Of a DNA stretch of 64,000 nt, positions 1 to 64,000 are shown piece by piece. Both the position numbers and the translations under genes were made by a program. The notes below the pieces were generated by a model, which was given only the letters and a program-made list of their open reading frames with translations, made no database searches and was not told the origin of the DNA. Position 1 is the first letter of the stretch; each line of letters starts with the position of its first letter. Source of the DNA: Ferrovibrio sp. (GTDB lineage Bacteria; Pseudomonadota; Alphaproteobacteria; Ferrovibrionales; Ferrovibrionaceae); contig NZ_JAOZVR010000118.1 of the NCBI RefSeq assembly GCF_025869515.1, forward strand, positions 1 to 64,000. Direction: 5' to 3'.

Positions 1-1580
1 CCGGCAACCAGAGCGTCATCGGCTTCTATGTCATCAATGCCGACGGCAGCTTCGGTCCGGCCCAGCTGGTCTTCCCCAATGCCTCGCAGACCCCGCCGGT
101 GCTCGACCCGGACGATCCGAACAACCCGTCGGACAGCTACACCTCGGTCAGTCTGGGCAACCTGCCGGCCGGCTCAAGCTTCGGCCTGTTCATGATCAGC
201 AACGGGGCAGGCAACAGCACCACGGCTGCGCTGCTGGCGGACGTGTTCAGCAACGATGCCGCCTTCAGCTTCGTCAATGGAGCTAACAGCAGCCAGACCG
301 CTTCCCTCTTTGATACAGTTCCGCCGCAGTTGATGGTGCATGGCCTGTCCTCGGCGCCCTCGACAGGGACGGCGATCAACCAGTCGCTGACGCCGATCTT
401 CCATACCGCCGCCAGCGCTACGGCGCATTTCAACGGCCAGACCATCGATACCCTGGCCCTCAACAGCGACGGCATGCAGCATGTGGCGGCCGGCCAGGGC
501 GAGATCAACGACGGCGCCAATACGCCGGCGCCGGACCGTATCGCTATCGGCTGGGAGGATCTGGCGGCCAGCCAGTCTGCCGATTTCGACTTCAATGATG
601 TGATCCTGCAGGTCGAGGTGGCGGCCGCCACGCTGACCCAGATCAACCCGGCCAATATCGGCGCCGGCGCCAATCTCAGCGTATCCGATGTCGACCAGGG
701 CGATCTCAACGGCGCGGTGTTCCGCATTTCCGGCGGTTATGTCTCGGGCGATACGCTGCAGCTGAGCGGGACTTTCAGCATCGACAGCAATGGGGACATG
801 CTCAACCAGGGCGTCGCCACCGGCATCTCGGTGGTCGGCGGCGGCTTCGGCGGTGATACCAACAACCCGAACGGCCTCAGCTTCACCGGCGCGGCCGATC
901 AGCTGCTCTATGCGCAGCTACTGCAGTCCATCACGTTCGCCAGCAGCAGCGGCATGATCGGGGTCCGCAGCTGCGAGGTCTCGGTCCTAGATGACGGCAA
1001 TGTCACCAGCAATGTCGCCATCCAGCATGTGGCGGTCGGCGCCAGCAGCGGCCAGAATGCCGTCACCGGCACTGCAGCCAACGACACGCTGAATGGTACC
1101 AGCGGCAGCGACTTCCTGTTCGGTGCGGCCGGCAACGACATGCTGAGCGGTGGTGACAGCGACGACATCCTGGCCGGCGGCACCGGGGACGACACCTACA
1201 TCGTCGCCCGTGGCGACGGCACCGACAGCATCAGCCAGGCCGACATCGCCGATGCCTCGACCAGCACCGATATCCTGCGCTTCTCCACCGGCGTGGCCTT
1301 CGACCAGCTGTGGTTCCGGCAGGCCGGCAACGACCTGCGCATCGACGTGATCGGCGAGGCCAGCAGCAGCGTCTACCTGAAGGACTGGTATGGGGACGCA
1401 AGCCGCCGCGTCGACAGCATCGAGACGGTGGACGGCAGCCATAGCCTCTCGGCCGCCAATGTCGCCAACCTGGTTTCGGCGATGGCCAGCTTCAGCCCGC
1501 CGACGGCCGGCCAGATGACGCTCGTCGCCGCCGGACTGGATGACGATCTGAACGGCGTGCTGGCGGCGAACTGGGCATAG
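1..1580 (+). CDS. RTX calcium-binding protein with DUF4114-like domain, 5'-partial
   Basis: The reading frame is open from base 3, so the gene starts before the window; 525 residues are visible. The N-terminal visible part has GFYVINADGSFGPAQ and, further on, DFDFNDVIL, which match the DUF4114 domain of secreted calcium-binding proteins. A cadherin-like, glycine- and asparagine-rich stretch follows. At about bases 1060-1220 there are nonapeptide RTX repeats (GTAANDTLNG, GAAGNDMLSG, GGTGDDTYIV). The C-terminus ends in LAANW after an aliphatic, proline-containing stretch, as in RTX proteins exported by type I secretion. It is likely a large secreted or surface protein; its specific activity cannot be seen. 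No type I transporter genes lie in the window. Confidence 0.85.
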   Translation, partial: GNQSVIGFYVINADGSFGPAQLVFPNASQTPPVLDPDDPNNPSDSYTSVSLGNLPAGSSFGLFMISNGAGNSTTAALLADVFSNDAAFSFVNGANSSQTASLFDTVPPQLMVHGLSSAPSTGTAINQSLTPIFHTAASATAHFNGQTIDTLALNSDGMQHVAAGQGEINDGANTPAPDRIAIGWEDLAASQSADFDFNDVILQVEVAAATLTQINPANIGAGANLSVSDVDQGDLNGAVFRISGGYVSGDTLQLSGTFSIDSNGDMLNQGVATGISVVGGGFGGDTNNPNGLSFTGAADQLLYAQLLQSITFASSSGMIGVRSCEVSVLDDGNVTSNVAIQHVAVGASSGQNAVTGTAANDTLNGTSGSDFLFGAAGNDMLSGGDSDDILAGGTGDDTYIVARGDGTDSISQADIADASTSTDILRFSTGVAFDQLWFRQAGNDLRIDVIGEASSSVYLKDWYGDASRRVDSIETVDGSHSLSAANVANLVSAMASFSPPTAGQMTLVAAGLDDDLNGVLAANWA

Positions 1581-1639
1581 CGATGGCAGTCGAAAGAAAT
1601 GGCTTAAACTTTCTGTTCCTTGCTATTCGGCAATCTGGT

Positions 1640-1780
1640 CCGTCCGACTAAGGATGTTAGTGACGCACCCGATATTTCAATCGCTTATGAGACAGTGGCC
1701 AGACACCAATGATAATCCCATCCGGCTAAGACCGTTAGTCGGAGAGTCGAATCCGATTTGAAATGTTAGTCGCACTAACA
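1640..1780 (-). repeat. Solo IS21-like terminal remnant, copy A
   Basis: A non-coding stretch with an iterated motif of the form ATGTTAGTC (near 1653, 1729 and 1762), ending in the inverted repeat TGTTAGT-CGC-ACTAACA at 1764-1780. The last 33 bases (1748-1780) match 7876-7908 in the same orientation at 27 of 33 positions. Several short repeats near a TG...CA terminus are a habit of IS21-family ends. No transposase gene is attached, so this would be a solo end. The family assignment is inference; the repeat itself is seen directly. Confidence 0.4.
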
Positions 1781-1824
1781 TCACCTCAGTACGCTTAAAT
1801 TTGGCGCCTTCTGCCCGAAATACT

Positions 1825-2727
1825 TCAGCTATATTGGATGCGGAAATGCTCGGCGATATCTCTTCGCCGCGCGACCCAGATGCGGTCGCCGAGCGCCCGT
1901 AGGTCACGCAGGATGGTCTGCACAGCAGCAAATCGTGCCGGCCGGCCGCAGATGCGCAGGTGAAACCCGACCGACAGCATGGATGATTTTTCGGTGCTGG
2001 CCTCACCCAGCAGGACATCCAGCGCCGCGCCGACATAGTTGGAAAACTGCTCGGGCTGCACGAAGCCATTGGGATGGAAGAACTTCATGTCGTTGGTATC
2101 GAAACCATAAGGCAGCACCAGCATGCGTTGCCCCGATGATAGGGTGTCCCAATAGGGCAGATCGTCGTTCAGCGCATTGGAATCATAGCCGAAGTCCAGC
2201 TCGGCCAGCAGCCCCCGGGTCCATGGGCTCTGCCCCCCGCGCGACATGAAACCGACTGGTTGCACACCGGTTGTCGCCGCGATGACGTCACGCGTCCGCA
2301 CGATATCCAGTCGTTCGCTGTCACTGTCGCGGTAGCGTGAATGCGGCAGCCAGCGCCAGCCATGCACGGCCGGTTCATGGCCGGCCTCCACCACGGCGCG
2401 CGCCAGATCGGGCACGCGCTCCACCGTGCGGCCGCACATCATGAAAGTGGCATTGATGCCATGGAACTCGAAGGCATCGAGGAAACGCCAGAGGCCGGCC
2501 CGCATGCCGTAATCGAAGACCTGTTCCTGAACCAGGTCTCGCACGCCGGGCGGCTGCACCGACTGCACCTCCCCGAACTGTTCGGTCTCGGTATCGCCCT
2601 GCTCGATGGACAGCTCGCCGCCTTCCTCGAAATTGACGACGAGGGAAACGGCGACCCGGGCGCCATTGGGCCAGACGATGGCGGGGCGGTTGCGGCCATA
2701 GCCGCGCAGATCACGTTGGATGGTCAT
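1825..2727 (-). CDS. Polysaccharide deacetylase family protein, PuuE/allantoinase-like
   Basis: A 300-residue NodB-fold hydrolase. The N-terminal signature RDLRGYGRNRP, then WPNGARVAVS and FEEGGELS, is typical of the PuuE-type allantoinase branch and not of chitin deacetylases. GHEPAVHGWRW carries the histidine region of the metal site. The start ATG at 2727 is one base past the stop of the upstream permease gene, so the two are translationally coupled. It is the last gene of the ABC operon, which suggests it opens a cyclic amide (allantoin or a related ureide) or deacylates the imported substrate. It is cytoplasmic, with no signal peptide. The substrate is unproven. Confidence 0.8.
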   Translation of the reverse strand: MTIQRDLRGYGRNRPAIVWPNGARVAVSLVVNFEEGGELSIEQGDTETEQFGEVQSVQPPGVRDLVQEQVFDYGMRAGLWRFLDAFEFHGINATFMMCGRTVERVPDLARAVVEAGHEPAVHGWRWLPHSRYRDSDSERLDIVRTRDVIAATTGVQPVGFMSRGGQSPWTRGLLAELDFGYDSNALNDDLPYWDTLSSGQRMLVLPYGFDTNDMKFFHPNGFVQPEQFSNYVGAALDVLLGEASTEKSSMLSVGFHLRICGRPARFAAVQTILRDLRALGDRIWVARRRDIAEHFRIQYS

Positions 2728-2728
2728 G

Positions 2729-3538
2729 TCAGCGATTCTGGATTTGTCGGCCGAGACCGCCGAACCGCTCGGCAACAATCAGGCCGATCAGCGTGGCGAT
2801 GACGATGACGCCGGAAACGGCGGCAACACGGACATCGAGACTGCCTTCCAGGATGGCCCAGAGCTTGATTGGCAGCACTTCGGTGCGGGCATCGGCGAGG
2901 AACAGGGAAATCGGCACATTGTCAAAAGACGACAGGAACGCGACGAAGCAGCCGGCGACGATGCCGCGCCGGATCAACGGCAGGGTGACGCGGCGGAAAG
3001 TATACCAGCGGCTTGCGCCAAGGCTGAGCGAGGCGATGATCAGCGCCGGATTGAGCTGCTGCACGGAAGCGCCGACCATGCGGATCACGAAGGGCACGCA
3101 AATGATGGTATGCCCCAGCACGAGGGTCGTCAGCGAGAGGCGTACCGCCAGCATGTTGAACACCAGCAGCAGCGACAGGCCGAAGGCCATGGCCGGCAGC
3201 ACCATCGGCGACATGAACAGGGCATCGAGCAGGCGGGCCAGCCGGCTTTTGCTGCGCGCGATGCCGAGCGCACCGGCCGTGCCCAAGGTTGCCGAACCGA
3301 TCGTGGCCATGATGGCGACCTTCAGGCTGGTGATGGCCGGCTGGAGTATCTCGTCGGATTTCAGCAGTTCGAGATACCAGCGTACCGACCAGCTCGGTGG
3401 CGGGAATTTCAGCGTGATGCCGCCGGTGAAGGAAATGATCAGCACCACGGCGGTCGGCGCCAGAAGTAGCAGCATGGTGAAGCCGGCCAGCGCACCGATG
3501 GCACCGAAATAAAGAGTGTCGCCCGGGCTACGCTGCAT
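2729..3538 (-). CDS. ABC transporter permease, PotC-like
   Basis: A 269-residue inner-membrane permease of the spermidine/putrescine (PotC, BPD_transp_1) type, with about six hydrophobic segments beginning with a long one at residues 10-32. The cytoplasmic EAA-like loop is visible around SLSLGASRWYTFRRVTLPLIRRG, where the ATPase docks. I chose the internal start MQRSPGDT because it overlaps the preceding permease by only 11 bases; the frame is open 33 bases further upstream. It should pair with the next permease to form the channel. Substrate range cannot be read from the sequence. Confidence 0.85.
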   Translation of the reverse strand: MQRSPGDTLYFGAIGALAGFTMLLLLAPTAVVLIISFTGGITLKFPPPSWSVRWYLELLKSDEILQPAITSLKVAIMATIGSATLGTAGALGIARSKSRLARLLDALFMSPMVLPAMAFGLSLLLVFNMLAVRLSLTTLVLGHTIICVPFVIRMVGASVQQLNPALIIASLSLGASRWYTFRRVTLPLIRRGIVAGCFVAFLSSFDNVPISLFLADARTEVLPIKLWAILEGSLDVRVAAVSGVIVIATLIGLIVAERFGGLGRQIQNR

Positions 3539-4391
3539 CGACGCCTCGCATATAACGGCGCGACAGGGCACCGACGATGCCGACGATGCCGATCACGGCG
3601 CCGGTGAAGATCAGCGACAGCGCAGCCGCGAAAGGCCATTCCTGCACGCCCATGGCCTGCTGATAGATATAGACCGGCATCAGGATCATGCGGCCGCCGC
3701 CCACCAGGGTCTGCGTGATGAAGGCAGTGGTGGCGGCGGCAAAGACCAGCAACCAGCCGGCCAGCGCGCCCGGCCGGGTCAACGGCAGTATCACGGTGAA
3801 GAAGATGCGGAGCTGGCTGGCGCCGAGGCCTTCGGCGGCCCTGGTCAGGTTGCGGTCGACACGCAGCAGGCTGTTGATCACTGGCAGGGCCATCAGCGGC
3901 AGTTGTATCTGCGCCAGCGCGATCACGAGACCGTTCCAAGAGTAGAGCAGCCGCGCCGGCTGGTCCCACAGGCCAAGCGCAAGCATGGCCGAGTTGACGA
4001 TGCCCTCGCGACCGAGAATGACGATCCAGGCAAAGGTGCGCACAACCGTGCTGGTCAGCAGCGGCAGCAGGATCAGGAAGGTGATGACTGTACGCCCGGT
4101 CTGCCCGGCCGCTACATAGGCGAGGCCGAGCGGATAGGCTAGCAGCAGGGTCAGCAAGGCAACTTCGGCGCCCAGCAGCAGGGTGTCATACAGCACCCGG
4201 AGGTTGAAGCCTTCGGAGAAGAAGCGGACATACTGGTCCGGCCCCATCTCGAGGAACTGCGGCGTGCGGAACAGGCTGAGAAACACCAGGACGACCAACG
4301 GCACCACGAAGGTGACGAGAAACAGCATCGCCAGCGGCATCGCCGGCAGCATCTGTTTCATTTCAGGTGAACGCAGCAGCATGATCCGCAC
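3528..4391 (-). CDS. ABC transporter permease, PotB-like
   Basis: A 287-residue inner-membrane permease of the PotB type. Hydrophobic segments start at residues 14-38 (PAMPLAMLFLVTFVVPLVVL) and recur through the protein, and an EAA-like loop is seen at GLGASQLRIFFTVILPLTRPG. Several start codons are possible (4391, 4382, 4361); the first is kept. It lies 8 bases after the binding-protein gene and overlaps the second permease gene, so it is mid-operon. Together with the downstream PotC-like protein it forms the membrane core of the importer. Confidence 0.85.
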   Translation of the reverse strand: MRIMLLRSPEMKQMLPAMPLAMLFLVTFVVPLVVLVFLSLFRTPQFLEMGPDQYVRFFSEGFNLRVLYDTLLLGAEVALLTLLLAYPLGLAYVAAGQTGRTVITFLILLPLLTSTVVRTFAWIVILGREGIVNSAMLALGLWDQPARLLYSWNGLVIALAQIQLPLMALPVINSLLRVDRNLTRAAEGLGASQLRIFFTVILPLTRPGALAGWLLVFAAATTAFITQTLVGGGRMILMPVYIYQQAMGVQEWPFAAALSLIFTGAVIGIVGIVGALSRRYMRGVDAA

Positions 4392-4399
4392 GCCGTCGA

Positions 4400-5455
4400 T
4401 CAGACTTTCACGTCTTTATTGAAGCGGGTGATCCATTCGCCGCGCAGCTTCTGGAACTTGGTCCAGTCGAGCAGCACGTTGCTGGCCACCAGGTCGTCCA
4501 CGCTCCTGGCCACCGTGAGGTTGGCGCCGGTCAACGACACTTTCTTGTTGGTCGGCATCATCACCCAGGGTGTGGCTTCCAGCCCCTTCTGCACCTCGGT
4601 CGACATCACGGTATCGAGATAGTCGAGGACCAGCTTGGGATTCTGGTTGTTCTTGACGATCTGGGCGCTGGCGCGGATCACCACGGCGCCGGTTTTCGGC
4701 TTGGCGAAGGCGATATCCACGCCTTTGGCCGCCAGCAGGGCCACGTTGTTGAAGTAGTTGAAGGCGATGTCGATCTCGCCTTGCTGAAACAGGGCCGCCA
4801 GCGCGCCGGGCGACGGCGCGATGGCGCCGACATTGGGCAGCAGCTTTTTCATCGCCTCGAAGGCCGGCTCGATATTGGTTTCGGAACCGCCATGCATCTT
4901 GGCGATTTCGACCATGAAGGCGGTGCCGAGGCTGGAGCCCATGCCGGTGATGCCGACGCGGCCCTTGTATTCCGGCTTCCACAGGTCTTCCCAGGAGGTC
5001 GGCGGCGTCTTGATCTTCTTCGGGTTGTAGGCGATGCCGATCAGCTGCACCGTCAGTACGGGGGCATAGCCACGCGGATCGCGGAAGGCTTCCGGGATAT
5101 CGGCATAGCTCTTCGACTTGTCGGCCGGGAATTTCTCCAGGATGTCAGCCTCGATGGCGGGGATCAGCGGGCCTTCATCGAACAGCACCACATCGAAGGG
5201 CGGCGCATTGCGCGAAGCCTGGATCTTGCCGATCTGATCGACATTGAGGAGCGGCGAGAAGGTGACGCCACCGCCGCCGCTGGCTTTGGCCAGGGCCGGG
5301 CCGACCACGGCCTTGAAGGCTTCATCGAAGCTGCCGGGATAAGTGGTGGCGACGATGGAACCCGCCGCGCGGGCCAGATGCGGGAAGCCGCCCATGGCAC
5401 CCATTGCCATCGCAGCGGAGCCCATGGTGAGAATCGATCGACGGGTAAATTGCAT
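4400..5455 (-). CDS. ABC transporter periplasmic substrate-binding protein, PotD-like
   Basis: A 351-residue extracellular solute-binding protein of the polyamine/iron (SBP_bac_1/6/8) class. Its N-terminus has TRRSIL followed by a small-residue hydrophobic stretch ending in LARAAG, which reads as a signal peptide, possibly Tat-dependent because of the twin arginine. The mature part has TYPGSFDEAFKAVVGP and DVVLFDEGPLIPA, typical of the two-lobed binding fold. Polyamine, thiamine or another small cationic ligand is possible; the PuuE-like partner instead suggests a ureide or purine breakdown product. Confidence 0.82.
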   Translation of the reverse strand: MQFTRRSILTMGSAAMAMGAMGGFPHLARAAGSIVATTYPGSFDEAFKAVVGPALAKASGGGGVTFSPLLNVDQIGKIQASRNAPPFDVVLFDEGPLIPAIEADILEKFPADKSKSYADIPEAFRDPRGYAPVLTVQLIGIAYNPKKIKTPPTSWEDLWKPEYKGRVGITGMGSSLGTAFMVEIAKMHGGSETNIEPAFEAMKKLLPNVGAIAPSPGALAALFQQGEIDIAFNYFNNVALLAAKGVDIAFAKPKTGAVVIRASAQIVKNNQNPKLVLDYLDTVMSTEVQKGLEATPWVMMPTNKKVSLTGANLTVARSVDDLVASNVLLDWTKFQKLRGEWITRFNKDVKV

Positions 5456-5482
5456 GGTCCTTTTCCTTCTATCCTGAAGAAT

Positions 5483-6571
5483 TCAAGCGGGGGGACTGGC
5501 AGGCAGGGCAAACAGGCCGATGCCGGTGGGATCGGTGATGACAAGGCCGAAGGACGTGCCGGCAGCGACAGGTCTGGAGGCCGGTGAGCGCGTGCGGTGG
5601 ATCTTCACCGTCTCGCCGCCGGGAAGCGCTGCCTCGATCACATCGGCGGCGCCAAGCGGCAGGGTCAACCGCACGCTTCCCGCCAGCGCCCCGGGCGTCG
5701 CCGGGTCGGCCAGCGCGATGTTTTCCGGCCGGATCGAGACCAGCACCGGCGCGCCGACGGGAAGCGACGCGGGTTCGGCCAGTGCAATGGCGATGCCGGC
5801 CTGCAGCATCACGCGATCCGGTGCCGTCAGTGTGCCGTTGAGGAAGTTGGCATGGCCGATGAACTGGTTGACGAACAGCGTCGCCGGACGGTCGTAGAGC
5901 GCATCGGGCGTGCCGACCTGTTCGATGCGACCGCGGTTCATCACCACGATGCGGTCGGCCATCGACAGCGCCTCCTCCTGGTCATGGGTCACCATGATGG
6001 AGGTGACGCCATAGCCTTTCAGCAGGCTCTTGATCTCGATTTGCATGTCGAGGCGCAGGTTCTTGTCCAGCGCCGAGAAGGGTTCGTCCAGCAGCACCAG
6101 GCCGGGTTCGATGGCCAGTGCACGGGCAAGCGCGACGCGCTGCTGCTGACCGCCCGACAGTTGGCCGGGCAGGCGGTCGGCGAGATGGCCCATCTTCACC
6201 AGGGCCAGCATTTCGGCCACCTTGGCCTTCACGGCGGGTGCCGGCTTTTTGCGTGCCTTCAGGCCATAGGCGACATTCTCGAACACGTTCAGATGCGGGA
6301 ACAGCGCGTAATTCTGGAACACCATGCCGATGCGGCGACGATTGGCCGGGATATGCTCGACGCGATAGCCATCCAGCAGCACCTCGCCGGTGCTGGGCTG
6401 CAGGAAGCCGGCAATGATCTGCAGCAGCGTGGTCTTGCCGCAGCCGGATGGGCCAAGCAGCGCGATCAGTTCGCCCGGTTCGACGCGCAGGGTGATGGCA
6501 TCCAGCGCCTGGGTGGCGCCGAACCAGTGATGGATGCCGCTGAGCGCCAGGCCATTGCCGCGCATCGCCAT
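5483..6571 (-). CDS. ABC transporter ATP-binding protein, PotA-like
   Basis: A 362-residue ATPase energising the importer. Walker A is GPSGCGKTT (about residues 40-48), the signature is LSGGQQQR (about 138-145), Walker B is LVLLDEPFSALD (about 158-169), and the H-loop is MVTHDQEEA. A C-terminal TOBE-like region runs from about residue 290. The start ATG at 6571 shares bases with the stop of the preceding small gene (TGATG), a typical coupling. A GTG three bases upstream is the alternative. It is the first large gene of the operon. Confidence 0.88.
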   Translation of the reverse strand: MAMRGNGLALSGIHHWFGATQALDAITLRVEPGELIALLGPSGCGKTTLLQIIAGFLQPSTGEVLLDGYRVEHIPANRRRIGMVFQNYALFPHLNVFENVAYGLKARKKPAPAVKAKVAEMLALVKMGHLADRLPGQLSGGQQQRVALARALAIEPGLVLLDEPFSALDKNLRLDMQIEIKSLLKGYGVTSIMVTHDQEEALSMADRIVVMNRGRIEQVGTPDALYDRPATLFVNQFIGHANFLNGTLTAPDRVMLQAGIAIALAEPASLPVGAPVLVSIRPENIALADPATPGALAGSVRLTLPLGAADVIEAALPGGETVKIHRTRSPASRPVAAGTSFGLVITDPTGIGLFALPASPPA

Positions 6572-6732
6572 CACCAGACCTCCGCTGCAGAAGGCAGGTT
6601 TTCAATCTGGCCCTTGATGAAACGGTTGCAGGCGTGCAGGTCTCCATAGATCAGGATGTCGACCGGCTCCGGGACGAAGGTCTTTCCGCCGTCCCATCCG
6701 ATCAAAGCGCCGCTTGATGCCAGTTTTGCCAT
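6571..6732 (-). CDS. Small hypothetical protein at head of ABC operon
   Basis: A 53-residue reading frame starting at ATG 6732, preceded by a GAGGGG ribosome-binding site; a longer form could start at 6774. It contains GWDGGKTFVPEPVDILIYGDLHACNRF and I do not recognise a family. Its stop codon overlaps the ATPase start as TGATG, and this coupling is the best evidence that it is translated. It could be a short leader protein, or the tail of a gene lost by rearrangement. Moderate to low certainty. Confidence 0.4.
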   Translation of the reverse strand: MAKLASSGALIGWDGGKTFVPEPVDILIYGDLHACNRFIKGQIENLPSAAEVW

Positions 6733-6826
6733 GAGCCCCTCGTTAGGGAGCCTGTAGCAATGCATGTGCCACAATATCCGTGTCTCTAAGATGCTGTATT
6801 ATATATCGTTTTTTATTTAATCAAAG

Positions 6827-6869
6827 ATTGGCGCCAATTTTATGATATTATTGTAATCAATTTTTACAA
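6827..6869. promoter_or_regulatory. Candidate operators between GntR gene and ABC operon
   Basis: The divergent intergenic region 6733-6935 is much more AT-rich than its neighbours. It holds a perfect 12-base palindrome ATTGGCGCCAAT (6827-6838) and an inverted repeat TTGTAA-7-TTACAA (6851-6869). The second has the TTGT...ACAA form often seen at GntR/FCD operators. Its placement fits control of both the regulator gene and the operon. Confidence 0.45.
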
Positions 6870-6935
6870 CATATGATGAATAATTAAGCAAGAAGATTGC
6901 TTTCAAAAATTGGGCGAATTCAGTAAACAGGCAGC

Positions 6936-7685
6936 ATGAAGCCTGCCAGGAAAGATCGCGATTCTGATGCCACCGGCACCGAGCCGAGGACCATGGATGA
7001 TGACCCCGTGGTGCAAGGCATCCTCAAGGCGATCAGCCAGAAGCGTCTGAAGCCCGGCACCAAACTGGGCGAAGATGCGCTCGCGCAGGTGTTTGCCACC
7101 ACACGCATTCATATCCGCCAGGTGCTGGCGCATCTGGCCTCACGCCATATCGTCACGCATTTCCCCAACCGGGGCGCCTTCCTCTATCGGCCCACTGTAC
7201 AGGAAGCGCGCGATATCTTCGCTGCACGCCGCGTGCTGGAAACCGCCACCGTCAGCACGGTGATCGACAGGCTGGACGACGCGGCGCGCGCCAGACTGCG
7301 CCAGCATATCGGGCGCGAGACCGCTGACGACCGCAACGACCGCTGGGCTTCCCTGGCTCTCACTGCCGATTTCCACATCATGATCGCCGAGTTGGCCGGC
7401 AATACGGTGCTATTCGATTTTGCCAAGGAACTGATGTTGCGCACCTCGATAGCCATCGCCACTTTTGAAGTGCCCGGCTCGCCGGATTGCTCGCCCGATG
7501 CGCATCCCGTCATCGCCGACCTGATCCTGGCCGGCGACAAGGCCGGCGCGCTGGCCGCCATGGAGCGGCATCTTGATGAAATCGAACAGCGCCTGAATCT
7601 CGGCGTCACCGCGCCGGACCCGGACGACATCGTCGCCATCTTCCAGGATATCGGCATCGCGCCGGCGAAGCGCGGCGCCGTCTGA
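6936..7685 (+). CDS. GntR family transcriptional regulator, FCD subfamily
   Basis: A 249-residue regulator. Residues 20-90 form the winged-helix DNA-binding domain, with LKPGTKLGEDALAQVF and TRIHIRQVLAHLASRHIV. The all-helical FCD effector domain follows (VQEARDIFAARRVLETATV, with the metal or ligand histidine region ADFHIMIAELAGN). It is divergent from the ABC/PuuE operon and separated from it by an AT-rich region with candidate operators, so it probably controls that operon, most likely as a substrate-responsive repressor. The start ATG at 6936 is preceded by a weak purine-rich site. Confidence 0.87.
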   Translation: MKPARKDRDSDATGTEPRTMDDDPVVQGILKAISQKRLKPGTKLGEDALAQVFATTRIHIRQVLAHLASRHIVTHFPNRGAFLYRPTVQEARDIFAARRVLETATVSTVIDRLDDAARARLRQHIGRETADDRNDRWASLALTADFHIMIAELAGNTVLFDFAKELMLRTSIAIATFEVPGSPDCSPDAHPVIADLILAGDKAGALAAMERHLDEIEQRLNLGVTAPDPDDIVAIFQDIGIAPAKRGAV

Positions 7686-7744
7686 CGTGACGGACAGGGC
7701 GCGCAGGAGCTCAGCCGCTCTTGGAATGGACGACTAGCAGTTTA

Positions 7745-7908
7745 AGTCAGACCGTCCAAATCATGGTCAGTCCGAATAAGAATGATAGGGGACACTTATA
7801 TATTTCTGCATCTTACGGCAATGCGGCCGATAGCGAATGTTAGTCCAGTGCGATCCGGAATGTGAGTCGCGCAGCCGAATCCGATTCCCAATGTGAGCCG
7901 AACTAACA
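7745..7908 (-). repeat. Solo IS21-like terminal remnant, copy B
   Basis: The gap 7686-8016 carries no gene. It contains the motif ATGTTAGTC/ATGTGAGTC repeated three times and ends in CGAATCCGATT...ACTAACA (7876-7908), matching copy A at 1748-1780 at 27 of 33 positions and in direct orientation. The two copies bracket the ABC/PuuE/GntR block. The iterated terminal motif suggests an IS21-like end; no transposase remains. Confidence 0.4.
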
Positions 7909-8016
7909 CCAGATGCCGCTGCGCGAATTTTCCGATTTCAGGCGGATCGCATGCGCATGTCCCGCCACTTCTGCCACCCGTCAGATGATCTTGCCGGTGC
8001 AGAGCGTTTTGTCCGC

Positions 8017-9048
8017 TTACATCTTTGCGACATCCAGGATCGCGCGAGCGAAGGCCTGCGGCGCTTCCTGCGGCAGGTTATGACCGATGCCGCCGCGCAC
8101 CAGGCGATGCTCATATTTTCCGACGAACTTGTTTGCATAGGCCGCCGGATCCGGGTGCGGCGCGCCGTTGGCATCGCCCTCCATGGAGATGGACGGCACC
8201 CTGATCACCGGCGCTGCCGCCAGCTGACGTTCCAGCGCGTCATACTGGCGTTCGCCATCGACCAAAGCGAGCCGCCAACGATAATTGTGGATGACGACAG
8301 CGACGTGATCCAGGTTATCGAAGGCGGCAGCCGACCGCGCATAGGTCGCTTCATCGAAGTTCCACTGCGGAGACGCCAGCTGCCAGATGAGCTTGTTGAA
8401 TTCGTAGCGGTTCTGAGCGTAGCCGGCGCGGCCACGCTCGGTGGTGAAGTAGAACTGGTACCACCATTGCAGCTCGGCCCGGGGCGGCAGCGGCATCCGG
8501 CTACCCTCCTGGCTGCCGATCAGATAGCCGCTGACCGCGACGAGGCCCTTACAGCGTTCAGGCCACATCACCGCGATGATATCCGCAGTCCGGCCGCCCC
8601 AGTCGTATCCGCCGATGAGCGCGGTCGGAATCCTGAGCGCATCCATCAGCGCGATGATGTCGAGCGCCAGCGCCGCCGGCTGACCGTTACGCTGTGTCGA
8701 GTCGGACAGGAACTTTGTGCCGCCGTATCCACGCAGGTAAGGGATGATGACCCGGTAGCCCGCCCGCACCAGTTCCGGCGCCACGTCGATATAGCTGTAG
8801 ATATCGTAAGGCCAGCCATGGAGCAGGATGACCGGATACCCGTTCTCCGGACCGACATCCACATAGCTCGTGCTCAGCACGCCCGTGTTGATCCGCTTCA
8901 GTTCGCCGAAGACATTCATGGCGCCGGAGCCGGCACTGGACTGCGCGCGAGCCGGTATGAATGGCACCTGGCTCGCCCCGGCAACCGCGAGGGTTCCGGC
9001 TGCGGCACCGAGGAATTGACGGCGATTCTGATGGGACTGGTTTGACAT
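8017..9048 (-). CDS. Tat-exported alpha/beta hydrolase, epoxide hydrolase-like
   Basis: A 343-residue hydrolase. The N-terminus carries a Tat signal (NRRQFLGAAAG at about residues 8-18, ending in ARAQ), so it acts in the periplasm. HGWP (77-80) is the oxyanion motif of epoxide hydrolases. The nucleophile elbow reads GGYDWGG with aspartate 149 in place of serine, as in epoxide hydrolases and haloalkane dehalogenases. The late histidine is in GGIGHNLP. I chose ATG 9048; a start four codons upstream is possible. The next gene on the same strand is a 41-residue protein. The substrate is unknown. Confidence 0.82.
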   Translation of the reverse strand: MSNQSHQNRRQFLGAAAGTLAVAGASQVPFIPARAQSSAGSGAMNVFGELKRINTGVLSTSYVDVGPENGYPVILLHGWPYDIYSYIDVAPELVRAGYRVIIPYLRGYGGTKFLSDSTQRNGQPAALALDIIALMDALRIPTALIGGYDWGGRTADIIAVMWPERCKGLVAVSGYLIGSQEGSRMPLPPRAELQWWYQFYFTTERGRAGYAQNRYEFNKLIWQLASPQWNFDEATYARSAAAFDNLDHVAVVIHNYRWRLALVDGERQYDALERQLAAAPVIRVPSISMEGDANGAPHPDPAAYANKFVGKYEHRLVRGGIGHNLPQEAPQAFARAILDVAKM

Positions 9049-9122
9049 GACGGTCTCCACTGGATGCCTGGAAAGGACGGGCGATGCGTCCCGACTGCAA
9101 CAGCCTGCCTTGATCCGGGGGA

Positions 9123-9248
9123 TCAGCCCTGGCGCAGACTGTCCTTGCGCCGGCGCCGTGGCCGCGGACGACCAAGCGGGTTTCCTGCCAGCGTGACGGG
9201 CTTGTGTTGCTTGTAGTTCATCAGCAGGGCAACGAGTTTGCGTAGCAT
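9123..9248 (-). CDS. Small basic protein, 41 residues
   Basis: A short gene starting at ATG 9248, preceded by an excellent ribosome-binding site (CCAGGAGGCGTC). The product begins MLRKLVALLMNYK and ends in a very basic tail with GRPRPRRRRKDSLRQG. It lies between the NDH-2-like flavoprotein gene and the Tat hydrolase gene on the same strand. It is too short for family assignment. The arginine-rich tail could bind nucleic acid or membrane. Translation is supported mainly by the ribosome-binding site. Confidence 0.5.
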   Translation of the reverse strand: MLRKLVALLMNYKQHKPVTLAGNPLGRPRPRRRRKDSLRQG

Positions 9249-9284
9249 GACGCCTCCTGGGCGGAAGAATTCCAACCTGGCCAC

Positions 9285-10499
9285 TCAGCCAACATCGGTG
9301 ACGCGTGACGGCTCTGCTGAGGCCAGCGCCGCCGTGCGTTCGGCCTTGGGCGGGTAGATCCAGACCGTGTTGATCTCGCGCTTGGTCGCCTTGGCGACCT
9401 CGCCGATCATCTCGACCTTGCGGTCCCAGCCGCGCGTGAAGAGGGCGCCGGCACTGCCCAGATCCAGGCAGGTGACATAACCCTTCTGGTGATACGGGGT
9501 GGCGGAAACGCCGAGTAGTTCTGCGGCGGCATTGTTGCCGGCGAAAGCGCCCATCCGCGTGGCGTGCTGGCAGGACATCAGCGCGAAGTTGCCGTCGTCG
9601 TCGCAGACCGCTTTGGCGGAATCGCCGGTGGCGAACACGCCTGCCAGGCCGGGGACGCGAAGCTCGCGGTCCACGATCAGGCGACCGAAATTGTCGCGTT
9701 CGGCGGCAAACTTCTGGGTCAGCGGATTGGCACGGATGCCGGCCGCCCAGATCACGGTGGCGGCGGCGATCTCGCTGCCATCGGACAGCTTCACGCCAGT
9801 TCTGGTCAGCTCGGCGACGCCAAGCTTCATGTGCATTTCAATACCCAGATCCTTCAGCGCCTTTTCGATGATGGGTCGGGGACCGGCGCCCATGTCCGGC
9901 GCGATGGCGTCGGAACGGTCGACGATGAGGACGCGCATTTTCGCCTTCGGTCCGAAGATTTCCTTCAGACGCGTCGGCAGCTCGGTGGCGGCCTCAATGC
10001 CGGTGAAACCGCCGCCGGCGACCACCACGGTGCTGCGGGCCTCTGACTCCGGCTGCTTCGCCAGCTTGTGAAGATGCTTGTCCAGCGCGACGGCGTCTTC
10101 GAGGCTGTCGACGCTGAAGCCGAATTCGGCCAGACCCGGCACCGGCGGACGGAACAGCTGGCTGCCCGTCGCCAGCACCACCCGGTCGTAGTGGATGGTG
10201 AAGCGGTCTTCCGGATGGCCGGCCGCCTCGACAATATGCCTGTCGGTATCCACGTCCGTCACATAGCCCTGGATATAGGCGACATCGACGGCCTTGAGCA
10301 CATCGAGCAGCGGGGCAGACATGGCCTCAGGCTTCGCCTCATACAGGCGCGGCCGGATCACCAGCGCGGGCCGCGGTGCGATCAGCGCGATCTCCAGCTG
10401 GTCGGGCGTCACGCCCTTCAGGTCACGCAGGCGGGCGGCCGACAGTGCCGCATACATGCCGGCAAAGCCAGCTCCGATGATCAGAAGTCGCTTTTGCAT
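9285..10499 (-). CDS. NAD(P)/FAD-dependent oxidoreductase, NDH-2-like
   Basis: A 404-residue pyridine nucleotide-disulfide oxidoreductase family protein. The FAD-binding GAGFAG is at residues 8-13, a second Rossmann motif is at VVVAGGGFTGIEAATELPTR, and a late FAD contact is at VPGLAGVFATGDSA. There is no CxxxxC redox pair, which fits a single-subunit NADH:quinone-type dehydrogenase better than a disulfide reductase. It would transfer electrons from NAD(P)H to a quinone at the inner face of the membrane. Start ATG 10499. Confidence 0.83.
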   Translation of the reverse strand: MQKRLLIIGAGFAGMYAALSAARLRDLKGVTPDQLEIALIAPRPALVIRPRLYEAKPEAMSAPLLDVLKAVDVAYIQGYVTDVDTDRHIVEAAGHPEDRFTIHYDRVVLATGSQLFRPPVPGLAEFGFSVDSLEDAVALDKHLHKLAKQPESEARSTVVVAGGGFTGIEAATELPTRLKEIFGPKAKMRVLIVDRSDAIAPDMGAGPRPIIEKALKDLGIEMHMKLGVAELTRTGVKLSDGSEIAAATVIWAAGIRANPLTQKFAAERDNFGRLIVDRELRVPGLAGVFATGDSAKAVCDDDGNFALMSCQHATRMGAFAGNNAAAELLGVSATPYHQKGYVTCLDLGSAGALFTRGWDRKVEMIGEVAKATKREINTVWIYPPKAERTAALASAEPSRVTDVG

Positions 10500-10705
10500 T
10501 CCAAATCTCCGCTCATGTGTGGTCGGGGCGCTTCGCTCCGATGATCGCCCCGGACATGCACGGCCTCTGAGGCCGGCTCGGTGGAGCCAGGCGAGAGTGC
10601 CCTGCAGCGGCTTTGTCGTGTATTATGCGCGAAGGTCACGGACTGCCGCTGATCGTTAGGTCAGGCTATGCTTTGGCATAAGTCCGTGCGGCGCGATCAG
10701 ATCCT

Positions 10706-10719
10706 GTCACCGAGGTGAC
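10706..10719. promoter_or_regulatory. Perfect inverted repeat GTCACC-GA-GGTGAC
   Basis: A 14-base palindrome in the 304-base gap 10500-10803, upstream of the NDH-2-like gene and downstream of the response-regulator gene. No T-run follows on either strand, so it reads as an operator and not as a terminator. Nothing else was recognised in this gap. Confidence 0.35.
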
Positions 10720-10803
10720 TGCCTGCCGGTGCAACGCACAGCGGCGGATCGCATCGCTCTGGAGCCGCAGCCACCTGCCGGTCTTATCCGGCTTTCGGCT
10801 GAG

Positions 10804-11481
10804 TTAGTTCACTCCGCGATCGCGAGTGGTCTGCGGGATCGCTTCCCAGGCCCGAACCGCATCGCCGATGGATGTCACCCGCATCTTTCTCATTGTGTTG
10901 GCGCGGTGCAGTTTAACGGTGATCTCGCTGATCCCGAGGTCATAGGCGATCTGCTTGCTGACCTGCCCGTTCGCCACACCACGGAAGACCTGGCGTTCGC
11001 GTGGCGTCAGGCTATTGAACCGGTCGACGTGGATTTTTGTCACCTGCGCCGCGCTGCGATTTTCCACATCGCGCGCAATGCCGATCATCACGGCATCGAG
11101 CAGCGTCTGGTCGCGAACCGGTTTGGTCAGGAAATCGATGGCGCCGGCCTTCATGGCCTGCACTGACATCGAGATGTCGCCATGTCCCGTCAGAAAGACC
11201 ACAGGCTTATCGATGCCGGTAGAGGCCAACTGGCAGTGGAAATCCAGACCACTGATCCCCGGAAGGCGAACATCCAGCACGATACAGCCAGGACGTTCGC
11301 ACAGAGGCATCTTTGCCAGTTCTTGCGCTGAACTGAAGCACGCCGCCTCCAGCCCGACCGATTCCATCAGCTCCTTCAGTGCCATACGAACATCGTCGTC
11401 GTCATCGACAATAATGACGAGCGGCCGCTCGAGCATTCCCGCAGTCTTTTGCGAGGTTGTCAGAATCTGATTCATAACCAT
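10804..11481 (-). CDS. FixJ/LuxR-type response regulator
   Basis: A 225-residue two-domain regulator. The receiver domain spans about residues 18-135, with the acidic pocket IIVDDDDDVR, the phosphoacceptor in CIVLDVRLPG, and the lysine in FLTKPVRD. The C-terminal LuxR helix-turn-helix has LTPRERQVFRGVANGQVSKQIAYDLGIS and TVKLHRANTMRKM. It closely resembles the regulator at 18390-19082, so the two are probably paralogues. No kinase lies beside it. It may be phosphorylated by the MASE1 kinase 3.5 kb away. Confidence 0.88.
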   Translation of the reverse strand: MVMNQILTTSQKTAGMLERPLVIIVDDDDDVRMALKELMESVGLEAACFSSAQELAKMPLCERPGCIVLDVRLPGISGLDFHCQLASTGIDKPVVFLTGHGDISMSVQAMKAGAIDFLTKPVRDQTLLDAVMIGIARDVENRSAAQVTKIHVDRFNSLTPRERQVFRGVANGQVSKQIAYDLGISEITVKLHRANTMRKMRVTSIGDAVRAWEAIPQTTRDRGVN

Positions 11482-11781
11482 CCCCGATCGTCAGCCACGC
11501 CGCCCCGGCAGCTCAATTTTTGGGTGGGGCCGTAGCCCCGCTGGCGGTGATTTCACAGTATCGGAGCTCTGCTGTCGCCGAAATCTTGTTTCACTTCGTG
11601 GCTTTATGAGCGGTTTAGATATCGAACGATCATTTTATACAATTCTTGCCAGGCTGGCCGGGGTATGGCGAACCATAGGTTGTCGCGGCGACTCGGAGCG
11701 TAATAGTTTCGCTGCATACAGGCAAATGGCGGGACTACACCGCTGATTCTGGAATTCCGGCCGGAAAGGAGCGCGGCCCTT
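11482..11781. other. Divergent intergenic region between response regulator and AraC genes
   Basis: This 300-base stretch separates the minus-strand response-regulator gene from the plus-strand AraC-family gene and must hold both promoters. An AGGAG-like site (GAAAGGAGCGC) lies near 11765, upstream of the AraC start. I saw no convincing gene or strong palindrome. Confidence 0.5.
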
Positions 11782-12690
11782 ATGATGCAGCCCGGCGTAT
11801 ATGGGGAAGCTTTGGGGAAAGTGCTCCGTTCGGACATTGCACCTGTCCTGGTGAATCGCTCGCTGCGCAAGTCCGAGATCGCGATCACCGAGGTCCGTTC
11901 GGATATGCCCGAGACCGGCTTGTCCGGCTCCATGCCCGCCGATGATGCCTACATGATCAGCCTGAAGCTGAAAGACTATCCCGACTGCGAGGGATGGGCC
12001 GAACGGAAGGTAAAGAAATTCGATGTCTTCGCCGGCGCAACGTATATCTACGATCTGAAGACTGACCCGCGCTACGTCATCAACAAGGCCTATCATTCGA
12101 TCTTCTTCTATGTGCCGCTCAGCGCACTGAATGCCGTGGCCGAGCAATCGAACGCCATGCGGATACATCACCTATACTGCCCGCTCGGCGAGGCCTTCGA
12201 CGACCCGGTGATACGGCATCTCGGCATGTCGCTGCTGGACGCGGTTCGCCGGCCGGATCAGGCCAACCAGCTGTTCGTCGACCATGTGACCATGGCGATT
12301 GCCCTGCATGCGGCAACCGCTTACGGCGGGCTGCAACCCATCGGAAATCTCGCCAAGGGTGGCCTGACCCAACGCCAGCTCAAGCGGGTTTGCGACTACA
12401 TCGACGCAAATCTGGACGGCGCCACAACCCTGCAAACACTGGCTACGGAATGCGGCCTGTCGTCCAGCCATTTCGCGCGCGCTTTCCGTCACTCGACCGG
12501 AATGTCGCCGCATCAGTGGCTGTTGCGGCGGCGCGTCGAAACGGCGAAAGCCCTGATGCAGGTACACACCCTGACGCTTGCCGAGGTGGCGGTAACCTCC
12601 GGCTTTACCGATGCGAGCCATCTCAGCCGGGTCTTTAAGGCTGTCACAGGTGTAAACCCGGGCGCATGGCGCCGCACTCTGCCGATCTAG
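11782..12690 (+). CDS. AraC family transcriptional regulator
   Basis: A 302-residue regulator. The C-terminal 100 residues carry the double helix-turn-helix of the AraC/XylS family (LKRVCDYIDANLDGATTLQTLATECGLSSSHFARAFRHSTG, then TLAEVAVTSGFTDASHLSRVFK and TGVNPGAWRR). The N-terminal part (about residues 20-190) is an unassigned ligand domain. It is followed closely on the same strand by an SDR gene and a Tat hydrolase gene, which it may activate. ATG 11785 is an equally good start. Confidence 0.87.
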   Translation: MMQPGVYGEALGKVLRSDIAPVLVNRSLRKSEIAITEVRSDMPETGLSGSMPADDAYMISLKLKDYPDCEGWAERKVKKFDVFAGATYIYDLKTDPRYVINKAYHSIFFYVPLSALNAVAEQSNAMRIHHLYCPLGEAFDDPVIRHLGMSLLDAVRRPDQANQLFVDHVTMAIALHAATAYGGLQPIGNLAKGGLTQRQLKRVCDYIDANLDGATTLQTLATECGLSSSHFARAFRHSTGMSPHQWLLRRRVETAKALMQVHTLTLAEVAVTSGFTDASHLSRVFKAVTGVNPGAWRRTLPI

Positions 12691-12859
12691 ACACGACTGA
12701 AACTCTCCGTCCGCGGCAGCATGGATAGGGCGCACCATACCTGAGCCCTAGTGCTCCTTACGAAAGGCGACGGCAGGCTAGACCGGCGTGCAATTCCGGA
12801 AACCTGCCTGCACTGACACACTCCGACCGAGCAGTTCATTCAACTGACGGGAAGTGTCG

Positions 12860-13609
12860 ATGCAAACTCTGGCGGGAAAAATTGCGGTCATCACTGGCGG
12901 CAATAGCGGGATCGGCAAGGCCACGGCGCGTCTGTTTGTCCAGCAGGGCGCCAAAGTCGTCATCACCGGCCGCCGACAGAGCGTGCTCGATGCAGCGGTC
13001 ACGGAAATTGGCCCAGGCGTTGTCGGCATCCCCGGCGACTCCTCGGATATCGCGCATCATACACACCTGGCCTATGAGGTTCGCCGCCGCTTCGGCGGAC
13101 TCGACATCTTCGTCGCCAACGCCGGCGTCATCAATCTTGTCCCATCGGACAAGGTCACAGTAGAGGACTATGATCACCAGTTCGGCGTCAATGCACGCGG
13201 GGTGTTCTTCGGCGTTCAGGCAATGCTGCCCATAATGCGCGACGGCGGCAGCATCATCCTGGTCAGCTCCATCGCCGCGCGGAAATCACTCGACAATCAT
13301 GCCGTTTATGCCGGCAGCAAGGCGGCCATCGGTGCCTTCGCCCGCGCCTGGGCCCTGGAGCTGAAAGCCCGGAAGATCCGCGTCAACGTGCTGAGCCCCG
13401 GCCCCGTCGAAACACCGATCCTCGACAAGCTTGGCGTGACTGAAAAGGAACGGCCTGACTTCGTGAAGGCGATGGGCAGCATGATCCCGCTGGGCCGCAT
13501 GGGCCTGCCGGAAGATCTGGCCAGCGCCGCGCTGTTCCTCGCCTGCGATGCAGGCAGCTTCATTACCGGAATCGAGCTTACCGTAGACGGTGGCATGTCG
13601 CTGACCTGA
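12860..13609 (+). CDS. SDR family oxidoreductase
   Basis: A 249-residue classical short-chain dehydrogenase/reductase. The cofactor-binding TGGNSGIG is near the N-terminus, NAG is at VANAGVI, the catalytic serine is in ILVSSIA, and YxxxK is YAGSKAA. The C-terminal segment FITGIELTVDGGMS is typical. An arginine after the cofactor glycines (TGRRQS) points to NADP(H). I preferred ATG 12860, after a GGGAAG site, over the GTG two codons upstream. The substrate cannot be predicted. Confidence 0.88.
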   Translation: MQTLAGKIAVITGGNSGIGKATARLFVQQGAKVVITGRRQSVLDAAVTEIGPGVVGIPGDSSDIAHHTHLAYEVRRRFGGLDIFVANAGVINLVPSDKVTVEDYDHQFGVNARGVFFGVQAMLPIMRDGGSIILVSSIAARKSLDNHAVYAGSKAAIGAFARAWALELKARKIRVNVLSPGPVETPILDKLGVTEKERPDFVKAMGSMIPLGRMGLPEDLASAALFLACDAGSFITGIELTVDGGMSLT

Positions 13610-13668
13610 CGTCAGACCATCAAGCACACCCACTCCTCACCCGGCCCAAAAGAAAGAAGGAACCTGCA

Positions 13669-14649
13669 ATGACTCAATCCATCAATACCGACGCTCCGCA
13701 GCGACGCAGCCTGCTCAAAGCTGGTCTCGGCCTTGCAGCCACGGCATCGCTTCCCGGCATTGCGCGGGCGCAGGCCACACCGATCACGCTGACGTCCAAT
13801 GCCCAGGAAGGCCCCTTCCTGGATACGATCACCCTGCGCGATGGAACCCGTCTTTTCTTCAAGGATTTGGGTCCGCGTGATGCGCAGCCTATCGTGTTCC
13901 ACCATGGCTGGCCGCTCAGCGGTGACGAGTGGGACAATCAGATGCTGTATTTCTATGCCAAGGGCTATCGCGTCATCGCGCATGACCGTCGTGGCCATGG
14001 CCGGTCGAGCCAGACCGATAACGGCAACGACATGGACACCTATGCCGCCGACCTGATCGAGCTGGCCAAGGTGCTGGACCTGAAGAACGCGATCCACGTC
14101 GGCCATTCCACCGGCGGCGGCGAGGCGGCGCATTACGTCGCCCGCGCCGAACCCGGCCGTGTCGCCAAGCTGGCGCTGATTGCCGCTGTGACTCCGGTAA
14201 TGGTGAAGTCAGCCACCAATCCCGAGGGCCTGCCGCTGGAGGTGTTCGACGGCTTCCGCGCAGCCCACCTCAAGAACCGGGCACAATTCTTCCTCGAACT
14301 CGCCTCTGGCCCATTCTACGGCTTCAACCGCAAGGGCAGCGAGATTTCCATGGGTCTGATCCACAACTGGTTCCGCCAGGGGATGATGGGCGGCACCAAG
14401 GCACAATACGACTGCATCAAGGCCTTTTCCGAGACCGACTTCACTGCGGATCTGAAGAAGATCGACCTTCCGGTGCTGATCATGCACGGCGACGACGACC
14501 AGGTCGTACCGGTGCATGACGCGGCCCAGAAGGCCATCAAGCTGGTCAGGAACGGCAAGCTCAAGCTCTACAAGGGCCTGCCACACGGCATGGCCGCAAC
14601 GCATGCCGACATGATCAACGCAGATCTGCTCGCTTTCTTCACGGCCTGA
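13669..14649 (+). CDS. Tat-exported alpha/beta hydrolase, non-heme chloroperoxidase-like
   Basis: A 326-residue hydrolase with a Tat signal (QRRSLLKAGLG at about residues 11-21, cleavage near ARAQA), so it is exported folded. HHGWPLSGDEWDNQM and AHDRRGHGRSSQ are characteristic of cofactor-free haloperoxidase or perhydrolase-type esterases. The nucleophile elbow is GHSTGG, the acid lies in HGDDDQVVP, and the histidine is in GLPHGM. A good ribosome-binding site (AGAAGGAACC) precedes ATG 13669. It is the third gene after AraC and is followed by a strong terminator. Confidence 0.87.
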   Translation: MTQSINTDAPQRRSLLKAGLGLAATASLPGIARAQATPITLTSNAQEGPFLDTITLRDGTRLFFKDLGPRDAQPIVFHHGWPLSGDEWDNQMLYFYAKGYRVIAHDRRGHGRSSQTDNGNDMDTYAADLIELAKVLDLKNAIHVGHSTGGGEAAHYVARAEPGRVAKLALIAAVTPVMVKSATNPEGLPLEVFDGFRAAHLKNRAQFFLELASGPFYGFNRKGSEISMGLIHNWFRQGMMGGTKAQYDCIKAFSETDFTADLKKIDLPVLIMHGDDDQVVPVHDAAQKAIKLVRNGKLKLYKGLPHGMAATHADMINADLLAFFTA

Positions 14650-14792
14650 GCCCCAACCGGCAGGTCGTCTTCGCAGCGACGCACCTGACTCCTCGCCGGT
14701 GGCCTCGCCCCCTTGGCCACCGGTCTGCCGCCACGCGCAGTCCCCGGCGACGTGGCGTACCCGGTAGCCTCCCCTGGGCTGACCGGACTTGG

Positions 14793-14831
14793 CCGCCACT
14801 CATCCCTACCCGATGAGTGGCGGTCTTTTTT
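14793..14831 (+). terminator. Intrinsic terminator after hydrolase gene
   Basis: A perfect 12-base-pair stem CCGCCACTCATC / GATGAGTGGCGG (14793-14804 and 14812-14823) with a 7-base loop, followed by TCTTTTTT. It ends the AraC-side gene run before the kinase operon begins. Confidence 0.9.
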
Positions 14832-14949
14832 CCTCTGCGCGGCAATGCATGGATTTCCATAGTTGCGGCGCTGATATCGCACAATTAGTGTCAAGCGTTG
14901 GACGACGTGCCTAAGCCCTGGACCGCTCCGGTCCGGAGGGGAACAGCAG

Positions 14950-17370
14950 ATGACCGGCCTCTGGACACAGCGCCCGAAATTCATCCATCTCGGCTTATTT
15001 ATCGTTGCCTATGTGCTGGGCTGCGCCTTTGCCCAGATTCTGGCCTTCATGCCGGGAACCGGCATTTCGATCTGGCTGCCGGGCGGGTTGTTCATCGCTA
15101 CGCTCCTGCTCGCATCCCGCTCGACATGGGCCTGGTGGCTACTGGCCGGGTGCTTCGCCGAGTTATTCGCCAATGCTTTATGGTTCCGCAGTCCGCTGCC
15201 CGCAGCGATCCTGATCTATTTCGGTAATGCACTGGAAGCCGTGATCGGTGCATGGCTCATCCGCCGGGTGCTGGGTGATCCGGTGCGCCTGGATACACTG
15301 CAACAGATGCTGATCTTCGTCGCACTGGGCGCAGGGGTCGCGCCGATCATCGCTGCGACGATCGGCGCCGCGACCGTCGACGGGTTCGACATTCTGTCGC
15401 AAAGCTTTTGGACCGCGTGGCCCCTGTTCTGGATCGGCGACGCCACGGGTGTCCTGATCGTCGCGCCGCTGGCGCTGGCCGTGCTGCAGAACTGGGGTGA
15501 CAGGACCCAGCTATCAGCCGCCCAATGGATGGAGATCTCCATCCTGGGCCTGATCTTCGCCGGGGTTGCCGCGCTGTCCCTGAACCACTACCTGTCCTTT
15601 ACCTACATTGTCGCTCCGCCGCTGCTATGGGCAGCCGTACGCTTCGAGTTTAAAGGTGCTGCCATCGCGCTGATGTTCCTCGGTCTGATCACCGCCGCAT
15701 ACTCTATGTCGAGTGGCGGCGAATTTCCGGGCGTGTCTGAATCCCCGAAAGAAAGGCATATCCTGCTGCAACTCTTCCTCTCCATCACTGCCTTGTCGGC
15801 GATGATCGTGGCGGCGATCTCGCGTCAACACCGCCTGGGACTGCTTACGCTTCGCAAAAGCATGGACACCCTGCGCCACCGGGAATGGGAGCTCACGCAG
15901 CTTGTGGACGTGGTGCCCAGCCATCTATGGCGACTGACGCCAGATGGCGAACCAATCTTCTTCAACAGGCGCATGGCCGACTTCCTTGGTATGAGTGTCG
16001 CCGATATAGACCGGCCGAACGCGACGCGGCTGGATGCACTTATCGAAGCCATCCATCCGGTCGATGCGCCCGGATTCAGGACTGCGCTCAGGTATTCATT
16101 GGCAACTGGCGAGCCATTTGCCCTGCGCTATCGCCTGCGTCGTGCCGATGGCGTCTACCACTGGATGTCCAGCCGTGCCGATCCGCTGCGCGGCGAGGAT
16201 GGCGGTATCGTACAATGGTATGGCCTTTGCCACGACATCGACGATCAGGTGCATGCGGAGGAAGCGCTGCGTGAACGGGAGCGCGGATTGCGGGAACTTC
16301 TCGATGCGCTGCCGATCAATATTCTCAGCTTCGCACCCACGCGTAAAATGACCTATGCCAGCAAACGCTACATCGATAAAGTCGGTGCGCCATTGGTGCA
16401 TATCGATGACTTCGATGCTCTGGCCAGGGACGTCGCTCATCCTGAAGATTTCCCCAGGATGTTTGCCGTAGCATCGCACGGTTTTGCGACTGGGCAGCCG
16501 TTCGTGAACCGTTTTCGACGGCGCGACAAACAGGGCATCTATCGCTGGATCGAGGCACGCACGCAACCGCAGCGAGACGCCTCTGGCGCCATCCTGCAGT
16601 GGCACATTGTCTCAATCGACATTGAAGACGAGATGCATGCCCAGCAGGCATTACGCGCGGCGCAGGATAGCCTTGCGCGCCAAAGTCAGGCGGCGAGCCT
16701 GGCCGAACTTTCCGCCTCCATTGCCCATGAGGTGAACCAGCCGCTGGCCGCGGTGATTGCCAACTCCCATGCCTGCCACCGCTGGCTGACGGCTGATCCG
16801 CCGAATATCGAGCGGGCCAACAAGACGGTCGACCGTATCATCCGTGATGCCAACTCGGCGGCGGATGTCGTGAGCCGCATCCGCGCCCTGTTCAAACAGT
16901 CAGCCGACACCAGGGCCAATGGCGCGATCGAAGACATCGTGGCGGAAGCACACAATCTGATCGCCGAGGAAGCCGCACGCCATCGTGTACTGCTGGATGT
17001 CGAGGTCGACCGTGGCCTTCCGGCCATTTTCATGGATGCCGTACAGATCAAGCAGGTTCTGGTCAATTTGATCCGCAACGGCATGGAAGCCATGACCGGC
17101 CTTGCCGAGGGAAAACGCCTATCGGTGCGCGTCAGTCGCATCGACAGCACTCTCCGGATCGATATCCGGGATCATGGCACGGGGATTGAGACTCCGGACC
17201 GGATATTCGAGCCATTCTTCACCACCAAGGAACACGGTATGGGCATGGGCCTGGCGATCTGCCGGTCCATTGTCGAATCGCATGGCGGCCGGCTTTGGGC
17301 CGAAAAGAACGAACCGAAGGGCGCGGTTCTCGCCTTCACCTTACCGATAGAGTCGAAAGTTTTGTCATGA
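14950..17370 (+). CDS. Membrane histidine kinase with MASE1 and two PAS domains
   Basis: An 806-residue sensor kinase. Residues 1-290 are a MASE1-type integral membrane sensor (YVLGCAFAQILAF, ISIWLPGGLFIATLLLAS, many further helices). Two PAS domains follow (about 315-435 and 440-565; both contain the YRWxxxRAxPxRD-like PAC end, for example YHWMSSRADPLR and YRWIEARTQPQR). The H-box is IAHEVNQPL, the N-box LVNLIRNGMEAM, the G-boxes DHGTGI and GMGMGLAI. The H-box and N-box resemble FixL-type kinases. It is the first gene of a four-gene operon with three receiver proteins. The signal is unknown. Confidence 0.9.
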   Translation: MTGLWTQRPKFIHLGLFIVAYVLGCAFAQILAFMPGTGISIWLPGGLFIATLLLASRSTWAWWLLAGCFAELFANALWFRSPLPAAILIYFGNALEAVIGAWLIRRVLGDPVRLDTLQQMLIFVALGAGVAPIIAATIGAATVDGFDILSQSFWTAWPLFWIGDATGVLIVAPLALAVLQNWGDRTQLSAAQWMEISILGLIFAGVAALSLNHYLSFTYIVAPPLLWAAVRFEFKGAAIALMFLGLITAAYSMSSGGEFPGVSESPKERHILLQLFLSITALSAMIVAAISRQHRLGLLTLRKSMDTLRHREWELTQLVDVVPSHLWRLTPDGEPIFFNRRMADFLGMSVADIDRPNATRLDALIEAIHPVDAPGFRTALRYSLATGEPFALRYRLRRADGVYHWMSSRADPLRGEDGGIVQWYGLCHDIDDQVHAEEALRERERGLRELLDALPINILSFAPTRKMTYASKRYIDKVGAPLVHIDDFDALARDVAHPEDFPRMFAVASHGFATGQPFVNRFRRRDKQGIYRWIEARTQPQRDASGAILQWHIVSIDIEDEMHAQQALRAAQDSLARQSQAASLAELSASIAHEVNQPLAAVIANSHACHRWLTADPPNIERANKTVDRIIRDANSAADVVSRIRALFKQSADTRANGAIEDIVAEAHNLIAEEAARHRVLLDVEVDRGLPAIFMDAVQIKQVLVNLIRNGMEAMTGLAEGKRLSVRVSRIDSTLRIDIRDHGTGIETPDRIFEPFFTTKEHGMGMGLAICRSIVESHGGRLWAEKNEPKGAVLAFTLPIESKVLS

Positions 17371-18014
17371 GTACCGATGACCAGATCATCTTCATTGTTG
17401 ACGACGACGCGCGGATCCGCGAGGCGCTGACAGACCTTCTCGCGTCGCACGGGCTGCGCACAGTCGCCTTCGGATCGGCTCGTGACTATATCGCGGCGGA
17501 CAAGCCCGATGTCCCTGCTTGCCTGGTCCTCGATGTCGAACTGCCGGATATCAACGGCCTGGACCTGCAGGGACAGATCGCCGCGAGCCATCATCCGCCG
17601 ATTGTGTTCATCACCGGGCATGGCGACATTCCCTCCTCCGTGCGCGCGATCAAGCGCGGCGCCGTCGACTTCCTGACCAAGCCGTTCAGCGATACAGACC
17701 TGATGATCGCGATTGGTGCCGCAATCGCCCAGGACCGGGAGAACAGGGCTGCACGGGCAGAACTGGAAAGCCTGCAAACTCGCTACCTCGCCCTGACGCC
17801 ACGCGAACGCGAAGTCCTGCCGCTCGTGGTGAGCGGCCTCCTCAACAAGCAGGCTGCCGCCGAACTGGGGATCAGCGAAGTGATGCTGCAGGTCCACAGA
17901 AGGAATGTGACACAGAAAATGGGTGCCGATTCCTTCGCGGACCTCGTGCGGGTCGCCGAGCGACTGGGAATACAGGTCACCCACTCCCGTCGGGCGGGAG
18001 GACCGAGAAAATGA
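17367..18014 (+). CDS. LuxR-type response regulator, FixJ-like
   Basis: A 215-residue regulator whose ATG overlaps the kinase stop (ATGA). The receiver has IFIVDDDARIREAL, the phosphoacceptor in LVLDVELPD, and the lysine in FLTKPFSD. The LuxR helix-turn-helix has LTPREREVLPLVVSGLLNKQAAAELGIS. Recognition-helix residues differ from the other two LuxR-type regulators nearby (VMLQVHRRNVTQKM against TVKLHR.N.MRKM), so its targets probably differ. It is the likely direct partner of the MASE1 kinase. Confidence 0.88.
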   Translation: MSTDDQIIFIVDDDARIREALTDLLASHGLRTVAFGSARDYIAADKPDVPACLVLDVELPDINGLDLQGQIAASHHPPIVFITGHGDIPSSVRAIKRGAVDFLTKPFSDTDLMIAIGAAIAQDRENRAARAELESLQTRYLALTPREREVLPLVVSGLLNKQAAAELGISEVMLQVHRRNVTQKMGADSFADLVRVAERLGIQVTHSRRAGGPRK

Positions 18015-18400
18015 GCAATGTGAAGTCAGTTGTCGCAGTGGTGGATGACGATCCGAGAGTCCTCGAATCCCTGGAGGAGCTGCTGGAATCAGCCGGCTAT
18101 ATCGCGCGCAGCTTCTCGTCGGCAGGAGCGCTGCTGGCCAGTGACACATCGAGTATCGATCTGCTCATTACCGACATTGGTATGGCGGGAATGAATGGCT
18201 TTGAACTCCGCGATCAGGTGAAGAAGGCGCGCCCCAAGCTGCCGGTATTCCTGATTACCGGTCGCCACGAAATTGTGGACCAGGAGCGCGCACAGGACAT
18301 CGGCGGGCTGTTCCGGAAGCCGTTCGATGGCCAGGTTCTACTCGCGGCTATCGGGGATGCCTTGCAACACAAGCGAATGGGGAGTGATCATGGGAGTTGA
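18011..18400 (+). CDS. Single-domain response regulator
   Basis: A 129-residue lone receiver, starting with an ATGA overlap with the preceding regulator. It has VAVVDDDPRVLESL, the phosphoacceptor in LLITDIGMAG, threonine in FLITGRHE, and lysine in LFRKPFDG. No output domain follows. It could act as a phosphate sink or relay between the kinase and the two DNA-binding regulators that flank it, or bind a protein target. Confidence 0.85.
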   Translation: MSNVKSVVAVVDDDPRVLESLEELLESAGYIARSFSSAGALLASDTSSIDLLITDIGMAGMNGFELRDQVKKARPKLPVFLITGRHEIVDQERAQDIGGLFRKPFDGQVLLAAIGDALQHKRMGSDHGS

Positions 18401-19082
18401 CCAGCCGCTCCAGCGGGGATCGAAGCAGCCCTCTTCGCAGACCGATCAGGGTCCGCAGCAACCGACCGTCATTATTGTCGATGACGATGCTGCGATCCGG
18501 GAGGCACTGGCGGATCTGCTGCAATCTGCAGGATTCAGTTCTACCTGCTTTGCATCGACAGCCGCCTTGTTCGAAGCCGATGCCCTTGAGGCGCCTGGCT
18601 GCCTCGTGCTGGACGTGCGAATGCCTGGCGCAAGCGGTCTCGATCTACAACGACGCATGGTGCAAAGGGGCGACGTCAAGCCAATCATCTTCCTGACCGG
18701 CCATGGCGATATCCCGATGAGCGTACAGGCCATGAAGGCTGGCGCAGTCGATTTCCTGACCAAGCCCGTGCGCGACCAGGACCTTCTTGATGCCATCACC
18801 TCGGCAATTGCGCTGGACGCCGAACGACGGGCTCGTGGCATTGTGATCGAACGCAATATCCAGCGCCTCAAGGGGCTGACCCAGCGCGAGCGCGAGGTCC
18901 TTCAGGAAGTGGTGCGCGGCCGTCAGAACAAGCAGATTGCCTTCGACCTCGGCATCAGCGACGTGACGGTGAAACTCCATCGCAGCAATGCCATGCGCAA
19001 GATGGGGATCAGTTCGGTTGGAGAGCTGGTCCGCATCTGGGAGGCCTTGCCCGCAACTGCTCGGGATATCGCCAGGGAATAG
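18390..19082 (+). CDS. LuxR-type response regulator, FixJ-like
   Basis: A 230-residue regulator. ATG 18390 follows a good GGGGAG site and overlaps the lone receiver gene by 11 bases. After a 25-residue polar lead, the receiver has VIIVDDDAAIREAL, LVLDVRMPGASG and FLTKPVRDQ. The DNA-binding domain has LTQREREVLQEVVRGRQNKQIAFDLGIS and TVKLHRSNAMRKM. Its output domain is very similar to that of the stand-alone regulator at 10804-11481, which suggests shared DNA targets. Confidence 0.88.
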   Translation: MGVDQPLQRGSKQPSSQTDQGPQQPTVIIVDDDAAIREALADLLQSAGFSSTCFASTAALFEADALEAPGCLVLDVRMPGASGLDLQRRMVQRGDVKPIIFLTGHGDIPMSVQAMKAGAVDFLTKPVRDQDLLDAITSAIALDAERRARGIVIERNIQRLKGLTQREREVLQEVVRGRQNKQIAFDLGISDVTVKLHRSNAMRKMGISSVGELVRIWEALPATARDIARE

Positions 19083-19128
19083 CGGCTTTAGAAGACGGAC
19101 GACACGCCCCACGCCGTCAGTTGGCAAG

Positions 19129-19162
19129 AAAAAGGCCGGCCGCCACAAAGTGTCGACCGGCC
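19129..19162 (-). terminator. Intrinsic terminator for the MBL-fold gene
   Basis: On the minus strand a 9-pair stem GGCCGGTCG / CGGCCGGCC (one G-T pair) with an inner CAC-TTT-GTG hairpin is followed by TTTTT. It lies just downstream of the minus-strand MBL-fold gene and between it and the convergent kinase operon. Confidence 0.8.
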
Positions 19163-19214
19163 CATGGATACTGATGTACCGGCGCCTCAGCCGGCGCCGG
19201 CACAAGACAGGTGG

Positions 19215-20126
19215 TCAGTATTCCCAGTGGGCAGGCACCCAACGGAATACATCGCCGTCGACGGCTACCCGGCAGAACGGGAACGACAGGTGAGCCGCCA
19301 CCAGCACCTCACCAGTTCCTGCCAGTTCCCGCAAAAGATCGACACGGACACGGGCCGACTCCTCGGGGTCGTGCTCGAACCCGTTGTACCAGTACGGATG
19401 CTCGAACCCGACCGGGAACAAGGCGTCCCCGGCGAAGGTCAGCCGATCATTGCCCGACGAAATGCGAACCACGCTGTGCCCGGGAGTATGGCCGCCGGTG
19501 CGACGAACGACGAAGCCCGGCGCCACCTCGTGCTCATCGTCGAACTGCCGCAGCTGGCTGCCGTATTCTTTCAGGAACCGGGTGGCGACCGACCGGAGTA
19601 CGGGCGGAATCGGCTTTGGCATGGTGGTGTGAGAGAAATCGGGCTGGGCCCAGAAATCGATTTCAGTCGCGGACACGTGGATCGGCACATCCGGTCGCAG
19701 CCGACCCTTCAGCCCGTCACCAAGCAGCCCGCCAACGTGGTCCATGTGCAGGTGCGTGAGCACGATATCGGTCACGGATGCGAGGTCGATGCCGGCAGCC
19801 TCCAGTCGTTGCGCCAGGCGTCCGGCCTTGGGGAAACCCGGATACTCCAGTCCGATCCCGGCATCGATGAGGATCGTCCGGCCGCGGCCACGCACCACGA
19901 CCACGTTCAGCGGCCATTCGAGCACGTCCGGCGGCATGAACATATCCTTCAGCCAGGCTGCCAAAGCGGCCGGATCGGCGTTGGTGGCCAGCACCGAGGT
20001 TGGAATCGTCAACACGCCGTCGCTGATCACCAGCACTTCATAGTCGCCGACCTGCAGTGCATAGCGCGACGGAACCATTTCGTCGGGCTTAGATTTTCCG
20101 GGCTGCGATACAATATTCACGTTCAT
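19215..20126 (-). CDS. MBL fold metallo-hydrolase
   Basis: A 303-residue metallo-beta-lactamase fold protein. The zinc motif is LTHLHMDHVGG, a further ligand histidine is in GGHTPGHS, and the aspartate is in TFAGDALF. The overall pattern (VLISDGVLTIPTS-like start, LIDAGIG) resembles lactonase- or quorum-quenching-type and related hydrolases. ATG 20126 is preceded by CAGGAGGCAATC, a near-perfect ribosome-binding site, so the longer frame upstream is not needed. No signal peptide is seen. The substrate is not predictable. Confidence 0.85.
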   Translation of the reverse strand: MNVNIVSQPGKSKPDEMVPSRYALQVGDYEVLVISDGVLTIPTSVLATNADPAALAAWLKDMFMPPDVLEWPLNVVVVRGRGRTILIDAGIGLEYPGFPKAGRLAQRLEAAGIDLASVTDIVLTHLHMDHVGGLLGDGLKGRLRPDVPIHVSATEIDFWAQPDFSHTTMPKPIPPVLRSVATRFLKEYGSQLRQFDDEHEVAPGFVVRRTGGHTPGHSVVRISSGNDRLTFAGDALFPVGFEHPYWYNGFEHDPEESARVRVDLLRELAGTGEVLVAAHLSFPFCRVAVDGDVFRWVPAHWEY

Positions 20127-20314
20127 GATTGCCTCCTGTTTTGGCGAGGCAATTGTCATCCATGCATCGGGCACTAGACATCGTGCCGGGTGCTAGATTT
20201 TGCGACCCAAAAAACAGAAAGACCTGTACTTTGAGATAGGCTCATCTGCGCTGCTGGCGTGGAGACCGGACCATCCGCTATCAGGCGGCCCTAAGGCCGC
20301 TTGAATGTGAAAGT

Positions 20315-20351
20315 CAAAAAACAAGGCCACCAATCAATATTGGCCGCCTTG
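20315..20351 (-). terminator. Intrinsic terminator, minus strand
   Basis: The hairpin CAAGGC-CA-CCAAT-CAAT-ATTGG-CC-GCCTTG (20322-20351) is followed on the minus strand by a T-run (A-run at 20315-20321 on plus). It would end transcription from the minus-strand catabolic block whose last gene ends at 20493. The rest of the 366-base gap 20127-20492 holds the MBL-gene promoter, a GCGGCC-CTAA-GGCCGC hairpin (20285-20300) and the repeat listed next. Confidence 0.75.
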
Positions 20352-20371
20352 CCTAGAGATCGCATGAAATA

Positions 20372-20386
20372 ACTCACTCGGTGAGT
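20372..20386. promoter_or_regulatory. Inverted repeat ACTCAC-TCG-GTGAGT
   Basis: A perfect 6-3-6 inverted repeat in the gap between the MBL gene and the catabolic block. There is no T-run, so it is operator-like. A second short repeat CTCAA-TCA-TTGAG lies at 20488-20500. Regulator unknown. Confidence 0.3.
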
Positions 20387-20492
20387 GACAACTTTATTGG
20401 AACAACTAATAATATAATTTGGGCCTTTCCTTGTCGGCCGTCAAACTATGAGGCATTGAACTCAGATCCCTAAACTTGGGACAAACTCTCAA

Positions 20493-20918
20493 TCATTGAG
20501 TTCGGTTTCTCAGCCCGCCAATGGGAAAGGCCGCTTCCGTACCGGCCTCGACACTGCTGATGCCGAAGGCATCCTCGGCGAAGGCATGGGCTTTCCGGCG
20601 GTCGGTGCGCGCCATAAGCCAGGCGAAATGCCAGTTGATACCCGCCAGCAGCTGCGCCAGGCGGATACAGCGCCTAGCCGTGAACGTGTTCCCGCGCATG
20701 TCTTCGCTTCGCCAGCCGCAGGAATACACGGCTGCGCAGTGGGCAATGTTATCCGCAATCGGCGCATTGACCCGCACCTGAACCTGGTCGGTCACCAGAC
20801 CGGCATAGTCGCCGTAGAAGAATCGGCCGCTCTCATGCATTTCGCGCAAAGTGCCGTCGAGAAAGAGCCACCGCATTGCCGATATCTGGGCGATGCCATC
20901 CGAGATTTCGGCAATCAA
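20493..20918 (-). pseudogene. GNAT acetyltransferase-like fragment, 5'-truncated
   Basis: A 141-residue reading frame with no good start codon; the frame stays open about 30 more bases upstream and then meets a stop. The middle (VYSCGWRSEDMRGNTFTARRCIRLAQLLA, then INWHFAWLMARTDRRKAHAFAEDAFGISSVEAG) looks like the acetyl-CoA loop and C-terminal half of a GNAT-like fold, with the expected RGxG loop altered to RGNT. I read it as the C-terminal remnant of a longer gene, next to a rearrangement point between 20918 and 21017. Assignment is tentative. Confidence 0.4.
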
Positions 20919-21016
20919 GAGCAGGTTGCGCTCCGGCCATCGGCCATTGTTGGAAGTTCAATCAGAGGGCCGCACGGCACAGCCGAGCGAAGGCCGCCCA
21001 CGTTCTCTTCGTTCGC

Positions 21017-21709
21017 CTAAGTTGCCAGCACATATTCGTTCACATAGAGGCAATCGACGCTTTCAACGAAGTGAGCGACATCGTGCTGGATTGCTTCGGC
21101 GCCACGGTCGCTATCGAAGAACCTTTCGACTAGGTCCTGCATAGTGGGAAAATGAAGCTGGACCACGCCGCTTGTATCTGGTGCGCCAATATCCAATGCC
21201 TCAATCACAATGTTCCTCGCGTACTTCACGGCGCCAACGTGCACCTTCAAAGCCCGCTTTGCATGCAGAGCCCAGGCTCTATGTGCTGCGGAATTTGGCA
21301 AGTCCGAACGGAACTTGAGCCGCCCTACGTATTTCACGCCAGGTGAACGTTGTCCAACGACGATGGCGACGCTGTCGCGCTCGATGATTTCTTCCACGCG
21401 GAAGGTGTGTGCCGCCGCAATACCGGGAACTAGGCTTGCCAGATTGACGACCTGTTCACTTGCCCAGGCCGAGCTGGCACTCGGAATATACTCCACGATG
21501 ATGTCGTACTGTTTTGGGCCATCCGCGTTATCGGGTGTCGGCTTGTATGGCACGTCAAGTGGGGGATCGATGACGAGGTTTACGACAAGGCGTCCCGGCA
21601 TCTCTCCGTTTCTAGTCAGGCTCTTGGCGGCGACGATATAGCGTTCCTGGAACTTCTCGCGTTCCAGAGCCACATCGCCTTTCAGGAACGTGATATACTT
21701 AACCACCAA
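21017..21709 (-). CDS. EthD domain-containing protein
   Basis: A 230-residue protein of the dimeric alpha-beta barrel EthD family, duplicated in layout: an N-terminal VVKYITFLKGDVALEREKFQERY and a C-terminal ALKVHVGAVKYARNIVIEAL, then LHFPTMQDLVERFFDSDRG. EthD proteins accompany ring- and steroid-degrading enzymes, often as small decarboxylases, isomerases or accessory factors. It lies 215 bases downstream of the FAH-family gene and on the same strand, so it probably belongs to the same catabolic block. The start is probably GTG. Confidence 0.75.
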   Translation of the reverse strand: MVVKYITFLKGDVALEREKFQERYIVAAKSLTRNGEMPGRLVVNLVIDPPLDVPYKPTPDNADGPKQYDIIVEYIPSASSAWASEQVVNLASLVPGIAAAHTFRVEEIIERDSVAIVVGQRSPGVKYVGRLKFRSDLPNSAAHRAWALHAKRALKVHVGAVKYARNIVIEALDIGAPDTSGVVQLHFPTMQDLVERFFDSDRGAEAIQHDVAHFVESVDCLYVNEYVLAT

Positions 21710-21924
21710 GTTGGTGCCTTTGGCAGCCTCCCATTGGTTCCCTCAGTTTCTGACTTTTTTGTGCTTCGCGAGCACTGAGTACGAGTAATCAGTGCGATCT
21801 CGCTTCGGCAGTCCTTCGGGAACCTTGGAGACTGTAATTGCTGACCGGTCCGCGTGTTACCGCAGATATTTATTGATCTGATTTGAGCCGCCCATTCTCA
21901 CGTTCCCCCGGTGTTCACAAGCCG

Positions 21925-22977
21925 TTACTTCCAGATGGAAGTGATCTTCTCGCCAATCGTCGACTTCACCTTCTCCAGCGCGATGACCGACTGCTCGATG
22001 GCTCCGAACAACGAGTCACCTGCGCCATTGAGCATCTCAATGCGAACTGTGTCTCCGTGCTTCATGAACTCAGTGGTCGTCGCGCCATTGGCGATTATCT
22101 CGAACATACGGACTTCCGCGATACAGCAGTAACCCACACCACCGTTCTCGACAGACGAGCCCCACAGGCCGCCCTGCTTATTTGACACAGTTCCAGATCC
22201 GATAATCGTTCCGGCTTCCATATCTCTCGTCTTCGCGACGTGCGCGATCAATTGCGGGAAGTTGAAGGTCATGCCGGTTCCCGCGTCTGGCCTACCGAAA
22301 TCCTTGCCGTTCAGCTTCACCCGTAGCGGAAGGCATACCTTGCCGTCCCTCCATGCACCGTCAAGTTCATCCGGAGTAATAGCTACTGGCGAAAAGGCGC
22401 TTGCCGGTTTGCTCTGGAAGAACCCGAACCCCTTGGCAAGCTCATTCGGAATCATGTTCCGAAGTGAGACGTCATTGACGAGCATGAGCAAACGGATAGC
22501 ATTTGCGCAGGCTTGGACGTCAGACCCCATGGCAACGTCACCGCAAATGACGGCGACCTCAGCTTCCATATCGATGCCCCAGGCCTCGGCCGCGACGATC
22601 GGATCACGTGGACCAATGAAGCTGTCCGATCCGCCCTGGTACATCAGGGGTTCCGAATAGAACGATTCTGGCACGGCGGCGCCTCGCGCCTTTCTGACCA
22701 ATTCGACATGGTTCAGGTAGGCGGAACCATCGGCCCACTGATACGCCCGAGGCAGTGGAGAATGGCACTTTTCCGGTTCGAATTTGACAGCGTTCGGGAC
22801 TTTTCCGGCGTTGAGTTCATTGTAGATGGATTGGAGCCGGGGTGCGGCGAAATCCCAGTTGTCCATCAGGTTCTGCATCGTCGCCGACACTTCCAGCGCC
22901 GGAACGCAAAGAGTCAAGTCTTGGCTAACAACCACCAGTTGGCCATCCCGGCCAGCTTTAAGGCTTGCGATTTTCAC
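21925..22977 (-). CDS. Fumarylacetoacetate hydrolase family protein
   Basis: A 350-residue FAH-superfamily enzyme. The metal site lies around WGIDMEAEVAVICGDVAMG, with further conserved blocks NDVSLRNMIPNEL, FQSKPASAFSPVAITPDEL and GTGMTFNFPQLIAHVA, and TIIGSGTVSNKQGG. Such enzymes cleave carbon-carbon bonds in acylpyruvates or hydrate 2-oxo-dienoates late in aromatic or steroid degradation. The stop of the upstream VOC gene overlaps this start by four bases (ATGA), so the two are coupled. The substrate is not fixed by sequence. Confidence 0.85.
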   Translation of the reverse strand: MKIASLKAGRDGQLVVVSQDLTLCVPALEVSATMQNLMDNWDFAAPRLQSIYNELNAGKVPNAVKFEPEKCHSPLPRAYQWADGSAYLNHVELVRKARGAAVPESFYSEPLMYQGGSDSFIGPRDPIVAAEAWGIDMEAEVAVICGDVAMGSDVQACANAIRLLMLVNDVSLRNMIPNELAKGFGFFQSKPASAFSPVAITPDELDGAWRDGKVCLPLRVKLNGKDFGRPDAGTGMTFNFPQLIAHVAKTRDMEAGTIIGSGTVSNKQGGLWGSSVENGGVGYCCIAEVRMFEIIANGATTTEFMKHGDTVRIEMLNGAGDSLFGAIEQSVIALEKVKSTIGEKITSIWK

Positions 22978-23525
22978 TGTGCCGCTCCAGCCGCTTTAAA
23001 GCTGCCATCATGCATCCAGCGGGCGTGCCGGGGGGCACGCTTGGTTTTCGCCCATTCGTCAAGCATGTCCCACTTCACTTCGTCGAGTTGCTCCAGCATC
23101 CCGGGAAGAGCAGTATCAGCCGCCAGTTCGATGCGATGGCCGTTCGGGTCGAAGAAATAGATGGACTTGAAGATGGTGTGATCTGTCGGACCGAGCACGG
23201 AGATGCCTGCGTCCTCCAGGTTCTTCTTCGCCGCAAGCAGCGTTTCAACTGAGCCGACCTTCAATGCCAAGTGCTGAACCCATTCCGGGGTATTGCGGTC
23301 ACGGTCCATCTGCGGCTGCTCCGGCAGTTCAAAGAACGCCAGGACATTCCCGTTTCCGGCATCCAGAAACACATGCATGTATGGGTCATGTTCCCTGGTC
23401 GAGGGAACTTCATCCTCTGCAATCGCCAGGATGAACTTCATCTTCAAGTGCTTTTCGTACCATTCGACCGTCTGCTTAGCGTCGCGACAGCGGTAGGCCA
23501 CATGATGCACTTTCTCGACCAGCAT
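22974..23525 (-). CDS. VOC family protein, glyoxalase/extradiol dioxygenase-like
   Basis: A 183-residue vicinal-oxygen-chelate protein. The first metal ligand region is VEKVHHVAYRCRDAKQTVEWYEKHL, a second is WVQHLALKVGS, and the C-terminal ligand region is IYFFDPNGHRIELA, giving the usual H-H-E triad. The C-terminus adds about 50 residues with DEVKWDMLDEWAKTKRAPR, a tail common in the ring-cleavage-associated members. It is coupled to the FAH-family gene, so a lyase or dioxygenase step just before that hydrolase is likely. Confidence 0.83.
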   Translation of the reverse strand: MLVEKVHHVAYRCRDAKQTVEWYEKHLKMKFILAIAEDEVPSTREHDPYMHVFLDAGNGNVLAFFELPEQPQMDRDRNTPEWVQHLALKVGSVETLLAAKKNLEDAGISVLGPTDHTIFKSIYFFDPNGHRIELAADTALPGMLEQLDEVKWDMLDEWAKTKRAPRHARWMHDGSFKAAGAAQ

Positions 23526-23582
23526 CTAGTCCTCCTCTGGCGTCACGGTGGACGCCTGTTCATGCAGTTGTCGGAGTATTAT

Positions 23583-25082
23583 TCAGGCAAACGGCTTTGC
23601 GCCCTTTGCCTCCGCCGCCATATACTTGGAGGCCACGAAGCCGAAGATCATCGCCGGACCAATCAGGGAGCCGCCGCCCGGGTACCGACCACGGAAGACG
23701 CTCGCCATGTCGTTGCCGACAGCGAAGAGGCCCGGGACTGGCGACCCGTCTTTTGAGACGACACGCGCGTTGGCATCCGTTCTGATACCAGCGAAATTGC
23801 CGATGTCGCCTGCGTACATCCAAACGGCGTAGTAGGGGCCTTCGTCGAGCGGCGCCACGTTCGGATTGGTACCGCCGCTGCCGTCACCCAGATAGTGCCC
23901 GTAAGCGTTTTCGCCCTTGCCGAACTCCGGATCTTCACCATTGGCGGCGTGCCGGTTGTAGTCCGAGACGGTCTTCGACAGAGTAGCGCGGTCAATTCCA
24001 AGCTGGTCAGCAAGGTCTTCGATACTTTTTGCCCGATACAGGTAACCGCTCTCGACCAATTTGCCGATCGGAAGGAACGGCTTTGCGTAGCCTAGGCCGT
24101 ATTTGCTGAATGCACGGTGGTCGCAGATAATGAAAGCGCCTGCCGGACGACCGGCATCCGGATGGGCAATCAGGTTCTCGATAAAGTCGTGGTATGAAAT
24201 GCTCTCGTCAGAGAAGCGCTTACCAGTGCGAAGCACGGCGATCATGCCCGGCTTACCCTGGTTGACGGAGTGCAAAATGGCGCCCCAAGTGCCGTCTGGA
24301 CGCGGAACTCGGGAAACCGGCATCCAGGCGCCGCCGTTCTTCACGTCGACATCGACATATCCGCCTGCGCTCTCCGCCATGCGCGCACCGTCGCCGACAT
24401 TTCCCGGCGCGGTCAGGGAGATATGCTCATCTGCCAGTGCGGGATGGCGATACACCGCGGATCGGCGCTCCAAATTGTGAGCGAAGCCACCACTGGCGAG
24501 CACGACGCCTCGTGAAGCCCGAACCCGGATATTGCGGCCGTAGCTGTTCACAACCGCACCAACCACTCGACCGTTTTCAATGATGAGTTCGTTGGCGGGG
24601 GATGAGGTCCAAATCGGAGTACCGAGATCGAGGAGTGCTCGTGCCAGACGGGCGATTAGCGCATTGCCGTTCACCAAAGCCTGACCGCGCCCGTGGCGGA
24701 CCATGTCGTAACCGTATTTGGTCAGAAGGGTCATCACACGGATGGTAGAAGTCACGGACCGGCCAAATTTGTAGAAATGGCTGAGATCCGAACCGGAGCT
24801 TACGCCCATGCCGAACAAGGAAAGTTCCCGCATCAAGGGTCGCAGGCGGCGCAGTTCCTTGCCAAGAATACTGCCGTTCACCGGTTTGACGTGCAGGGAC
24901 CGGCCACCCTGAGAGGCGCCAGGCTGTGTCGGGTGGTAGTCGGGCATCTTGTACTGGACGTTGAAGGGGATGCCGATTTCGTTGACAAAGAAATCCACCA
25001 TCTCCGGACCTTGGGTCAGGTAGGTTTCAATGAATTCCTTATTGTAGTCGTTTCCAAGCTCTGTCTTGAGATACGTCTCCAT
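23583..25082 (-). CDS. FAD-dependent dehydrogenase, ketosteroid dehydrogenase-like, N-terminally truncated
   Basis: A 499-residue FAD_binding_2 family protein lacking the usual first 70 or so residues with the GxGxxG FAD motif. What remains has YLKTELGNDYNKEFIETYLTQGPEMVDFF, GVVLASGGFAHN, and the C-terminal FAD block GLFAVGNDMASVFRGRYPGGGSLIGPAMIFG. Family-like residues continue upstream of ATG 25082 to about base 25094 (DNRKD), and similarity then stops where TGTCCCTA, the tentative transposon end, begins. A GGAAGG site precedes the ATG, so a truncated product may be made but is unlikely to bind FAD normally. The gene was probably broken by the insertion. Confidence 0.8.
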   Translation of the reverse strand: METYLKTELGNDYNKEFIETYLTQGPEMVDFFVNEIGIPFNVQYKMPDYHPTQPGASQGGRSLHVKPVNGSILGKELRRLRPLMRELSLFGMGVSSGSDLSHFYKFGRSVTSTIRVMTLLTKYGYDMVRHGRGQALVNGNALIARLARALLDLGTPIWTSSPANELIIENGRVVGAVVNSYGRNIRVRASRGVVLASGGFAHNLERRSAVYRHPALADEHISLTAPGNVGDGARMAESAGGYVDVDVKNGGAWMPVSRVPRPDGTWGAILHSVNQGKPGMIAVLRTGKRFSDESISYHDFIENLIAHPDAGRPAGAFIICDHRAFSKYGLGYAKPFLPIGKLVESGYLYRAKSIEDLADQLGIDRATLSKTVSDYNRHAANGEDPEFGKGENAYGHYLGDGSGGTNPNVAPLDEGPYYAVWMYAGDIGNFAGIRTDANARVVSKDGSPVPGLFAVGNDMASVFRGRYPGGGSLIGPAMIFGFVASKYMAAEAKGAKPFA

Positions 25083-25198
25083 GTCCTTCCGATTGTCCCT
25101 ATAACCGAATAGCGTGCGCCATCTGCCGGACTGCTATCGATTAGTGACTCTGGCTTTCGCAGGCGATTTTGGCGCCGCGGATTAACCCCATTTAGGGA

Positions 25199-26401
25199 TT
25201 AATCCTCCTGGTCAGCCTCTGGTTCGTCGTCTTCATCTGGCTCGGCGCCATCGTCGTCGTCGTAGTCGCCCCATCCGAAGGACGGCTCTACACCACCGAA
25301 GTCGACTGACGTGTCGAAGTGGTCAACCTCGACCGTGAACTCCTCGATCTTGCCATGGACGTCCTTGGGGATGGTAACCACGACCTTGAACTCCAAGTCG
25401 GTTTCCACTCTGTGTTCGTCGGAACCAAGGGAGATCTCGTCCTTGTCGATGCCGTCTATAGTGGAAAAGCTGAAATCCACCTCGACTTTGACGTTGGCTG
25501 TCCCGGTTAGCTCGATTGATATGGTCTCTTCGTCGCCATCGACCAGGATGGCGGAGGTGTAATCGAGCTCGACACCGTTCAAAACCTGATTATTGACGTA
25601 CTCTTCGTACATGTAGCTGGATGAGGCAGAAACATCGATTTCCGCACCTTCGAAATAGCTGCGCGCCTGGCTTTCGATTTCCTCAGCCAGTTCGGGCAGC
25701 TCGTTTTCCTCAAGCCGCTTTGCAAACTCGCCAGCGAGCCACTCGCCATTTTGCGGGAACAGGGAAAGCGCTGTTCCCAGATCCTTGATGCAGTAAATCG
25801 CTTTGGAATTCTCGGCGTAAGCGAACCAGCCGCCATCAGTGGTTACACACAGAATTTGGGTATCGTTCTTCTCGGCATAAGCCTCCAGGCTAAGCAAAGC
25901 CATGGCGTCCGGAAACTCGTGCTTCTTCTTGGCTGTTGGCTCGAAGGGTGGCTGAACGCCTATGTACATCTCGATCATCTTGGTCGGATCAAGGAATTCT
26001 TTCGAGCCAACCTGTACGAAGCCGGTATTGGCGGAATAGGCCTTCATTCGCGTGTCCACACCAGCCGCTGGTTCAGCGTCTCCAAGCACATCTGCCACGA
26101 CTTCCTCCCGCTTTTGCCTCGGGAAATTCCAGGCGCTACAGATAGACTTCATTGCAGTATCAAGAGCTGCTTTACTCTCATTTGCTGCTTTCACCATATG
26201 GTGCCGCAGCTCTTGCTCGATGACCTCTGGCATTACGAAGCGGTAGTTGCCCGTTTTGAACTGGCTCATCAGTCGCAGGTGGCCGTGTTCGAGTGCGCGC
26301 CCGCGCTGATCAAAGATGCTGGTGTCCAAGGAGATGGCGGTGATTGCCTTATCGGCGATCAACTTCTTGAGTTTTCGGTCCGACGCTTTTGGCACGCCCA
26401 T
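25199..26401 (-). CDS. PIN-domain (DUF4935-like) protein with acidic C-terminal extension
   Basis: A 400-residue protein. The N-terminal half is PIN-like: ISLDTSIFDQ gives the first acidic residue, VIEQELRHH the second, and HEFPDAMALLSLEAYA plus CVTTDGG the later ones, as in DUF4935 nucleases. From about residue 245 comes a beta-rich region with a tail of aspartate and glutamate (WGDYDDDDGAEPDEDDEPEADQED). I chose ATG 26401 because it puts the first catalytic aspartate about 25 residues in; the frame is open further upstream into the divergent gene. It is element cargo, probably an RNA-targeting defence or toxin protein. No antitoxin is evident. Confidence 0.65.
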   Translation of the reverse strand: MGVPKASDRKLKKLIADKAITAISLDTSIFDQRGRALEHGHLRLMSQFKTGNYRFVMPEVIEQELRHHMVKAANESKAALDTAMKSICSAWNFPRQKREEVVADVLGDAEPAAGVDTRMKAYSANTGFVQVGSKEFLDPTKMIEMYIGVQPPFEPTAKKKHEFPDAMALLSLEAYAEKNDTQILCVTTDGGWFAYAENSKAIYCIKDLGTALSLFPQNGEWLAGEFAKRLEENELPELAEEIESQARSYFEGAEIDVSASSSYMYEEYVNNQVLNGVELDYTSAILVDGDEETISIELTGTANVKVEVDFSFSTIDGIDKDEISLGSDEHRVETDLEFKVVVTIPKDVHGKIEEFTVEVDHFDTSVDFGGVEPSFGWGDYDDDDGAEPDEDDEPEADQED

Positions 26402-26591
26402 CCCCCTGGCAGGTTCCCGTGAAAGTCTGGCAAGGTCGAAGAGGGCCGTCGATACGGAGCCTGTGTTATCCCCAGATTTCAACATCATCTGGAAAGGATG
26501 CATACGGAAGTACTCAGCCGCCGCTGCTCTACCGTCTAGATGTACGGCACCTGCTTCGTTAACATTCGTTTCGGGTCGCAGGGGGCATTCA

Positions 26592-27326
26592 GTGGATTTC
26601 GATATCGTTCTGCGCAGCGGTCTGTATGGGTCGAGCACCAAGGTCGGTGTTATCTCGATCGGTAACGCGAACGTGGATGTCACGGCGAGCTTCGCCGGGT
26701 CGTTGCACATCCTGGAGATGGGTGACCATTTCGACGACTATCTCGTCACAGGCCACTTCCCGGCGTTGATGTCGGGTCCTGTCACGGCGCCCAAGCCCTT
26801 TGGGCGACTCATCTGGAAGCATCCATCTATGGATGTTATGGGCAATTTCGGCGAAGCCATTTTCGCGTCGGTTTACACCCGGCATTATGGTGCCGCGAAC
26901 AGTGAAATCGTTCACATCCACCAACCTGTCGGCTCCGGCTTTCGGTTCCGGTGCCCTGACTTCCTTGTGGCACCTGTGTCGATATTTGCACAGGATGTGT
27001 CCAATTTTGGCAGCACTATTCCGACAACGCTCGATTTCATTCCAGCCGAGTGCAAGGCCACCCTGTCCAATTCCTATGAGCGGGCGTATGCGAAAAATGC
27101 CGCTGAGCAGCTTGCGGCATTTTGGAAGAAAAGCTTAGGTATGAACCCCTCATATCCTGTGGGTTATGGCATTGCATCAGTGATGTCACGGTACCCCAGT
27201 CCGACGGTGACGCTGACGTATTTTTGGCCGAAGGCCAACATGGCCACCAAGCTTCAGGCGGCGCTGTCGAAAAAGAAGCTTCGGATTCGGAAAGTGTTGG
27301 GATGCCTGCATGACTCAGCAATCTGA
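26592..27326 (+). CDS. Putative PD-(D/E)XK nuclease, cargo gene
   Basis: A 244-residue protein starting at GTG 26592 after an AGGGGG site. I do not recognise a named family. It contains FRCPDFLVAP followed about 25 residues later by FIPAECKATLS, which fits PD...ExK spacing, with an upstream glutamate in NFGEAIFASVY and a downstream helix with AAEQLAAFWKK. This is the pattern of restriction-type nucleases. The next gene overlaps by 17 bases. Its place in a Tn7-like element, divergent from a PIN-domain gene, suggests a defence role. The nuclease call rests on motif spacing only. Confidence 0.5.
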   Translation: MDFDIVLRSGLYGSSTKVGVISIGNANVDVTASFAGSLHILEMGDHFDDYLVTGHFPALMSGPVTAPKPFGRLIWKHPSMDVMGNFGEAIFASVYTRHYGAANSEIVHIHQPVGSGFRFRCPDFLVAPVSIFAQDVSNFGSTIPTTLDFIPAECKATLSNSYERAYAKNAAEQLAAFWKKSLGMNPSYPVGYGIASVMSRYPSPTVTLTYFWPKANMATKLQAALSKKKLRIRKVLGCLHDSAI

Positions 27327-27921
27327 CGCACTCATCGTAGCGAACTATGCGACTTGGGCCGGGGACCTGGCCTTCGCAGTCGAAGCGCTGGAGGTTGCGG
27401 CACAGCGCCTTCCCGATGACAGGTACCCATCCACCTACATGTTTTCCATGTTGGCCAATGAGCAGCTGCGTGCATTGGGTGGGCTGACTGACTCCCAGAT
27501 GCACCTGTTCGCTGATGGCGACGAGCAGCGCCGGGCAGAGCGCACCTTCAGGGGAAAAATCGCGAATGCGGTGGTAACGCGTTTCGAAGAGTATCGGGCG
27601 AAAATGCGCCTTTACCCGAATAGCCCGGAGAATTCCAATCGAATCCGGAAGAACTGCCTGCAGAGGTACAGCGACCTGATGGTGGACGCGAGACTGGCTG
27701 CGGCCCTCGGGACTGATCTCGTGTCGGACCCGGATGGCGAGGTTCCAGAGTGGAGAGAGATTCTTGGCGGTTCACTGATTACGGTTCGGGTCAGCGACCT
27801 GGGATTGGTCGAAGCCTCGTCCGTTCTCCTACCAGGCGATATCAGAGTGCTAGTGGAGCTTTTCACCGGCTTGCAAGAGCTGTTCGCCCACCTGGACAAC
27901 CCCAATAAACGTACCGACTAG
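27310..27921 (+). CDS. Hypothetical partner protein of putative nuclease
   Basis: A 203-residue protein overlapping the upstream nuclease-like gene by 17 bases, so the two are co-translated. It is mostly helical by composition at its N-terminus (AVEALEVAAQRL, LANEQLRALGGL) and has no catalytic motif, membrane segment or signal that I can see. It may be a sensor, specificity or immunity subunit of a two-gene system. It converges with the small tniQ gene, ending 13 bases from its stop. Confidence 0.45.
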   Translation: MTQQSDALIVANYATWAGDLAFAVEALEVAAQRLPDDRYPSTYMFSMLANEQLRALGGLTDSQMHLFADGDEQRRAERTFRGKIANAVVTRFEEYRAKMRLYPNSPENSNRIRKNCLQRYSDLMVDARLAAALGTDLVSDPDGEVPEWREILGGSLITVRVSDLGLVEASSVLLPGDIRVLVELFTGLQELFAHLDNPNKRTD

Positions 27922-27934
27922 CCAGCCGCAGGTC

Positions 27935-28960
27935 TCACTCCCGCCCCCCACCAAACGTGACGGGCAGCATCTTCAACTTCACACCCGCCTTTTCTTTGGC
28001 GCGGTCCACCAGTTTCACGAGCGGCGTGTTGTCATGCTCGTCATCCCACTTGATGCGCCGATACCAGTACAGGTCCATGGTGCCCTTGGGCCATCCGATC
28101 GCATCGAGATGCCGGAGCTCCGACACCAGGGCCTGCTCCAGCTTCTCCGGCACCAAGGCCAGCGCGACCGCGCCCAGGCTCATACGGCGGGCATTTTCCC
28201 GGGGCGGTAGTTGCTCGACGGGGGTGAAATGCTTCTTCAGGTCCCCGCCATAGGTCGCTTTCAGCCCGGGGTCGGTGGCGCCTGGCCAGATCTGTTTCCT
28301 TGTTTTCAGGGACAGGCAGGCGAAATCGCACAGGGCCAGCCACGCCCAATACGTATCGAAGCCCTTGAGCAGCGGCGGGATTGCCTTCTTGTCACTAAAC
28401 GCGATGGCGAGCATGGCCTTTATGGCATGCAGGTCGGCGGCTTCCGCCTTTTCGACCTTCACTTTGGTCAGGTCGGTGCCGCATGTGCAGTGACGGATGG
28501 ATTTGGTGCGCCAGTCGAGGTGCTTTCCGCAATCCAGGCATTGCGTCAGCAGGCGCAGTTTGTGCTCCTGGCAGTGCTGGACGAATTTCCAGTCCCAGAC
28601 GGCCTTGTAGTAGCCATGCTCGCCCTTGATGCATTTCGGGCAGACACGGCGGGTCTTAATCAGGACGCCGAGGTTGTCGAGGTTACAGCCCAGCACAAAA
28701 GAGGCTTCGCTGTTCACTTCCGGTGCGAGCGGCCGCAATTTTTCGAAGGACTGCCGGGATATCGCCGCTATCCGTTTGACATCGGCGTCTGTGAAATTGC
28801 TCTTCTTCAGTTTGATGTCGGCACGGTCTGCGACTTCGCCTACGCGGGAGTCATTGGCTTCGGCGAGCCTCGCAAGATACCCAAAAATGCTTTCGTCGGC
28901 TTTGGGCGGGAATGTGGTGTTGAGTGGGCGTATATCTGCGATTGCCGAATGTTTGCTCAA
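27935..28960 (-). CDS. tniQ: TniQ family protein, second copy
   Basis: A 341-residue TniQ/TnsD-type target-selection protein. The N-terminus ADESIFGYLARLAEANDSRVGEVA is the TniQ signature. A zinc-binding region follows: CPKCIKGEHGYY, then HCQEHKLRLLTQCLDCGKHL and HCTCG. It is a paralogue of the 622-residue protein encoded 1.4 kb upstream (compare ADESILGYLLKAAGANDARTTTEVA). No ATG is available; TTG 28960 lies at the base of a long hairpin, with no visible ribosome-binding site. In Tn7-like elements such shorter TniQ proteins serve a second target pathway. No CRISPR effector is present. Confidence 0.82.
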   Translation of the reverse strand: MSKHSAIADIRPLNTTFPPKADESIFGYLARLAEANDSRVGEVADRADIKLKKSNFTDADVKRIAAISRQSFEKLRPLAPEVNSEASFVLGCNLDNLGVLIKTRRVCPKCIKGEHGYYKAVWDWKFVQHCQEHKLRLLTQCLDCGKHLDWRTKSIRHCTCGTDLTKVKVEKAEAADLHAIKAMLAIAFSDKKAIPPLLKGFDTYWAWLALCDFACLSLKTRKQIWPGATDPGLKATYGGDLKKHFTPVEQLPPRENARRMSLGAVALALVPEKLEQALVSELRHLDAIGWPKGTMDLYWYRRIKWDDEHDNTPLVKLVDRAKEKAGVKLKMLPVTFGGGRE

Positions 28961-29032
28961 GGATTTGACCGGAAAATGTGAAGGAATATCTAGGAATACT
29001 TTTTAGATATCCTTGCATTTCCAGTCAAATCC
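28961..29032 (-). repeat. Long imperfect hairpin before second tniQ
   Basis: Arms 28961-28992 and 29004-29032 pair almost throughout (GGATTTGAC, GGAAA, AAGG, ATATCTA shared, with three single-base bulges) around an 11-base loop. It fills the gap between the HNH gene and the second tniQ and abuts the TTG start of tniQ. No U-run follows, so it is not a standard terminator. It could control translation of tniQ, or be a recombination or binding site. Confidence 0.7.
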
Positions 29033-29054
29033 TCGATTTAGGCCACAAGCATAT

Positions 29055-30233
29055 CTATTTGCTTGCTCGCTCCTCCTGCGCAATCTTCCTGAAATGTCCG
29101 AAGCGTTTGGAGATTTCGGTTTCGATAGCGTCCAGGCCGGGGTGCTTTGTCATCGAGTTCCGGTGTGCGAGGTATGTGGGCAGCGGTAGCTCCAACGATT
29201 TTTGCAACGCTGGGAAGAGCAGCAGGATTTGACCAAAAGTGAAGTGGTGTCGGTCAGCGTCGGTCAGTTTGTTGGCACTGCAGCAGGCGACGACGCCAGA
29301 AATCCCGTCTCCAACCATCAGCGTCATCACGACGTCATTGCCGACGATATTCACGAGCAGGCTGACTGCGTGGGGGTGAGCCGCAAACTGTTTGATGCCG
29401 TCGGCACCCGCACCAAGGCTTCCGCTCCCTCGAACCTCCGGGCGCGGCTCTGACGGTTTAAACCATACGCCTTTGCGAACTTCTTCCGCGTATGGTCCGT
29501 CGAGTGCTGCATCTCCGAACAGGCAGAATGCGACGCCGCGACCAAGTTTGGCCAGGAAGCGGAAGTCGTAGTCCATGTGATACCTGATACCAGATTTGAT
29601 ATCTCCGCCTGTTGCCAGCTTAGTCAGGATTGCCAGCCGTTCGTCATCCAATTGGTCGGCTGGCTGAAATCCTATCGTTGCAGGGTCTGCACCATCGACG
29701 ACTGTCCCCATGACCTTTTTCACTTTCGGACGGTCAGAAAACGCGTCACGGAATGACTTCCACGTCGCATTGATGTCGAGATGTGAGCGTTCGGAGAATA
29801 AGAAGTAGGCGCGCGACTCCTTCGATTTTGTTGTCCTGGGATTTCCTCCGGAGTACCAGAACAACCGCTCATCGTGTGGTCGCACCCAATAGACCTGCTC
29901 GCCAAGCGGACCCATATACAACTCGCAGACATCGTCCTCGGTCATGCCCGGAAGATTCAATTCCATAACTGCCATACAGTATAAGGGGAGGCCACCTGGA
30001 TCTGATGGAAGATACAAATCCATCGCGTTCATCTTCAGCCAATTAGCGACGAGGAAGCTTCGGGCGAAGCTCGCATCGACGAAGAGGCCGAGATTGCTGT
30101 TGCAGGTTTTGCAGACGCAATGCGTTTTGTATTTGTCTGGAGCTTGCGCGCCACCAAGGAACTGCGGAATGGCGTGTTCCAGGCTCATGTCCTTCTCTGC
30201 CTTGTCTTCAAGGCAGTAGATACACTTGACCAT
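29055..30233 (-). CDS. HNH-type zinc-ribbon protein, transposon-encoded
   Basis: A 392-residue protein. The N-terminus has the pattern CIYC...EHAIPQFLGG...CVCKTCNSNLG, that is CxxC, a histidine in a strand before a proline-containing turn, CxxCN, as in HNH endonucleases. The remaining 330 residues are not recognised and contain no further cysteine pairs. It sits in the transposition gene run between the two tniQ-type genes. It may be defence cargo or an accessory nuclease. Nuclease activity is inferred from the motif. Confidence 0.6.
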   Translation of the reverse strand: MVKCIYCLEDKAEKDMSLEHAIPQFLGGAQAPDKYKTHCVCKTCNSNLGLFVDASFARSFLVANWLKMNAMDLYLPSDPGGLPLYCMAVMELNLPGMTEDDVCELYMGPLGEQVYWVRPHDERLFWYSGGNPRTTKSKESRAYFLFSERSHLDINATWKSFRDAFSDRPKVKKVMGTVVDGADPATIGFQPADQLDDERLAILTKLATGGDIKSGIRYHMDYDFRFLAKLGRGVAFCLFGDAALDGPYAEEVRKGVWFKPSEPRPEVRGSGSLGAGADGIKQFAAHPHAVSLLVNIVGNDVVMTLMVGDGISGVVACCSANKLTDADRHHFTFGQILLLFPALQKSLELPLPTYLAHRNSMTKHPGLDAIETEISKRFGHFRKIAQEERASK

Positions 30234-30360
30234 ATTTCCCCCATATCTGGCTTTTCATTGAACCAGGTAATTCTGGCTTACGACTCAGGCATTCCCACAA
30301 GACGGATAGTCAGCCTTTCAAGTGCAGCAGGCAATGTTATCGCCACAGGCGCCCACAAAT

Positions 30361-32229
30361 TCATACCGGTGCATGCAGCTTCAGCACGCGCTCCAGCTTC
30401 TCCGTTCTCCTGAACACAAACTGCCGCCCGCCATCCACGCCTGGCCCCGAAACTGGTTTGCAGCCTGTTGCCATCAGCTTCGTCGCCGCCCACCCTCGAT
30501 GTCTGCCAGCATCCAGCCCGAGCTGGCTCGGAAACACGTAGGTTTCGCGGAACCGCTTCATCTCGGCGGACGACACCAGCTGGCCGTTCACTCCCAGCTC
30601 GCAATGCGTCTTGAGCAGGCCCTGGCGGCATAGGTGATACGCCACCTCCTGCTTGACCTTTAACACGATGGCGGCCTCAGGAATGGTCAGGGCTCCGCCG
30701 GACGGCTGCGGCCGCTGCACCAGGCGGTCGACATTCAGGACGATGCGGGCCAGGCCCTTGGATTTCTCGTCGACCCAGGCGGAGTTCAGGTGCCTGGGCA
30801 GCGACTTCGGTTCGAAGTCCACCTTCGCAAAGCGACCGGACGAGATGGCATCGGACAGCCGGACGCGTCGGTCGGGCGGCCGGTTCGCGCCGCAGGCCCG
30901 GCAAAACAGGTCGACCAGGGATTCCAGGCCGTCTGCCTTCCATGACGGCCTGCCGAACAGTTCGGCCGCCGGGCCGCTGCCTGCCGACTTCCATAGCCAG
31001 CCGACCATTTCGGCCTTGGCCAACCCCATCCGCGATACCCGCAGGATGCGGCGGGCGCCCTTCCGGTCAACCAGGCCTTCCAGCTCTCCTCGCAGGCGCT
31101 CGACGACTGCTGCCTGAACCAGGATGGCGGCGCCGCTACCACCACCGTCCCATGCCTCCACCAGCTTGTGCTTCTTCAGGACGGCGCCGACACGGACGAC
31201 AGAGCGGTTCAGGCGTTTCTTGGCCTGCGTCAGGGTGACGAGCTTGCCGGTCCGGTTCCGCGACACCTTCCTGGTGCGGAAGCGAATGGTTTCATCGGCA
31301 TCCAGGTAGTCCTCCAGGGCTTCCCGGACGACACGCTGGGTCTCCGGCGCCACCGTGCGGTCGACCATCCAGTCACTCAGGCGACCAAAGGACTTCACGA
31401 TGCCATACCGGCCGTTGCGGCCACCGGCACCCTGCTGGAGTTGCTCGAACAGTGCGTGGATGCCGCGGGGCCAGTCCTGGCAGACCTGCCATCCGGCGTT
31501 GACCAGGAGATGCGTAACCATCCCACGCTCCAGCATACGGATGGGGCGTGGCCGCCGGGACATGCCGGTTGCCAGAGCACCAAGCTGCAGGCACAAGTCC
31601 ATCAGCGTGGCCACCGAAACGTCAGGCACGCCTTTGGGAAGCCTGCCACCGGTCAGGATGGCCTGGAGCTGCCTCAGCCCTACCAGGTCTGATGCCAGTA
31701 CCTTGTTGGCCTTCGCTCGCAAAAGATTACCGCCACAATGGCACCGCGTCGAACTTCCCCGTGTCCAGCCGAGCTTGCCCTCGCATTTCGGGCAGCGTGA
31801 CTGCAACTGCCGCCCGTGCTCGACACAGGCTGTCGAAATGCTCAGGTCCCAGACGGCGCGATGGCGGCCATTCTCCTTCAGGCAGGCCGGGCAATATCGG
31901 CGGTGCTCGGTGGTGACGAACTGATGGCCAATCTGGTGACCTAGGAAGTTGACGGTCTTGCCGCCTTTGGCTGGCCAGTATGTCGCGCGGAGCAAGGCAT
32001 CCGCTGGCTGGCCAAGCAAAGTGGGCAATGCGCGTAGTTTGGTAGGAACGGTTGCCAGTGATGGGAGCCAGCGAAGCTGGATACCGGCACGGGCCGCGAC
32101 TTCGGTGGTGGTGCGGGCGTCGTTGGCGCCTGCTGCTTTGAGCAGGTAGCCGAGAATGGATTCATCGGCATAGAGGCGCGGACGGGAATTGAGCCGCACC
32201 GTGGGGTCAGATTTCACGGCGCGGCTCAT
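30361..32229 (-). CDS. tnsD: TnsD/TniQ family target-site selection protein
   Basis: A 622-residue protein with an N-terminal TniQ domain (YADESILGYLLKAAGANDARTTTE) and zinc-binding clusters CPACLKENG, CVEHGRQLQSRCPKCEGKLG and CHCGGNLL. A long C-terminal part contains helix-turn-helix-like stretches (LTIPEAAIVLKVKQEVAYHLCRQGLLK). The length is above the roughly 500 residues of Tn7 TnsD. It starts two bases after the tnsC stop, so it is coupled. Its role is to bind a specific attachment site and recruit TnsC. The target is not known; the element does not lie near a glmS gene in this window. Confidence 0.85.
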   Translation of the reverse strand: MSRAVKSDPTVRLNSRPRLYADESILGYLLKAAGANDARTTTEVAARAGIQLRWLPSLATVPTKLRALPTLLGQPADALLRATYWPAKGGKTVNFLGHQIGHQFVTTEHRRYCPACLKENGRHRAVWDLSISTACVEHGRQLQSRCPKCEGKLGWTRGSSTRCHCGGNLLRAKANKVLASDLVGLRQLQAILTGGRLPKGVPDVSVATLMDLCLQLGALATGMSRRPRPIRMLERGMVTHLLVNAGWQVCQDWPRGIHALFEQLQQGAGGRNGRYGIVKSFGRLSDWMVDRTVAPETQRVVREALEDYLDADETIRFRTRKVSRNRTGKLVTLTQAKKRLNRSVVRVGAVLKKHKLVEAWDGGGSGAAILVQAAVVERLRGELEGLVDRKGARRILRVSRMGLAKAEMVGWLWKSAGSGPAAELFGRPSWKADGLESLVDLFCRACGANRPPDRRVRLSDAISSGRFAKVDFEPKSLPRHLNSAWVDEKSKGLARIVLNVDRLVQRPQPSGGALTIPEAAIVLKVKQEVAYHLCRQGLLKTHCELGVNGQLVSSAEMKRFRETYVFPSQLGLDAGRHRGWAATKLMATGCKPVSGPGVDGGRQFVFRRTEKLERVLKLHAPV

Positions 32230-32231
32230 GG

Positions 32232-33335
32232 TCAGGCAGCCTTCATGACGGCAGCCGGGGTAAGCTGACGCTTACCCTTGTAGGCATTCACCTGGTGGTC
32301 CGGCAGGTCGGTGATGGGTGTGGACGCCGGAACCTTGGTGTCATCGACCTCGAACACGTTGAACCAGCCCTTGTCGCGGGGCCGTTTGTGGCAGTTCACC
32401 ATGTCCTTCAGGAGCTCGTCGGACATCACAGTGACGCCGTCTTCCAGGGCGATTTCGAGCGCCTCGACGAGCAGGTCTGTGGTGCGCGGAAACAGACCGC
32501 CGGACAGGTAGTTCAGCCGGTAGGCAATCCGGGGCTCCGCAATCATCCCTGCGTTTTCCAGCGGGATGTTCTTGGCGTACATCCTGAGCAGCACGATGAA
32601 CTGGGCGCGTTCAGCAGGATTGTTCCAGTCGAAGCGGTCCATGGTGAATTCACCGATGGAGCGACGGACCAGCTCGCCGTTGTTATAAAAGATGGGCTCT
32701 GCCTCGATGGTGCCAGCCAGCATGACCGAGCAGGCATTCTTGTTGAGAATGGCCTTGAAGAAGTTCGACGTGACTTTGGTCGTCTTCTCGTCGGTGTAGT
32801 GACCCGCATGCTGTAGTTCGTCGAAGATGGCGAGTTCGACGCCATTCTTGATAAGCTGACGCACCATGCGGTCGATGAGCTCGGATGCGCTTTCCCGGCT
32901 TTTCTTGTCGCCCATGGCATTCATCAGGCGCAGGCACTTCTGGGCCAGTGCACCCGGCGTCGACGCCGGGTCGATGGGCACGTACAGAACCGGCCAGATG
33001 GTCTGCCTCACGTCACCAATGGTGTCTTCCTTGGGCTGCACAATCTCTGCGGCCGTGCGCAGCAGGCGCGTCTTGCCGCTGCCTGATGGGCCGGTCACCA
33101 GCACGCTGGCGGCCGATGCGCCGACCCTGGAGCCAGAATTGCCGTAGAGCCGCAGGCGGCGCATGGCCCTCAGCACATCTTTGATTTGACCGTACTCCAG
33201 GTAGGCACTGCGCAGGTCCACGACCTTCTGCACGCGCTGGGTTTCGGGCAGCAGGATGCGGGGAGCCTTCGCCCCCTCCGAAGAGGGGGCGGTCTTGGTG
33301 GCGGCGGTGGGGCGGGTGTTGTCGTTGGTAGCCAT
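32232..33335 (-). CDS. tnsC: TnsC/TniB-type AAA+ ATPase transposition regulator
   Basis: A 367-residue AAA+ ATPase. Walker A is VTGPSGSGKTRLL (about residues 80-92), Walker B is ELAIFDELQHAG, and a sensor-1-like region is SVMLAGTIEA. It connects the target-selecting TniQ/TnsD proteins to the TnsA/TnsB transposase. It lies between tnsB (18 bases upstream) and tnsD (2 bases downstream), the standard gene order. ATG 33335 is preceded by a GGAGACC site. Confidence 0.9.
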   Translation of the reverse strand: MATNDNTRPTAATKTAPSSEGAKAPRILLPETQRVQKVVDLRSAYLEYGQIKDVLRAMRRLRLYGNSGSRVGASAASVLVTGPSGSGKTRLLRTAAEIVQPKEDTIGDVRQTIWPVLYVPIDPASTPGALAQKCLRLMNAMGDKKSRESASELIDRMVRQLIKNGVELAIFDELQHAGHYTDEKTTKVTSNFFKAILNKNACSVMLAGTIEAEPIFYNNGELVRRSIGEFTMDRFDWNNPAERAQFIVLLRMYAKNIPLENAGMIAEPRIAYRLNYLSGGLFPRTTDLLVEALEIALEDGVTVMSDELLKDMVNCHKRPRDKGWFNVFEVDDTKVPASTPITDLPDHQVNAYKGKRQLTPAAVMKAA

Positions 33336-33353
33336 GATTGTGGTCTCCGTGGG

Positions 33354-35429
33354 TTAGGCGACAGATTTGTCGGTCTGGGTGATGCCGTACTTGGCGGCGA
33401 GTGCGTCGAGATCCTCCATGGTCAGGTCCTCGTTGTCCGCGCTGAGGTCGACCGCAGGCGTGGCGACAAAGGACTCCGTGCCGGTGATGGTGGTGTTGAC
33501 GGCGGCACCCGGGTCGAGACGCTCGCCGCCCGCACGCTTGTTCTCAGTGCCAATGGCATTGATGATGCGCTTGGACAGGGCGAACCGTTTCTCGCGGATA
33601 AGCTGCTTGACCTGGTCGTGGAATTCGCGACGTGCGGCCATGAGCATGTGGAAGGTGACGCGTTCGCGTTCCTTCAGGCGCGCCTTGGCCCTGGCCAGGA
33701 TGACGCCATGCTCGCGCAGAGACAGGCCCTGGGCGTACTCCTGGTCCACGCAGGGGAGCTCGAAGTACGTCCCGCTGCGCCAGTCCAGCACCCAGACCGA
33801 ACCCAGGTTGTCCGGATTGTACTTGACCCGCACGACCTCGGGCTTATCTGCCCGGTTGATGAGTTTTTGCATGAACTCGCCCTGCTTGTTGTAGCGCATA
33901 TTGAAGATTTCGATGCCCTTGCGGGTCAGCGAGCGAAGCTCAGTGCGCGTCAACAGGATGTCGAGATCCTTGATGTCGTCGGGAAGACGGACAGGGTAGT
34001 CAGCCACACCCGCCTTCCAGGCATCGAGCGGAATGTCGCCGATGCCACGGTGCTCGGAGACCGAGTAGACCATGACCAGCCACTTGACGAGCATGTGCCA
34101 CAGTGCCTCCAGCGTGATGGCGGCATTCTTCACCGCGTCGTAGTCGCCACGCTGCTCCGGGTTGGACCGGGTGGTGCCGGGAAGCTGGTGAATCAGGTCT
34201 TCCTCGATACGCCGGAACAGGCGCTCGATTTTGCCCTTCTGCTGCGGACGACGAACGGCACAGAAGACGACCTCAATGCCGAGACCCTGGCAGGCGATTT
34301 TGAAGTCCTCGCCGTGGAATTCAGAGCCGTTGTCGACGAACAGGGTCACCGGCATGCCGTAGCAAGGCCACTCCCCGATGATGTCGGGGAACTTCGCCAA
34401 CAGGTCATCCTTCCACCCGATGGCGTTCTTGAGCGCCAGCGCGACGGTGTGGAAGCTCGGCGGTTCGAAGCCGATATGCATGCCGACGACCATGCGGCTC
34501 TTGCGATCGAGCAGCAGAGTCAGCCAAGGCCTGCCGATTGGCAGCCTCGTCTCGTGGTCAACGACCACGATGTCGAGCAGGTGATGGTCGACTTCGACTT
34601 CGTTCAGCGGGAACTTGCCGTCCGAGCCCTTCAGGACTGGGATGCACAGGCGCCGCATCGCTTCCGAGCCTTTCTGGGCGCGCATGACCTCATCCAGCGG
34701 AAGCTGCCGGATGTACTTCCGCACGGTGGGAAGGCTCGGGAACCTCAGCTTCCCATTTTCCATGTAGATGGGGTTCTTGCCGTCCGGCGCCATCCGCAGG
34801 ACGATGTCCTTGATGAATTTGAAGATCTTGGTCACCGGCTGCGGATTGCGCCGCATGTAGTGGACTTCGATCTGGTCATCGATAACGCCGACAACTTCGG
34901 GGTCGAAACGCGGTTCCGCATTGCCACGAAGGTAGTACCTCGGCGCCAGCCAGCGCAGGTCGGCGCCGTCCGTGCGACCGTGGCGCATCATCAGCCGTGC
35001 CCATTCGGACACGCGGCGGGCACTCGGCGGCTTCTTGCCCGAGTTATCGTTCGCTGCTGCCTCACAGATGATGGGACCCAGGGCCGCTTCGGAGTACGAC
35101 CTCGGCGGCGGGTTTGCCACGCGAACCGCACTCAGATAGTGCCAACGGCGATTGATTTCGTTGAGGATGTGCTGCGGATACTCAGACAGAAGGCGGCTGA
35201 GTTCCTGCTTTTCCTTCTCCGTAATCAGGGACTGCGTGCTGTCCTTGACGCGGATAAGTTCGCCCTCCGTCCACAGCTTCATCAGCTGATTGTCGGTCTT
35301 GGAGATGATTTCGCCGGTATCCGGGTCTTCCAGCTGGACATAGCCGTTCTTCGTGCGACCGAAGAACTTGTAGACCTTGCCGGAAAGGCTCAGGCGTTCA
35401 CCCTTGGTGAAGTTGATGACATTACTCAT
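33354..35429 (-). CDS. tnsB: TnsB-type DDE transposase
   Basis: A 691-residue transposase of the Mu/TnsB retroviral-integrase superfamily. The DDE residues are D286 in EVDHHLLDIVVVD, D366 in TLFVDNGSEFHG and E402 in QQKGKIERLF. The C-terminal mu-type beta-barrel region follows. The first 65 residues form a small domain (KVYKFFGRTKNGY, DPDTGEIISKTDNQLMKLW, GELIRV) that recurs in two separate tiny genes of the same operon. It cuts and joins the 3' ends at the transposon termini. Start ATG 35429 overlaps the preceding small gene by 8 bases. Confidence 0.92.
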   Translation of the reverse strand: MSNVINFTKGERLSLSGKVYKFFGRTKNGYVQLEDPDTGEIISKTDNQLMKLWTEGELIRVKDSTQSLITEKEKQELSRLLSEYPQHILNEINRRWHYLSAVRVANPPPRSYSEAALGPIICEAAANDNSGKKPPSARRVSEWARLMMRHGRTDGADLRWLAPRYYLRGNAEPRFDPEVVGVIDDQIEVHYMRRNPQPVTKIFKFIKDIVLRMAPDGKNPIYMENGKLRFPSLPTVRKYIRQLPLDEVMRAQKGSEAMRRLCIPVLKGSDGKFPLNEVEVDHHLLDIVVVDHETRLPIGRPWLTLLLDRKSRMVVGMHIGFEPPSFHTVALALKNAIGWKDDLLAKFPDIIGEWPCYGMPVTLFVDNGSEFHGEDFKIACQGLGIEVVFCAVRRPQQKGKIERLFRRIEEDLIHQLPGTTRSNPEQRGDYDAVKNAAITLEALWHMLVKWLVMVYSVSEHRGIGDIPLDAWKAGVADYPVRLPDDIKDLDILLTRTELRSLTRKGIEIFNMRYNKQGEFMQKLINRADKPEVVRVKYNPDNLGSVWVLDWRSGTYFELPCVDQEYAQGLSLREHGVILARAKARLKERERVTFHMLMAARREFHDQVKQLIREKRFALSKRIINAIGTENKRAGGERLDPGAAVNTTITGTESFVATPAVDLSADNEDLTMEDLDALAAKYGITQTDKSVA

Positions 35430-35658
35430 GGTTCGTCTCCTTGTAGGTTTCAGGGATGATGGGGTACTGGAAGGGCACGCTGACCCGGAACAGACGTCCC
35501 CGGGACCAGAGCTCCTTCATTTCGTCCTCGGACTTCTTGAGGTACGTGCCGGTGGCAGCGCTGCGGAGCAGGTAGTTGCCTTGCCGGTCATGCCCTTCGA
35601 AGTCGAAGAGTTCGGCGTCGAGGTCGAAGTACTCGCGCCAGTAGTTGGGCTTCTGCAT
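35422..35658 (-). CDS. Stand-alone TnsB N-terminal-domain-like protein
   Basis: A 78-residue protein between tnsA and tnsB. Its core ELFDFEGHDRQGNYLLRS, ATGTYL, DEMKELWSRGRLFRV aligns with residues 17-62 of TnsB (KVYKFFGRTKNGYVQLED, DTGEII, NQLMKLWTEGELIRV): G, TG, LW, G, L and RV positions agree. It therefore looks like the TnsB N-terminal domain encoded alone. It overlaps tnsB by 8 bases, so it should be made together with the transposase. It may bind the same partner or DNA as that TnsB domain. No family name is known to me. Confidence 0.65.
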   Translation of the reverse strand: MQKPNYWREYFDLDAELFDFEGHDRQGNYLLRSAATGTYLKKSEDEMKELWSRGRLFRVSVPFQYPIIPETYKETNHE

Positions 35659-35670
35659 GCATGTCTCCTT

Positions 35671-36396
35671 TCAGAAGCGGCGGTTGGCAGCCCAGATCCG
35701 GCTGTCGAGGGACAGCGGTGCTGAGTGCAAATCGATGTGGAAGTGGCGGCGCAGGGCCAGGTTCAGCAGGTAGCCGAAGGACGCCTTCGGCCAGTCAAGG
35801 CGAACCAGCAGGTCGCCAAGCGTCTGGGGCCGGTGGAGAACCACGGCTTCGGTGACCTGATAGCGGGTGCGCTCACTCGGCTTGTGCAGCCGCTCCAGCA
35901 GCAACCGCTCGGCATTCTGCAGGCGTGGCTGCTTGCGGATATCCACTTCGGTATAGACCTCGAAGTGGACGCCACGGCTGGCATAGAGCTGGGTGATGAA
36001 GTCCCACCACTCCTTGTCACGCCGGTAGATTTTCTCCGGCTTGACCTCGTAGATCTCCATCGTGCGGTCTTCGTATTGGATGAAGCCGTCCGGAGTGTAG
36101 GTGTGGGTCTTCTCCTCATAGGTGAAGCGGATGGGCTGCGGCTGGACGCCGTAGGCAATGATGCTTCCCTCGGTCTCGTTCAGCCGGATGCGGTCGCGCT
36201 CCAGGAAGGACTCGTAGTCCATTTCCACGCCCATCATTAGGCTGGGGAAGCGACCGACCATCCATGGCTTCCCACGGCGTTTCGGTCCGCTTTTCAGGAC
36301 GTTCCGACTCGGCTTGTGAGCGGCGATGGTGTCGTCATGCTGTAAATTCGGCACAGCGATGCCCGTGGCGCCCGCAGGCGCGCTAAAAGTGCTCAT
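35671..36396 (-). CDS. tnsA: TnsA endonuclease
   Basis: A 241-residue TnsA-type nuclease. The catalytic triad is visible as the glutamate of DYESFLERD (about residues 60-68), the aspartate of YTPDGFI (about 103) and the lysine of YEVKPEK (about 119). A winged-helix TnsA C-terminal region follows (ERTRYQVTEAVVLHRPQTLGDLL). It cuts the 5' ends at the transposon, allowing cut-and-paste movement with TnsB. It lies 12 bases upstream of the 78-residue gene. Start ATG 36396. Confidence 0.9.
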   Translation of the reverse strand: MSTFSAPAGATGIAVPNLQHDDTIAAHKPSRNVLKSGPKRRGKPWMVGRFPSLMMGVEMDYESFLERDRIRLNETEGSIIAYGVQPQPIRFTYEEKTHTYTPDGFIQYEDRTMEIYEVKPEKIYRRDKEWWDFITQLYASRGVHFEVYTEVDIRKQPRLQNAERLLLERLHKPSERTRYQVTEAVVLHRPQTLGDLLVRLDWPKASFGYLLNLALRRHFHIDLHSAPLSLDSRIWAANRRF

Positions 36397-36412
36397 GTAG
36401 ATTCTCCTAGGG

Positions 36413-36757
36413 TTAGCGGGCGGCTCGGCGGCTCGTCAGCGGGATGCAGTCCTGACAGCGGTCAGGCAGGTACCGCAGCGGAACCCCGATATCGACGATG
36501 CCGTCCTTCGGTGCCACCTCAAGCAGTGACTGCGCCCTGACGTCGTTGTAGTCGGGATTAATCCCGTGGATCGACTCCATGTAGTCGTACGGACGCATCC
36601 ACTTGATACCGTTGTGCACCCAGTAGCCGGTCTCGCAACTGAGGACGACGAGCCCCTCTTCGTATTCGCGCTCCTCAAGCGGCCAGCGCTTGAAGTTATC
36701 GTTCGCGACGTCCTGATAGCTCAGGCCCATACGTCGGCTCAGGAAATTGTCGGTCAT
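36413..36757 (-). CDS. Hypothetical protein in transposition operon
   Basis: A 114-residue protein starting at ATG 36757 after an AAAGGACACC site. It contains VANDNFKRWPLEEREYEEGLVVLS and GYWVHNGIKWMRPYDYMESIHG, and I recognise no family. It has no membrane segment or signal peptide. It lies 16 bases upstream of tnsA and just after the second small TnsB-domain gene, so it belongs to the transposition operon and is probably an accessory factor. Confidence 0.5.
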   Translation of the reverse strand: MTDNFLSRRMGLSYQDVANDNFKRWPLEEREYEEGLVVLSCETGYWVHNGIKWMRPYDYMESIHGINPDYNDVRAQSLLEVAPKDGIVDIGVPLRYLPDRCQDCIPLTSRRAAR

Positions 36758-36773
36758 GGCGGTGTCCTTTCTG

Positions 36774-37010
36774 TTAGGCAGCCATCGAGAGGGGAGAAGC
36801 AGCGTGAGCGGTGAGCTCACGCTGCCGACGAAATCGGCCCTGGAGTTTCAGGTCGAGCAGCTGGCAGTCGCTGGTCGTCACCTCCAGGCCGTCGGACAGA
36901 CGCCTCAGGGTGACGATTGCGGAATGCACGGCGGGGACCCAGGACTTGACCCGGTAGACACGGCGGTCGATTTCGACGACCTCGTCGGTCTTGAGGTTCA
37001 CGAGGTTCAT
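36774..37010 (-). CDS. Stand-alone TnsB N-terminal-domain-like protein, second copy
   Basis: A 78-residue protein. Its start MNLVNLKTDEVVEIDRRVYRVKSW parallels the TnsB start MSNVINFTKGERLSLSGKVYKFFGR (V, T, E and VY positions agree), followed by a TLRR...DGLEVTTSDCQLLDL region that corresponds to the LED...TGEIISKTDNQLMKL strand-turn-helix of TnsB. The ATG overlaps the stop of the upstream short TnsB-like gene (ATGA). With the other 78-residue protein it makes a small family of separated TnsB domains in one operon. Confidence 0.55.
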   Translation of the reverse strand: MNLVNLKTDEVVEIDRRVYRVKSWVPAVHSAIVTLRRLSDGLEVTTSDCQLLDLKLQGRFRRQRELTAHAASPLSMAA

Positions 37011-37633
37011 CGCACGCGCTCCTTCTGAGTGTGGTCCAGGACGATGATGTCCAGCTGGCTGTGGTCGATCTCGATGGTCGGCAGAGGGCGGCCGTTGGTG
37101 ACCGCATTCCTGCGCTCAAGCTCCCGCCGCGCCAACCGCGAGAGCCTGCGCTCGTTACGGCTCTTCACGTGCGGCACATACAGGACCGGCCCCGGGACGC
37201 TCGCGCTCACCTGGATGCCGAGCGCGCGGCAGCTGCGCTTGAAGTTCGCCTCAAAGTCCGCCGAGCTGAAGTCACCAGGAACTCCGCAGCGGGCATCAAG
37301 GTCGACAATCTTCGGCGCGGCGACAGGCCAACCCACCGTCAGTTTCGTGAGCGCTTCAGCCTTCCGCCAATAGCGGTCCGCGACAAAGGCATCACGGTCA
37401 GTTACCCAATTCATGGGAAGCGGCTTGCCAACTGGAAGGCAGACCTGCTCAGGCTGACTGCGCTTGCCGCGGATAGCCATTGCGAGCATCTGCCCGACGC
37501 GGGACGTGGGCCGGGCAATGGGCTGGCCGTCCGGCGAGAACCAGGTCGCGCCAGTGGTGGAGACGAGTGTGTCGCGGTCTACTGCAGACACACGGGGGGC
37601 GTTTGCGCCGAAGGGCGCAGTAATGACCTGCAT
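37007..37633 (-). CDS. Short TnsB-like protein lacking most of the catalytic core
   Basis: A 208-residue protein starting at ATG 37633 after GGAGGCCTCT. The C-terminal end reads LPTIEIDHSQLDIIVLDHTQ, matching the first-aspartate motif of TnsB (NEVEVDHHLLDIVVVDHET), and then stops after five more residues. The second aspartate and the glutamate are absent, so it cannot be an active transposase. The preceding 190 residues (KIVDLDARCGVPGDFSSADFEANFKRSC) are TnsB-linker-like at best. Its stop overlaps the next gene start (ATGA), which argues for a maintained short gene over random decay. It could be a regulator of transposition. Confidence 0.55.
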   Translation of the reverse strand: MQVITAPFGANAPRVSAVDRDTLVSTTGATWFSPDGQPIARPTSRVGQMLAMAIRGKRSQPEQVCLPVGKPLPMNWVTDRDAFVADRYWRKAEALTKLTVGWPVAAPKIVDLDARCGVPGDFSSADFEANFKRSCRALGIQVSASVPGPVLYVPHVKSRNERRLSRLARRELERRNAVTNGRPLPTIEIDHSQLDIIVLDHTQKERVR

Positions 37634-38134
37634 AGAGGCCTCCATAGTTCGAAAAGCGGGATGCCAGCCTGCGGATGACGGCTGGGTACAGACCTGCGCT
37701 GACTGGTTGGGACAGAGTCCGGCCAGGGTTAGCTCAGGCATCTGGCGCGCCTTGAACCCCGGAGTGAGCCGACATCAAATCCGGCTGGTGGTGACCAGAC
37801 AGATATATATGTCAGCGCTGGAGGGCGAGATCGCCACTCCAGTTACCCCGAGGTGGGGCGCGTCAGGATATGTGGGAGTAGGTACGGATCATCGCATCCG
37901 GCAGCTGCCAGATGGTCACGAAGTCAGAGGTGACGAGCGCGATGAAATCCATGGGTTGTGTAGATACGTGAGGTTCAAAAAAAATGCAACCATAAAACTG
38001 TGAGCACATTGAAAATGTGCAGATGAACCGCGGTGTTACACGAATGCCACACCAAATTTATCGACTCTGGAATTTATGTTATCAAATTTGTACATCTATT
38101 TTAGCAAGTCCGCCGTCACGGCACCTGTTCTGCC
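37634..38134. other. Promoter side of transposition operon, AT-rich gap
   Basis: About 500 bases without a recognised gene. It must hold the promoter of the minus-strand transposition operon. It includes a 29-codon minus-strand frame (37863-37952, MDFIALVTSDF...) that looks like a gene tail but matches nothing I know, an AT-rich part at 37975-38110, and the perfect hairpin GCACATT-GAA-AATGTGC at 38004-38020. An alternative right end of the transposon could lie here. Confidence 0.5.
38004..38020. promoter_or_regulatory. Perfect inverted repeat GCACATT-GAA-AATGTGC
   Basis: A 7-3-7 perfect inverted repeat upstream of the transposition operon and downstream of the VapBC genes. There is no T-run, so an operator or a protein-binding site is more likely than a terminator. 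Confidence 0.4.
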
Positions 38135-38653
38135 TCATTGAGCGGCATCCAGCGGTAGGGACATCTGCCACTCCGCCTTTGCATGCCACTTCATTTCGAA
38201 CGGGTCATACAGGCCGGGCAGTTCGAAGTGGTCATTGATTCTCATGAAGTGACGGACGTTGTGGGTGGCTATGGCCGCCCCAGCCGCGATGCTGGTGGCA
38301 GCTATCATCAGGTCGGCGCCCGGGACTGACTTCTTACTACGGGGGTTCACAACGACCAGGTCATGGAGCGCGGGGGTCTCCCGCATGCGGGCCAGAACCA
38401 GAGCGGCCTCGCCGGTAAATGGGATGATGGGCAGACTGGGGAGCACGGCTTCATATAGCCACTTCATGGCCGGACCAGCCGACGGTGAGTTGCTGGCTTT
38501 CAGGCGATCGACCCCGATCTGGAGTTCGGCGACCGTAATGGCGGTGGTCACAAGAGTGTCAGCTGGCGTCGAGATGAGCCACTGCACCAAGTTGGGGTGG
38601 GGCTTCAGTTTATGGGTGTTGGATAGGACGTCGGTGTCGAGGATGATGCGCAC
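38135..38653 (-). CDS. vapC: VapC-type PIN domain toxin
   Basis: A 172-residue PIN-domain ribonuclease toxin. Acidic residues are in IILDTDVLSN at the N-terminus, TVAELQIGV (glutamate), and PGADLMIAATSI (aspartate), with THNVRHF after it, in the order typical of VapC/FitB proteins. It is longer than the usual 130 residues by a C-terminal tail (YDPFEMKWHAKAEWQM). It starts 2 bases after the antitoxin stop. It is expected to cleave specific RNAs when the antitoxin is lost, and may stabilise the element. Confidence 0.85.
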   Translation of the reverse strand: MRIILDTDVLSNTHKLKPHPNLVQWLISTPADTLVTTAITVAELQIGVDRLKASNSPSAGPAMKWLYEAVLPSLPIIPFTGEAALVLARMRETPALHDLVVVNPRSKKSVPGADLMIAATSIAAGAAIATHNVRHFMRINDHFELPGLYDPFEMKWHAKAEWQMSLPLDAAQ

Positions 38654-38655
38654 AC

Positions 38656-38937
38656 CTAGCCCCCGGCATCCGACCCTCGGGTGCCTGGAGACTTCGGTGT
38701 ATCTCGGACGTCCTTCAACGCACGATCCAAATCGCTCTCTCCAGGCGCGGCGAACCCGCTCGATAGCAGGGGAGATTTAATCAGGTGCTCGGCTTTCTCG
38801 AAATAGGTTTTTGAGACCATCACGGCCTCGGCACCATCTTCTGTCACAATCGAGACGGGATTACCGGCAGCGACTTCCTCAATCAGGTCGCTCAGCTTCG
38901 ATGCTGCGATGTCAACTTTGATGACCTTCAATGTCAT
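38656..38937 (-). CDS. Phd/YefM-type antitoxin
   Basis: A 93-residue antitoxin. KVDIAASKLSDLIEEVAAGNPVSIVTEDGAEAVMVSKTYFEK is the Phd/YefM DNA-binding fold; the C-terminal part (ESDLDRALKDVRDTPK) would neutralise the toxin. It is encoded directly before the VapC toxin gene and probably represses the pair's promoter in the 38938-39157 gap, which also carries three GTCAA repeats around 38995-39050. Confidence 0.82.
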   Translation of the reverse strand: MTLKVIKVDIAASKLSDLIEEVAAGNPVSIVTEDGAEAVMVSKTYFEKAEHLIKSPLLSSGFAAPGESDLDRALKDVRDTPKSPGTRGSDAGG

Positions 38938-39157
38938 CTCGCGCTCCGGTGTCGCCTACTCTGCCCTGCCCTACTCCTTACGCTTTTCTACTTGTCAACT
39001 TTGCGGTCGGGCAGTCAACAAATCATCGCGCAGTCGTCAAGCGAACGCCAGAAATTTATGGGCAAGCCACTGTGCCCGAAATTCCGTGTCTTGCAAGCAC
39101 ACCGGTTATGTTTGAACGCCGACAGATATGGCGACAACAAAAACCGGTGACGAGTAA

Positions 39158-40024
39158 ATGGAAGACGCGCAGAAGCAGGCAGTGGGTGGGGATTTCGAAA
39201 TCCGGCAGGTGCCACCTCGTTCTGGAGGGCCGTCAAGATGGAAGTCGACGCTGGCGCGGAATCCCGAAAGCCAGAAGTCGCGCCACTTCGAAACCATATT
39301 CCGCATCCTGAATGAGCGGCGCAGCCCGGTGCATGTCCGTGAGTTTGTTCACGCTGGCGTCGAGCCGAGTTCGTTGCGCAGCTTGGTTTATGACGGCGCC
39401 ATCACCAATCCCATGCACGGGGTCTACTATCTTGCTGAGGCGTATGATCCGTTCTTGATGGCGATCGCCGGTCTTTCGACCTTGAGTAATGACTTCGTTG
39501 TGGGCTTGAAGAGTGCCGCTCAGTACCATGGCCTCATCACGAAGCCAGACGACAATCTCTGGATTGCCATCCCGTATGGCAAGTCCGCGGTGAAGGCAGC
39601 AGGGGACTATCGCACGGTGGCTGTCCGTTGGCAGAACATGATGCCACCGACGGAGCCGATGGTGGTGTCTGAGATTGGTGACGGAATGGTCGATCATTGG
39701 GTGACGGCGCCTCGCGATGACATGGAAGCGACGGAACGCTACTTTGGATTCAGCACTGAGGTGCTGTTCGGTCGAGAGTGCCTGATCACGACACCTTCAA
39801 AAACCGTATGTGATATGCTGAGAAACATGAACCGATTGGTCGGCAAGGACATGTCGTTCGCGCGTTATATCTCTGAGGGCGACGCGTTTGACGCGCTCAA
39901 GAGCTATTCGGAGCGATACGACCTGATGGACCTACGCCGCATGGCTGACCGGCACGGGTGCCTTCCGGATATCGAGCGGCATATCAGCCTTGCCGAAAGG
40001 TTTGCGGTCGGCCTGCGGCGTTAA
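39158..40024 (+). CDS. AbiEi-like antitoxin/transcriptional regulator, orphan
   Basis: A 288-residue protein of the type IV AbiEi antitoxin superfamily. The N-terminal winged helix is HFETIFRILNERRSPVHVREFVHAGVEPSSLRSLVYDGAI, followed by HGVYYLAEAY. The later part has LKSAAQYHGLIT and CLITTPSKTVCDMLRNMNRL, characteristic of the family's C-terminal domain. The usual AbiEii nucleotidyltransferase toxin is absent; a membrane protein gene follows on the opposite strand. The start ATG 39158 is uncertain because no strong ribosome-binding site precedes it. It is probably a regulator or an antitoxin remnant carried as cargo. Confidence 0.7.
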   Translation: MEDAQKQAVGGDFEIRQVPPRSGGPSRWKSTLARNPESQKSRHFETIFRILNERRSPVHVREFVHAGVEPSSLRSLVYDGAITNPMHGVYYLAEAYDPFLMAIAGLSTLSNDFVVGLKSAAQYHGLITKPDDNLWIAIPYGKSAVKAAGDYRTVAVRWQNMMPPTEPMVVSEIGDGMVDHWVTAPRDDMEATERYFGFSTEVLFGRECLITTPSKTVCDMLRNMNRLVGKDMSFARYISEGDAFDALKSYSERYDLMDLRRMADRHGCLPDIERHISLAERFAVGLRR

Positions 40025-40056
40025 GCGGCGCGCCGACCAGGAGGACGATTAGCCCT

Positions 40057-40650
40057 TCATCTCAGCGCCGCAGCAACTTGCTCCTTTGTCGGCTTCTTTG
40101 ACATTAAGTTGGTCAAACCGCCAAAGACACCAATGGCCAGGAGAAGTGCTCCCAGGATTGCGCTGCCGAGAGACCAGAACCCTGCGGTCTTTGACCAATC
40201 ATTGTTCGCAAAAAGGATGATTGGCACGATCATCAGAAGTCCAATCCAGAACGCATAGACAGAGCCCATGCGTTTGGCTTTCCATTCAGCCCAACCATCC
40301 GCGATATGACCATCCTCGTACCGCATGCCGATTAAAATCGGCCAGGCATCGTTCGTAAAAACATAAGTAGCATCAGTGCCCACCAGGGCGTGGGATCGCA
40401 TAACTGGCAACGCCTGCACATTCTCTAACGAGACATCTTGACCGTCTGAACTCTCGATACGCCAAACGGGCCATCTGGCAAACTCACCCGATTTTGGAAT
40501 CTCATATTCGCTTTGGTACTGAAGTCGGCCCGTAATGACCCTGAGCGGCGCCATCCAATCTACCCCGTGGTTTAATTTGACCCGATTCGCCAGCAAGACC
40601 CGACTCTCGCTCGCAAATAAGATGTAATACGTCTCTTTTATATTCTGCAA
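40057..40650 (-). CDS. Hypothetical membrane protein, DUF3592-like
   Basis: A 197-residue protein. The N-terminal 125 residues are soluble and beta-rich (YYILFASESRVLLANRV, YATYVFTNDAWPILIG). Two transmembrane segments follow (VYAFWIGLLMIVPIILFA and FWSLGSAILGALLLAIGVFGG), with a cytoplasmic-like tail MSKKPTKEQVAAALR. The domain layout recalls DUF3592-type membrane proteins; this is a weak match. It converges on the AbiEi-like gene. Its function is unknown. Confidence 0.45.
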   Translation of the reverse strand: MQNIKETYYILFASESRVLLANRVKLNHGVDWMAPLRVITGRLQYQSEYEIPKSGEFARWPVWRIESSDGQDVSLENVQALPVMRSHALVGTDATYVFTNDAWPILIGMRYEDGHIADGWAEWKAKRMGSVYAFWIGLLMIVPIILFANNDWSKTAGFWSLGSAILGALLLAIGVFGGLTNLMSKKPTKEQVAAALR

Positions 40651-40700
40651 TCAAAGAAATACAACGCTATACGTCGTGGTAGTTTTCGCCCTCTGGGACC

Positions 40701-41087
40701 ATGGTCCCGGGCATGAAAGAGCGGGACATACTCGTCGGCCTGGGCGCCAGAATCCGGGTTTTCCGGAAGGCTGCCGGGCTATCTCAGGCCAAGCTGGCGG
40801 AGGAGGTCGGGGTCACCCTTGAGACAATCGGCCGTATAGAAAGAGGCATCCATTTCGCCTCAGCGTTGAACCTGGGTCGCATAGCCACCGCGGTCGGCCG
40901 CAATATCGATGAGCTGTTCGCGGCCACGCCCCGGGTCCGCAAGAAGGCTGAACTGGCCGCCATCGATCAGGCCGTTGATCAGTTCCGAGCCATGCTGGAG
41001 ACCGGTCAGGCTATCGATGTCGAGGATTTGGCTGCCGTGTTCGACAAGGCCGCCAAGAAGCAGCCTAAGACGGTTAGGAAGCGCTGA
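40701..41087 (+). CDS. XRE family helix-turn-helix regulator
   Basis: A 128-residue regulator. The XRE domain is RIRVFRKAAGLSQAKLAEEVGVTLETIGRIERGIHFAS at about residues 20-60. A basic C-terminal tail follows (KKQPKTVRKR). It ends 64 bases before the tentative right end of the transposon. It is divergent from the membrane protein gene and may control it. A start four codons downstream (ATG 40713) is also possible. Confidence 0.82.
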   Translation: MVPGMKERDILVGLGARIRVFRKAAGLSQAKLAEEVGVTLETIGRIERGIHFASALNLGRIATAVGRNIDELFAATPRVRKKAELAAIDQAVDQFRAMLETGQAIDVEDLAAVFDKAAKKQPKTVRKR

Positions 41088-41152
41088 GCTGGGCCTTCTT
41101 GGTGTTGGCGTAGTGCCGTACGCCCTGAACGGCCTGAGATAACTAGGAACAG

Positions 41153-41370
41153 TCAATTCGCAGCTGGCATTAGTTTCCGGCCGCGAATGTAGTCGCAGGA
41201 TTTCTCGGCAATCATCATTGTTGGCGCACTGGTGTTGCCCGATGGCACCGTCGGCATGACCGAGACATTAGCGATTCGCAGCCCCCCTCAGACCACGCAA
41301 GCTGAGTTCGCCGTCAACGAAAGCCATCCGGTCTGTCCGCAGGCACCCATAGCCGGTCCGGTCATCCAGC
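41153..41370 (-). pseudogene. GMC oxidoreductase C-terminal fragment, frameshifted
   Basis: The minus strand reads SVMPTVPSGNTSAPTMMIAEKSCDYIRGRK up to a stop at 41153-41155, the conserved C-terminus of GMC flavoenzymes. Upstream, MAFVDGELSLRGLRG continues the family pattern but in another frame; one extra base in the run of six G (plus-strand C at 41282-41287) restores the frame. It resembles the ends of the two intact GMC proteins of this operon. The gene lacks its first 450 or so residues. A tiny frame just upstream (41382-41432, KVATLGAGVTAYYLV) looks like the FAD-binding start of another oxidoreductase and is also debris. Confidence 0.7.
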
Positions 41371-41451
41371 GGCAAAGATGGCTACACCAGGTAGTAGGCT
41401 GTTACCCCTGCTCCCAATGTAGCCACCTTCATGTGCCCGGCTGAGGTAAAA

Positions 41452-42642
41452 TCAGCTAACGATCTGATTCTCGATGTTGCGGGGATACTTCGTCAGAATT
41501 TCCGGCTTTTCCCCGACGACCACCGTGTCGTCGATGCGGAAACCGCCAAGGCCGTAGACGTAGATGCCCGGCTCGGCCGAGTACACTTCGTTCTTCAGAA
41601 GTGCGCGGTTGTTGAATGCCATGTCATCCGGATATTCGTGACCGAGGATGCCCATGCCGTGACCCGTACGGTGGCGGATATACTGGCTGCAGCCAGCCTT
41701 CTCAATGACGTCCTGGGCTGCAGCATCGATACCTGAGACCGCCTTGCCCGCTACAGCCGCGCCAGTGGCCGCCTCGTTGGCTGCCCGGGCAACTTCATAG
41801 TACTTGCGCTGATCTGCTGAAGCTTCGCCCGCGAACCAGGTGCGTTCATTCTCGATGACGATGCCGTTCAGGCGAGGGATGACGATGTTCACCAGCACAT
41901 CGCCCTTGCTGATCTTGGCGCCACAGGAAGCGCCATCGCCGTGCGGTGAGGCCGATGCCGGGCCACTCAGGGTCCAGCAGCGCAGGACTTCAAGGTTCGC
42001 CCCCGGGAAACGCTTGGCGCCTTCCTCGACCATCAGAGTGGCCATCTGATAGTCGAGTTCCTGCACCAAGCGACCAGGCCGGATGTTCTCCCTGTAGCGC
42101 TCCTGAAGCCAGTCCGACAGAGAGCAGGCCTGCCGCATAACCTCGATTTCTTCCTCATGCTTCACCCAGCGGAGCGAGCGAAGGTCGGACAGGCTCGGAA
42201 CCAGCTTCATGTCCGGAAGAGCCGCGGCGGCTCGGCCGAGGAAACCTGGGATGCCGTCGACGCCGATGCGCGAGGTCGTCAGGCCCATCTTCTTGAAAAG
42301 CTCGACTGCAATCTCGGGTAACTGCGGCAGCAGGTACTGACGCTGAGAAACCTTGGGATGTTCAGCATAGAATTCGATGTTTTCGAGCCAGACGTGGCCA
42401 CGCTCGCGGGCCATCATCATATGATGGGTCGACAGCTCATTCATGATGGCGTGCGGCTCGCCGTTGCGCGGAATGACCACCATGATGGGGCGTTCCCAAG
42501 TCTGGACGTCGACGTGGAAGTTCGTCGCATACTGGAAGAAATCGGCGGCCGTGAAAATGATGGCGTCGAACCGAAGCCGCTCCATCAGCTTTCGCATTTC
42601 GGACAGACGCGAATCACGGACTTTGTGAGAGAGGAACGCCAT
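41452..42642 (-). CDS. M24 family hydrolase (creatinase/aminopeptidase P-like)
   Basis: A 396-residue pita-bread fold protein with a creatinase-type N-terminal domain and a C-terminal M24 domain. HRTGHGMGILGHE and SAEPGIYVYGLGGFRIDDTVVV are well conserved. The first two metal ligands of M24 peptidases, normally two aspartates, are replaced here: VNIVIPRLNG has asparagine and IVIENERTW has glutamate. The last glutamate is replaced by aspartate (FRIDD). This is more like metal-independent creatinase-type amidinohydrolases than like a prolidase. It is the last intact gene of the long operon. Confidence 0.8.
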   Translation of the reverse strand: MAFLSHKVRDSRLSEMRKLMERLRFDAIIFTAADFFQYATNFHVDVQTWERPIMVVIPRNGEPHAIMNELSTHHMMMARERGHVWLENIEFYAEHPKVSQRQYLLPQLPEIAVELFKKMGLTTSRIGVDGIPGFLGRAAAALPDMKLVPSLSDLRSLRWVKHEEEIEVMRQACSLSDWLQERYRENIRPGRLVQELDYQMATLMVEEGAKRFPGANLEVLRCWTLSGPASASPHGDGASCGAKISKGDVLVNIVIPRLNGIVIENERTWFAGEASADQRKYYEVARAANEAATGAAVAGKAVSGIDAAAQDVIEKAGCSQYIRHRTGHGMGILGHEYPDDMAFNNRALLKNEVYSAEPGIYVYGLGGFRIDDTVVVGEKPEILTKYPRNIENQIVS

Positions 42643-42715
42643 TTTCTAGACCCTTTCAGTGCTGGTTTGCGTTGTGACTATGGTGATTGAGTGGATGGAG
42701 CGAGGCCTGAAACTC

Positions 42716-44356
42716 TCAGAAGACGCCGACGGCCATGCCATCGCGCTGTGGGTCCGCTCCGCCTTGCAGGCCCTGCTCGGGCCACATGGTGATGCCGTGA
42801 ACGCCCGCGAAAGCGTAGGTGTAGTGGCTGCGGCGGGTTTCGTAGCCCATGTCGTTCAAGGCCCGCTCTGACTTAGTGGAGATGCGGTTCGAGATGTCGA
42901 CCATGTTCGACGTTGCGACCACGCGGGCCGCCGATATCGCTTCCTGAATGTCCATTCCCCAGTCGAGCACGTTCAGTGTGACCTGCAGGACGGCAGGCCC
43001 AATCCAGGAGGCGCCGGGCGCACCGAGCGTCAGAACTGGCTTCTCATCCTCGAATACGATGGATGGGCACATCGTGCTGGAACGCCGCTTGCCCGGCGCA
43101 ATGGACTGCGGGCTACCAGGACGCGGGTCGAAGGTGCTCATCGCACCGTTCATCATCATGCCAGTGTCCTGGACGACATAACCCGACGGATTGCCCAGGG
43201 TGTGGGTCAGCGAGACCACCAGCCCGTCCCTATCCACGCAGGAGACATGGGTCGTATGCTTGGAGTCCAGCCGCCCCGAGCGCTTTGTCAGAACCTTCTC
43301 GCCACTGCGGATAAGTGCTGCACATTGGTCGGCATAAGCGTCGGACAACAAATGCTCCGTGGGAACCTTTGTGAAGCGCGGGTCGGCAAAACTCGTGTCC
43401 TTATCGCGCGTTGCAATCTTCATTACCTCGGCCAGCAAGGCGATGTATTCCGGCGAGTTGTGCTTCATGGATGCGAGGTCAAAACGCTCCAGAACCTTGA
43501 GCGCCTGCGCCACATACAGGCCGCCGCCCGGCGCCGGGACGGACGAAAAGCGACGCCCGCGATACGTCACGTTGATAGGGTCGGCCAGTTCCGCAACGCT
43601 GTCCGCCAAGTCCGCCATCGAGACCAAACCGCCGTCTTTGCGGATTTCAGACGTGATATGCTCGCCCAGTGAGCCCTTGAAGAAAACGTCGGCGCCTTCG
43701 CGGCCGATTAAAGCCAGGGTTCGCGCCATATCCGGGTTCTGGACCAGGCTACCCGGCTTCTTCACCTCTCCCTGGGTATCCAGGTATAGCTTCCTGCCGC
43801 CCTCGGTGATTCCGAGCTTCTCGCCATAGTTCAAGCGCCCGTACTTGCGTTCATTCTGATTGATGACGGTGTAGACATGGGGCCGGATAATCCAGCCATC
43901 ATTCGCGACGTCCACTGCGGGCTGGAACAGGTCATTCCAGCTCCATTTCCCAAAGGCCTCGTGTGCCCTCCTGAAGACATCCAGGATGATGGGAGTGGAT
44001 ACCGATGTGGCGCCACTCTCGTTGACAAAGTCCCGCACGATGTACCCGAAGCCGTCAACGGTATCGCCGACATAGCGGTCCTGCCACATGGTGTTCGAAG
44101 CTTCCTTCGGACATGCGCCGAGGCCCACATAGACTGTCTGCTTCTTGGTCCTCGGGTCATAGACATGCATGATGCCGAAGCCACCAACGCCGCACATCAA
44201 CGGGTCGACCACACCCTGTACCAGCGCGCAGGCAAGGATGGCGTCCATGGCGTTGCCGCCATTTGCCAGCACCTCGGCACCTGCATTGGCTGCCTCGGGC
44301 TGCGGGGCGACAATCATTCCATTTGCGCGCGGCAAACGGCGATTTGGCTTCGGCAT
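42716..44356 (-). CDS. ggt: Gamma-glutamyltransferase family protein
   Basis: A 546-residue Ntn-hydrolase precursor. The self-processing nucleophile threonine lies in DSKHTTHVSCVDRDG, followed by SLTHTLGNPSGYVV and MCPSIVFEDEKPVLTLGAPGAS. The start MIVAPQPEAANAGAEVLANGGNAMDA is the usual GGT beginning but lacks a signal peptide, so the enzyme may stay in the cytoplasm. It would remove a gamma-glutamyl group from an imported compound. It lies 31 bases after the putA stop and 73 bases before the M24 gene. Confidence 0.87.
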   Translation of the reverse strand: MPKPNRRLPRANGMIVAPQPEAANAGAEVLANGGNAMDAILACALVQGVVDPLMCGVGGFGIMHVYDPRTKKQTVYVGLGACPKEASNTMWQDRYVGDTVDGFGYIVRDFVNESGATSVSTPIILDVFRRAHEAFGKWSWNDLFQPAVDVANDGWIIRPHVYTVINQNERKYGRLNYGEKLGITEGGRKLYLDTQGEVKKPGSLVQNPDMARTLALIGREGADVFFKGSLGEHITSEIRKDGGLVSMADLADSVAELADPINVTYRGRRFSSVPAPGGGLYVAQALKVLERFDLASMKHNSPEYIALLAEVMKIATRDKDTSFADPRFTKVPTEHLLSDAYADQCAALIRSGEKVLTKRSGRLDSKHTTHVSCVDRDGLVVSLTHTLGNPSGYVVQDTGMMMNGAMSTFDPRPGSPQSIAPGKRRSSTMCPSIVFEDEKPVLTLGAPGASWIGPAVLQVTLNVLDWGMDIQEAISAARVVATSNMVDISNRISTKSERALNDMGYETRRSHYTYAFAGVHGITMWPEQGLQGGADPQRDGMAVGVF

Positions 44357-44387
44357 TGTTGTCTCCTCCCTTATTCGGCTTCCCGGG

Positions 44388-47300
44388 TCAGCCGATGCTC
44401 ATCAGGCTGGCATTTCCACCCGCGGCGGCCGTGTTTGTGCTGATGCTCTGCTCGCTTACAAGCATTTCCAGCGGGAAGCTCTCGTATTGCCCAGCTGAAA
44501 CGGCCAAGACCGGCACCACATGAGCAAAATCGTTGGCGAGCCTGGTCGCGAATGCCCCGAGGTTATCGCCATCACCTTCGAACAAGGCGACTGCCGGATG
44601 GCCATCGACAAACAACTTGGTCAGAGCGGGCGGCAGGCTGGCAAACAGCCCCTTATGCTGCCCGTCCACGATAACTCTGTTCCCGGTGGCAAAAGCAGCC
44701 GCCACCTGAATCAGAATCTCGGACTGCGAAGCTGCATTGCACAGCACGGTTCCGCGCGGCATGCACATATAGATGTTGCGCTCACCGACCGGGCCCGGCA
44801 GTTCCTGGCTGCACCCCAGCGGGCTTCTTGCGATGAAGCCTGCGCAGAGCTCGGCCTCCTTCTTATGGTCGTTCTGCTTCAGCCAGTCCTGGTAGGCCGC
44901 CGCCAGAATATTCTTCATGGCAGACTGAGTTCCCGGTTTCTTTGCCGGAGCCACGGACAGCAGGCGGCGGAGGTAGTTCGGACCGCCCGCCTTCGGGCCG
45001 GTACCTGACAGTCCGTGTCCACCGAAGGGCTGTACGCCGACCACCGCACCAATGATATTCCGGTTCACATACAAGTTTCCGGCATTCACCTGCTGGGTAA
45101 CGCGAGCAATCGTCTCGTCAATGCGGCTATGCAGGCCGAAGGTCAGGCCATAGCCGGAGTCGTTGATTTGGCCGATCAGGGCATCCAGGTCATCGCGGCG
45201 GTAGCGCACGACATGGAGAACCGGGCCGAACACTTCCGCCGTTAGGTCGGAAAACTGCTTCAGCTCGATAATTGTGGGTGCCACGAATGTGCCGAGGCGG
45301 GCCGCCGGGGGCAGTTCGAGCTGCTCCACGCGGAATTTGCGCCCACGCATGGCTTCAATATGCTTGTTGATGCCATCCTTGGCCTCCGACGTGATGACCG
45401 GGCCGACATCGACCGACAGTCGGTCTGGCGAGCCGATGGAGAGTTCGGCCATGGCGCCCCGAAGCATGGTCAGCACATGGTCCGCGACATCCTCTTGGAG
45501 GCACAGCACCCGCAGAGCCGAGCAACGCTGACCGGCCGAGTCAAAGGCAGAGGCGATGACATCGGTCACCACCTGCTCCGGCAGAGCCGACGAATCGACA
45601 ATCATGGTATTCAGGCCACCGGTTTCGGCAATCAGCGGAATGGGCTGGCCGTCTGGGCTGAGCCTGGGGGCCAGCTGCTTCTGGATGAGCTGGGCGACTT
45701 GGGTGGAGCCCGTGAACATCACGCCACGAATTCTGCTGTCGGCCACTAGCTCGGCGCCAACCCGACCATCACCTGGCAAGAGCTGCACGGCACCAGTCGG
45801 CACACCGGCTTCCAGCAGGATTTGTACCATCTGAGCCGCAATCAGTGGCGTTTCCTCAGCTGACTTGGCGAGGACGGCGTTTCCTGCGGCCAGGGCTGCC
45901 GCAACCTGGCCCGTGAAAATTGCCAGCGGAAAATTCCACGGGCTGATACAGACCACCGGCCCGAGCGGCCGGTGCGTGTCGTTGGAAAACTCTGCAATGC
46001 CGTCGGCATAGTACCGCAGGAAATCGACGGCCTCGCGTACTTCGCCAATGGCATTCTGAAGGGTCTTACCCGCCTCACGTACAATCAGCCCCAGCAGGTG
46101 CGACATCCGGTCTTCCAGAATATCGGCTGCTCGCTGCAAGCACTGGGCGCGCTCCGCGGGCGGCGTGGACTGCCATATCGGGAGAGACGCAATCGCGCCA
46201 TCGACCGCTCTTGTCACCTCGCGCGAGGTGGCGGGGGTAACATAGCCGACCAGGTCATTATGGTTGGCCGGGTTCCGGACCTCCTCGGGCGGGCTTTCCG
46301 CTGCCACGCCATCTATCAGGATGGGAACGGCTTTCCAGTTCTGGTCGGTACTGGACAGCAGCGCGCAGGACAACGATGCCAGACGCTGCTCATTCGACAG
46401 GTCGATACCAGAAGAATTGAGCCGCTGCCCAAGGATGTCGCGCGGAAGCGAAATCTTGGGATGCTGGCCGCCGAGCGGCTGGATAGCCTTGGCCGTCTCG
46501 ACTGGGTCTGCAATCAGGCGATCGACTGGGATTTCCTTGTCGGCAATCTGGTTTACGAATGAGGTATTCGCGCCATTTTCCAGCAGGCGCCGCACCAAGT
46601 AGGCCAGCAGCGTCTCGTGAGTACCGACCGGAGCGTAGATACGGCATGGGCGATTCAGTTTTTCCCGGCCAACGACTTCCTCATAAAGTGGCTCGCCCAT
46701 GCCATGCAGGCACTGGAATTCGTACTGGCCTGAATAGTAGTTCTCGCCTGCCAGAGTATGGATGGTCGCCAGCGTCTGGGCATTGTGGGTGGCGAACTGC
46801 GGATAGACCGCGTCCGGGGCGCCGAGCAGCTTGCGGGCACAGGCCAGATACGAGACGTCGGTGTGGACCTTGCGGGTGTAGACCGGGAAACCTTCCAGCC
46901 CATCGACCTGGGCGCGCTTGATTTCGCTGTCCCAATAGGCACCTTTCACTAGGCGCACCATGACCCGATGGCTGCTGCGCCGTCCAAGGTCGATAATCCA
47001 GTCCAGCACGAACGGCGCACGCTTCTGGTAGGCCTGGACCACAAAGCCGATGCCATTCCAGCCCGCGAGATCTGGGTCGAAGCACAGGCTCTCCAGCAGG
47101 TCGAGTGAGATTTCGAGCCGATCGGCCTCTTCAGCATCGATATTTAACCCGATGTCGTAGCGGCGAGCCAGGACCGCCAGCGCTTTGACGCGGGGAAGGA
47201 GCTCATTCCTGACGCGCTCGAAATTAGCCCGGTTATATCGGGGATGAAGCGCCGACAGCTTGATGGAAATGCCCGGCCCTTCGTAGATGCCGCGCTTGTT

Positions 47301-48230
47301 CGAGGCCCGGCCGATGGCATGGATGGCCTGCTCGTAGTCGGCATAGTAGCGCTGGGCATCGGCGGCCGTGACGGCGGCCTCACCCAGCATGTCGTAGGAA
47401 TAGCGGAAACCCTGGGCTTCATACTTGCGGCTGTTCGCCAGCGCCTCGGCAATGGTCTGGCCGGTGACGAACTGCTCGCCCATCATCCGCATGGCGATGT
47501 CCACACCCTTGCGGATGAGAGGTTCGCCACCCTTGGCAATCAGCTTGGTCAGCGCATTGGAGAGCGACTTACCACTGGTCGTGGCCGTCAGACGGCCGGT
47601 GATGAGCAGACCCCAGGTGGCGGCATTCACGAATACCGACGGGCTATGGCCCAGATGGGATTCCCAGTCGCCGAGACCGATTTTGTCCCGGATCAGGGCG
47701 TCACGAGTCGCGCGGTCGGGAATACGCAGCAATGCCTCGGCCAAGCACATCAGCGCCACGCCTTCCTGGCTCGACAGTGAGTATTCGTGAATGAGCCCTT
47801 CCACGCCGCCGGACTTATCCTTCCCGCGAAGCGTCTCAACCAGGGACCGGGCAAGCTTCTGGGCAGCGGCAGCCGTCGCCTTCGGCAGGGTGGCCTCTGC
47901 AACGAGCTGGGGGATGCATTCCGGTTCCGGGCGCCGGTAGGCAGCGGTAATCTTCGCGCGCAGCACACTCTGGGGCTGGATATTGTGGGCGAACTCCAGG
48001 AATGGCGGCTGGTGGATGTCAACAGTATTGGCGACGTCGGACAAATCGATGCCGCCGGGCCGCTCATTCATCAGACCGTTCAGGCCTTCGCCGCGCTCGG
48101 CTTTCTCCAGCATCGAGAAGATAGCCTGCTTGATAAGCCAATGTGGGGTCCGGCCGACGCCGTCTGCGGCGCGCTTCAGCCGATTCTTCAGGGTCTCATC
48201 GATTTTGACGCCGATCGTTGTGTTGGCCAC
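44388..48230 (-). CDS. putA: Bifunctional proline dehydrogenase / L-glutamate gamma-semialdehyde dehydrogenase PutA
   Basis: A 1280-residue PutA. Residues 1-45 are a ribbon-helix-helix DNA-binding domain ([22 protein letters not shown]), so this is a trifunctional form that can repress its own genes. The proline dehydrogenase barrel covers about 180-520 ([53 protein letters not shown]). The aldehyde dehydrogenase part has [18 protein letters not shown], a catalytic cysteine in [12 protein letters not shown], and ETGGLN. A C-terminal extension closes the channel. It oxidises proline to glutamate at the membrane. Confidence 0.93.
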
Positions 48231-48269
48231 TTGCCTGACTTCCTGAACGTTAAATAAGAGACCGACCGC

Positions 48270-49895
48270 TTAGCGCTTCGCGTCCTGATGAATCATGTCC
48301 GCCGCTTTTTCCGCGATCATCATAGTCGGCGCATTCGTGTTGCCCGACGAAATGGTCGGCATGATGGAAGCATCGGCGACACGAAGATTCCGAATGCCGT
48401 GGACCCGCAGGCGGGCATCGACCACTGCCATGCTGTCATTGCCCATACGGGCGGACCCTACCGGGTGATAGACGGTATCGGCGGTTGCCCGGACATAGTC
48501 CGACAACTCGGCGTCTGAGGTCACACCTTGTCCTGGCGCCAGCTCTTCGCGCCGGAAGGGCTCAAACGCCTTCTGCGCGAGGATGCGGCGAGCAATCTTG
48601 AGTCCTGCCACGGTCGCGTTCAGGTCTTCCGGGTCGCTCAGATATCCGGGGTCGATGATGGGTGCAGCACTGGGGTCTGGAGATGCCAGCGTGATGCGGC
48701 CCCGGCTCTGCGGACGGATGGGCCCGATGCGCAGCGAATAACCATGCTGTCCCGCCACGGTCTTGGCGCGCTTGGTATATGGAAGCCATACCGAGGCACC
48801 AGAAATGATGAGGGGGACGAAGAAAGCCTGGAGGTCCGGGTACTCCAGGCCCTCCCGGCTGCGGAAATACCCTCCCGCCGAAATAGGGCTTTCGCTGACC
48901 GGGCCAGTGCCCAGCGTAAAGGCGCGCGCGACGCTTGTGACGATACGGTCGACACGCAGCTCGCGCAGCAGCGATATCTCACCAATCGCCGCCATCTTGA
49001 TAAATGCGTCGAGGTGGTCAATCAGGTTCTGGCCGACGCCATTGAGGTCATGGACCGGCGCGATACCTACGCTCTTGAGGTGCCCTGGATTTCCAATGCC
49101 AGACAGCATCAGGATATGCGGAGAACCCACTGCACCGGCAGACAGCACCACCTCGCGACGTGCTGAAAGCGTGACCTTCTCGCCACCCCGGACGTAGGCA
49201 ACTCCGGTTGCCGCGCCATTCTCGATGACGATACCAGTGACCAGCGCATTGTCGATGAGCTGGAGATTCTTCCGGGTATTCAGGGATTTCAACAGGGCAC
49301 CGGCCGAATTGCTGCGGCGGCCGCGCTTCATGTTGAAATCGTAATAGCCAACACCAGCTACATCTGGGCCGTTCAGGTCGTCGATGCTGCGGTAGCCCGC
49401 CTGGATACCGGCCTGCACGAAGGCTTGGGTCAGCGGATTCTTCGGACGGGCCGGAGTGACGTCGACCAACCCGTCGCCGCCATGCAGTTCGGACTCACCG
49501 TTGACATGGCGCTCGTTCTTCTTGAAGTACGGCAGAACATCTTCATAGGACCAGCCGGTATTTCCCAGCTGTGCCCACTGGTTGTAATCGCCCGCATTGC
49601 CGCGGGCGTAGACCATTCCATTGAAGATGCTGGAACCGCCGAGCCGTTTGCCTCGCGGCCAGAAGCTCGTCCGGTCGTTCAGGGCCTTCTGGGGAACCGT
49701 ATTGAAGAACCAGTTGTCACTCTTACGGCGATAATAATACCCAGTCAGCATCGGAAAGGCATGAAGCGGATGGCGGTCGCCGCGACCCGCTTCAATCAGC
49801 GCCACCCGCACCGCCGGATTGGCGCTGAGGCGCTCGGCCAGTACGCATCCAGCAGCACCAGCACCGACAACGATGTAATCGAACTCTTCAGGCAC
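48270..49895 (-). CDS. GMC family oxidoreductase, choline dehydrogenase-like
   Basis: A 541-residue flavoenzyme. The FAD-binding GAGAAGCVLAERLS is at the N-terminus, GMC signature 1 is RGKRLGGSSIFNGMVYARG, signature 2 is VLSAGAVGSPHILMLSGIG, and the catalytic histidine is in YHPVGSARMG. It oxidises a primary alcohol to an aldehyde in a choline-dehydrogenase-like manner. It lies directly downstream of the aldehyde dehydrogenase gene (34 bases), forming an alcohol-to-acid pair. It is related to, but distinct from, the GMC enzyme encoded at 56908. Confidence 0.88.
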   Translation of the reverse strand: MPEEFDYIVVGAGAAGCVLAERLSANPAVRVALIEAGRGDRHPLHAFPMLTGYYYRRKSDNWFFNTVPQKALNDRTSFWPRGKRLGGSSIFNGMVYARGNAGDYNQWAQLGNTGWSYEDVLPYFKKNERHVNGESELHGGDGLVDVTPARPKNPLTQAFVQAGIQAGYRSIDDLNGPDVAGVGYYDFNMKRGRRSNSAGALLKSLNTRKNLQLIDNALVTGIVIENGAATGVAYVRGGEKVTLSARREVVLSAGAVGSPHILMLSGIGNPGHLKSVGIAPVHDLNGVGQNLIDHLDAFIKMAAIGEISLLRELRVDRIVTSVARAFTLGTGPVSESPISAGGYFRSREGLEYPDLQAFFVPLIISGASVWLPYTKRAKTVAGQHGYSLRIGPIRPQSRGRITLASPDPSAAPIIDPGYLSDPEDLNATVAGLKIARRILAQKAFEPFRREELAPGQGVTSDAELSDYVRATADTVYHPVGSARMGNDSMAVVDARLRVHGIRNLRVADASIMPTISSGNTNAPTMMIAEKAADMIHQDAKR

Positions 49896-49929
49896 CTGAC
49901 TAATCCCTTACTGAAATCCGGTCTGCCGC

Positions 49930-51405
49930 TTAGTAGAAGAACGCGACGGAGTGGTTGCGCAGGTAGCTTTCCAGGCCGACCATCCCGCCTTCGGCGCCGA
50001 TGCCGGAATCTCCGAAAGGCTCGCCAGTGCTGGCATGGCCAGACCCTTTGCCGGTCGTCGCGCCGCTGCGGACCGAAACCGTCGACTGAATGGCTTCGGC
50101 CATTCGCATTCCCACGCCCATATTTGCAGTCCACACATAGGCGTTCAGGCCATAGCGGGTGCCGTTCGCCAGCCAGATGGCTTCGTCTTCGGTATCGAAG
50201 GCCGTGACGGACAGTACCGGACCAAAGATTTCTTCCTGCGCTATGGCAGCTGACGGCTGCACATTCCGGAAAATCGTCGGTGCGACGAAGTTACCACCAG
50301 TATCGGATAGCAAGCGCTGACCACCCGTAACAAGCTCGGCTCCGGCCTGCGGCGCCTGCTCGATGTACTTCATGACCTTTTCTAGCTGCGGCTTGCTGAC
50401 CAAAGGGCCAAAGGTCGTCGCCGGATCGGCTGCGTCTCCCGCGTGAACTTTGCCGAAGCGAGCGGTCAGCTTTTCCAGCAGTTTTGTCTCGATACTTCTC
50501 TGCACCAGCAGCCGGGTGCCCGAGCTGCACACCTGGCCCTGGTTGGTCAGGATGTACAGAGCGATGAAGTCGGCCGCCGCATCCAGATCGATGCCGTCGT
50601 CGAACACGACCTGAGGGCACTTCCCGCCGCATTCGGCGAGCACCTTCTTCATGTTCGACATGCCAGCATACTGCATCATCAGCTTGCCGACGGCGGTCGA
50701 ACCCGTGAAGGTGACCATGTCGACATCGTTGTGCATGGCAAGCGCCTTGCCCACGACATGTCCGTGGCCCAGCACGATATTGATGACACCACCCGGAACG
50801 CCTGCCTCCAAGGCCAGCTCCACCAGCCGAAGCGCGGAGAAGGACGACATCTCGGACGGTTTCAGAACAATGCTGTTGCCAGCCGCGAGCGCCGGGCCGA
50901 GCTTCATGACCGCGTTGAAGGTGGGGAAATTCCAGGGCGTGATGGCGCCGACCACACCGCGGGGTACCTGCCGTAACGCATGATAGCTGCGGGCGTCCGT
51001 GGGCAGCACCTTGCCCACGACCTTATCGGTGGCTTCCGCATAGAAGCGGAAATGGTCGGCAGCAGCAGCGGCGTTGAACCTCCAGGTCGAGACGGGCTTC
51101 CCCATCTCAACGGCATCAATCCGGTCGAAGGTCTCGGCTTCACGCGCAATCAAGTCGGCCAGTCGCAGGAGCACCTTCTTGCGCTCGCCCGTGGGAATGC
51201 CACTCCAGATGCCCTTTTCGAAGGCTTCGCGGGCAATCTTCACGGCCTGATCGACATCCTCGACAGATCCGGCCGGGATTTCGGAGAGCTTCTTGCCGTT
51301 CGAGGGGTTCAGGACTGCGATGGAGCCAACGCCCCGCGACTGTTCCGGCTTGCCGCCGATGATGGGGGTTGGTGATTTCGCGAATACTGCTTCGGACGAT
51401 TGCAT
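49930..51405 (-). CDS. Aldehyde dehydrogenase family protein
   Basis: A 491-residue NAD(P)-dependent aldehyde dehydrogenase. TPWNFPTFNAVMKLGPALAAGN, FTGSTAVGKLM, the general-base glutamate in LAECGGKCPQ, and the catalytic cysteine in NQGQVCSSGTR are all present. The true start is ATG 51405 (MQSSEAVFAKSP); the frame is open far upstream only because it runs antisense through the ATPase gene. It should oxidise the aldehyde made by the neighbouring GMC enzymes. It resembles betaine-aldehyde and gamma-glutamyl-aminobutyraldehyde type enzymes. Confidence 0.88.
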   Translation of the reverse strand: MQSSEAVFAKSPTPIIGGKPEQSRGVGSIAVLNPSNGKKLSEIPAGSVEDVDQAVKIAREAFEKGIWSGIPTGERKKVLLRLADLIAREAETFDRIDAVEMGKPVSTWRFNAAAAADHFRFYAEATDKVVGKVLPTDARSYHALRQVPRGVVGAITPWNFPTFNAVMKLGPALAAGNSIVLKPSEMSSFSALRLVELALEAGVPGGVINIVLGHGHVVGKALAMHNDVDMVTFTGSTAVGKLMMQYAGMSNMKKVLAECGGKCPQVVFDDGIDLDAAADFIALYILTNQGQVCSSGTRLLVQRSIETKLLEKLTARFGKVHAGDAADPATTFGPLVSKPQLEKVMKYIEQAPQAGAELVTGGQRLLSDTGGNFVAPTIFRNVQPSAAIAQEEIFGPVLSVTAFDTEDEAIWLANGTRYGLNAYVWTANMGVGMRMAEAIQSTVSVRSGATTGKGSGHASTGEPFGDSGIGAEGGMVGLESYLRNHSVAFFY

Positions 51406-51491
51406 AACTACGAGCCTCGATTTCTGCAATTGCGAATACTGAATTTCTTGTCGCACTGGCCCTTCAGCGGGCTGTTGAAAGTCAGCTCCCG

Positions 51492-52460
51492 CTAGACCAG
51501 ATGGCAGGACACCATGTGGCCTGGGAGCACTTCCCGAAGGACAGGCTTCTCCGTCTTGCAAAGCTCCGTCGCCTTCGGGCAACGCGGATGGAAATGGCAG
51601 CCCGACGGCGGACTGATTGGGCTGGGCAGTTCGCCCCGGACAATTTGGCGCTGGCGCTTGGAGCGGCTGGGATTGGGGATGGGCGAAGCATCCAGCAAGG
51701 CTTGGGTGTATGGGTGCAGAGGATTGCGAATAATCTCGGCCTTGGTCGAGTATTCGACGAATTTCCCCAGATACATCACCGCGATGCGATGGCTGATGAC
51801 GCCGACCACCGCCATATCGTGTGTGATAAAGATGTAGGACAGCCCCATGCGTGACTGGATGTCGCCCAGCAGGTTGATGACCTGCGCCTGGATGGATACA
51901 TCGAGTGCCGAAACGGCTTCGTCGGCGATGATGATATCGGGGTTCAGCGAAATGGCGCGGGCGATGTTGACGCGCTGGCACTGGCCGCCTGACATCTCAT
52001 GCGGATAACGGGTCATCATATCCGGGTTCAGACCGACACCCTTGAACAGCTCGGCGACCCGATCCTTAATCTCACTCTTGGGCACCAGGCGGTGGATACG
52101 CAGCGGCTCAGCGACCAGCTCACCAGCATTGGCTCGAGGATTGAGCGATGAGACCGCATCCTGGAATATCATCTGGCAATTCTGCCGGACCGGTATCATC
52201 TGCCGGTGGCTCAGATGAGTGATGTCTTGACCTTTAATGTGGATGGTGCCGCCAGTCGGCTCCTCCAGACGCGACAGGACTCGTGCAAGCGTGGACTTGC
52301 CGCAGCCGCTCTCGCCAATCAGACCCAGTGTTTCGCCGGGCATAAGCTCGAAGGACACACCATCGATAGCGCGAGCCACCCGGCCATCTTTGACCTTGAA
52401 GTGCTTGACGATATCCTTGGCCTCAAGAACCGGGCTGGAAATCTTCGGCGTGCTCATCAT
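51492..52460 (-). CDS. Dipeptide/oligopeptide ABC transporter ATP-binding protein, DppF-like
   Basis: A 322-residue ATPase. Walker A is [11 protein letters not shown], signature [16 protein letters not shown], Walker [17 protein letters not shown]-terminal cysteine cluster ([14 protein letters not shown]) is the oligopeptide-transporter C-terminal domain, often holding an iron-sulfur or zinc site. The start at ATG 52460 overlaps the stop of the DppD-like gene by four bases (ATGA). It pairs with that ATPase to drive import. Confidence 0.88.
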
Positions 52461-53473
52461 GCATACTCCCAGCACGAAACGATGTGTCCGGGCGCCAGCT
52501 CGACCGGCGTCGGACGCTGGGTATGGCACCGGTCCTTTACCCGGTCGCAGCGTGGTGCAAACGGACACCCCGGCACTGCCGGGCCTGCCGACGGCACGTT
52601 GCCGGGGATTTCCCGCAACCGACTGGGCATGTCGTCGCCGCTCAGGAGAGCATCGAGACGCGGAACGGCGCCCAGGAGACCCCGGGTATAGGGATGAGAG
52701 GGGTTGGAAAACAGGTCATTGGAGGTGGCCGTTTCCACAATCCGGCCCGCATACATCACGGCAACCCGGTTCGCAGTTTCGGCCACAACGCCCAGATCAT
52801 GGGTTATCAGGATTGTCGAAATACCGAACTCATCCTGCAAACCAGACATCAGAGCCAAGATCTGGGCCTGGGTGGTGACGTCCAGGGCAGTCGTGGGCTC
52901 GTCTGCAATCAGGATGCTGGGCTTGCAGGACATCGCCATGGCAATCATGACGCGCTGTCGCATGCCGCCGGAGAGCTGGTGCGGGTATTGGTTCAGCCGC
53001 TCGTTAGCGGACGGAATTCCGACCAAGTCGAGATTCTCACGGGCGCGTTCTCGCGCCTGCTTGCGGGTCAGCCCCTCATGAAGCATCAGGCCTTCGGTAA
53101 GCTGACGCTCAATCGTCAGGACAGGGTTTAGCGATGTCATTGGCTGCTGGAAAATCATCGCCATTTCCTTGCCGCGGACTTTGCTGATTTCCTCTTTGCT
53201 CAGATTAAAGATTTCGCGGCCCTTGACGTAGACACTGCCTTCGATGATCGCGGGTGGACTGGCGAGCAGCTTCATTAGGGACAAAGCGACTGTGCTCTTA
53301 CCGCAGCCGGATTCGCCTACCAGCGCCAGCATCTCCCCCGGCCGCACGTCGAATGAGATGTTGTCGACAGCTACGGCACGGCCCTTGGGGCCCTCGAAGG
53401 ACACTTTCAGGTTCCGGACGCTCAGGACCGGCTGCACGGTTTCGGGACTGTTCTGCACCATTGCATCGCTCAT
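52457..53473 (-). CDS. Dipeptide/oligopeptide ABC transporter ATP-binding protein, DppD-like
   Basis: A 338-residue ATPase. Walker A is [11 protein letters not shown], signature [16 protein letters not shown], Walker [16 protein letters not shown]-loop [11 protein letters not shown]. The C-terminal part has [21 protein letters not shown], the oligopeptide ABC C-terminal cysteine cluster. It starts 3 bases after the DppC-like permease stop and overlaps the DppF-like gene. It is part of the peptide-type importer. Confidence 0.88.
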
Positions 53474-53476
53474 GGC

Positions 53477-54304
53477 TCAGCGCCTCCATCTCTGGCGCGG
53501 GTCGAGATACTCACTCAGCGCATCGCCAACGAGGTTGAACGCGAGAACGACCAGAATGATTGCGAAGCCCGGATACAGCATCAGCCAAGGGGCAAGCCGC
53601 ATATTGTCACGACCATCCGCTAGCAGCGCACCCCACTCCGGAGCCGGAGGCTGTGCGCCCAGGCCGATGAAGGACAGGCCAGCGGCGGCAAGGATGGCCG
53701 TCGAGAAGCCGAGCGAGGCCACGACAATGAGCGGCGGAATGATGTTGGGAAGCAGATACCGCAGCATCAGGCGCACCGGCCCGGCGCCAACGACGCGCCC
53801 AGAGTCGAAATACGGCTTGCTACGCTCCACCAGCACGACGCTGTAGATGACACGAGCGAAGAATGGGGTGCGGCTGATGCCGACCGCAATCATGGCATTG
53901 TCCAAGCTGGGGCCCAGGAATGCGACGAGTGCGAGCGCGACGAGAATTTCCGGGAAGGAATACAGGAGGTCGATGCAGCGCATCAGAAAGCCACGTACCC
54001 AACCGACCGCGTATCCGGCAATCATGCCGACAATCGTGCCGGAAACGACGCCGATGGTGACGGCAATGAAGCCTACATACAATGTCAGGCGGGCACCGTG
54101 GAGTACGCGGCTGAACATATCGCGGCCGAGGGTGTCGGTGCCGAACAGGTGCGCCCAGCTCGGAGGGCTCAGGCGCGGCCCGGTAAACATTCTTTCCGGG
54201 CTGAACGGCGCCAGCATGGGGGCAAAAATCGCGGCTCCGACGATAACAATCAGGATGACCAAGCCGATGATGGCGTTCAGGTAACGGAGGCGGAAGAATT
54301 TCAC
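53477..54304 (-). CDS. Dipeptide ABC transporter permease, DppC-like
   Basis: A 275-residue inner-membrane permease with an N-terminal hydrophobic segment (AIIGLVILIVIVGAAIFAP) and the OppC-type motif GTDTLGRDMFSRVLHGAR. The ATPase-docking loop is visible around SGRVVGAGPVRLMLRYLLPNIIPPL. It follows the DppB-like gene by 12 bases and precedes the DppD-like gene by 3. It forms the channel with the DppB-like protein. Confidence 0.87.
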   Translation of the reverse strand: MKFFRLRYLNAIIGLVILIVIVGAAIFAPMLAPFSPERMFTGPRLSPPSWAHLFGTDTLGRDMFSRVLHGARLTLYVGFIAVTIGVVSGTIVGMIAGYAVGWVRGFLMRCIDLLYSFPEILVALALVAFLGPSLDNAMIAVGISRTPFFARVIYSVVLVERSKPYFDSGRVVGAGPVRLMLRYLLPNIIPPLIVVASLGFSTAILAAAGLSFIGLGAQPPAPEWGALLADGRDNMRLAPWLMLYPGFAIILVVLAFNLVGDALSEYLDPRQRWRR

Positions 54305-54316
54305 GGTTCGCCTCCG

Positions 54317-55249
54317 TTACGACTTGATGATACGCGGATCGATCCACATGTAGACCAGATCCAGCAGAAGGGAGACCGTCACGATGACGGCGGCGAACAG
54401 GATGATGAAGCCTTGAATGGTGGGATAGTCGCGCTGCAGCATGGCGTGGATGGCCACGCGGCCGATGCCATTCCAGCTGAAGACATTCTCGACGATGACC
54501 TGCCCACCCATCATGTATCCGAAAATCAGACCCGCGATGGTGACGACGGCAATCATCCCCGGCTTCAGCGCATGGCGCATCAGAACCAGACGTTCCGGCA
54601 GTCCCTTCGAACGGGCAGTCCGGATGAAGTCTTCGGTCAGCACCTCAATCATCGCCGACCGCGTCATGCGGGCGATAATTGCGGAATAGACCAGGCCCAG
54701 GGTGACCGCGGGCAGGATGACGCTGGCAGGGCCATCGCCCGCCACCGGAATGAACTGGAAGTGGACCGAGAAGGTCACGAGCAGGACCAGGCCGAGCCAG
54801 AAGGCTGGGACAGAGACACCCAGGACCGAGATGAACATCAGTAGGTTGTCCAGCCAGCTACCTCGGTGATAGGCCGCAAGGAAGCCGAGCGGCAGGCCGA
54901 TCGCCAGCGCCAGCACGGTTCCGCAAATCGTGAGAAGAAAGGTATTGGGCAGGCGACTCAACAGGAATTCGAGAACCGGCTCTCGGCCAAAAATGGTCTT
55001 GCCGAAATCGCCATGCAGGACGCGCCAGACATAATTGGCCGACTGCTCCCACGGCGGGGCGTTCAGGCCGAGCTGTTCACGAATTGCATGGATCTGTTCC
55101 GGCGACACTGCATCCATCTTGGCGACCATGACTTCCACCGGGTCGCCAGGAACGAGATGGATGAGCAGTCCAACCAGGAAACAGGCGGCCAGCATGGTCA
55201 ATGCCGCCGTCGCTATCCGTGTGAGAATGTACCTGAGCACGTCTGCCAC
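54317..55249 (-). CDS. Dipeptide ABC transporter permease, DppB-like
   Basis: A 310-residue inner-membrane permease with the OppB-type start (LRYILTRIATAALTMLAACFLVGLLIHLVPGDPV) and six hydrophobic segments. The EAA-like loop is TARSKGLPERLVLMRHALKPGM. It lies 61 bases after the binding-protein gene and before the DppC-like gene. The GDPV element after the first helix is typical of peptide and nickel importers. Confidence 0.87.
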   Translation of the reverse strand: MADVLRYILTRIATAALTMLAACFLVGLLIHLVPGDPVEVMVAKMDAVSPEQIHAIREQLGLNAPPWEQSANYVWRVLHGDFGKTIFGREPVLEFLLSRLPNTFLLTICGTVLALAIGLPLGFLAAYHRGSWLDNLLMFISVLGVSVPAFWLGLVLLVTFSVHFQFIPVAGDGPASVILPAVTLGLVYSAIIARMTRSAMIEVLTEDFIRTARSKGLPERLVLMRHALKPGMIAVVTIAGLIFGYMMGGQVIVENVFSWNGIGRVAIHAMLQRDYPTIQGFIILFAAVIVTVSLLLDLVYMWIDPRIIKS

Positions 55250-55310
55250 CCACCCTTAACAAGCTACAAAAGACAGGGCGGCTGGTCCCTCCGACCAGCC
55301 GCCCTGGTAA

Positions 55311-56891
55311 TCACATCGTAACGTCGTTGAAGTTCAGCATGCCGGAGTGGAAGTAGCCGAAGCCCTTCACCTTGCTGCTCGACACCGAGTAGAAGGCCCA
55401 ACCCGGTGAGACGATCGGGAAGACCAGCGCCTCGGACAGCATGTACTTCATGAGTTCCTGCGAAGCCTTGGCACGGGCTTCACCGGTCAGCAGCTTGCTG
55501 GCATTGACCATCTCGTCGAACTTTTCGCCCAGACCGGCATTCAGGTAGCCAGGACCGGCAAAGCTGAACGCATAGTTGTTGATCGGGTCGAGATTGCTGA
55601 CACCCCAGGTCCAGGCCATCGGAATGCCTTCGGTACGCTGGTTCTGTTTCTTGGTGTCTTCCATGAAGGACGCCACGTCGCGGGTCTCCAGGGTGGCGTC
55701 GATGCCCACATCCTTGAGGTTCTGCAGCATGATCTGGTGCATCAGATCCCAGCCGATGAGTTTATGGACCGTCAGGGTCATCTTCAGCGGCTTGGACTTG
55801 GTGAAGCCAGCGTCGGCCAGCAGCTTGCGGGCCTTTTCCGGATTGTAGGTCTGGCCCCAGGAGGCGCAGGCCTTCTGGTCCGCCACCGGCAGGTTCGGTG
55901 CCGACGGACAGTAGATCGGCTTGCCCAGGCCTTCGAAGGCGATATTGGCGTAGGAGTCGCGATCCAGGGCGTGAACAATGGCCTGACGGACACGAGCATC
56001 GTTGAACGGCGGCACGTTCCGGGTGAAGGCGCCGTAAGCCCACTGGCCCGACATGGTCGACAGCCAGACGGTGTACTTGGAGTCCTTCTTGAGCGTCGCC
56101 ATTTCTTCGAGCGCGGGCTCGACAATGGTGACCTCACCGCTGCGGAAGGCGGCCATACGGGCAACCGACTCCGGAATGACCTTGAATTCAAGGAATTTCT
56201 CGTGCGGCGCGCCTGGATTCTCGATCATCGGGTTGACGTTCTTGTAATTGTCATTGCGCTCAAGGCGAACCTTGTCGTTGCGCACCCAGCTGACGAACTT
56301 CCAGGGGCCGGTGCCGACCGGCGAATAGGTACCATTCTTGTCGGACGACGGGCACATGATGCCGAAGCGATGAGCGCCGAAATTTGTCAGGAGCGCCACG
56401 TCCGCGGTCTTGAACTTGACCGTGATGGTGTTGCCCTCGATTGTCGAGCCATCATAGGTGCTGCGGAGCGACGCCACACCGGCCGTCTCCGGGCGAGCCA
56501 TGCGCTCGAAGTTCCATTTGACCGCAGTCGCATCCATGGCGGTGCCGTCGTGGCACTTCAGCCCTTCACGAATCTTGAACTTGTAGGTCAGGAAGTCGGG
56601 GCTGACCTCCCAGCTCTCCGCGATGCCCGGGCGGACATTGGCGTCCTTGTCGAGCGTCACCAGCGAATCCAGGATCTGGCGGATGACCTGCGACGAGATA
56701 TCGATTGGTGCGGAATGCGGGTCAAGCGTATTGATGTCCATGTTCCGGGCCATCATGATCGTGCCGTCCTTAGCCTGCGCCATGCTCAGGGGCAGCAGCA
56801 CCGTAGCCGCGAACCCCAGGGCAGACAGGAAACGGGAAGCCTTACTTTGAAGGACTGATTTCTCACGCGATTTGAAGGTCAACATAGCCAA
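55311..56891 (-). CDS. ABC transporter substrate-binding protein, family 5 (peptide type)
   Basis: A 526-residue SBP_bac_5 binding protein. The N-terminus is basic then hydrophobic (FLSALGFAATVLLPLSMAQAKDG), a Sec signal with cleavage near AQA. The mature part has NMDINTLDPHSAPIDISSQVIRQILDSLVTLDKDANVRPGIAESWEVSPD, the family signature. Such proteins bind peptides, but many members bind opines, glutathione or sugars. The enzymes of the same operon suggest a proline-containing or gamma-glutamyl ligand. ATG 56885 is an alternative start. Confidence 0.87.
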   Translation of the reverse strand: MAMLTFKSREKSVLQSKASRFLSALGFAATVLLPLSMAQAKDGTIMMARNMDINTLDPHSAPIDISSQVIRQILDSLVTLDKDANVRPGIAESWEVSPDFLTYKFKIREGLKCHDGTAMDATAVKWNFERMARPETAGVASLRSTYDGSTIEGNTITVKFKTADVALLTNFGAHRFGIMCPSSDKNGTYSPVGTGPWKFVSWVRNDKVRLERNDNYKNVNPMIENPGAPHEKFLEFKVIPESVARMAAFRSGEVTIVEPALEEMATLKKDSKYTVWLSTMSGQWAYGAFTRNVPPFNDARVRQAIVHALDRDSYANIAFEGLGKPIYCPSAPNLPVADQKACASWGQTYNPEKARKLLADAGFTKSKPLKMTLTVHKLIGWDLMHQIMLQNLKDVGIDATLETRDVASFMEDTKKQNQRTEGIPMAWTWGVSNLDPINNYAFSFAGPGYLNAGLGEKFDEMVNASKLLTGEARAKASQELMKYMLSEALVFPIVSPGWAFYSVSSSKVKGFGYFHSGMLNFNDVTM

Positions 56892-56907
56892 TTCCTCGCT
56901 CCTTGTT

Positions 56908-58620
56908 TTATGCCAATGGCGGTGTCATCGCACTTGCAGCACCGAAAGCTGCAATGTGCTGTTCGATTTTCGACTCCGTCGCAGTTCTCTGCGGCAGCGC
57001 CTGCTCAAAACCCCGGCCCCCGCCGGAGATTAGGTCAGCAGCTTTCTCAGCAATCATGATCGTCGGCGCATTGGTGTTGCCGGACGGGATGCTGGGCATG
57101 ATGGAAGCGTCAACCACGCGAATGTTTTCAAATCCGTGGACCCGCAGACGGGAGTCCACCACGCAGTTGGGACCAGTACCCATTTTTGCCGTCCCCACGG
57201 GATGGAAGGCCGTCGTGGCCGCTTCCCGGATATACGCTTCCCATTCCGCGTCGGACGTCTTGGCGGCGCCAGGCGCAATCTCTTCGGCGGCGTATTCCCG
57301 CATGGCGGGCTGGGCAAACACTTCGCGCATCATCTTCAGCGCTCGTATCTGAGTCTGCATGTCTTCGCTCGCAGTCAGGTAGCGAGGCTCCAGAATAGGC
57401 GCTTCAAGCGGATCAGCGGATCGCAGCTTGAGATAGCCGCGGCTTTGCGGCCGGATGGGCCCGACCCGGACAGAGAAAGTATGCTCCTGGTTGGACTTGT
57501 AGGGCGGGAACCAGATAGCGGTGTTGCTGGCGCCGACAGGCAAGAAGAACGCCTGGCAATCCGGAGCTTCCAGGCCCGGGCGGGTCGACAGGTAACCACC
57601 CGCTTCAATCGGGCTGCTGGCGGCTGGACCCTGACCGAACAGAAACGCTTTCGCGATATTCGCCGTCAGACGGTCAAGCCGGAGGTCGCGAATGAGGCTG
57701 ACCGGCTGCTTGGTGCGATATGCAAGGCTGACGTCCAGGTGGTCATGCAGGTTCTGACCGACGCCGGGCAAGTCGATTTCCGGGTCGATGCCAAGCTTCC
57801 GCAGGTCATCGGCCGCACCGATGCCAGAGAGCATCAGGATCTGCGGCGAGTTGATGGCCCCGCCCGAGAGCAGGACCTCACCGTCACACCCGACCCGCTT
57901 TACCTGGCTGTCCTGCAGGTATTCGACTTCGGTGGCGCGCCCGCCGCTGGTGACAACCCGCAGCACGACGGCGCCGGTCTCGACCGAGAGGTTCGGGCGG
58001 CTGAGTGCAGGCTTCAGGAAGGCCGTCGCGGTGTTGTGGCGACGACCATCCTTGATGTTGAAGTCGTACCAGCCGAAGCCTTCCTGGGTATGGCCGTTGA
58101 AGTCTTCGTTGCGCGGATATCCTGCCTGGACACCGGACTCCACAAAGGCCCGGAACAGAGGATTGACGGACTTTGCGCGACTGACAGCCATCGGACCATC
58201 GGCGCCATGATAGGGAGTTTCACCGCCATGGTAGGATTCCGAACGGCGGAAATACGGCAGGACGTCCTCGTAGGACCAACCTTCGTTGCCTTCCTGCGCC
58301 CACTGGTCGTAGTCCATGCGCGCGCCACGAATGTAGACCATACCGTTGAAAATGAATGAGCCACCGACCATTTTTCCGCGCGGCCAGAAAATCCGGCGAC
58401 CGTTGAGCTGTTCCTGCGGTTCAGTGAAGTAGAACCAGTTGTTGGCCAGGCGGCGGTACATGCGCCCGACCATCATTGGCAGGTTATAGAATGGATTGCG
58501 GGCCGGAGTGCCCGCTTCGAGCAGCAGCACGCTTGCATTGCCGTGAGCACTCAGGCGGTTGGCCAGCACGCAGCCAGCGGATCCCGCTCCCACGATAATG
58601 TAATCGAAACTGCGCTTCAC
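56908..58620 (-). CDS. GMC family oxidoreductase, choline dehydrogenase-like
   Basis: A 570-residue flavoenzyme. FAD motif GAGSAGCVLANRLS, signature 1 RGKMVGGSFIFNGMVYIRG (the usual GGSS is GGSF here), signature 2 LLSGGAINSPQILMLSGIG, catalytic histidine in FHPVGTAKMG. The C-terminus runs about 30 residues past the usual end (GGRGFEQALPQRTATES). It is the first long gene of the catabolic operon, before the binding protein. It should oxidise an alcohol group of the substrate. Confidence 0.88.
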   Translation of the reverse strand: MKRSFDYIIVGAGSAGCVLANRLSAHGNASVLLLEAGTPARNPFYNLPMMVGRMYRRLANNWFYFTEPQEQLNGRRIFWPRGKMVGGSFIFNGMVYIRGARMDYDQWAQEGNEGWSYEDVLPYFRRSESYHGGETPYHGADGPMAVSRAKSVNPLFRAFVESGVQAGYPRNEDFNGHTQEGFGWYDFNIKDGRRHNTATAFLKPALSRPNLSVETGAVVLRVVTSGGRATEVEYLQDSQVKRVGCDGEVLLSGGAINSPQILMLSGIGAADDLRKLGIDPEIDLPGVGQNLHDHLDVSLAYRTKQPVSLIRDLRLDRLTANIAKAFLFGQGPAASSPIEAGGYLSTRPGLEAPDCQAFFLPVGASNTAIWFPPYKSNQEHTFSVRVGPIRPQSRGYLKLRSADPLEAPILEPRYLTASEDMQTQIRALKMMREVFAQPAMREYAAEEIAPGAAKTSDAEWEAYIREAATTAFHPVGTAKMGTGPNCVVDSRLRVHGFENIRVVDASIMPSIPSGNTNAPTIMIAEKAADLISGGGRGFEQALPQRTATESKIEQHIAAFGAASAMTPPLA

Positions 58621-58692
58621 AATTGCCTCCCCTAATCCCGTTCAGCAAGCCCCAAACCTGCCGTTCACCTGACGTCGCGTGCCCTCCGCGGA

Positions 58693-58809
58693 TTACCGCT
58701 TGCCGTTTTCTCCATACGCAGGCGCAACCGGATCAATGACGGTGTCGCTCAATACGGCTTGGAGGGCGTGAGCCCAAAAGCGCTGCAGAAACGCGAAAAA
58801 CGCTGGCAT
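58693..58809 (-). CDS. Small protein at head of catabolic operon, 38 residues
   Basis: A short frame from ATG 58809, preceded by AAAGGGAGGG, a strong ribosome-binding site. The product starts MPAFFAFLQRFWAHALQAVL, amphipathic and rich in aromatic residues, then a polar end with VAPAYGENGKR. It lies between the palindromic operator and the first GMC gene. It could be a leader peptide or a small membrane-associated protein; I know no family. Confidence 0.45.
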   Translation of the reverse strand: MPAFFAFLQRFWAHALQAVLSDTVIDPVAPAYGENGKR

Positions 58810-58831
58810 CGCTCACCCTCCCTTTGTCATG

Positions 58832-58859
58832 TTTCCGATTATCGGAAATCATTTCCGAT
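58832..58859. promoter_or_regulatory. Candidate IclR operator with three half-sites
   Basis: A perfect palindrome TTTCCGAT-T-ATCGGAAA (58832-58848) followed by a third half-site TTTCCGAT at 58852-58859, exactly 20 bases from the first. It lies 23 bases upstream of the 38-residue gene and downstream of the IclR-type gene. IclR-family proteins bind such palindromes, often as two dimers, so this is the probable control site of the whole 41-59 kb operon. The remainder of the 58810-59074 gap shows no gene. Confidence 0.65.
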
Positions 58860-59074
58860 ATTTGGATGTTAAAAGGACCGTCACGGTGTTGTCAACATTG
58901 AAAGTTGCGCCACTGGTTGCGCCTTTCCCGGCATGCAAAAACCGCTCGGACGAAAACCTTCCAAGCTACGTGCAGCGTTATGATTTTTTGGAATCTCTAA
59001 TGCCGATGTGACGATGAGCGATGCTCAATCATCGGTCAGTCGCACGACAACCATTGGCAGAGTGATTGCAGACT

Positions 59075-59869
59075 TTAGAATGCGCGAGATAGTCCCTGCA
59101 CCGCATCGCGCAGGCGTTCGCCAAGCTTCTTGATTCGATTCTGGTCATACCGGGACTTGATTGCGCCCACGCTGATGGCGGCGATTGCCTCACCCGAAGG
59201 GGACAGAATCGCCGCACCAACTGCGACTACGTGGTCGAACAAATCACCGTCGCTGACAGCATACCCTTGAGTACGCACTTTGCGGATTTGCCGCATGATT
59301 ACAGTGGGATCGGTCACCGTTTTAGGCGTCACTTGCGTCAGAGATCCCCTCAGATATCGCTCGATAAAAGCGTCATTTGAGTTGGCCAACATTGCGAATG
59401 GCCCGGCGCCGCAATGGAGTGGCCAGCGCGTACCGATTTGCGTTCCTGTCGTTGTGATGGGATAGACACCTTCGACCCGGTCAATGCACAGCGCGATATC
59501 GCCATCCCTTACATACAGAAGGGCAACGTCTTCGGTTTCGCGTGTGATTTCCGCCAGAAAATGGGCGGTGCGCTTCGATATAGGGTTCTGGTTCTGCGCC
59601 GACCGGGCCATCTGCACGACCGAGGAGCTCAGCCGGTAGCGGCCAGTGTCCGTGTCCTTGTCCAGCATCTGCTCATGCACCAGGGTGTGCAGGAGGCGGT
59701 GGCAAACCGTCGTGGATTCTTCGGCTGCGGCCGCGATTTGCTTGAGGTTCAGGCCACTATCCGCAGCGGAGATCAGCCGCAGGATTCGCATTGCTTTCCT
59801 GACGGAAAGATTGACCTCGCCGACCGGTTCCCCGGCCTTCGCTTCTGGTTTCTGACTGCTCTTTTTCAA
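59075..59869 (-). CDS. IclR family transcriptional regulator
   Basis: A 264-residue regulator. The N-terminal winged helix (about 20-85) has AMRILRLISAADSGLNLKQIAAAAEESTTVCHRLLHTLVHEQML. The C-terminal effector domain has VALLYVRDGDIALCIDRVEG, GTRWPLHCGAGPFAMLA and the late YAVSDGDLFDHVVAVGAAILSPSGEAIAAISVG. It lies upstream of the catabolic operon, on the same strand, and is divergent from the CocE-type gene. It probably controls both. Confidence 0.88.
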   Translation of the reverse strand: MKKSSQKPEAKAGEPVGEVNLSVRKAMRILRLISAADSGLNLKQIAAAAEESTTVCHRLLHTLVHEQMLDKDTDTGRYRLSSSVVQMARSAQNQNPISKRTAHFLAEITRETEDVALLYVRDGDIALCIDRVEGVYPITTTGTQIGTRWPLHCGAGPFAMLANSNDAFIERYLRGSLTQVTPKTVTDPTVIMRQIRKVRTQGYAVSDGDLFDHVVAVGAAILSPSGEAIAAISVGAIKSRYDQNRIKKLGERLRDAVQGLSRAF

Positions 59870-59946
59870 AAGGCACCATCTTCTTGGGCCGCCGTCGTAC
59901 GGTTATGGCCTCGTCAGAACGTTGAATGGACAGAATACAGTACAAA

Positions 59947-59974
59947 GGCGGACCGGTAAACAAACCGTCCCGCC
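59947..59974. promoter_or_regulatory. Imperfect inverted repeat in IclR/CocE divergent region
   Basis: GGCGGACCGGT (59947-59957) and ACCGTCCCGCC (59964-59974) pair at 9 of 11 positions across a 6-base centre, 78 bases upstream of the IclR start. A second short repeat GACTC-GT-GAGTC lies at 60222-60233, 43 bases before the CocE-type start. Both are operator candidates in the otherwise empty 59870-60275 gap. Neither resembles the TTTCCGAT site. Confidence 0.35.
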
Positions 59975-60275
59975 AGTTTGACGCCCGGTCCCTGCATTCT
60001 CATGACCGCGTCCCTGCTGCTGAGCACTGGCTTTCCATGTCCAAATAGATGAGTTCCGATGCCCGCCCGACTAACGCTCCCCCTCATGTATTTGTGCTGG
60101 CATTCGTCTACCGGAGGCTACTGCAACTTTGCACGCGTTGCATGACAGAAAAGATTTTTGCTCTGGCGCACCTCCCCTGTTTAGGAGTAAGTGCGTGGCC
60201 CACTTGGTTGAGAAATCGTCAGACTCGTGAGTCGGAAAATCTGCGACCAGTACTCTTGGACCTTATGGGAATTGC

Positions 60276-62129
60276 GTGGACACAATGGCTCTCTCGACGC
60301 AGACACTGCCTGCCTGGCAGATTTCACCGGCAGACTATCTTGCAAAGCGCGACGTTCAGTACAGGCTTGAAGCGCCAGCTTCCTGCTATGTGCCGATGGC
60401 TGATGGTTGCAAGCTCGCCATAGACGTCTATGTGCCGCAGCGCGCGGATGGCGATGACAGGTCTGAACGTTTTCCCACTTTGGTATTCTTCACGCCCTAC
60501 TATCGTCGCTTCAAGATGCACTCCGGCGCGAAGGGCGAGCCCAATCCGAACACGGGAAAATTCAGAGACTTCTTTGTCCCGCGCGGTTATGCCGTCGTCG
60601 TGGTCGACGTCCGGGGTACCGGCGCCAGCTTCGGCACCCGTGACAGCTTCCGCTCACCGCGCGAGCGCGCTGATAGCAAGCAGATTGTCGATTGGGTCGT
60701 GGCGCAAGCCTGGTCAGACGGCCAGGTTGGGTCGACCGGCGTTTCGTATCTGGGCGCCGCAGCCGACTTCCTTGCCAGCACCGGCCATCCGGCGGTCAAG
60801 GCAATCGCGCCGCTATTTTCCGTTTGGGATACGTATGCAGACAACTACTTCCCGGGTGGCATCCAGATTAAATCGCTGACCGCCATCTATGATGACCTGA
60901 TGATTGGACTCGATCATGATCGGCGCGACCTGCTCAAGAACTTCTCCTACTTCGCCAATCCGGATTTCGAAGGTCCTCAGCCGGTCGACGAAGATCCTGA
61001 TAGCAGCCTGCTCGCCAAGGCAATCTACGAGCATCTCGGAAACTTCCGACAGACCGACTTCATGGCGGAATTCCGTTTCCGTGAAGAAGCCCTGCCATAT
61101 GACCCTTCGTTCAGTTCAGCGACTATCAGCCCGTATTCCGTGTCTGATGGCGTGTCCCCGAATGTTGCCATCCTTTCCGTGTCCGGCTGGTGCGATGGCG
61201 CGGGTTACATGAATGGTGCAGTGGCCCGCTTCCTCACCCTGAAGGACAATCCGCGCCATCTCCTGCTTGGTCCCTGGGACCATGGCGCCCGCATCGACAT
61301 GTCACCCTGGCGCAAGGCGGTTGAGCCGAGCTTCCCTTTGCTCGCCGAGATCCTCAGGTTCTTCGATACTTACCTTCTGGGCAGGGACACTGGCCTGCGT
61401 AGTGAAGCGCCTATCCACTATTTCTCAATGCACGCCGAACATTGGCGGTCCGCCACCAACTGGCCGCCAGCTGAGGGCGACAAAACGCTGTTCCTCTCCC
61501 CCGGTGTGTTGAACGATGAGCCAGGTACTGACAAAGACATCGCTGAGTACAAGGTCGACTTCGCAATCGGCAGTGGCCACAACACCCGCTACGAACGCAT
61601 CGCAGGCGTCGACAGCCGCGAGTACTACACGGATTGGCAGGGTCGAACCGACAAGATGCTGTCGTTCACCTCAGAAAATCTCCCGCAATCGTTGGAGATT
61701 GCCGGTCACGGCATCGTGGATTTCTGGCTCGCCTCAAGCGAAGCCGACGCGGCGATATATGCTTACCTGACGGAAATCGAGGCCGACGGAACCGAGCGCT
61801 ACGTGACCGAAGGATTGCTCCGCGCTCTCCATCGGAAGGAAGCCGACCCGCCGAACACCTATCGGGCCGCCTGGCCTTTCCGCACCTACAGGCGTTCTGA
61901 TGCTGCTCCGATGGTGCCTGAGCAGTTCGAGCATATGCGCATTCCGCTGCTGCCCGTCGGGTGGCGCTTCAGCGCTGGCAGCCGAATCCGACTGTCCTTT
62001 GCAGGCGCGGATGCCGATCATTGTGGCCAGGTGCCGCATGGTCGGCCGCCGAAGCTTCAGATTGCGTTGGGCAAGGATAGGTCGTCGAAGCTCATCCTTC
62101 CCGTCACCGCCGTGGGCGGCTCGGACTAG
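60276..62129 (+). CDS. CocE/NonD family hydrolase (X-Pro dipeptidyl-peptidase S15-like)
   Basis: A 617-residue hydrolase. The S15 alpha/beta-hydrolase domain has VPMADGCKLAIDVYVP, VVVVDVRGTGASFG, the nucleophile serine in GSTGVSYLGAA, and the late histidine in LLLGPWDHGARI. A C-terminal jelly-roll domain follows (ADAAIYAYLTEIEADGTERYVTEG, FSAGSRIRLSFAGADADH). Members are X-Pro dipeptidyl peptidases, cocaine esterase or amide hydrolases. No signal peptide. GTG 60276 or ATG 60285 is the start. It is divergent from IclR, so probably belongs to the same regulon. Confidence 0.85.
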   Translation: MDTMALSTQTLPAWQISPADYLAKRDVQYRLEAPASCYVPMADGCKLAIDVYVPQRADGDDRSERFPTLVFFTPYYRRFKMHSGAKGEPNPNTGKFRDFFVPRGYAVVVVDVRGTGASFGTRDSFRSPRERADSKQIVDWVVAQAWSDGQVGSTGVSYLGAAADFLASTGHPAVKAIAPLFSVWDTYADNYFPGGIQIKSLTAIYDDLMIGLDHDRRDLLKNFSYFANPDFEGPQPVDEDPDSSLLAKAIYEHLGNFRQTDFMAEFRFREEALPYDPSFSSATISPYSVSDGVSPNVAILSVSGWCDGAGYMNGAVARFLTLKDNPRHLLLGPWDHGARIDMSPWRKAVEPSFPLLAEILRFFDTYLLGRDTGLRSEAPIHYFSMHAEHWRSATNWPPAEGDKTLFLSPGVLNDEPGTDKDIAEYKVDFAIGSGHNTRYERIAGVDSREYYTDWQGRTDKMLSFTSENLPQSLEIAGHGIVDFWLASSEADAAIYAYLTEIEADGTERYVTEGLLRALHRKEADPPNTYRAAWPFRTYRRSDAAPMVPEQFEHMRIPLLPVGWRFSAGSRIRLSFAGADADHCGQVPHGRPPKLQIALGKDRSSKLILPVTAVGGSD

Positions 62130-62541
62130 CACTCGCCAAGCGCAGGCAACGTTTGGTCGTCCGTGACGATGTTCTGGATGCCGCGAGCCGCAGGGCCAAC
62201 GAGATTCGGGCCTACAGACATGTCCGTCCGGGCCACCAAGGATGCCGTCCCGCGACGGGCTACAATCCCCACTTGCCGCGACAATGTCTGAATGGTGGGA
62301 ATACCCGGCCAAGAAAAAATGCTGACATCTGATGACGGCAAGGAGGGCCGTATATCTTCGCGGAGAAGCAGCAGCCGAACAGGAAGGCCGCTAAGCCGGT
62401 CAACTGGATTGCTCGTTACGTGCCGGTAAACTGCAGAAATCGGCATGGGCCTACGCCGGGGTAACATTGCGCTTTTGCGCGCGAGTGCGCTGCCGCGAAG
62501 TAAGCAATCAGTTAGTGATGCCCGCCTACAAATATACTCTC
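62130..62541. other. Stretch without a recognised gene
   Basis: A 412-base region after the CocE-type gene. A 113-codon minus-strand frame (62126-62467) runs through it but matches no family I know and has no convincing ribosome-binding site. The region leads into gene debris and is likely a rearrangement zone. Confidence 0.4.
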
Positions 62542-62706
62542 CTAATCCTTGTCGTAGTCATAGCTGTAGAATGGCAGGTCTTTGAACATGATTTCGGTCA
62601 TGGCCAAATCTGACGGCGCCAGCTTGGCCAGAGCTCCAGCCAGCTTCCGGTTAATGGATTCTTTGGCCAGGCTGCCAATGATGTAGCCGACGGTGTATTT
62701 CGCCAT
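62542..62706 (-). pseudogene. NADPH-dependent FMN reductase N-terminal fragment
   Basis: ATG 62706, preceded by GGGAGGACC, opens a 54-residue frame: YTVGYIIGSLAKESINRKLAGALAKLAP, then FKDLPFYSYDYD. This is the beginning of the flavodoxin-like NADPH-dependent FMN reductase family (flavin-phosphate loop GSLxxxSxNRKLA and the LPxYxxD loop). A normal member has about 180-190 residues, so two thirds are missing after the stop at 62542. Confidence 0.7.
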
Positions 62707-62783
62707 GATGGTCCTCCCGGGTTGATAAACTAAACCCGGTGTAGACGGTCAAGTTCCCGGCCAGTTTCAGAGGGCTGTTTTAA

Positions 62784-62945
62784 ATGTGCAATCTCTACAG
62801 CTTCACCAAAGGCCCAGGCGCCATCCATGAATTCCTGGATGTCGTGACAAATGTTGCAGGCAACATGCAGCCCCAGCCCGGCATCTTCCCTGATTGTTTG
62901 GTGCCTATCGTCAGGAACACGCCAGTTCGCGGACGGACGGCATGA
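62784..62945 (+). pseudogene. SOS response-associated peptidase (YedK-like) N-terminal fragment
   Basis: ATG 62784 opens a 53-residue frame MCNLYSFTKGPGAI...NMQPQPGIFPDCLVPIVRN. MCNLYS with the catalytic cysteine at position 2 and the GIFPD...PIVRN block identify the SRAP/HMCES/YedK family, which crosslinks to abasic sites. Normal members have over 200 residues; this one stops at 62945, ten bases before the EVE/GIY-YIG gene stop, so a junction lies here. Confidence 0.72.
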
Positions 62946-62955
62946 GTTTGCTCTT

Positions 62956-63822
62956 CTAAGGGCGCACGCCTATACCCTTGTACCAAGCGTCTTCCAGGTC
63001 GCGCTTCGAACAGCGGAATCGTTCATATCCAACGCCGAACTTCTTGAGCAGCGAATGGACTTCTTGTTCGATTTCATGCGCCCTATTCAGGTTCTGCCAT
63101 TTCTCCGTGTACTCCAGCTTCCAGTCCTCTCCAGTAACTTCGACCGGTACGTGTTTGTTGATTTCTGCGCATCGGGACTTCGGATCTATGGCTCGCCCAA
63201 CCTTCCACAGGTCATGTTTCCCGTACTTCAATACGTAGGTATATGCCGGAACTGACGCATCATGCGTAACCTCACCCGACCAGCTTGATGGTGGCGGCCC
63301 CGGCCGGGTTTTTCGTCCAGCAAGAAGGTCGTCGAGTTTACCGAGTCGTCTGCGAATTTCGTTTTCCGGGAGTGGGTGCTCACGCCAGTTCAGCCCCAGC
63401 ACAAGCTCCTTGTGCGGGCTGAGGACTTCTACTGCCGAGTAAGTGGCAGAGTACGTTAGCTGCGGCATCACGTCGGTCAACAATGGCCTGTCGACCGCCT
63501 CCCAGGCCTTGGTCATCAACAGGGCCTTTGGCCATTTAAATATGCCAGTGTGGTCGCCGTACGGCTCCCAGTTGCCAGGTTCCGTGTCTTCGCGGCGGAC
63601 TACAGTGAGGGTGTCAACCGGTACTCGGCCTATCTCGGCCATTCCGAGAATACGCCCCTGGTCTGCCTCGTCGGCATTCTCGTTTTTGGTGGCGACAAAA
63701 ATGATGCGATCGCCGACATCGCTGTCATCGAGCAAATTCTGGCGATACCCCTCTGCATTGAAGGTAATCACCGGCCAGGTCGTCGGGTCAAAGCCCCAGA
63801 TACGAGTAGCGAAGAGCTTCAT
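62956..63822 (-). CDS. EVE-like and GIY-YIG-like (T5orf172) fusion protein
   Basis: A 288-residue protein. The N-terminal half (IWGFDPTTWPVITFN, VGDRIIFVATKNENADEADQGRILGMAEIG) resembles the EVE/PUA-like fold that reads modified bases. From about residue 190, TYVLKYGKHDLWKVGRAIDPKSRCAEINKH and AHEIEQEVHSLLKKFGVGYERFRCS match the T5orf172 branch of GIY-YIG nucleases. The combination suggests a modification-dependent restriction protein. Its ATG overlaps the stop of the upstream gene (ATGA). Domain calls are by eye. Confidence 0.6.
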   Translation of the reverse strand: MKLFATRIWGFDPTTWPVITFNAEGYRQNLLDDSDVGDRIIFVATKNENADEADQGRILGMAEIGRVPVDTLTVVRREDTEPGNWEPYGDHTGIFKWPKALLMTKAWEAVDRPLLTDVMPQLTYSATYSAVEVLSPHKELVLGLNWREHPLPENEIRRRLGKLDDLLAGRKTRPGPPPSSWSGEVTHDASVPAYTYVLKYGKHDLWKVGRAIDPKSRCAEINKHVPVEVTGEDWKLEYTEKWQNLNRAHEIEQEVHSLLKKFGVGYERFRCSKRDLEDAWYKGIGVRP

Positions 63823-64000
63823 TGTCTGCCCTTCAGCCGGTAGACATCGCTCTCAGGACGCCGAAGGATTCCTTCGCAGGCGCGACGCCCCTCGATGACC
63901 TCGACGCCTTCGATAATCAGGCGGATTATCCAGAGACCGTCCATTTCATCTAGTTCGACCAGACCCTGCTCCTTCAGGAATATAAAATCCTGCCGAAGCT
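63819..64000 (-). CDS. Partial gene upstream of EVE/GIY-YIG gene, possible phage-like winged-helix protein
   Basis: The last 59 residues of a minus-strand gene that enters from beyond the window edge. It reads LRQDFIFLKEQGLVELDEMDGLWIIRLIIEGVEVIEGR, then RACEGILRRPESDVYR. This helix-then-wing pattern with a GxxVxxGR end recalls small winged-helix proteins of Mu-like phages, a weak match. Its stop overlaps the next start by four bases, so the two are co-translated. Confidence 0.55.
   Translation of the reverse strand, partial: LRQDFIFLKEQGLVELDEMDGLWIIRLIIEGVEVIEGRRACEGILRRPESDVYRLKGRQ

Follow-up and report, generated by a model that had tools for sequence, protein, structure and literature searches.

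Why would a transposon encode the N-terminal domain of its own transposase again, as small proteins that stand alone? The question is raised by a stretch of 64,000 nucleotides from Ferrovibrio sp. (contig NZ_JAOZVR010000118.1, positions 1 to 64,000; the whole stretch is called the window below), in which a single Tn7-like operon was found on the minus strand, running from 37741 to 27935 in the order 244-aa gene, S2, 114-aa gene, tnsA, S1, tnsB, tnsC, tniQ, HNH gene and second tniQ. S1 (35422..35658) lies between tnsA and tnsB, and S2 (36774..37010) lies upstream of tnsA. An earlier note on this DNA had described the two as separate genes, each encoding the N-terminal domain of TnsB on its own; the positions that it gave for S1, S2 and TnsB (33354..35429) proved exact, and the three proteins have 78, 78 and 691 residues.

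The remaining genes of the operon, all on the minus strand, form a recognizable Tn7-like set, with TnsA, TnsB, TnsC and TniQ assigned by Pfam. The first gene (37007..37633) encodes 208 aa from its better ribosome site and 244 aa if read from 37741. Between S2 and tnsA lies a 114-aa gene (36413..36757), called on codon use and a ribosome site and unassigned to a family; Pfam, NCBIfam and PHROGs all gave no match for it, and we saw no equivalent of it in the sister elements described below. It is followed by tnsA (35671..36396, 241 aa; PF08722, 38.4 bits against a cut-off of 26.5), by tnsB, identified as a DDE transposase by Pfam and alignment, by tnsC (32232..33335, 367 aa, a TniB-type AAA ATPase), by a tnsD-like tniQ (30361..32229, 622 aa), by an HNH endonuclease-like gene (29055..30233, 392 aa; HNH_5) and by the second tniQ (27935..28960, 341 aa). 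The families recovered were TnsA-like N, Mu-transpos_C, TniB, AAA and TniQ (twice), and rve scored slightly below its cut-off. In an alignment of four TnsB, residues D281, D366 and E402 were invariant, and their position suggests that they are the catalytic D, D and E. No paired end repeats were found by simple scans of the likely transposon border regions. As in other Tn7-like transposons, tnsA, tnsB, tnsC and tniQ are all in one operon; what differs here is the presence of extra free TnsB domains, which are missing from 20 further TnsB loci.

S1 and S2 look like real genes, having ribosome sites, codon use like that of the tns genes and overlaps with their neighbours. Using a codon model trained on tnsA, tnsB, tnsC, both tniQ genes and the HNH gene of the window, we found that S1, S2, the 114-aa gene and the 208-aa gene each have a positive score that is the best of six frames in the called frame, 78–85% G+C at third codon positions and a purine-rich ribosome site. 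The overlaps claimed in the earlier note were also present, the end of S1 sharing 8 bases with the start of tnsB and the start of S2 sharing 4 bases with the stop of the preceding gene. Both frames end after 78 residues at their own stop codons and are not joined to DNA-binding or DDE domains. As S1 and tnsB are adjacent and one reading frame apart, S1 might be taken for the front of a longer TnsB whose frame was broken by an error in sequencing or assembly; however, tnsB has its own ribosome site and an ATG inside the end of S1, the sister TnsB proteins start at the same domain, and a split would leave S2 and the sister ORFs unexplained, all of which makes such an error extremely improbable.

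The domain that S1 and S2 resemble is encoded by the part of tnsB for residues 1–66 (35232..35429), as indicated by alignment and profile. Aligning the three sequences gave an identity of 27% between S1 and the TnsB N-terminus and of 18% between S1 and S2. A profile of four TnsB N-termini gave 18.1 bits for S1 and 12.9 bits for S2, values reached by none of 5000 shuffles of each; the 71-aa ORFs found upstream of tnsA in two sister elements scored 9.7 and 9.0 bits, with 1 of 5000 shuffles of the second scoring higher (12.0). When the same profile was run, without preselection, against all 3222 six-frame ORFs of at least 40 codons from the window and 12 loci, the top hits apart from the TnsB used for training were S1 (E 0.00044) and S2 (0.046), followed by two TnsB (0.1 and 0.13), the sister ORFs (0.19 and 0.31) and an unrelated frame (0.42). 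We also built a profile from 15 TnsB N-termini, without the small ORFs, and searched 5204 six-frame ORFs from the window and 30 loci. The top four matches other than TnsB were the sister ORF of L013 (8466-8690, E 0.0019), S1 (0.0021), the sister ORF of L014 (10536-10760, 0.0025) and S2 (0.0045), the next being at E 1.1. Because two of these four free domains are near-identical sisters, they represent three independent cases. The claim of two separate genes for the lone domain is thus backed by profile searches and, for S1, also by the predicted fold, and we are highly confident in reading both proteins as homologues of the TnsB N-terminal domain that are encoded on their own.

The two genes may have different histories. 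Compared with the own-clade TnsB N-termini, S1 has an identity of 25–26%, and one other TnsB N-terminus (L061) likewise gives 25%. In the tree it groups with the own-clade TnsB N-termini with a local support of 0.81, as expected from a duplication of the 5′ end of the clade's own tnsB, which would be its most likely origin. S2 is 22–28% identical to the own-clade TnsB N-termini, its top value being 32% to the TnsB of L064, and only 20% to the sister ORFs, so that it is poorly conserved between the window and the sisters; S2 and the sister ORFs have no resolved placement in the same tree. S2 may descend from an older free domain located upstream of tnsA in the three elements found for the clade.

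To predict the fold of S1, we ran AlphaFold2 with 18 relatives, namely three free domains and 15 TnsB N-termini, with no Tn7 sequence added. The model has a pLDDT of 90–94 in the blocks covering residues 11–60 (overall mean 77.8) and consists of four strands, a helix and a final strand, forming an SH3-like barrel. The best three Foldseek matches in the PDB were chains of E. coli Tn7 TnsB (7pik), with probabilities of 0.99–1.00 and an rmsd of 2.1–2.2; their E-values are weak (0.15–0.28), and none of the 701 matches reaches 0.001. Among the matches listed, many of the other 47 were SH3, Tudor or PWWP domains with lower probability. Since TnsB rows were present in the S1 alignment, this result is only partly independent of the sequence result. 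A structural match to the TnsB N-terminus, on which the earlier note had staked its claim, was therefore found for S1, the protein that was modelled. The N-terminal domain of E. coli Tn7 TnsB has the same fold as predicted for S1, but there it is the first part of the full transposase, whereas here it is a separate protein. Searching PDB sequences with the N-terminal profile gave chance-level matches only (best E 0.32). In the TnsB of I-F3 CRISPR-associated elements, profile matches start only at profile position 73–74, and these proteins seem to be without this N-terminal domain. In the subset of PubMed Central searched by titles and abstracts, we found no account of free TnsB N-terminal domains, no paper combining TnsB with SH3-like and no description of the N-terminal domain.

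Two sister elements of the same clade were found, one in the window's own genome (L014, contig C88; TnsB 41% identical) and one in a congener (L013, contig C146 of genome G010; TnsB 42% identical). The three elements share the order helix-turn-helix gene (40701-41087 in the window), PIN-domain gene, tns genes and second tniQ, the last being reversed in orientation in both sisters relative to the window. The cargo upstream of the operon in the window (38135-41087) comprises a PIN-domain gene, an AbiEi-like gene scoring slightly below its cut-off and a helix-turn-helix gene, and this cargo order is common to the window and both sisters. In both sisters, tnsA is preceded by a 118-aa gene followed by a 71-aa gene, with a gap of ~245–280 bases between the latter and tnsA. 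The 71-aa gene is a free TnsB domain placed like S2, between the first gene and tnsA, and the two 71-aa proteins, which the earlier note does not mention, are near-identical to each other. There is no S1 in the sisters, because tnsB starts 21 bases after the end of tnsA in both. The earlier note had named the absence of the small genes from all related elements as grounds for rejection; S2 has a positional equivalent in both sisters, and S1 has none there. The 118-aa gene had appeared by eye to be related to the 244-aa gene of the window and to TnsB, a candidate that was dropped when profile and pairwise shuffle tests did not support it; between the sisters, it shows a dN/dS of 0.24 (Fisher p 7e-6).

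These comparisons bear on whether the small ORFs are functionless debris of a tnsB duplication. As might be expected of debris, these ORFs show low identity to TnsB, S1 is confined to one element, and most of the relatives examined have no copies. On the other hand, the frames are intact, with ribosome sites and codon use of their own, and the 71-aa gene has a dN/dS of 0.22 between the sisters (Fisher p 0.016–0.027), that is, fewer amino-acid changes than expected, although only 10 changes are available. We therefore consider debris very unlikely. The analysis shows the homology, the coding signals, the operon position, the predicted fold of S1 and the amino-acid constraint on the sister copy; at the sequence level, it is established that free TnsB N-terminal domains are encoded by a Tn7-like element.

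We further asked how far such free domains have spread. Twenty further TnsB loci were fetched, 19 from 38 places outside the window's genome and one from another search, and none contained a free domain by the 15-TnsB profile; between tnsA and tnsB, no free domain was found in these 20 loci or in the sister elements. The search that the earlier note had proposed, for other Tn7-like elements with such small genes between or before tnsA and tnsB, was thus positive for the two sisters, upstream of tnsA, and negative for the 20 further loci. For genome searches, we used a profile of all 19 domains, including the four free ones, on two genome draws that share some genomes, scoring at most 15 candidates per genome; the free domains of the window's genome and of the congener match this profile by construction, and absence elsewhere is consequently the informative part. 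At least 16 of 385 genomes of the class had a match up to E 0.05. Among the class matches listed, strong stand-alone frames (75, 82 and 113 aa; E ≤6e-16) occurred in the window's genome only, and the other two frames below 150 aa, a 41-aa one (with a stop) in G182 and a 103-aa one in G217, had E-values of 0.03–0.04, a level expected by chance among 385 genomes. In G363, a 207-aa frame (E 2.5e-4) continues, by eye, as TnsB to the end of the fetched stretch. In the phylum, matches with E-values up to 0.01 came from at least 19 of 398 genomes; those listed from outside the window's genome were all in frames of 621–821 aa. A targeted search of seven genomes showed the one free domain of the congener. 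Scanning genome contigs with exact short patterns returned two loci, the known sister element and a relative in Aestuariispira insulae, the latter with no small genes between tnsA and tnsB, and a viral pattern scan returned one locus. Relatives of the 244-aa, 114-aa and S1 proteins were sought in plasmids with chance-level matches only.

What might the free domains do? The earlier note had suggested that they compete with TnsB for a partner, help assembly or set the transposition frequency. We propose that S1 and S2, as free homologues of the small SH3-like TnsB N-terminal domain made from the transposition operon, would occupy the docking site that TnsB's own N-terminal domain uses, either on TnsA or on an adjacent TnsB, and could in this way restrict transposition-complex assembly or set its timing. 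The element would perhaps make a loose piece of its own machine, tuning how often it jumps. Their position at the operon head and beside tnsB would suit a regulator or partner made together with the transposase. Transposase-derived regulators are known: the Tn5 inhibitor protein and IS911 OrfA are both products of the transposase gene, arising from an alternative start or through a frameshift, and they contain regions for DNA binding or dimerisation. The likeness is that the same element makes a piece of its transposase, regulation being our proposal here; in contrast to those proteins, separate and diverged genes encode one small domain here. We favour a modulator on account of the position at the operon head and beside tnsB, the absence from the other relatives examined and the precedent of such transposase-piece regulators. 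That S1 occurs in one element only and that S2 is weakly conserved relative to the sisters count against the explanation. Competition with TnsB's own domain for a docking partner is accordingly offered as a tentative mechanism, and the full explanation, judged mainly by its mechanism, comes close to an even chance without reaching it.

The main rival to a competing modulator is that S1 and S2 act positively, as structural subunits with places of their own in the TnsA–TnsB complex, for example by bridging TnsA to TnsB, and are required for transposition. The S1 gene lies precisely between tnsA and tnsB, and the overlap of its end with the tnsB start suggests coupled synthesis; but as no free domain lies between tnsA and tnsB in the sisters and the 20 further loci, the reaction generally needs none, and we regard required subunits as unlikely, if still a serious competitor. 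The charge of the proteins raises a different possibility. S1 is acidic (pI 5.4), whereas S2 and the sister proteins are basic (pI 9.6–10.1), so they possibly have no common role. S2 and the 71-aa sister proteins might then be DNA-binding regulators of the operon or of a transposon end that have kept the fold and lost the TnsB-domain partner, S1 being a separate case. Consistent with this, the place upstream of tnsA is taken in 2 of the 20 fetched relatives (L062 and L064) by what, by eye, is a helix-turn-helix gene; however, no DNA-binding domain was recognised with Pfam or PHROGs, and the region upstream of the operon contained no repeated site except short imperfect ones, which leaves DNA-binding regulators decidedly unlikely.

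If the proposed competition is correct, it would give a role to the TnsB N-terminal domain, and the free domains would mark a TnsB surface used for control. Tn7-like elements and the CRISPR-associated elements related to them are under study as tools for inserting DNA. A natural piece of TnsB with a gene of its own would be a direct handle on the element's control of itself and could perhaps be used as a switch.

The first gene of the operon bears on a more far-reaching alternative, in which S1, S2 and the 37007-37633 protein together are a dismantled second TnsB, its core circularly permuted so that the first catalytic strand comes after the last catalytic helix. They would form a shadow transposase, silent in catalysis, that joins TnsB in a complex and thereby controls it. 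At residues 182–201, the 208-aa protein matches TnsB's first catalytic strand with 19.6 bits (best of 5000 shuffles 9.7), a match that we count as sound and that the earlier note does not mention. Searched against the whole of its own genome, the 244-aa protein had no other matches up to E 10 than the same strand in three TnsB, each weak (E 0.47, 0.61 and 2.8). A permuted profile (TnsB 350–414 placed before 268–295) matched in one uninterrupted stretch with 26.9 bits, against 7.0 for the best of 5000 shuffles, and an earlier permuted profile reached 24.2 bits (best shuffle 8.8), compared with 20.6, 18.7 and 16.9 bits for profiles in natural order (best shuffles 13.6, 10.7 and 6.4). Although the permuted match scores best, three points count against permutation: the first piece of the permuted profile alone reached only 7.0 bits (best shuffle 6.9), a wider permuted profile split the match into two pieces (3.0 and 17.8), and the test region was picked after an earlier match had pointed there. 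The permutation is thus not secure. No complete DDE core was recognised in this protein, which has no Pfam match and whose sound match covers the first catalytic strand only, and its single-sequence fold model (pLDDT 34) was unusable. Like debris, a shadow transposase seems very unlikely to us.

Several features of the related elements were also observed. A stretch of 190 bases after the 71-aa gene (L014 10764-10953, L013 8694-8883) is 96.3% identical between the sisters, alongside 95.4% for the 71-aa gene, 91.8% for tnsA and 87.6% for tnsB; it has stops in all three forward frames and is perhaps a regulatory site. In the place of the HNH gene, the sisters have a 476-aa gene (L014 16890-18320, L013 14809-16239), the L013 copy of which has no Pfam match. 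A third tnsB of the window's genome (L018; contig C77, 2-1294) runs off the contig end and is adjoined by tnsA. Three other Tn7-like elements of the genus (L015, L016 and L017) have the gene order tniQ-tnsA-tnsB and lie beside a gene that, by eye, we take to be lepA, a possible attachment site.
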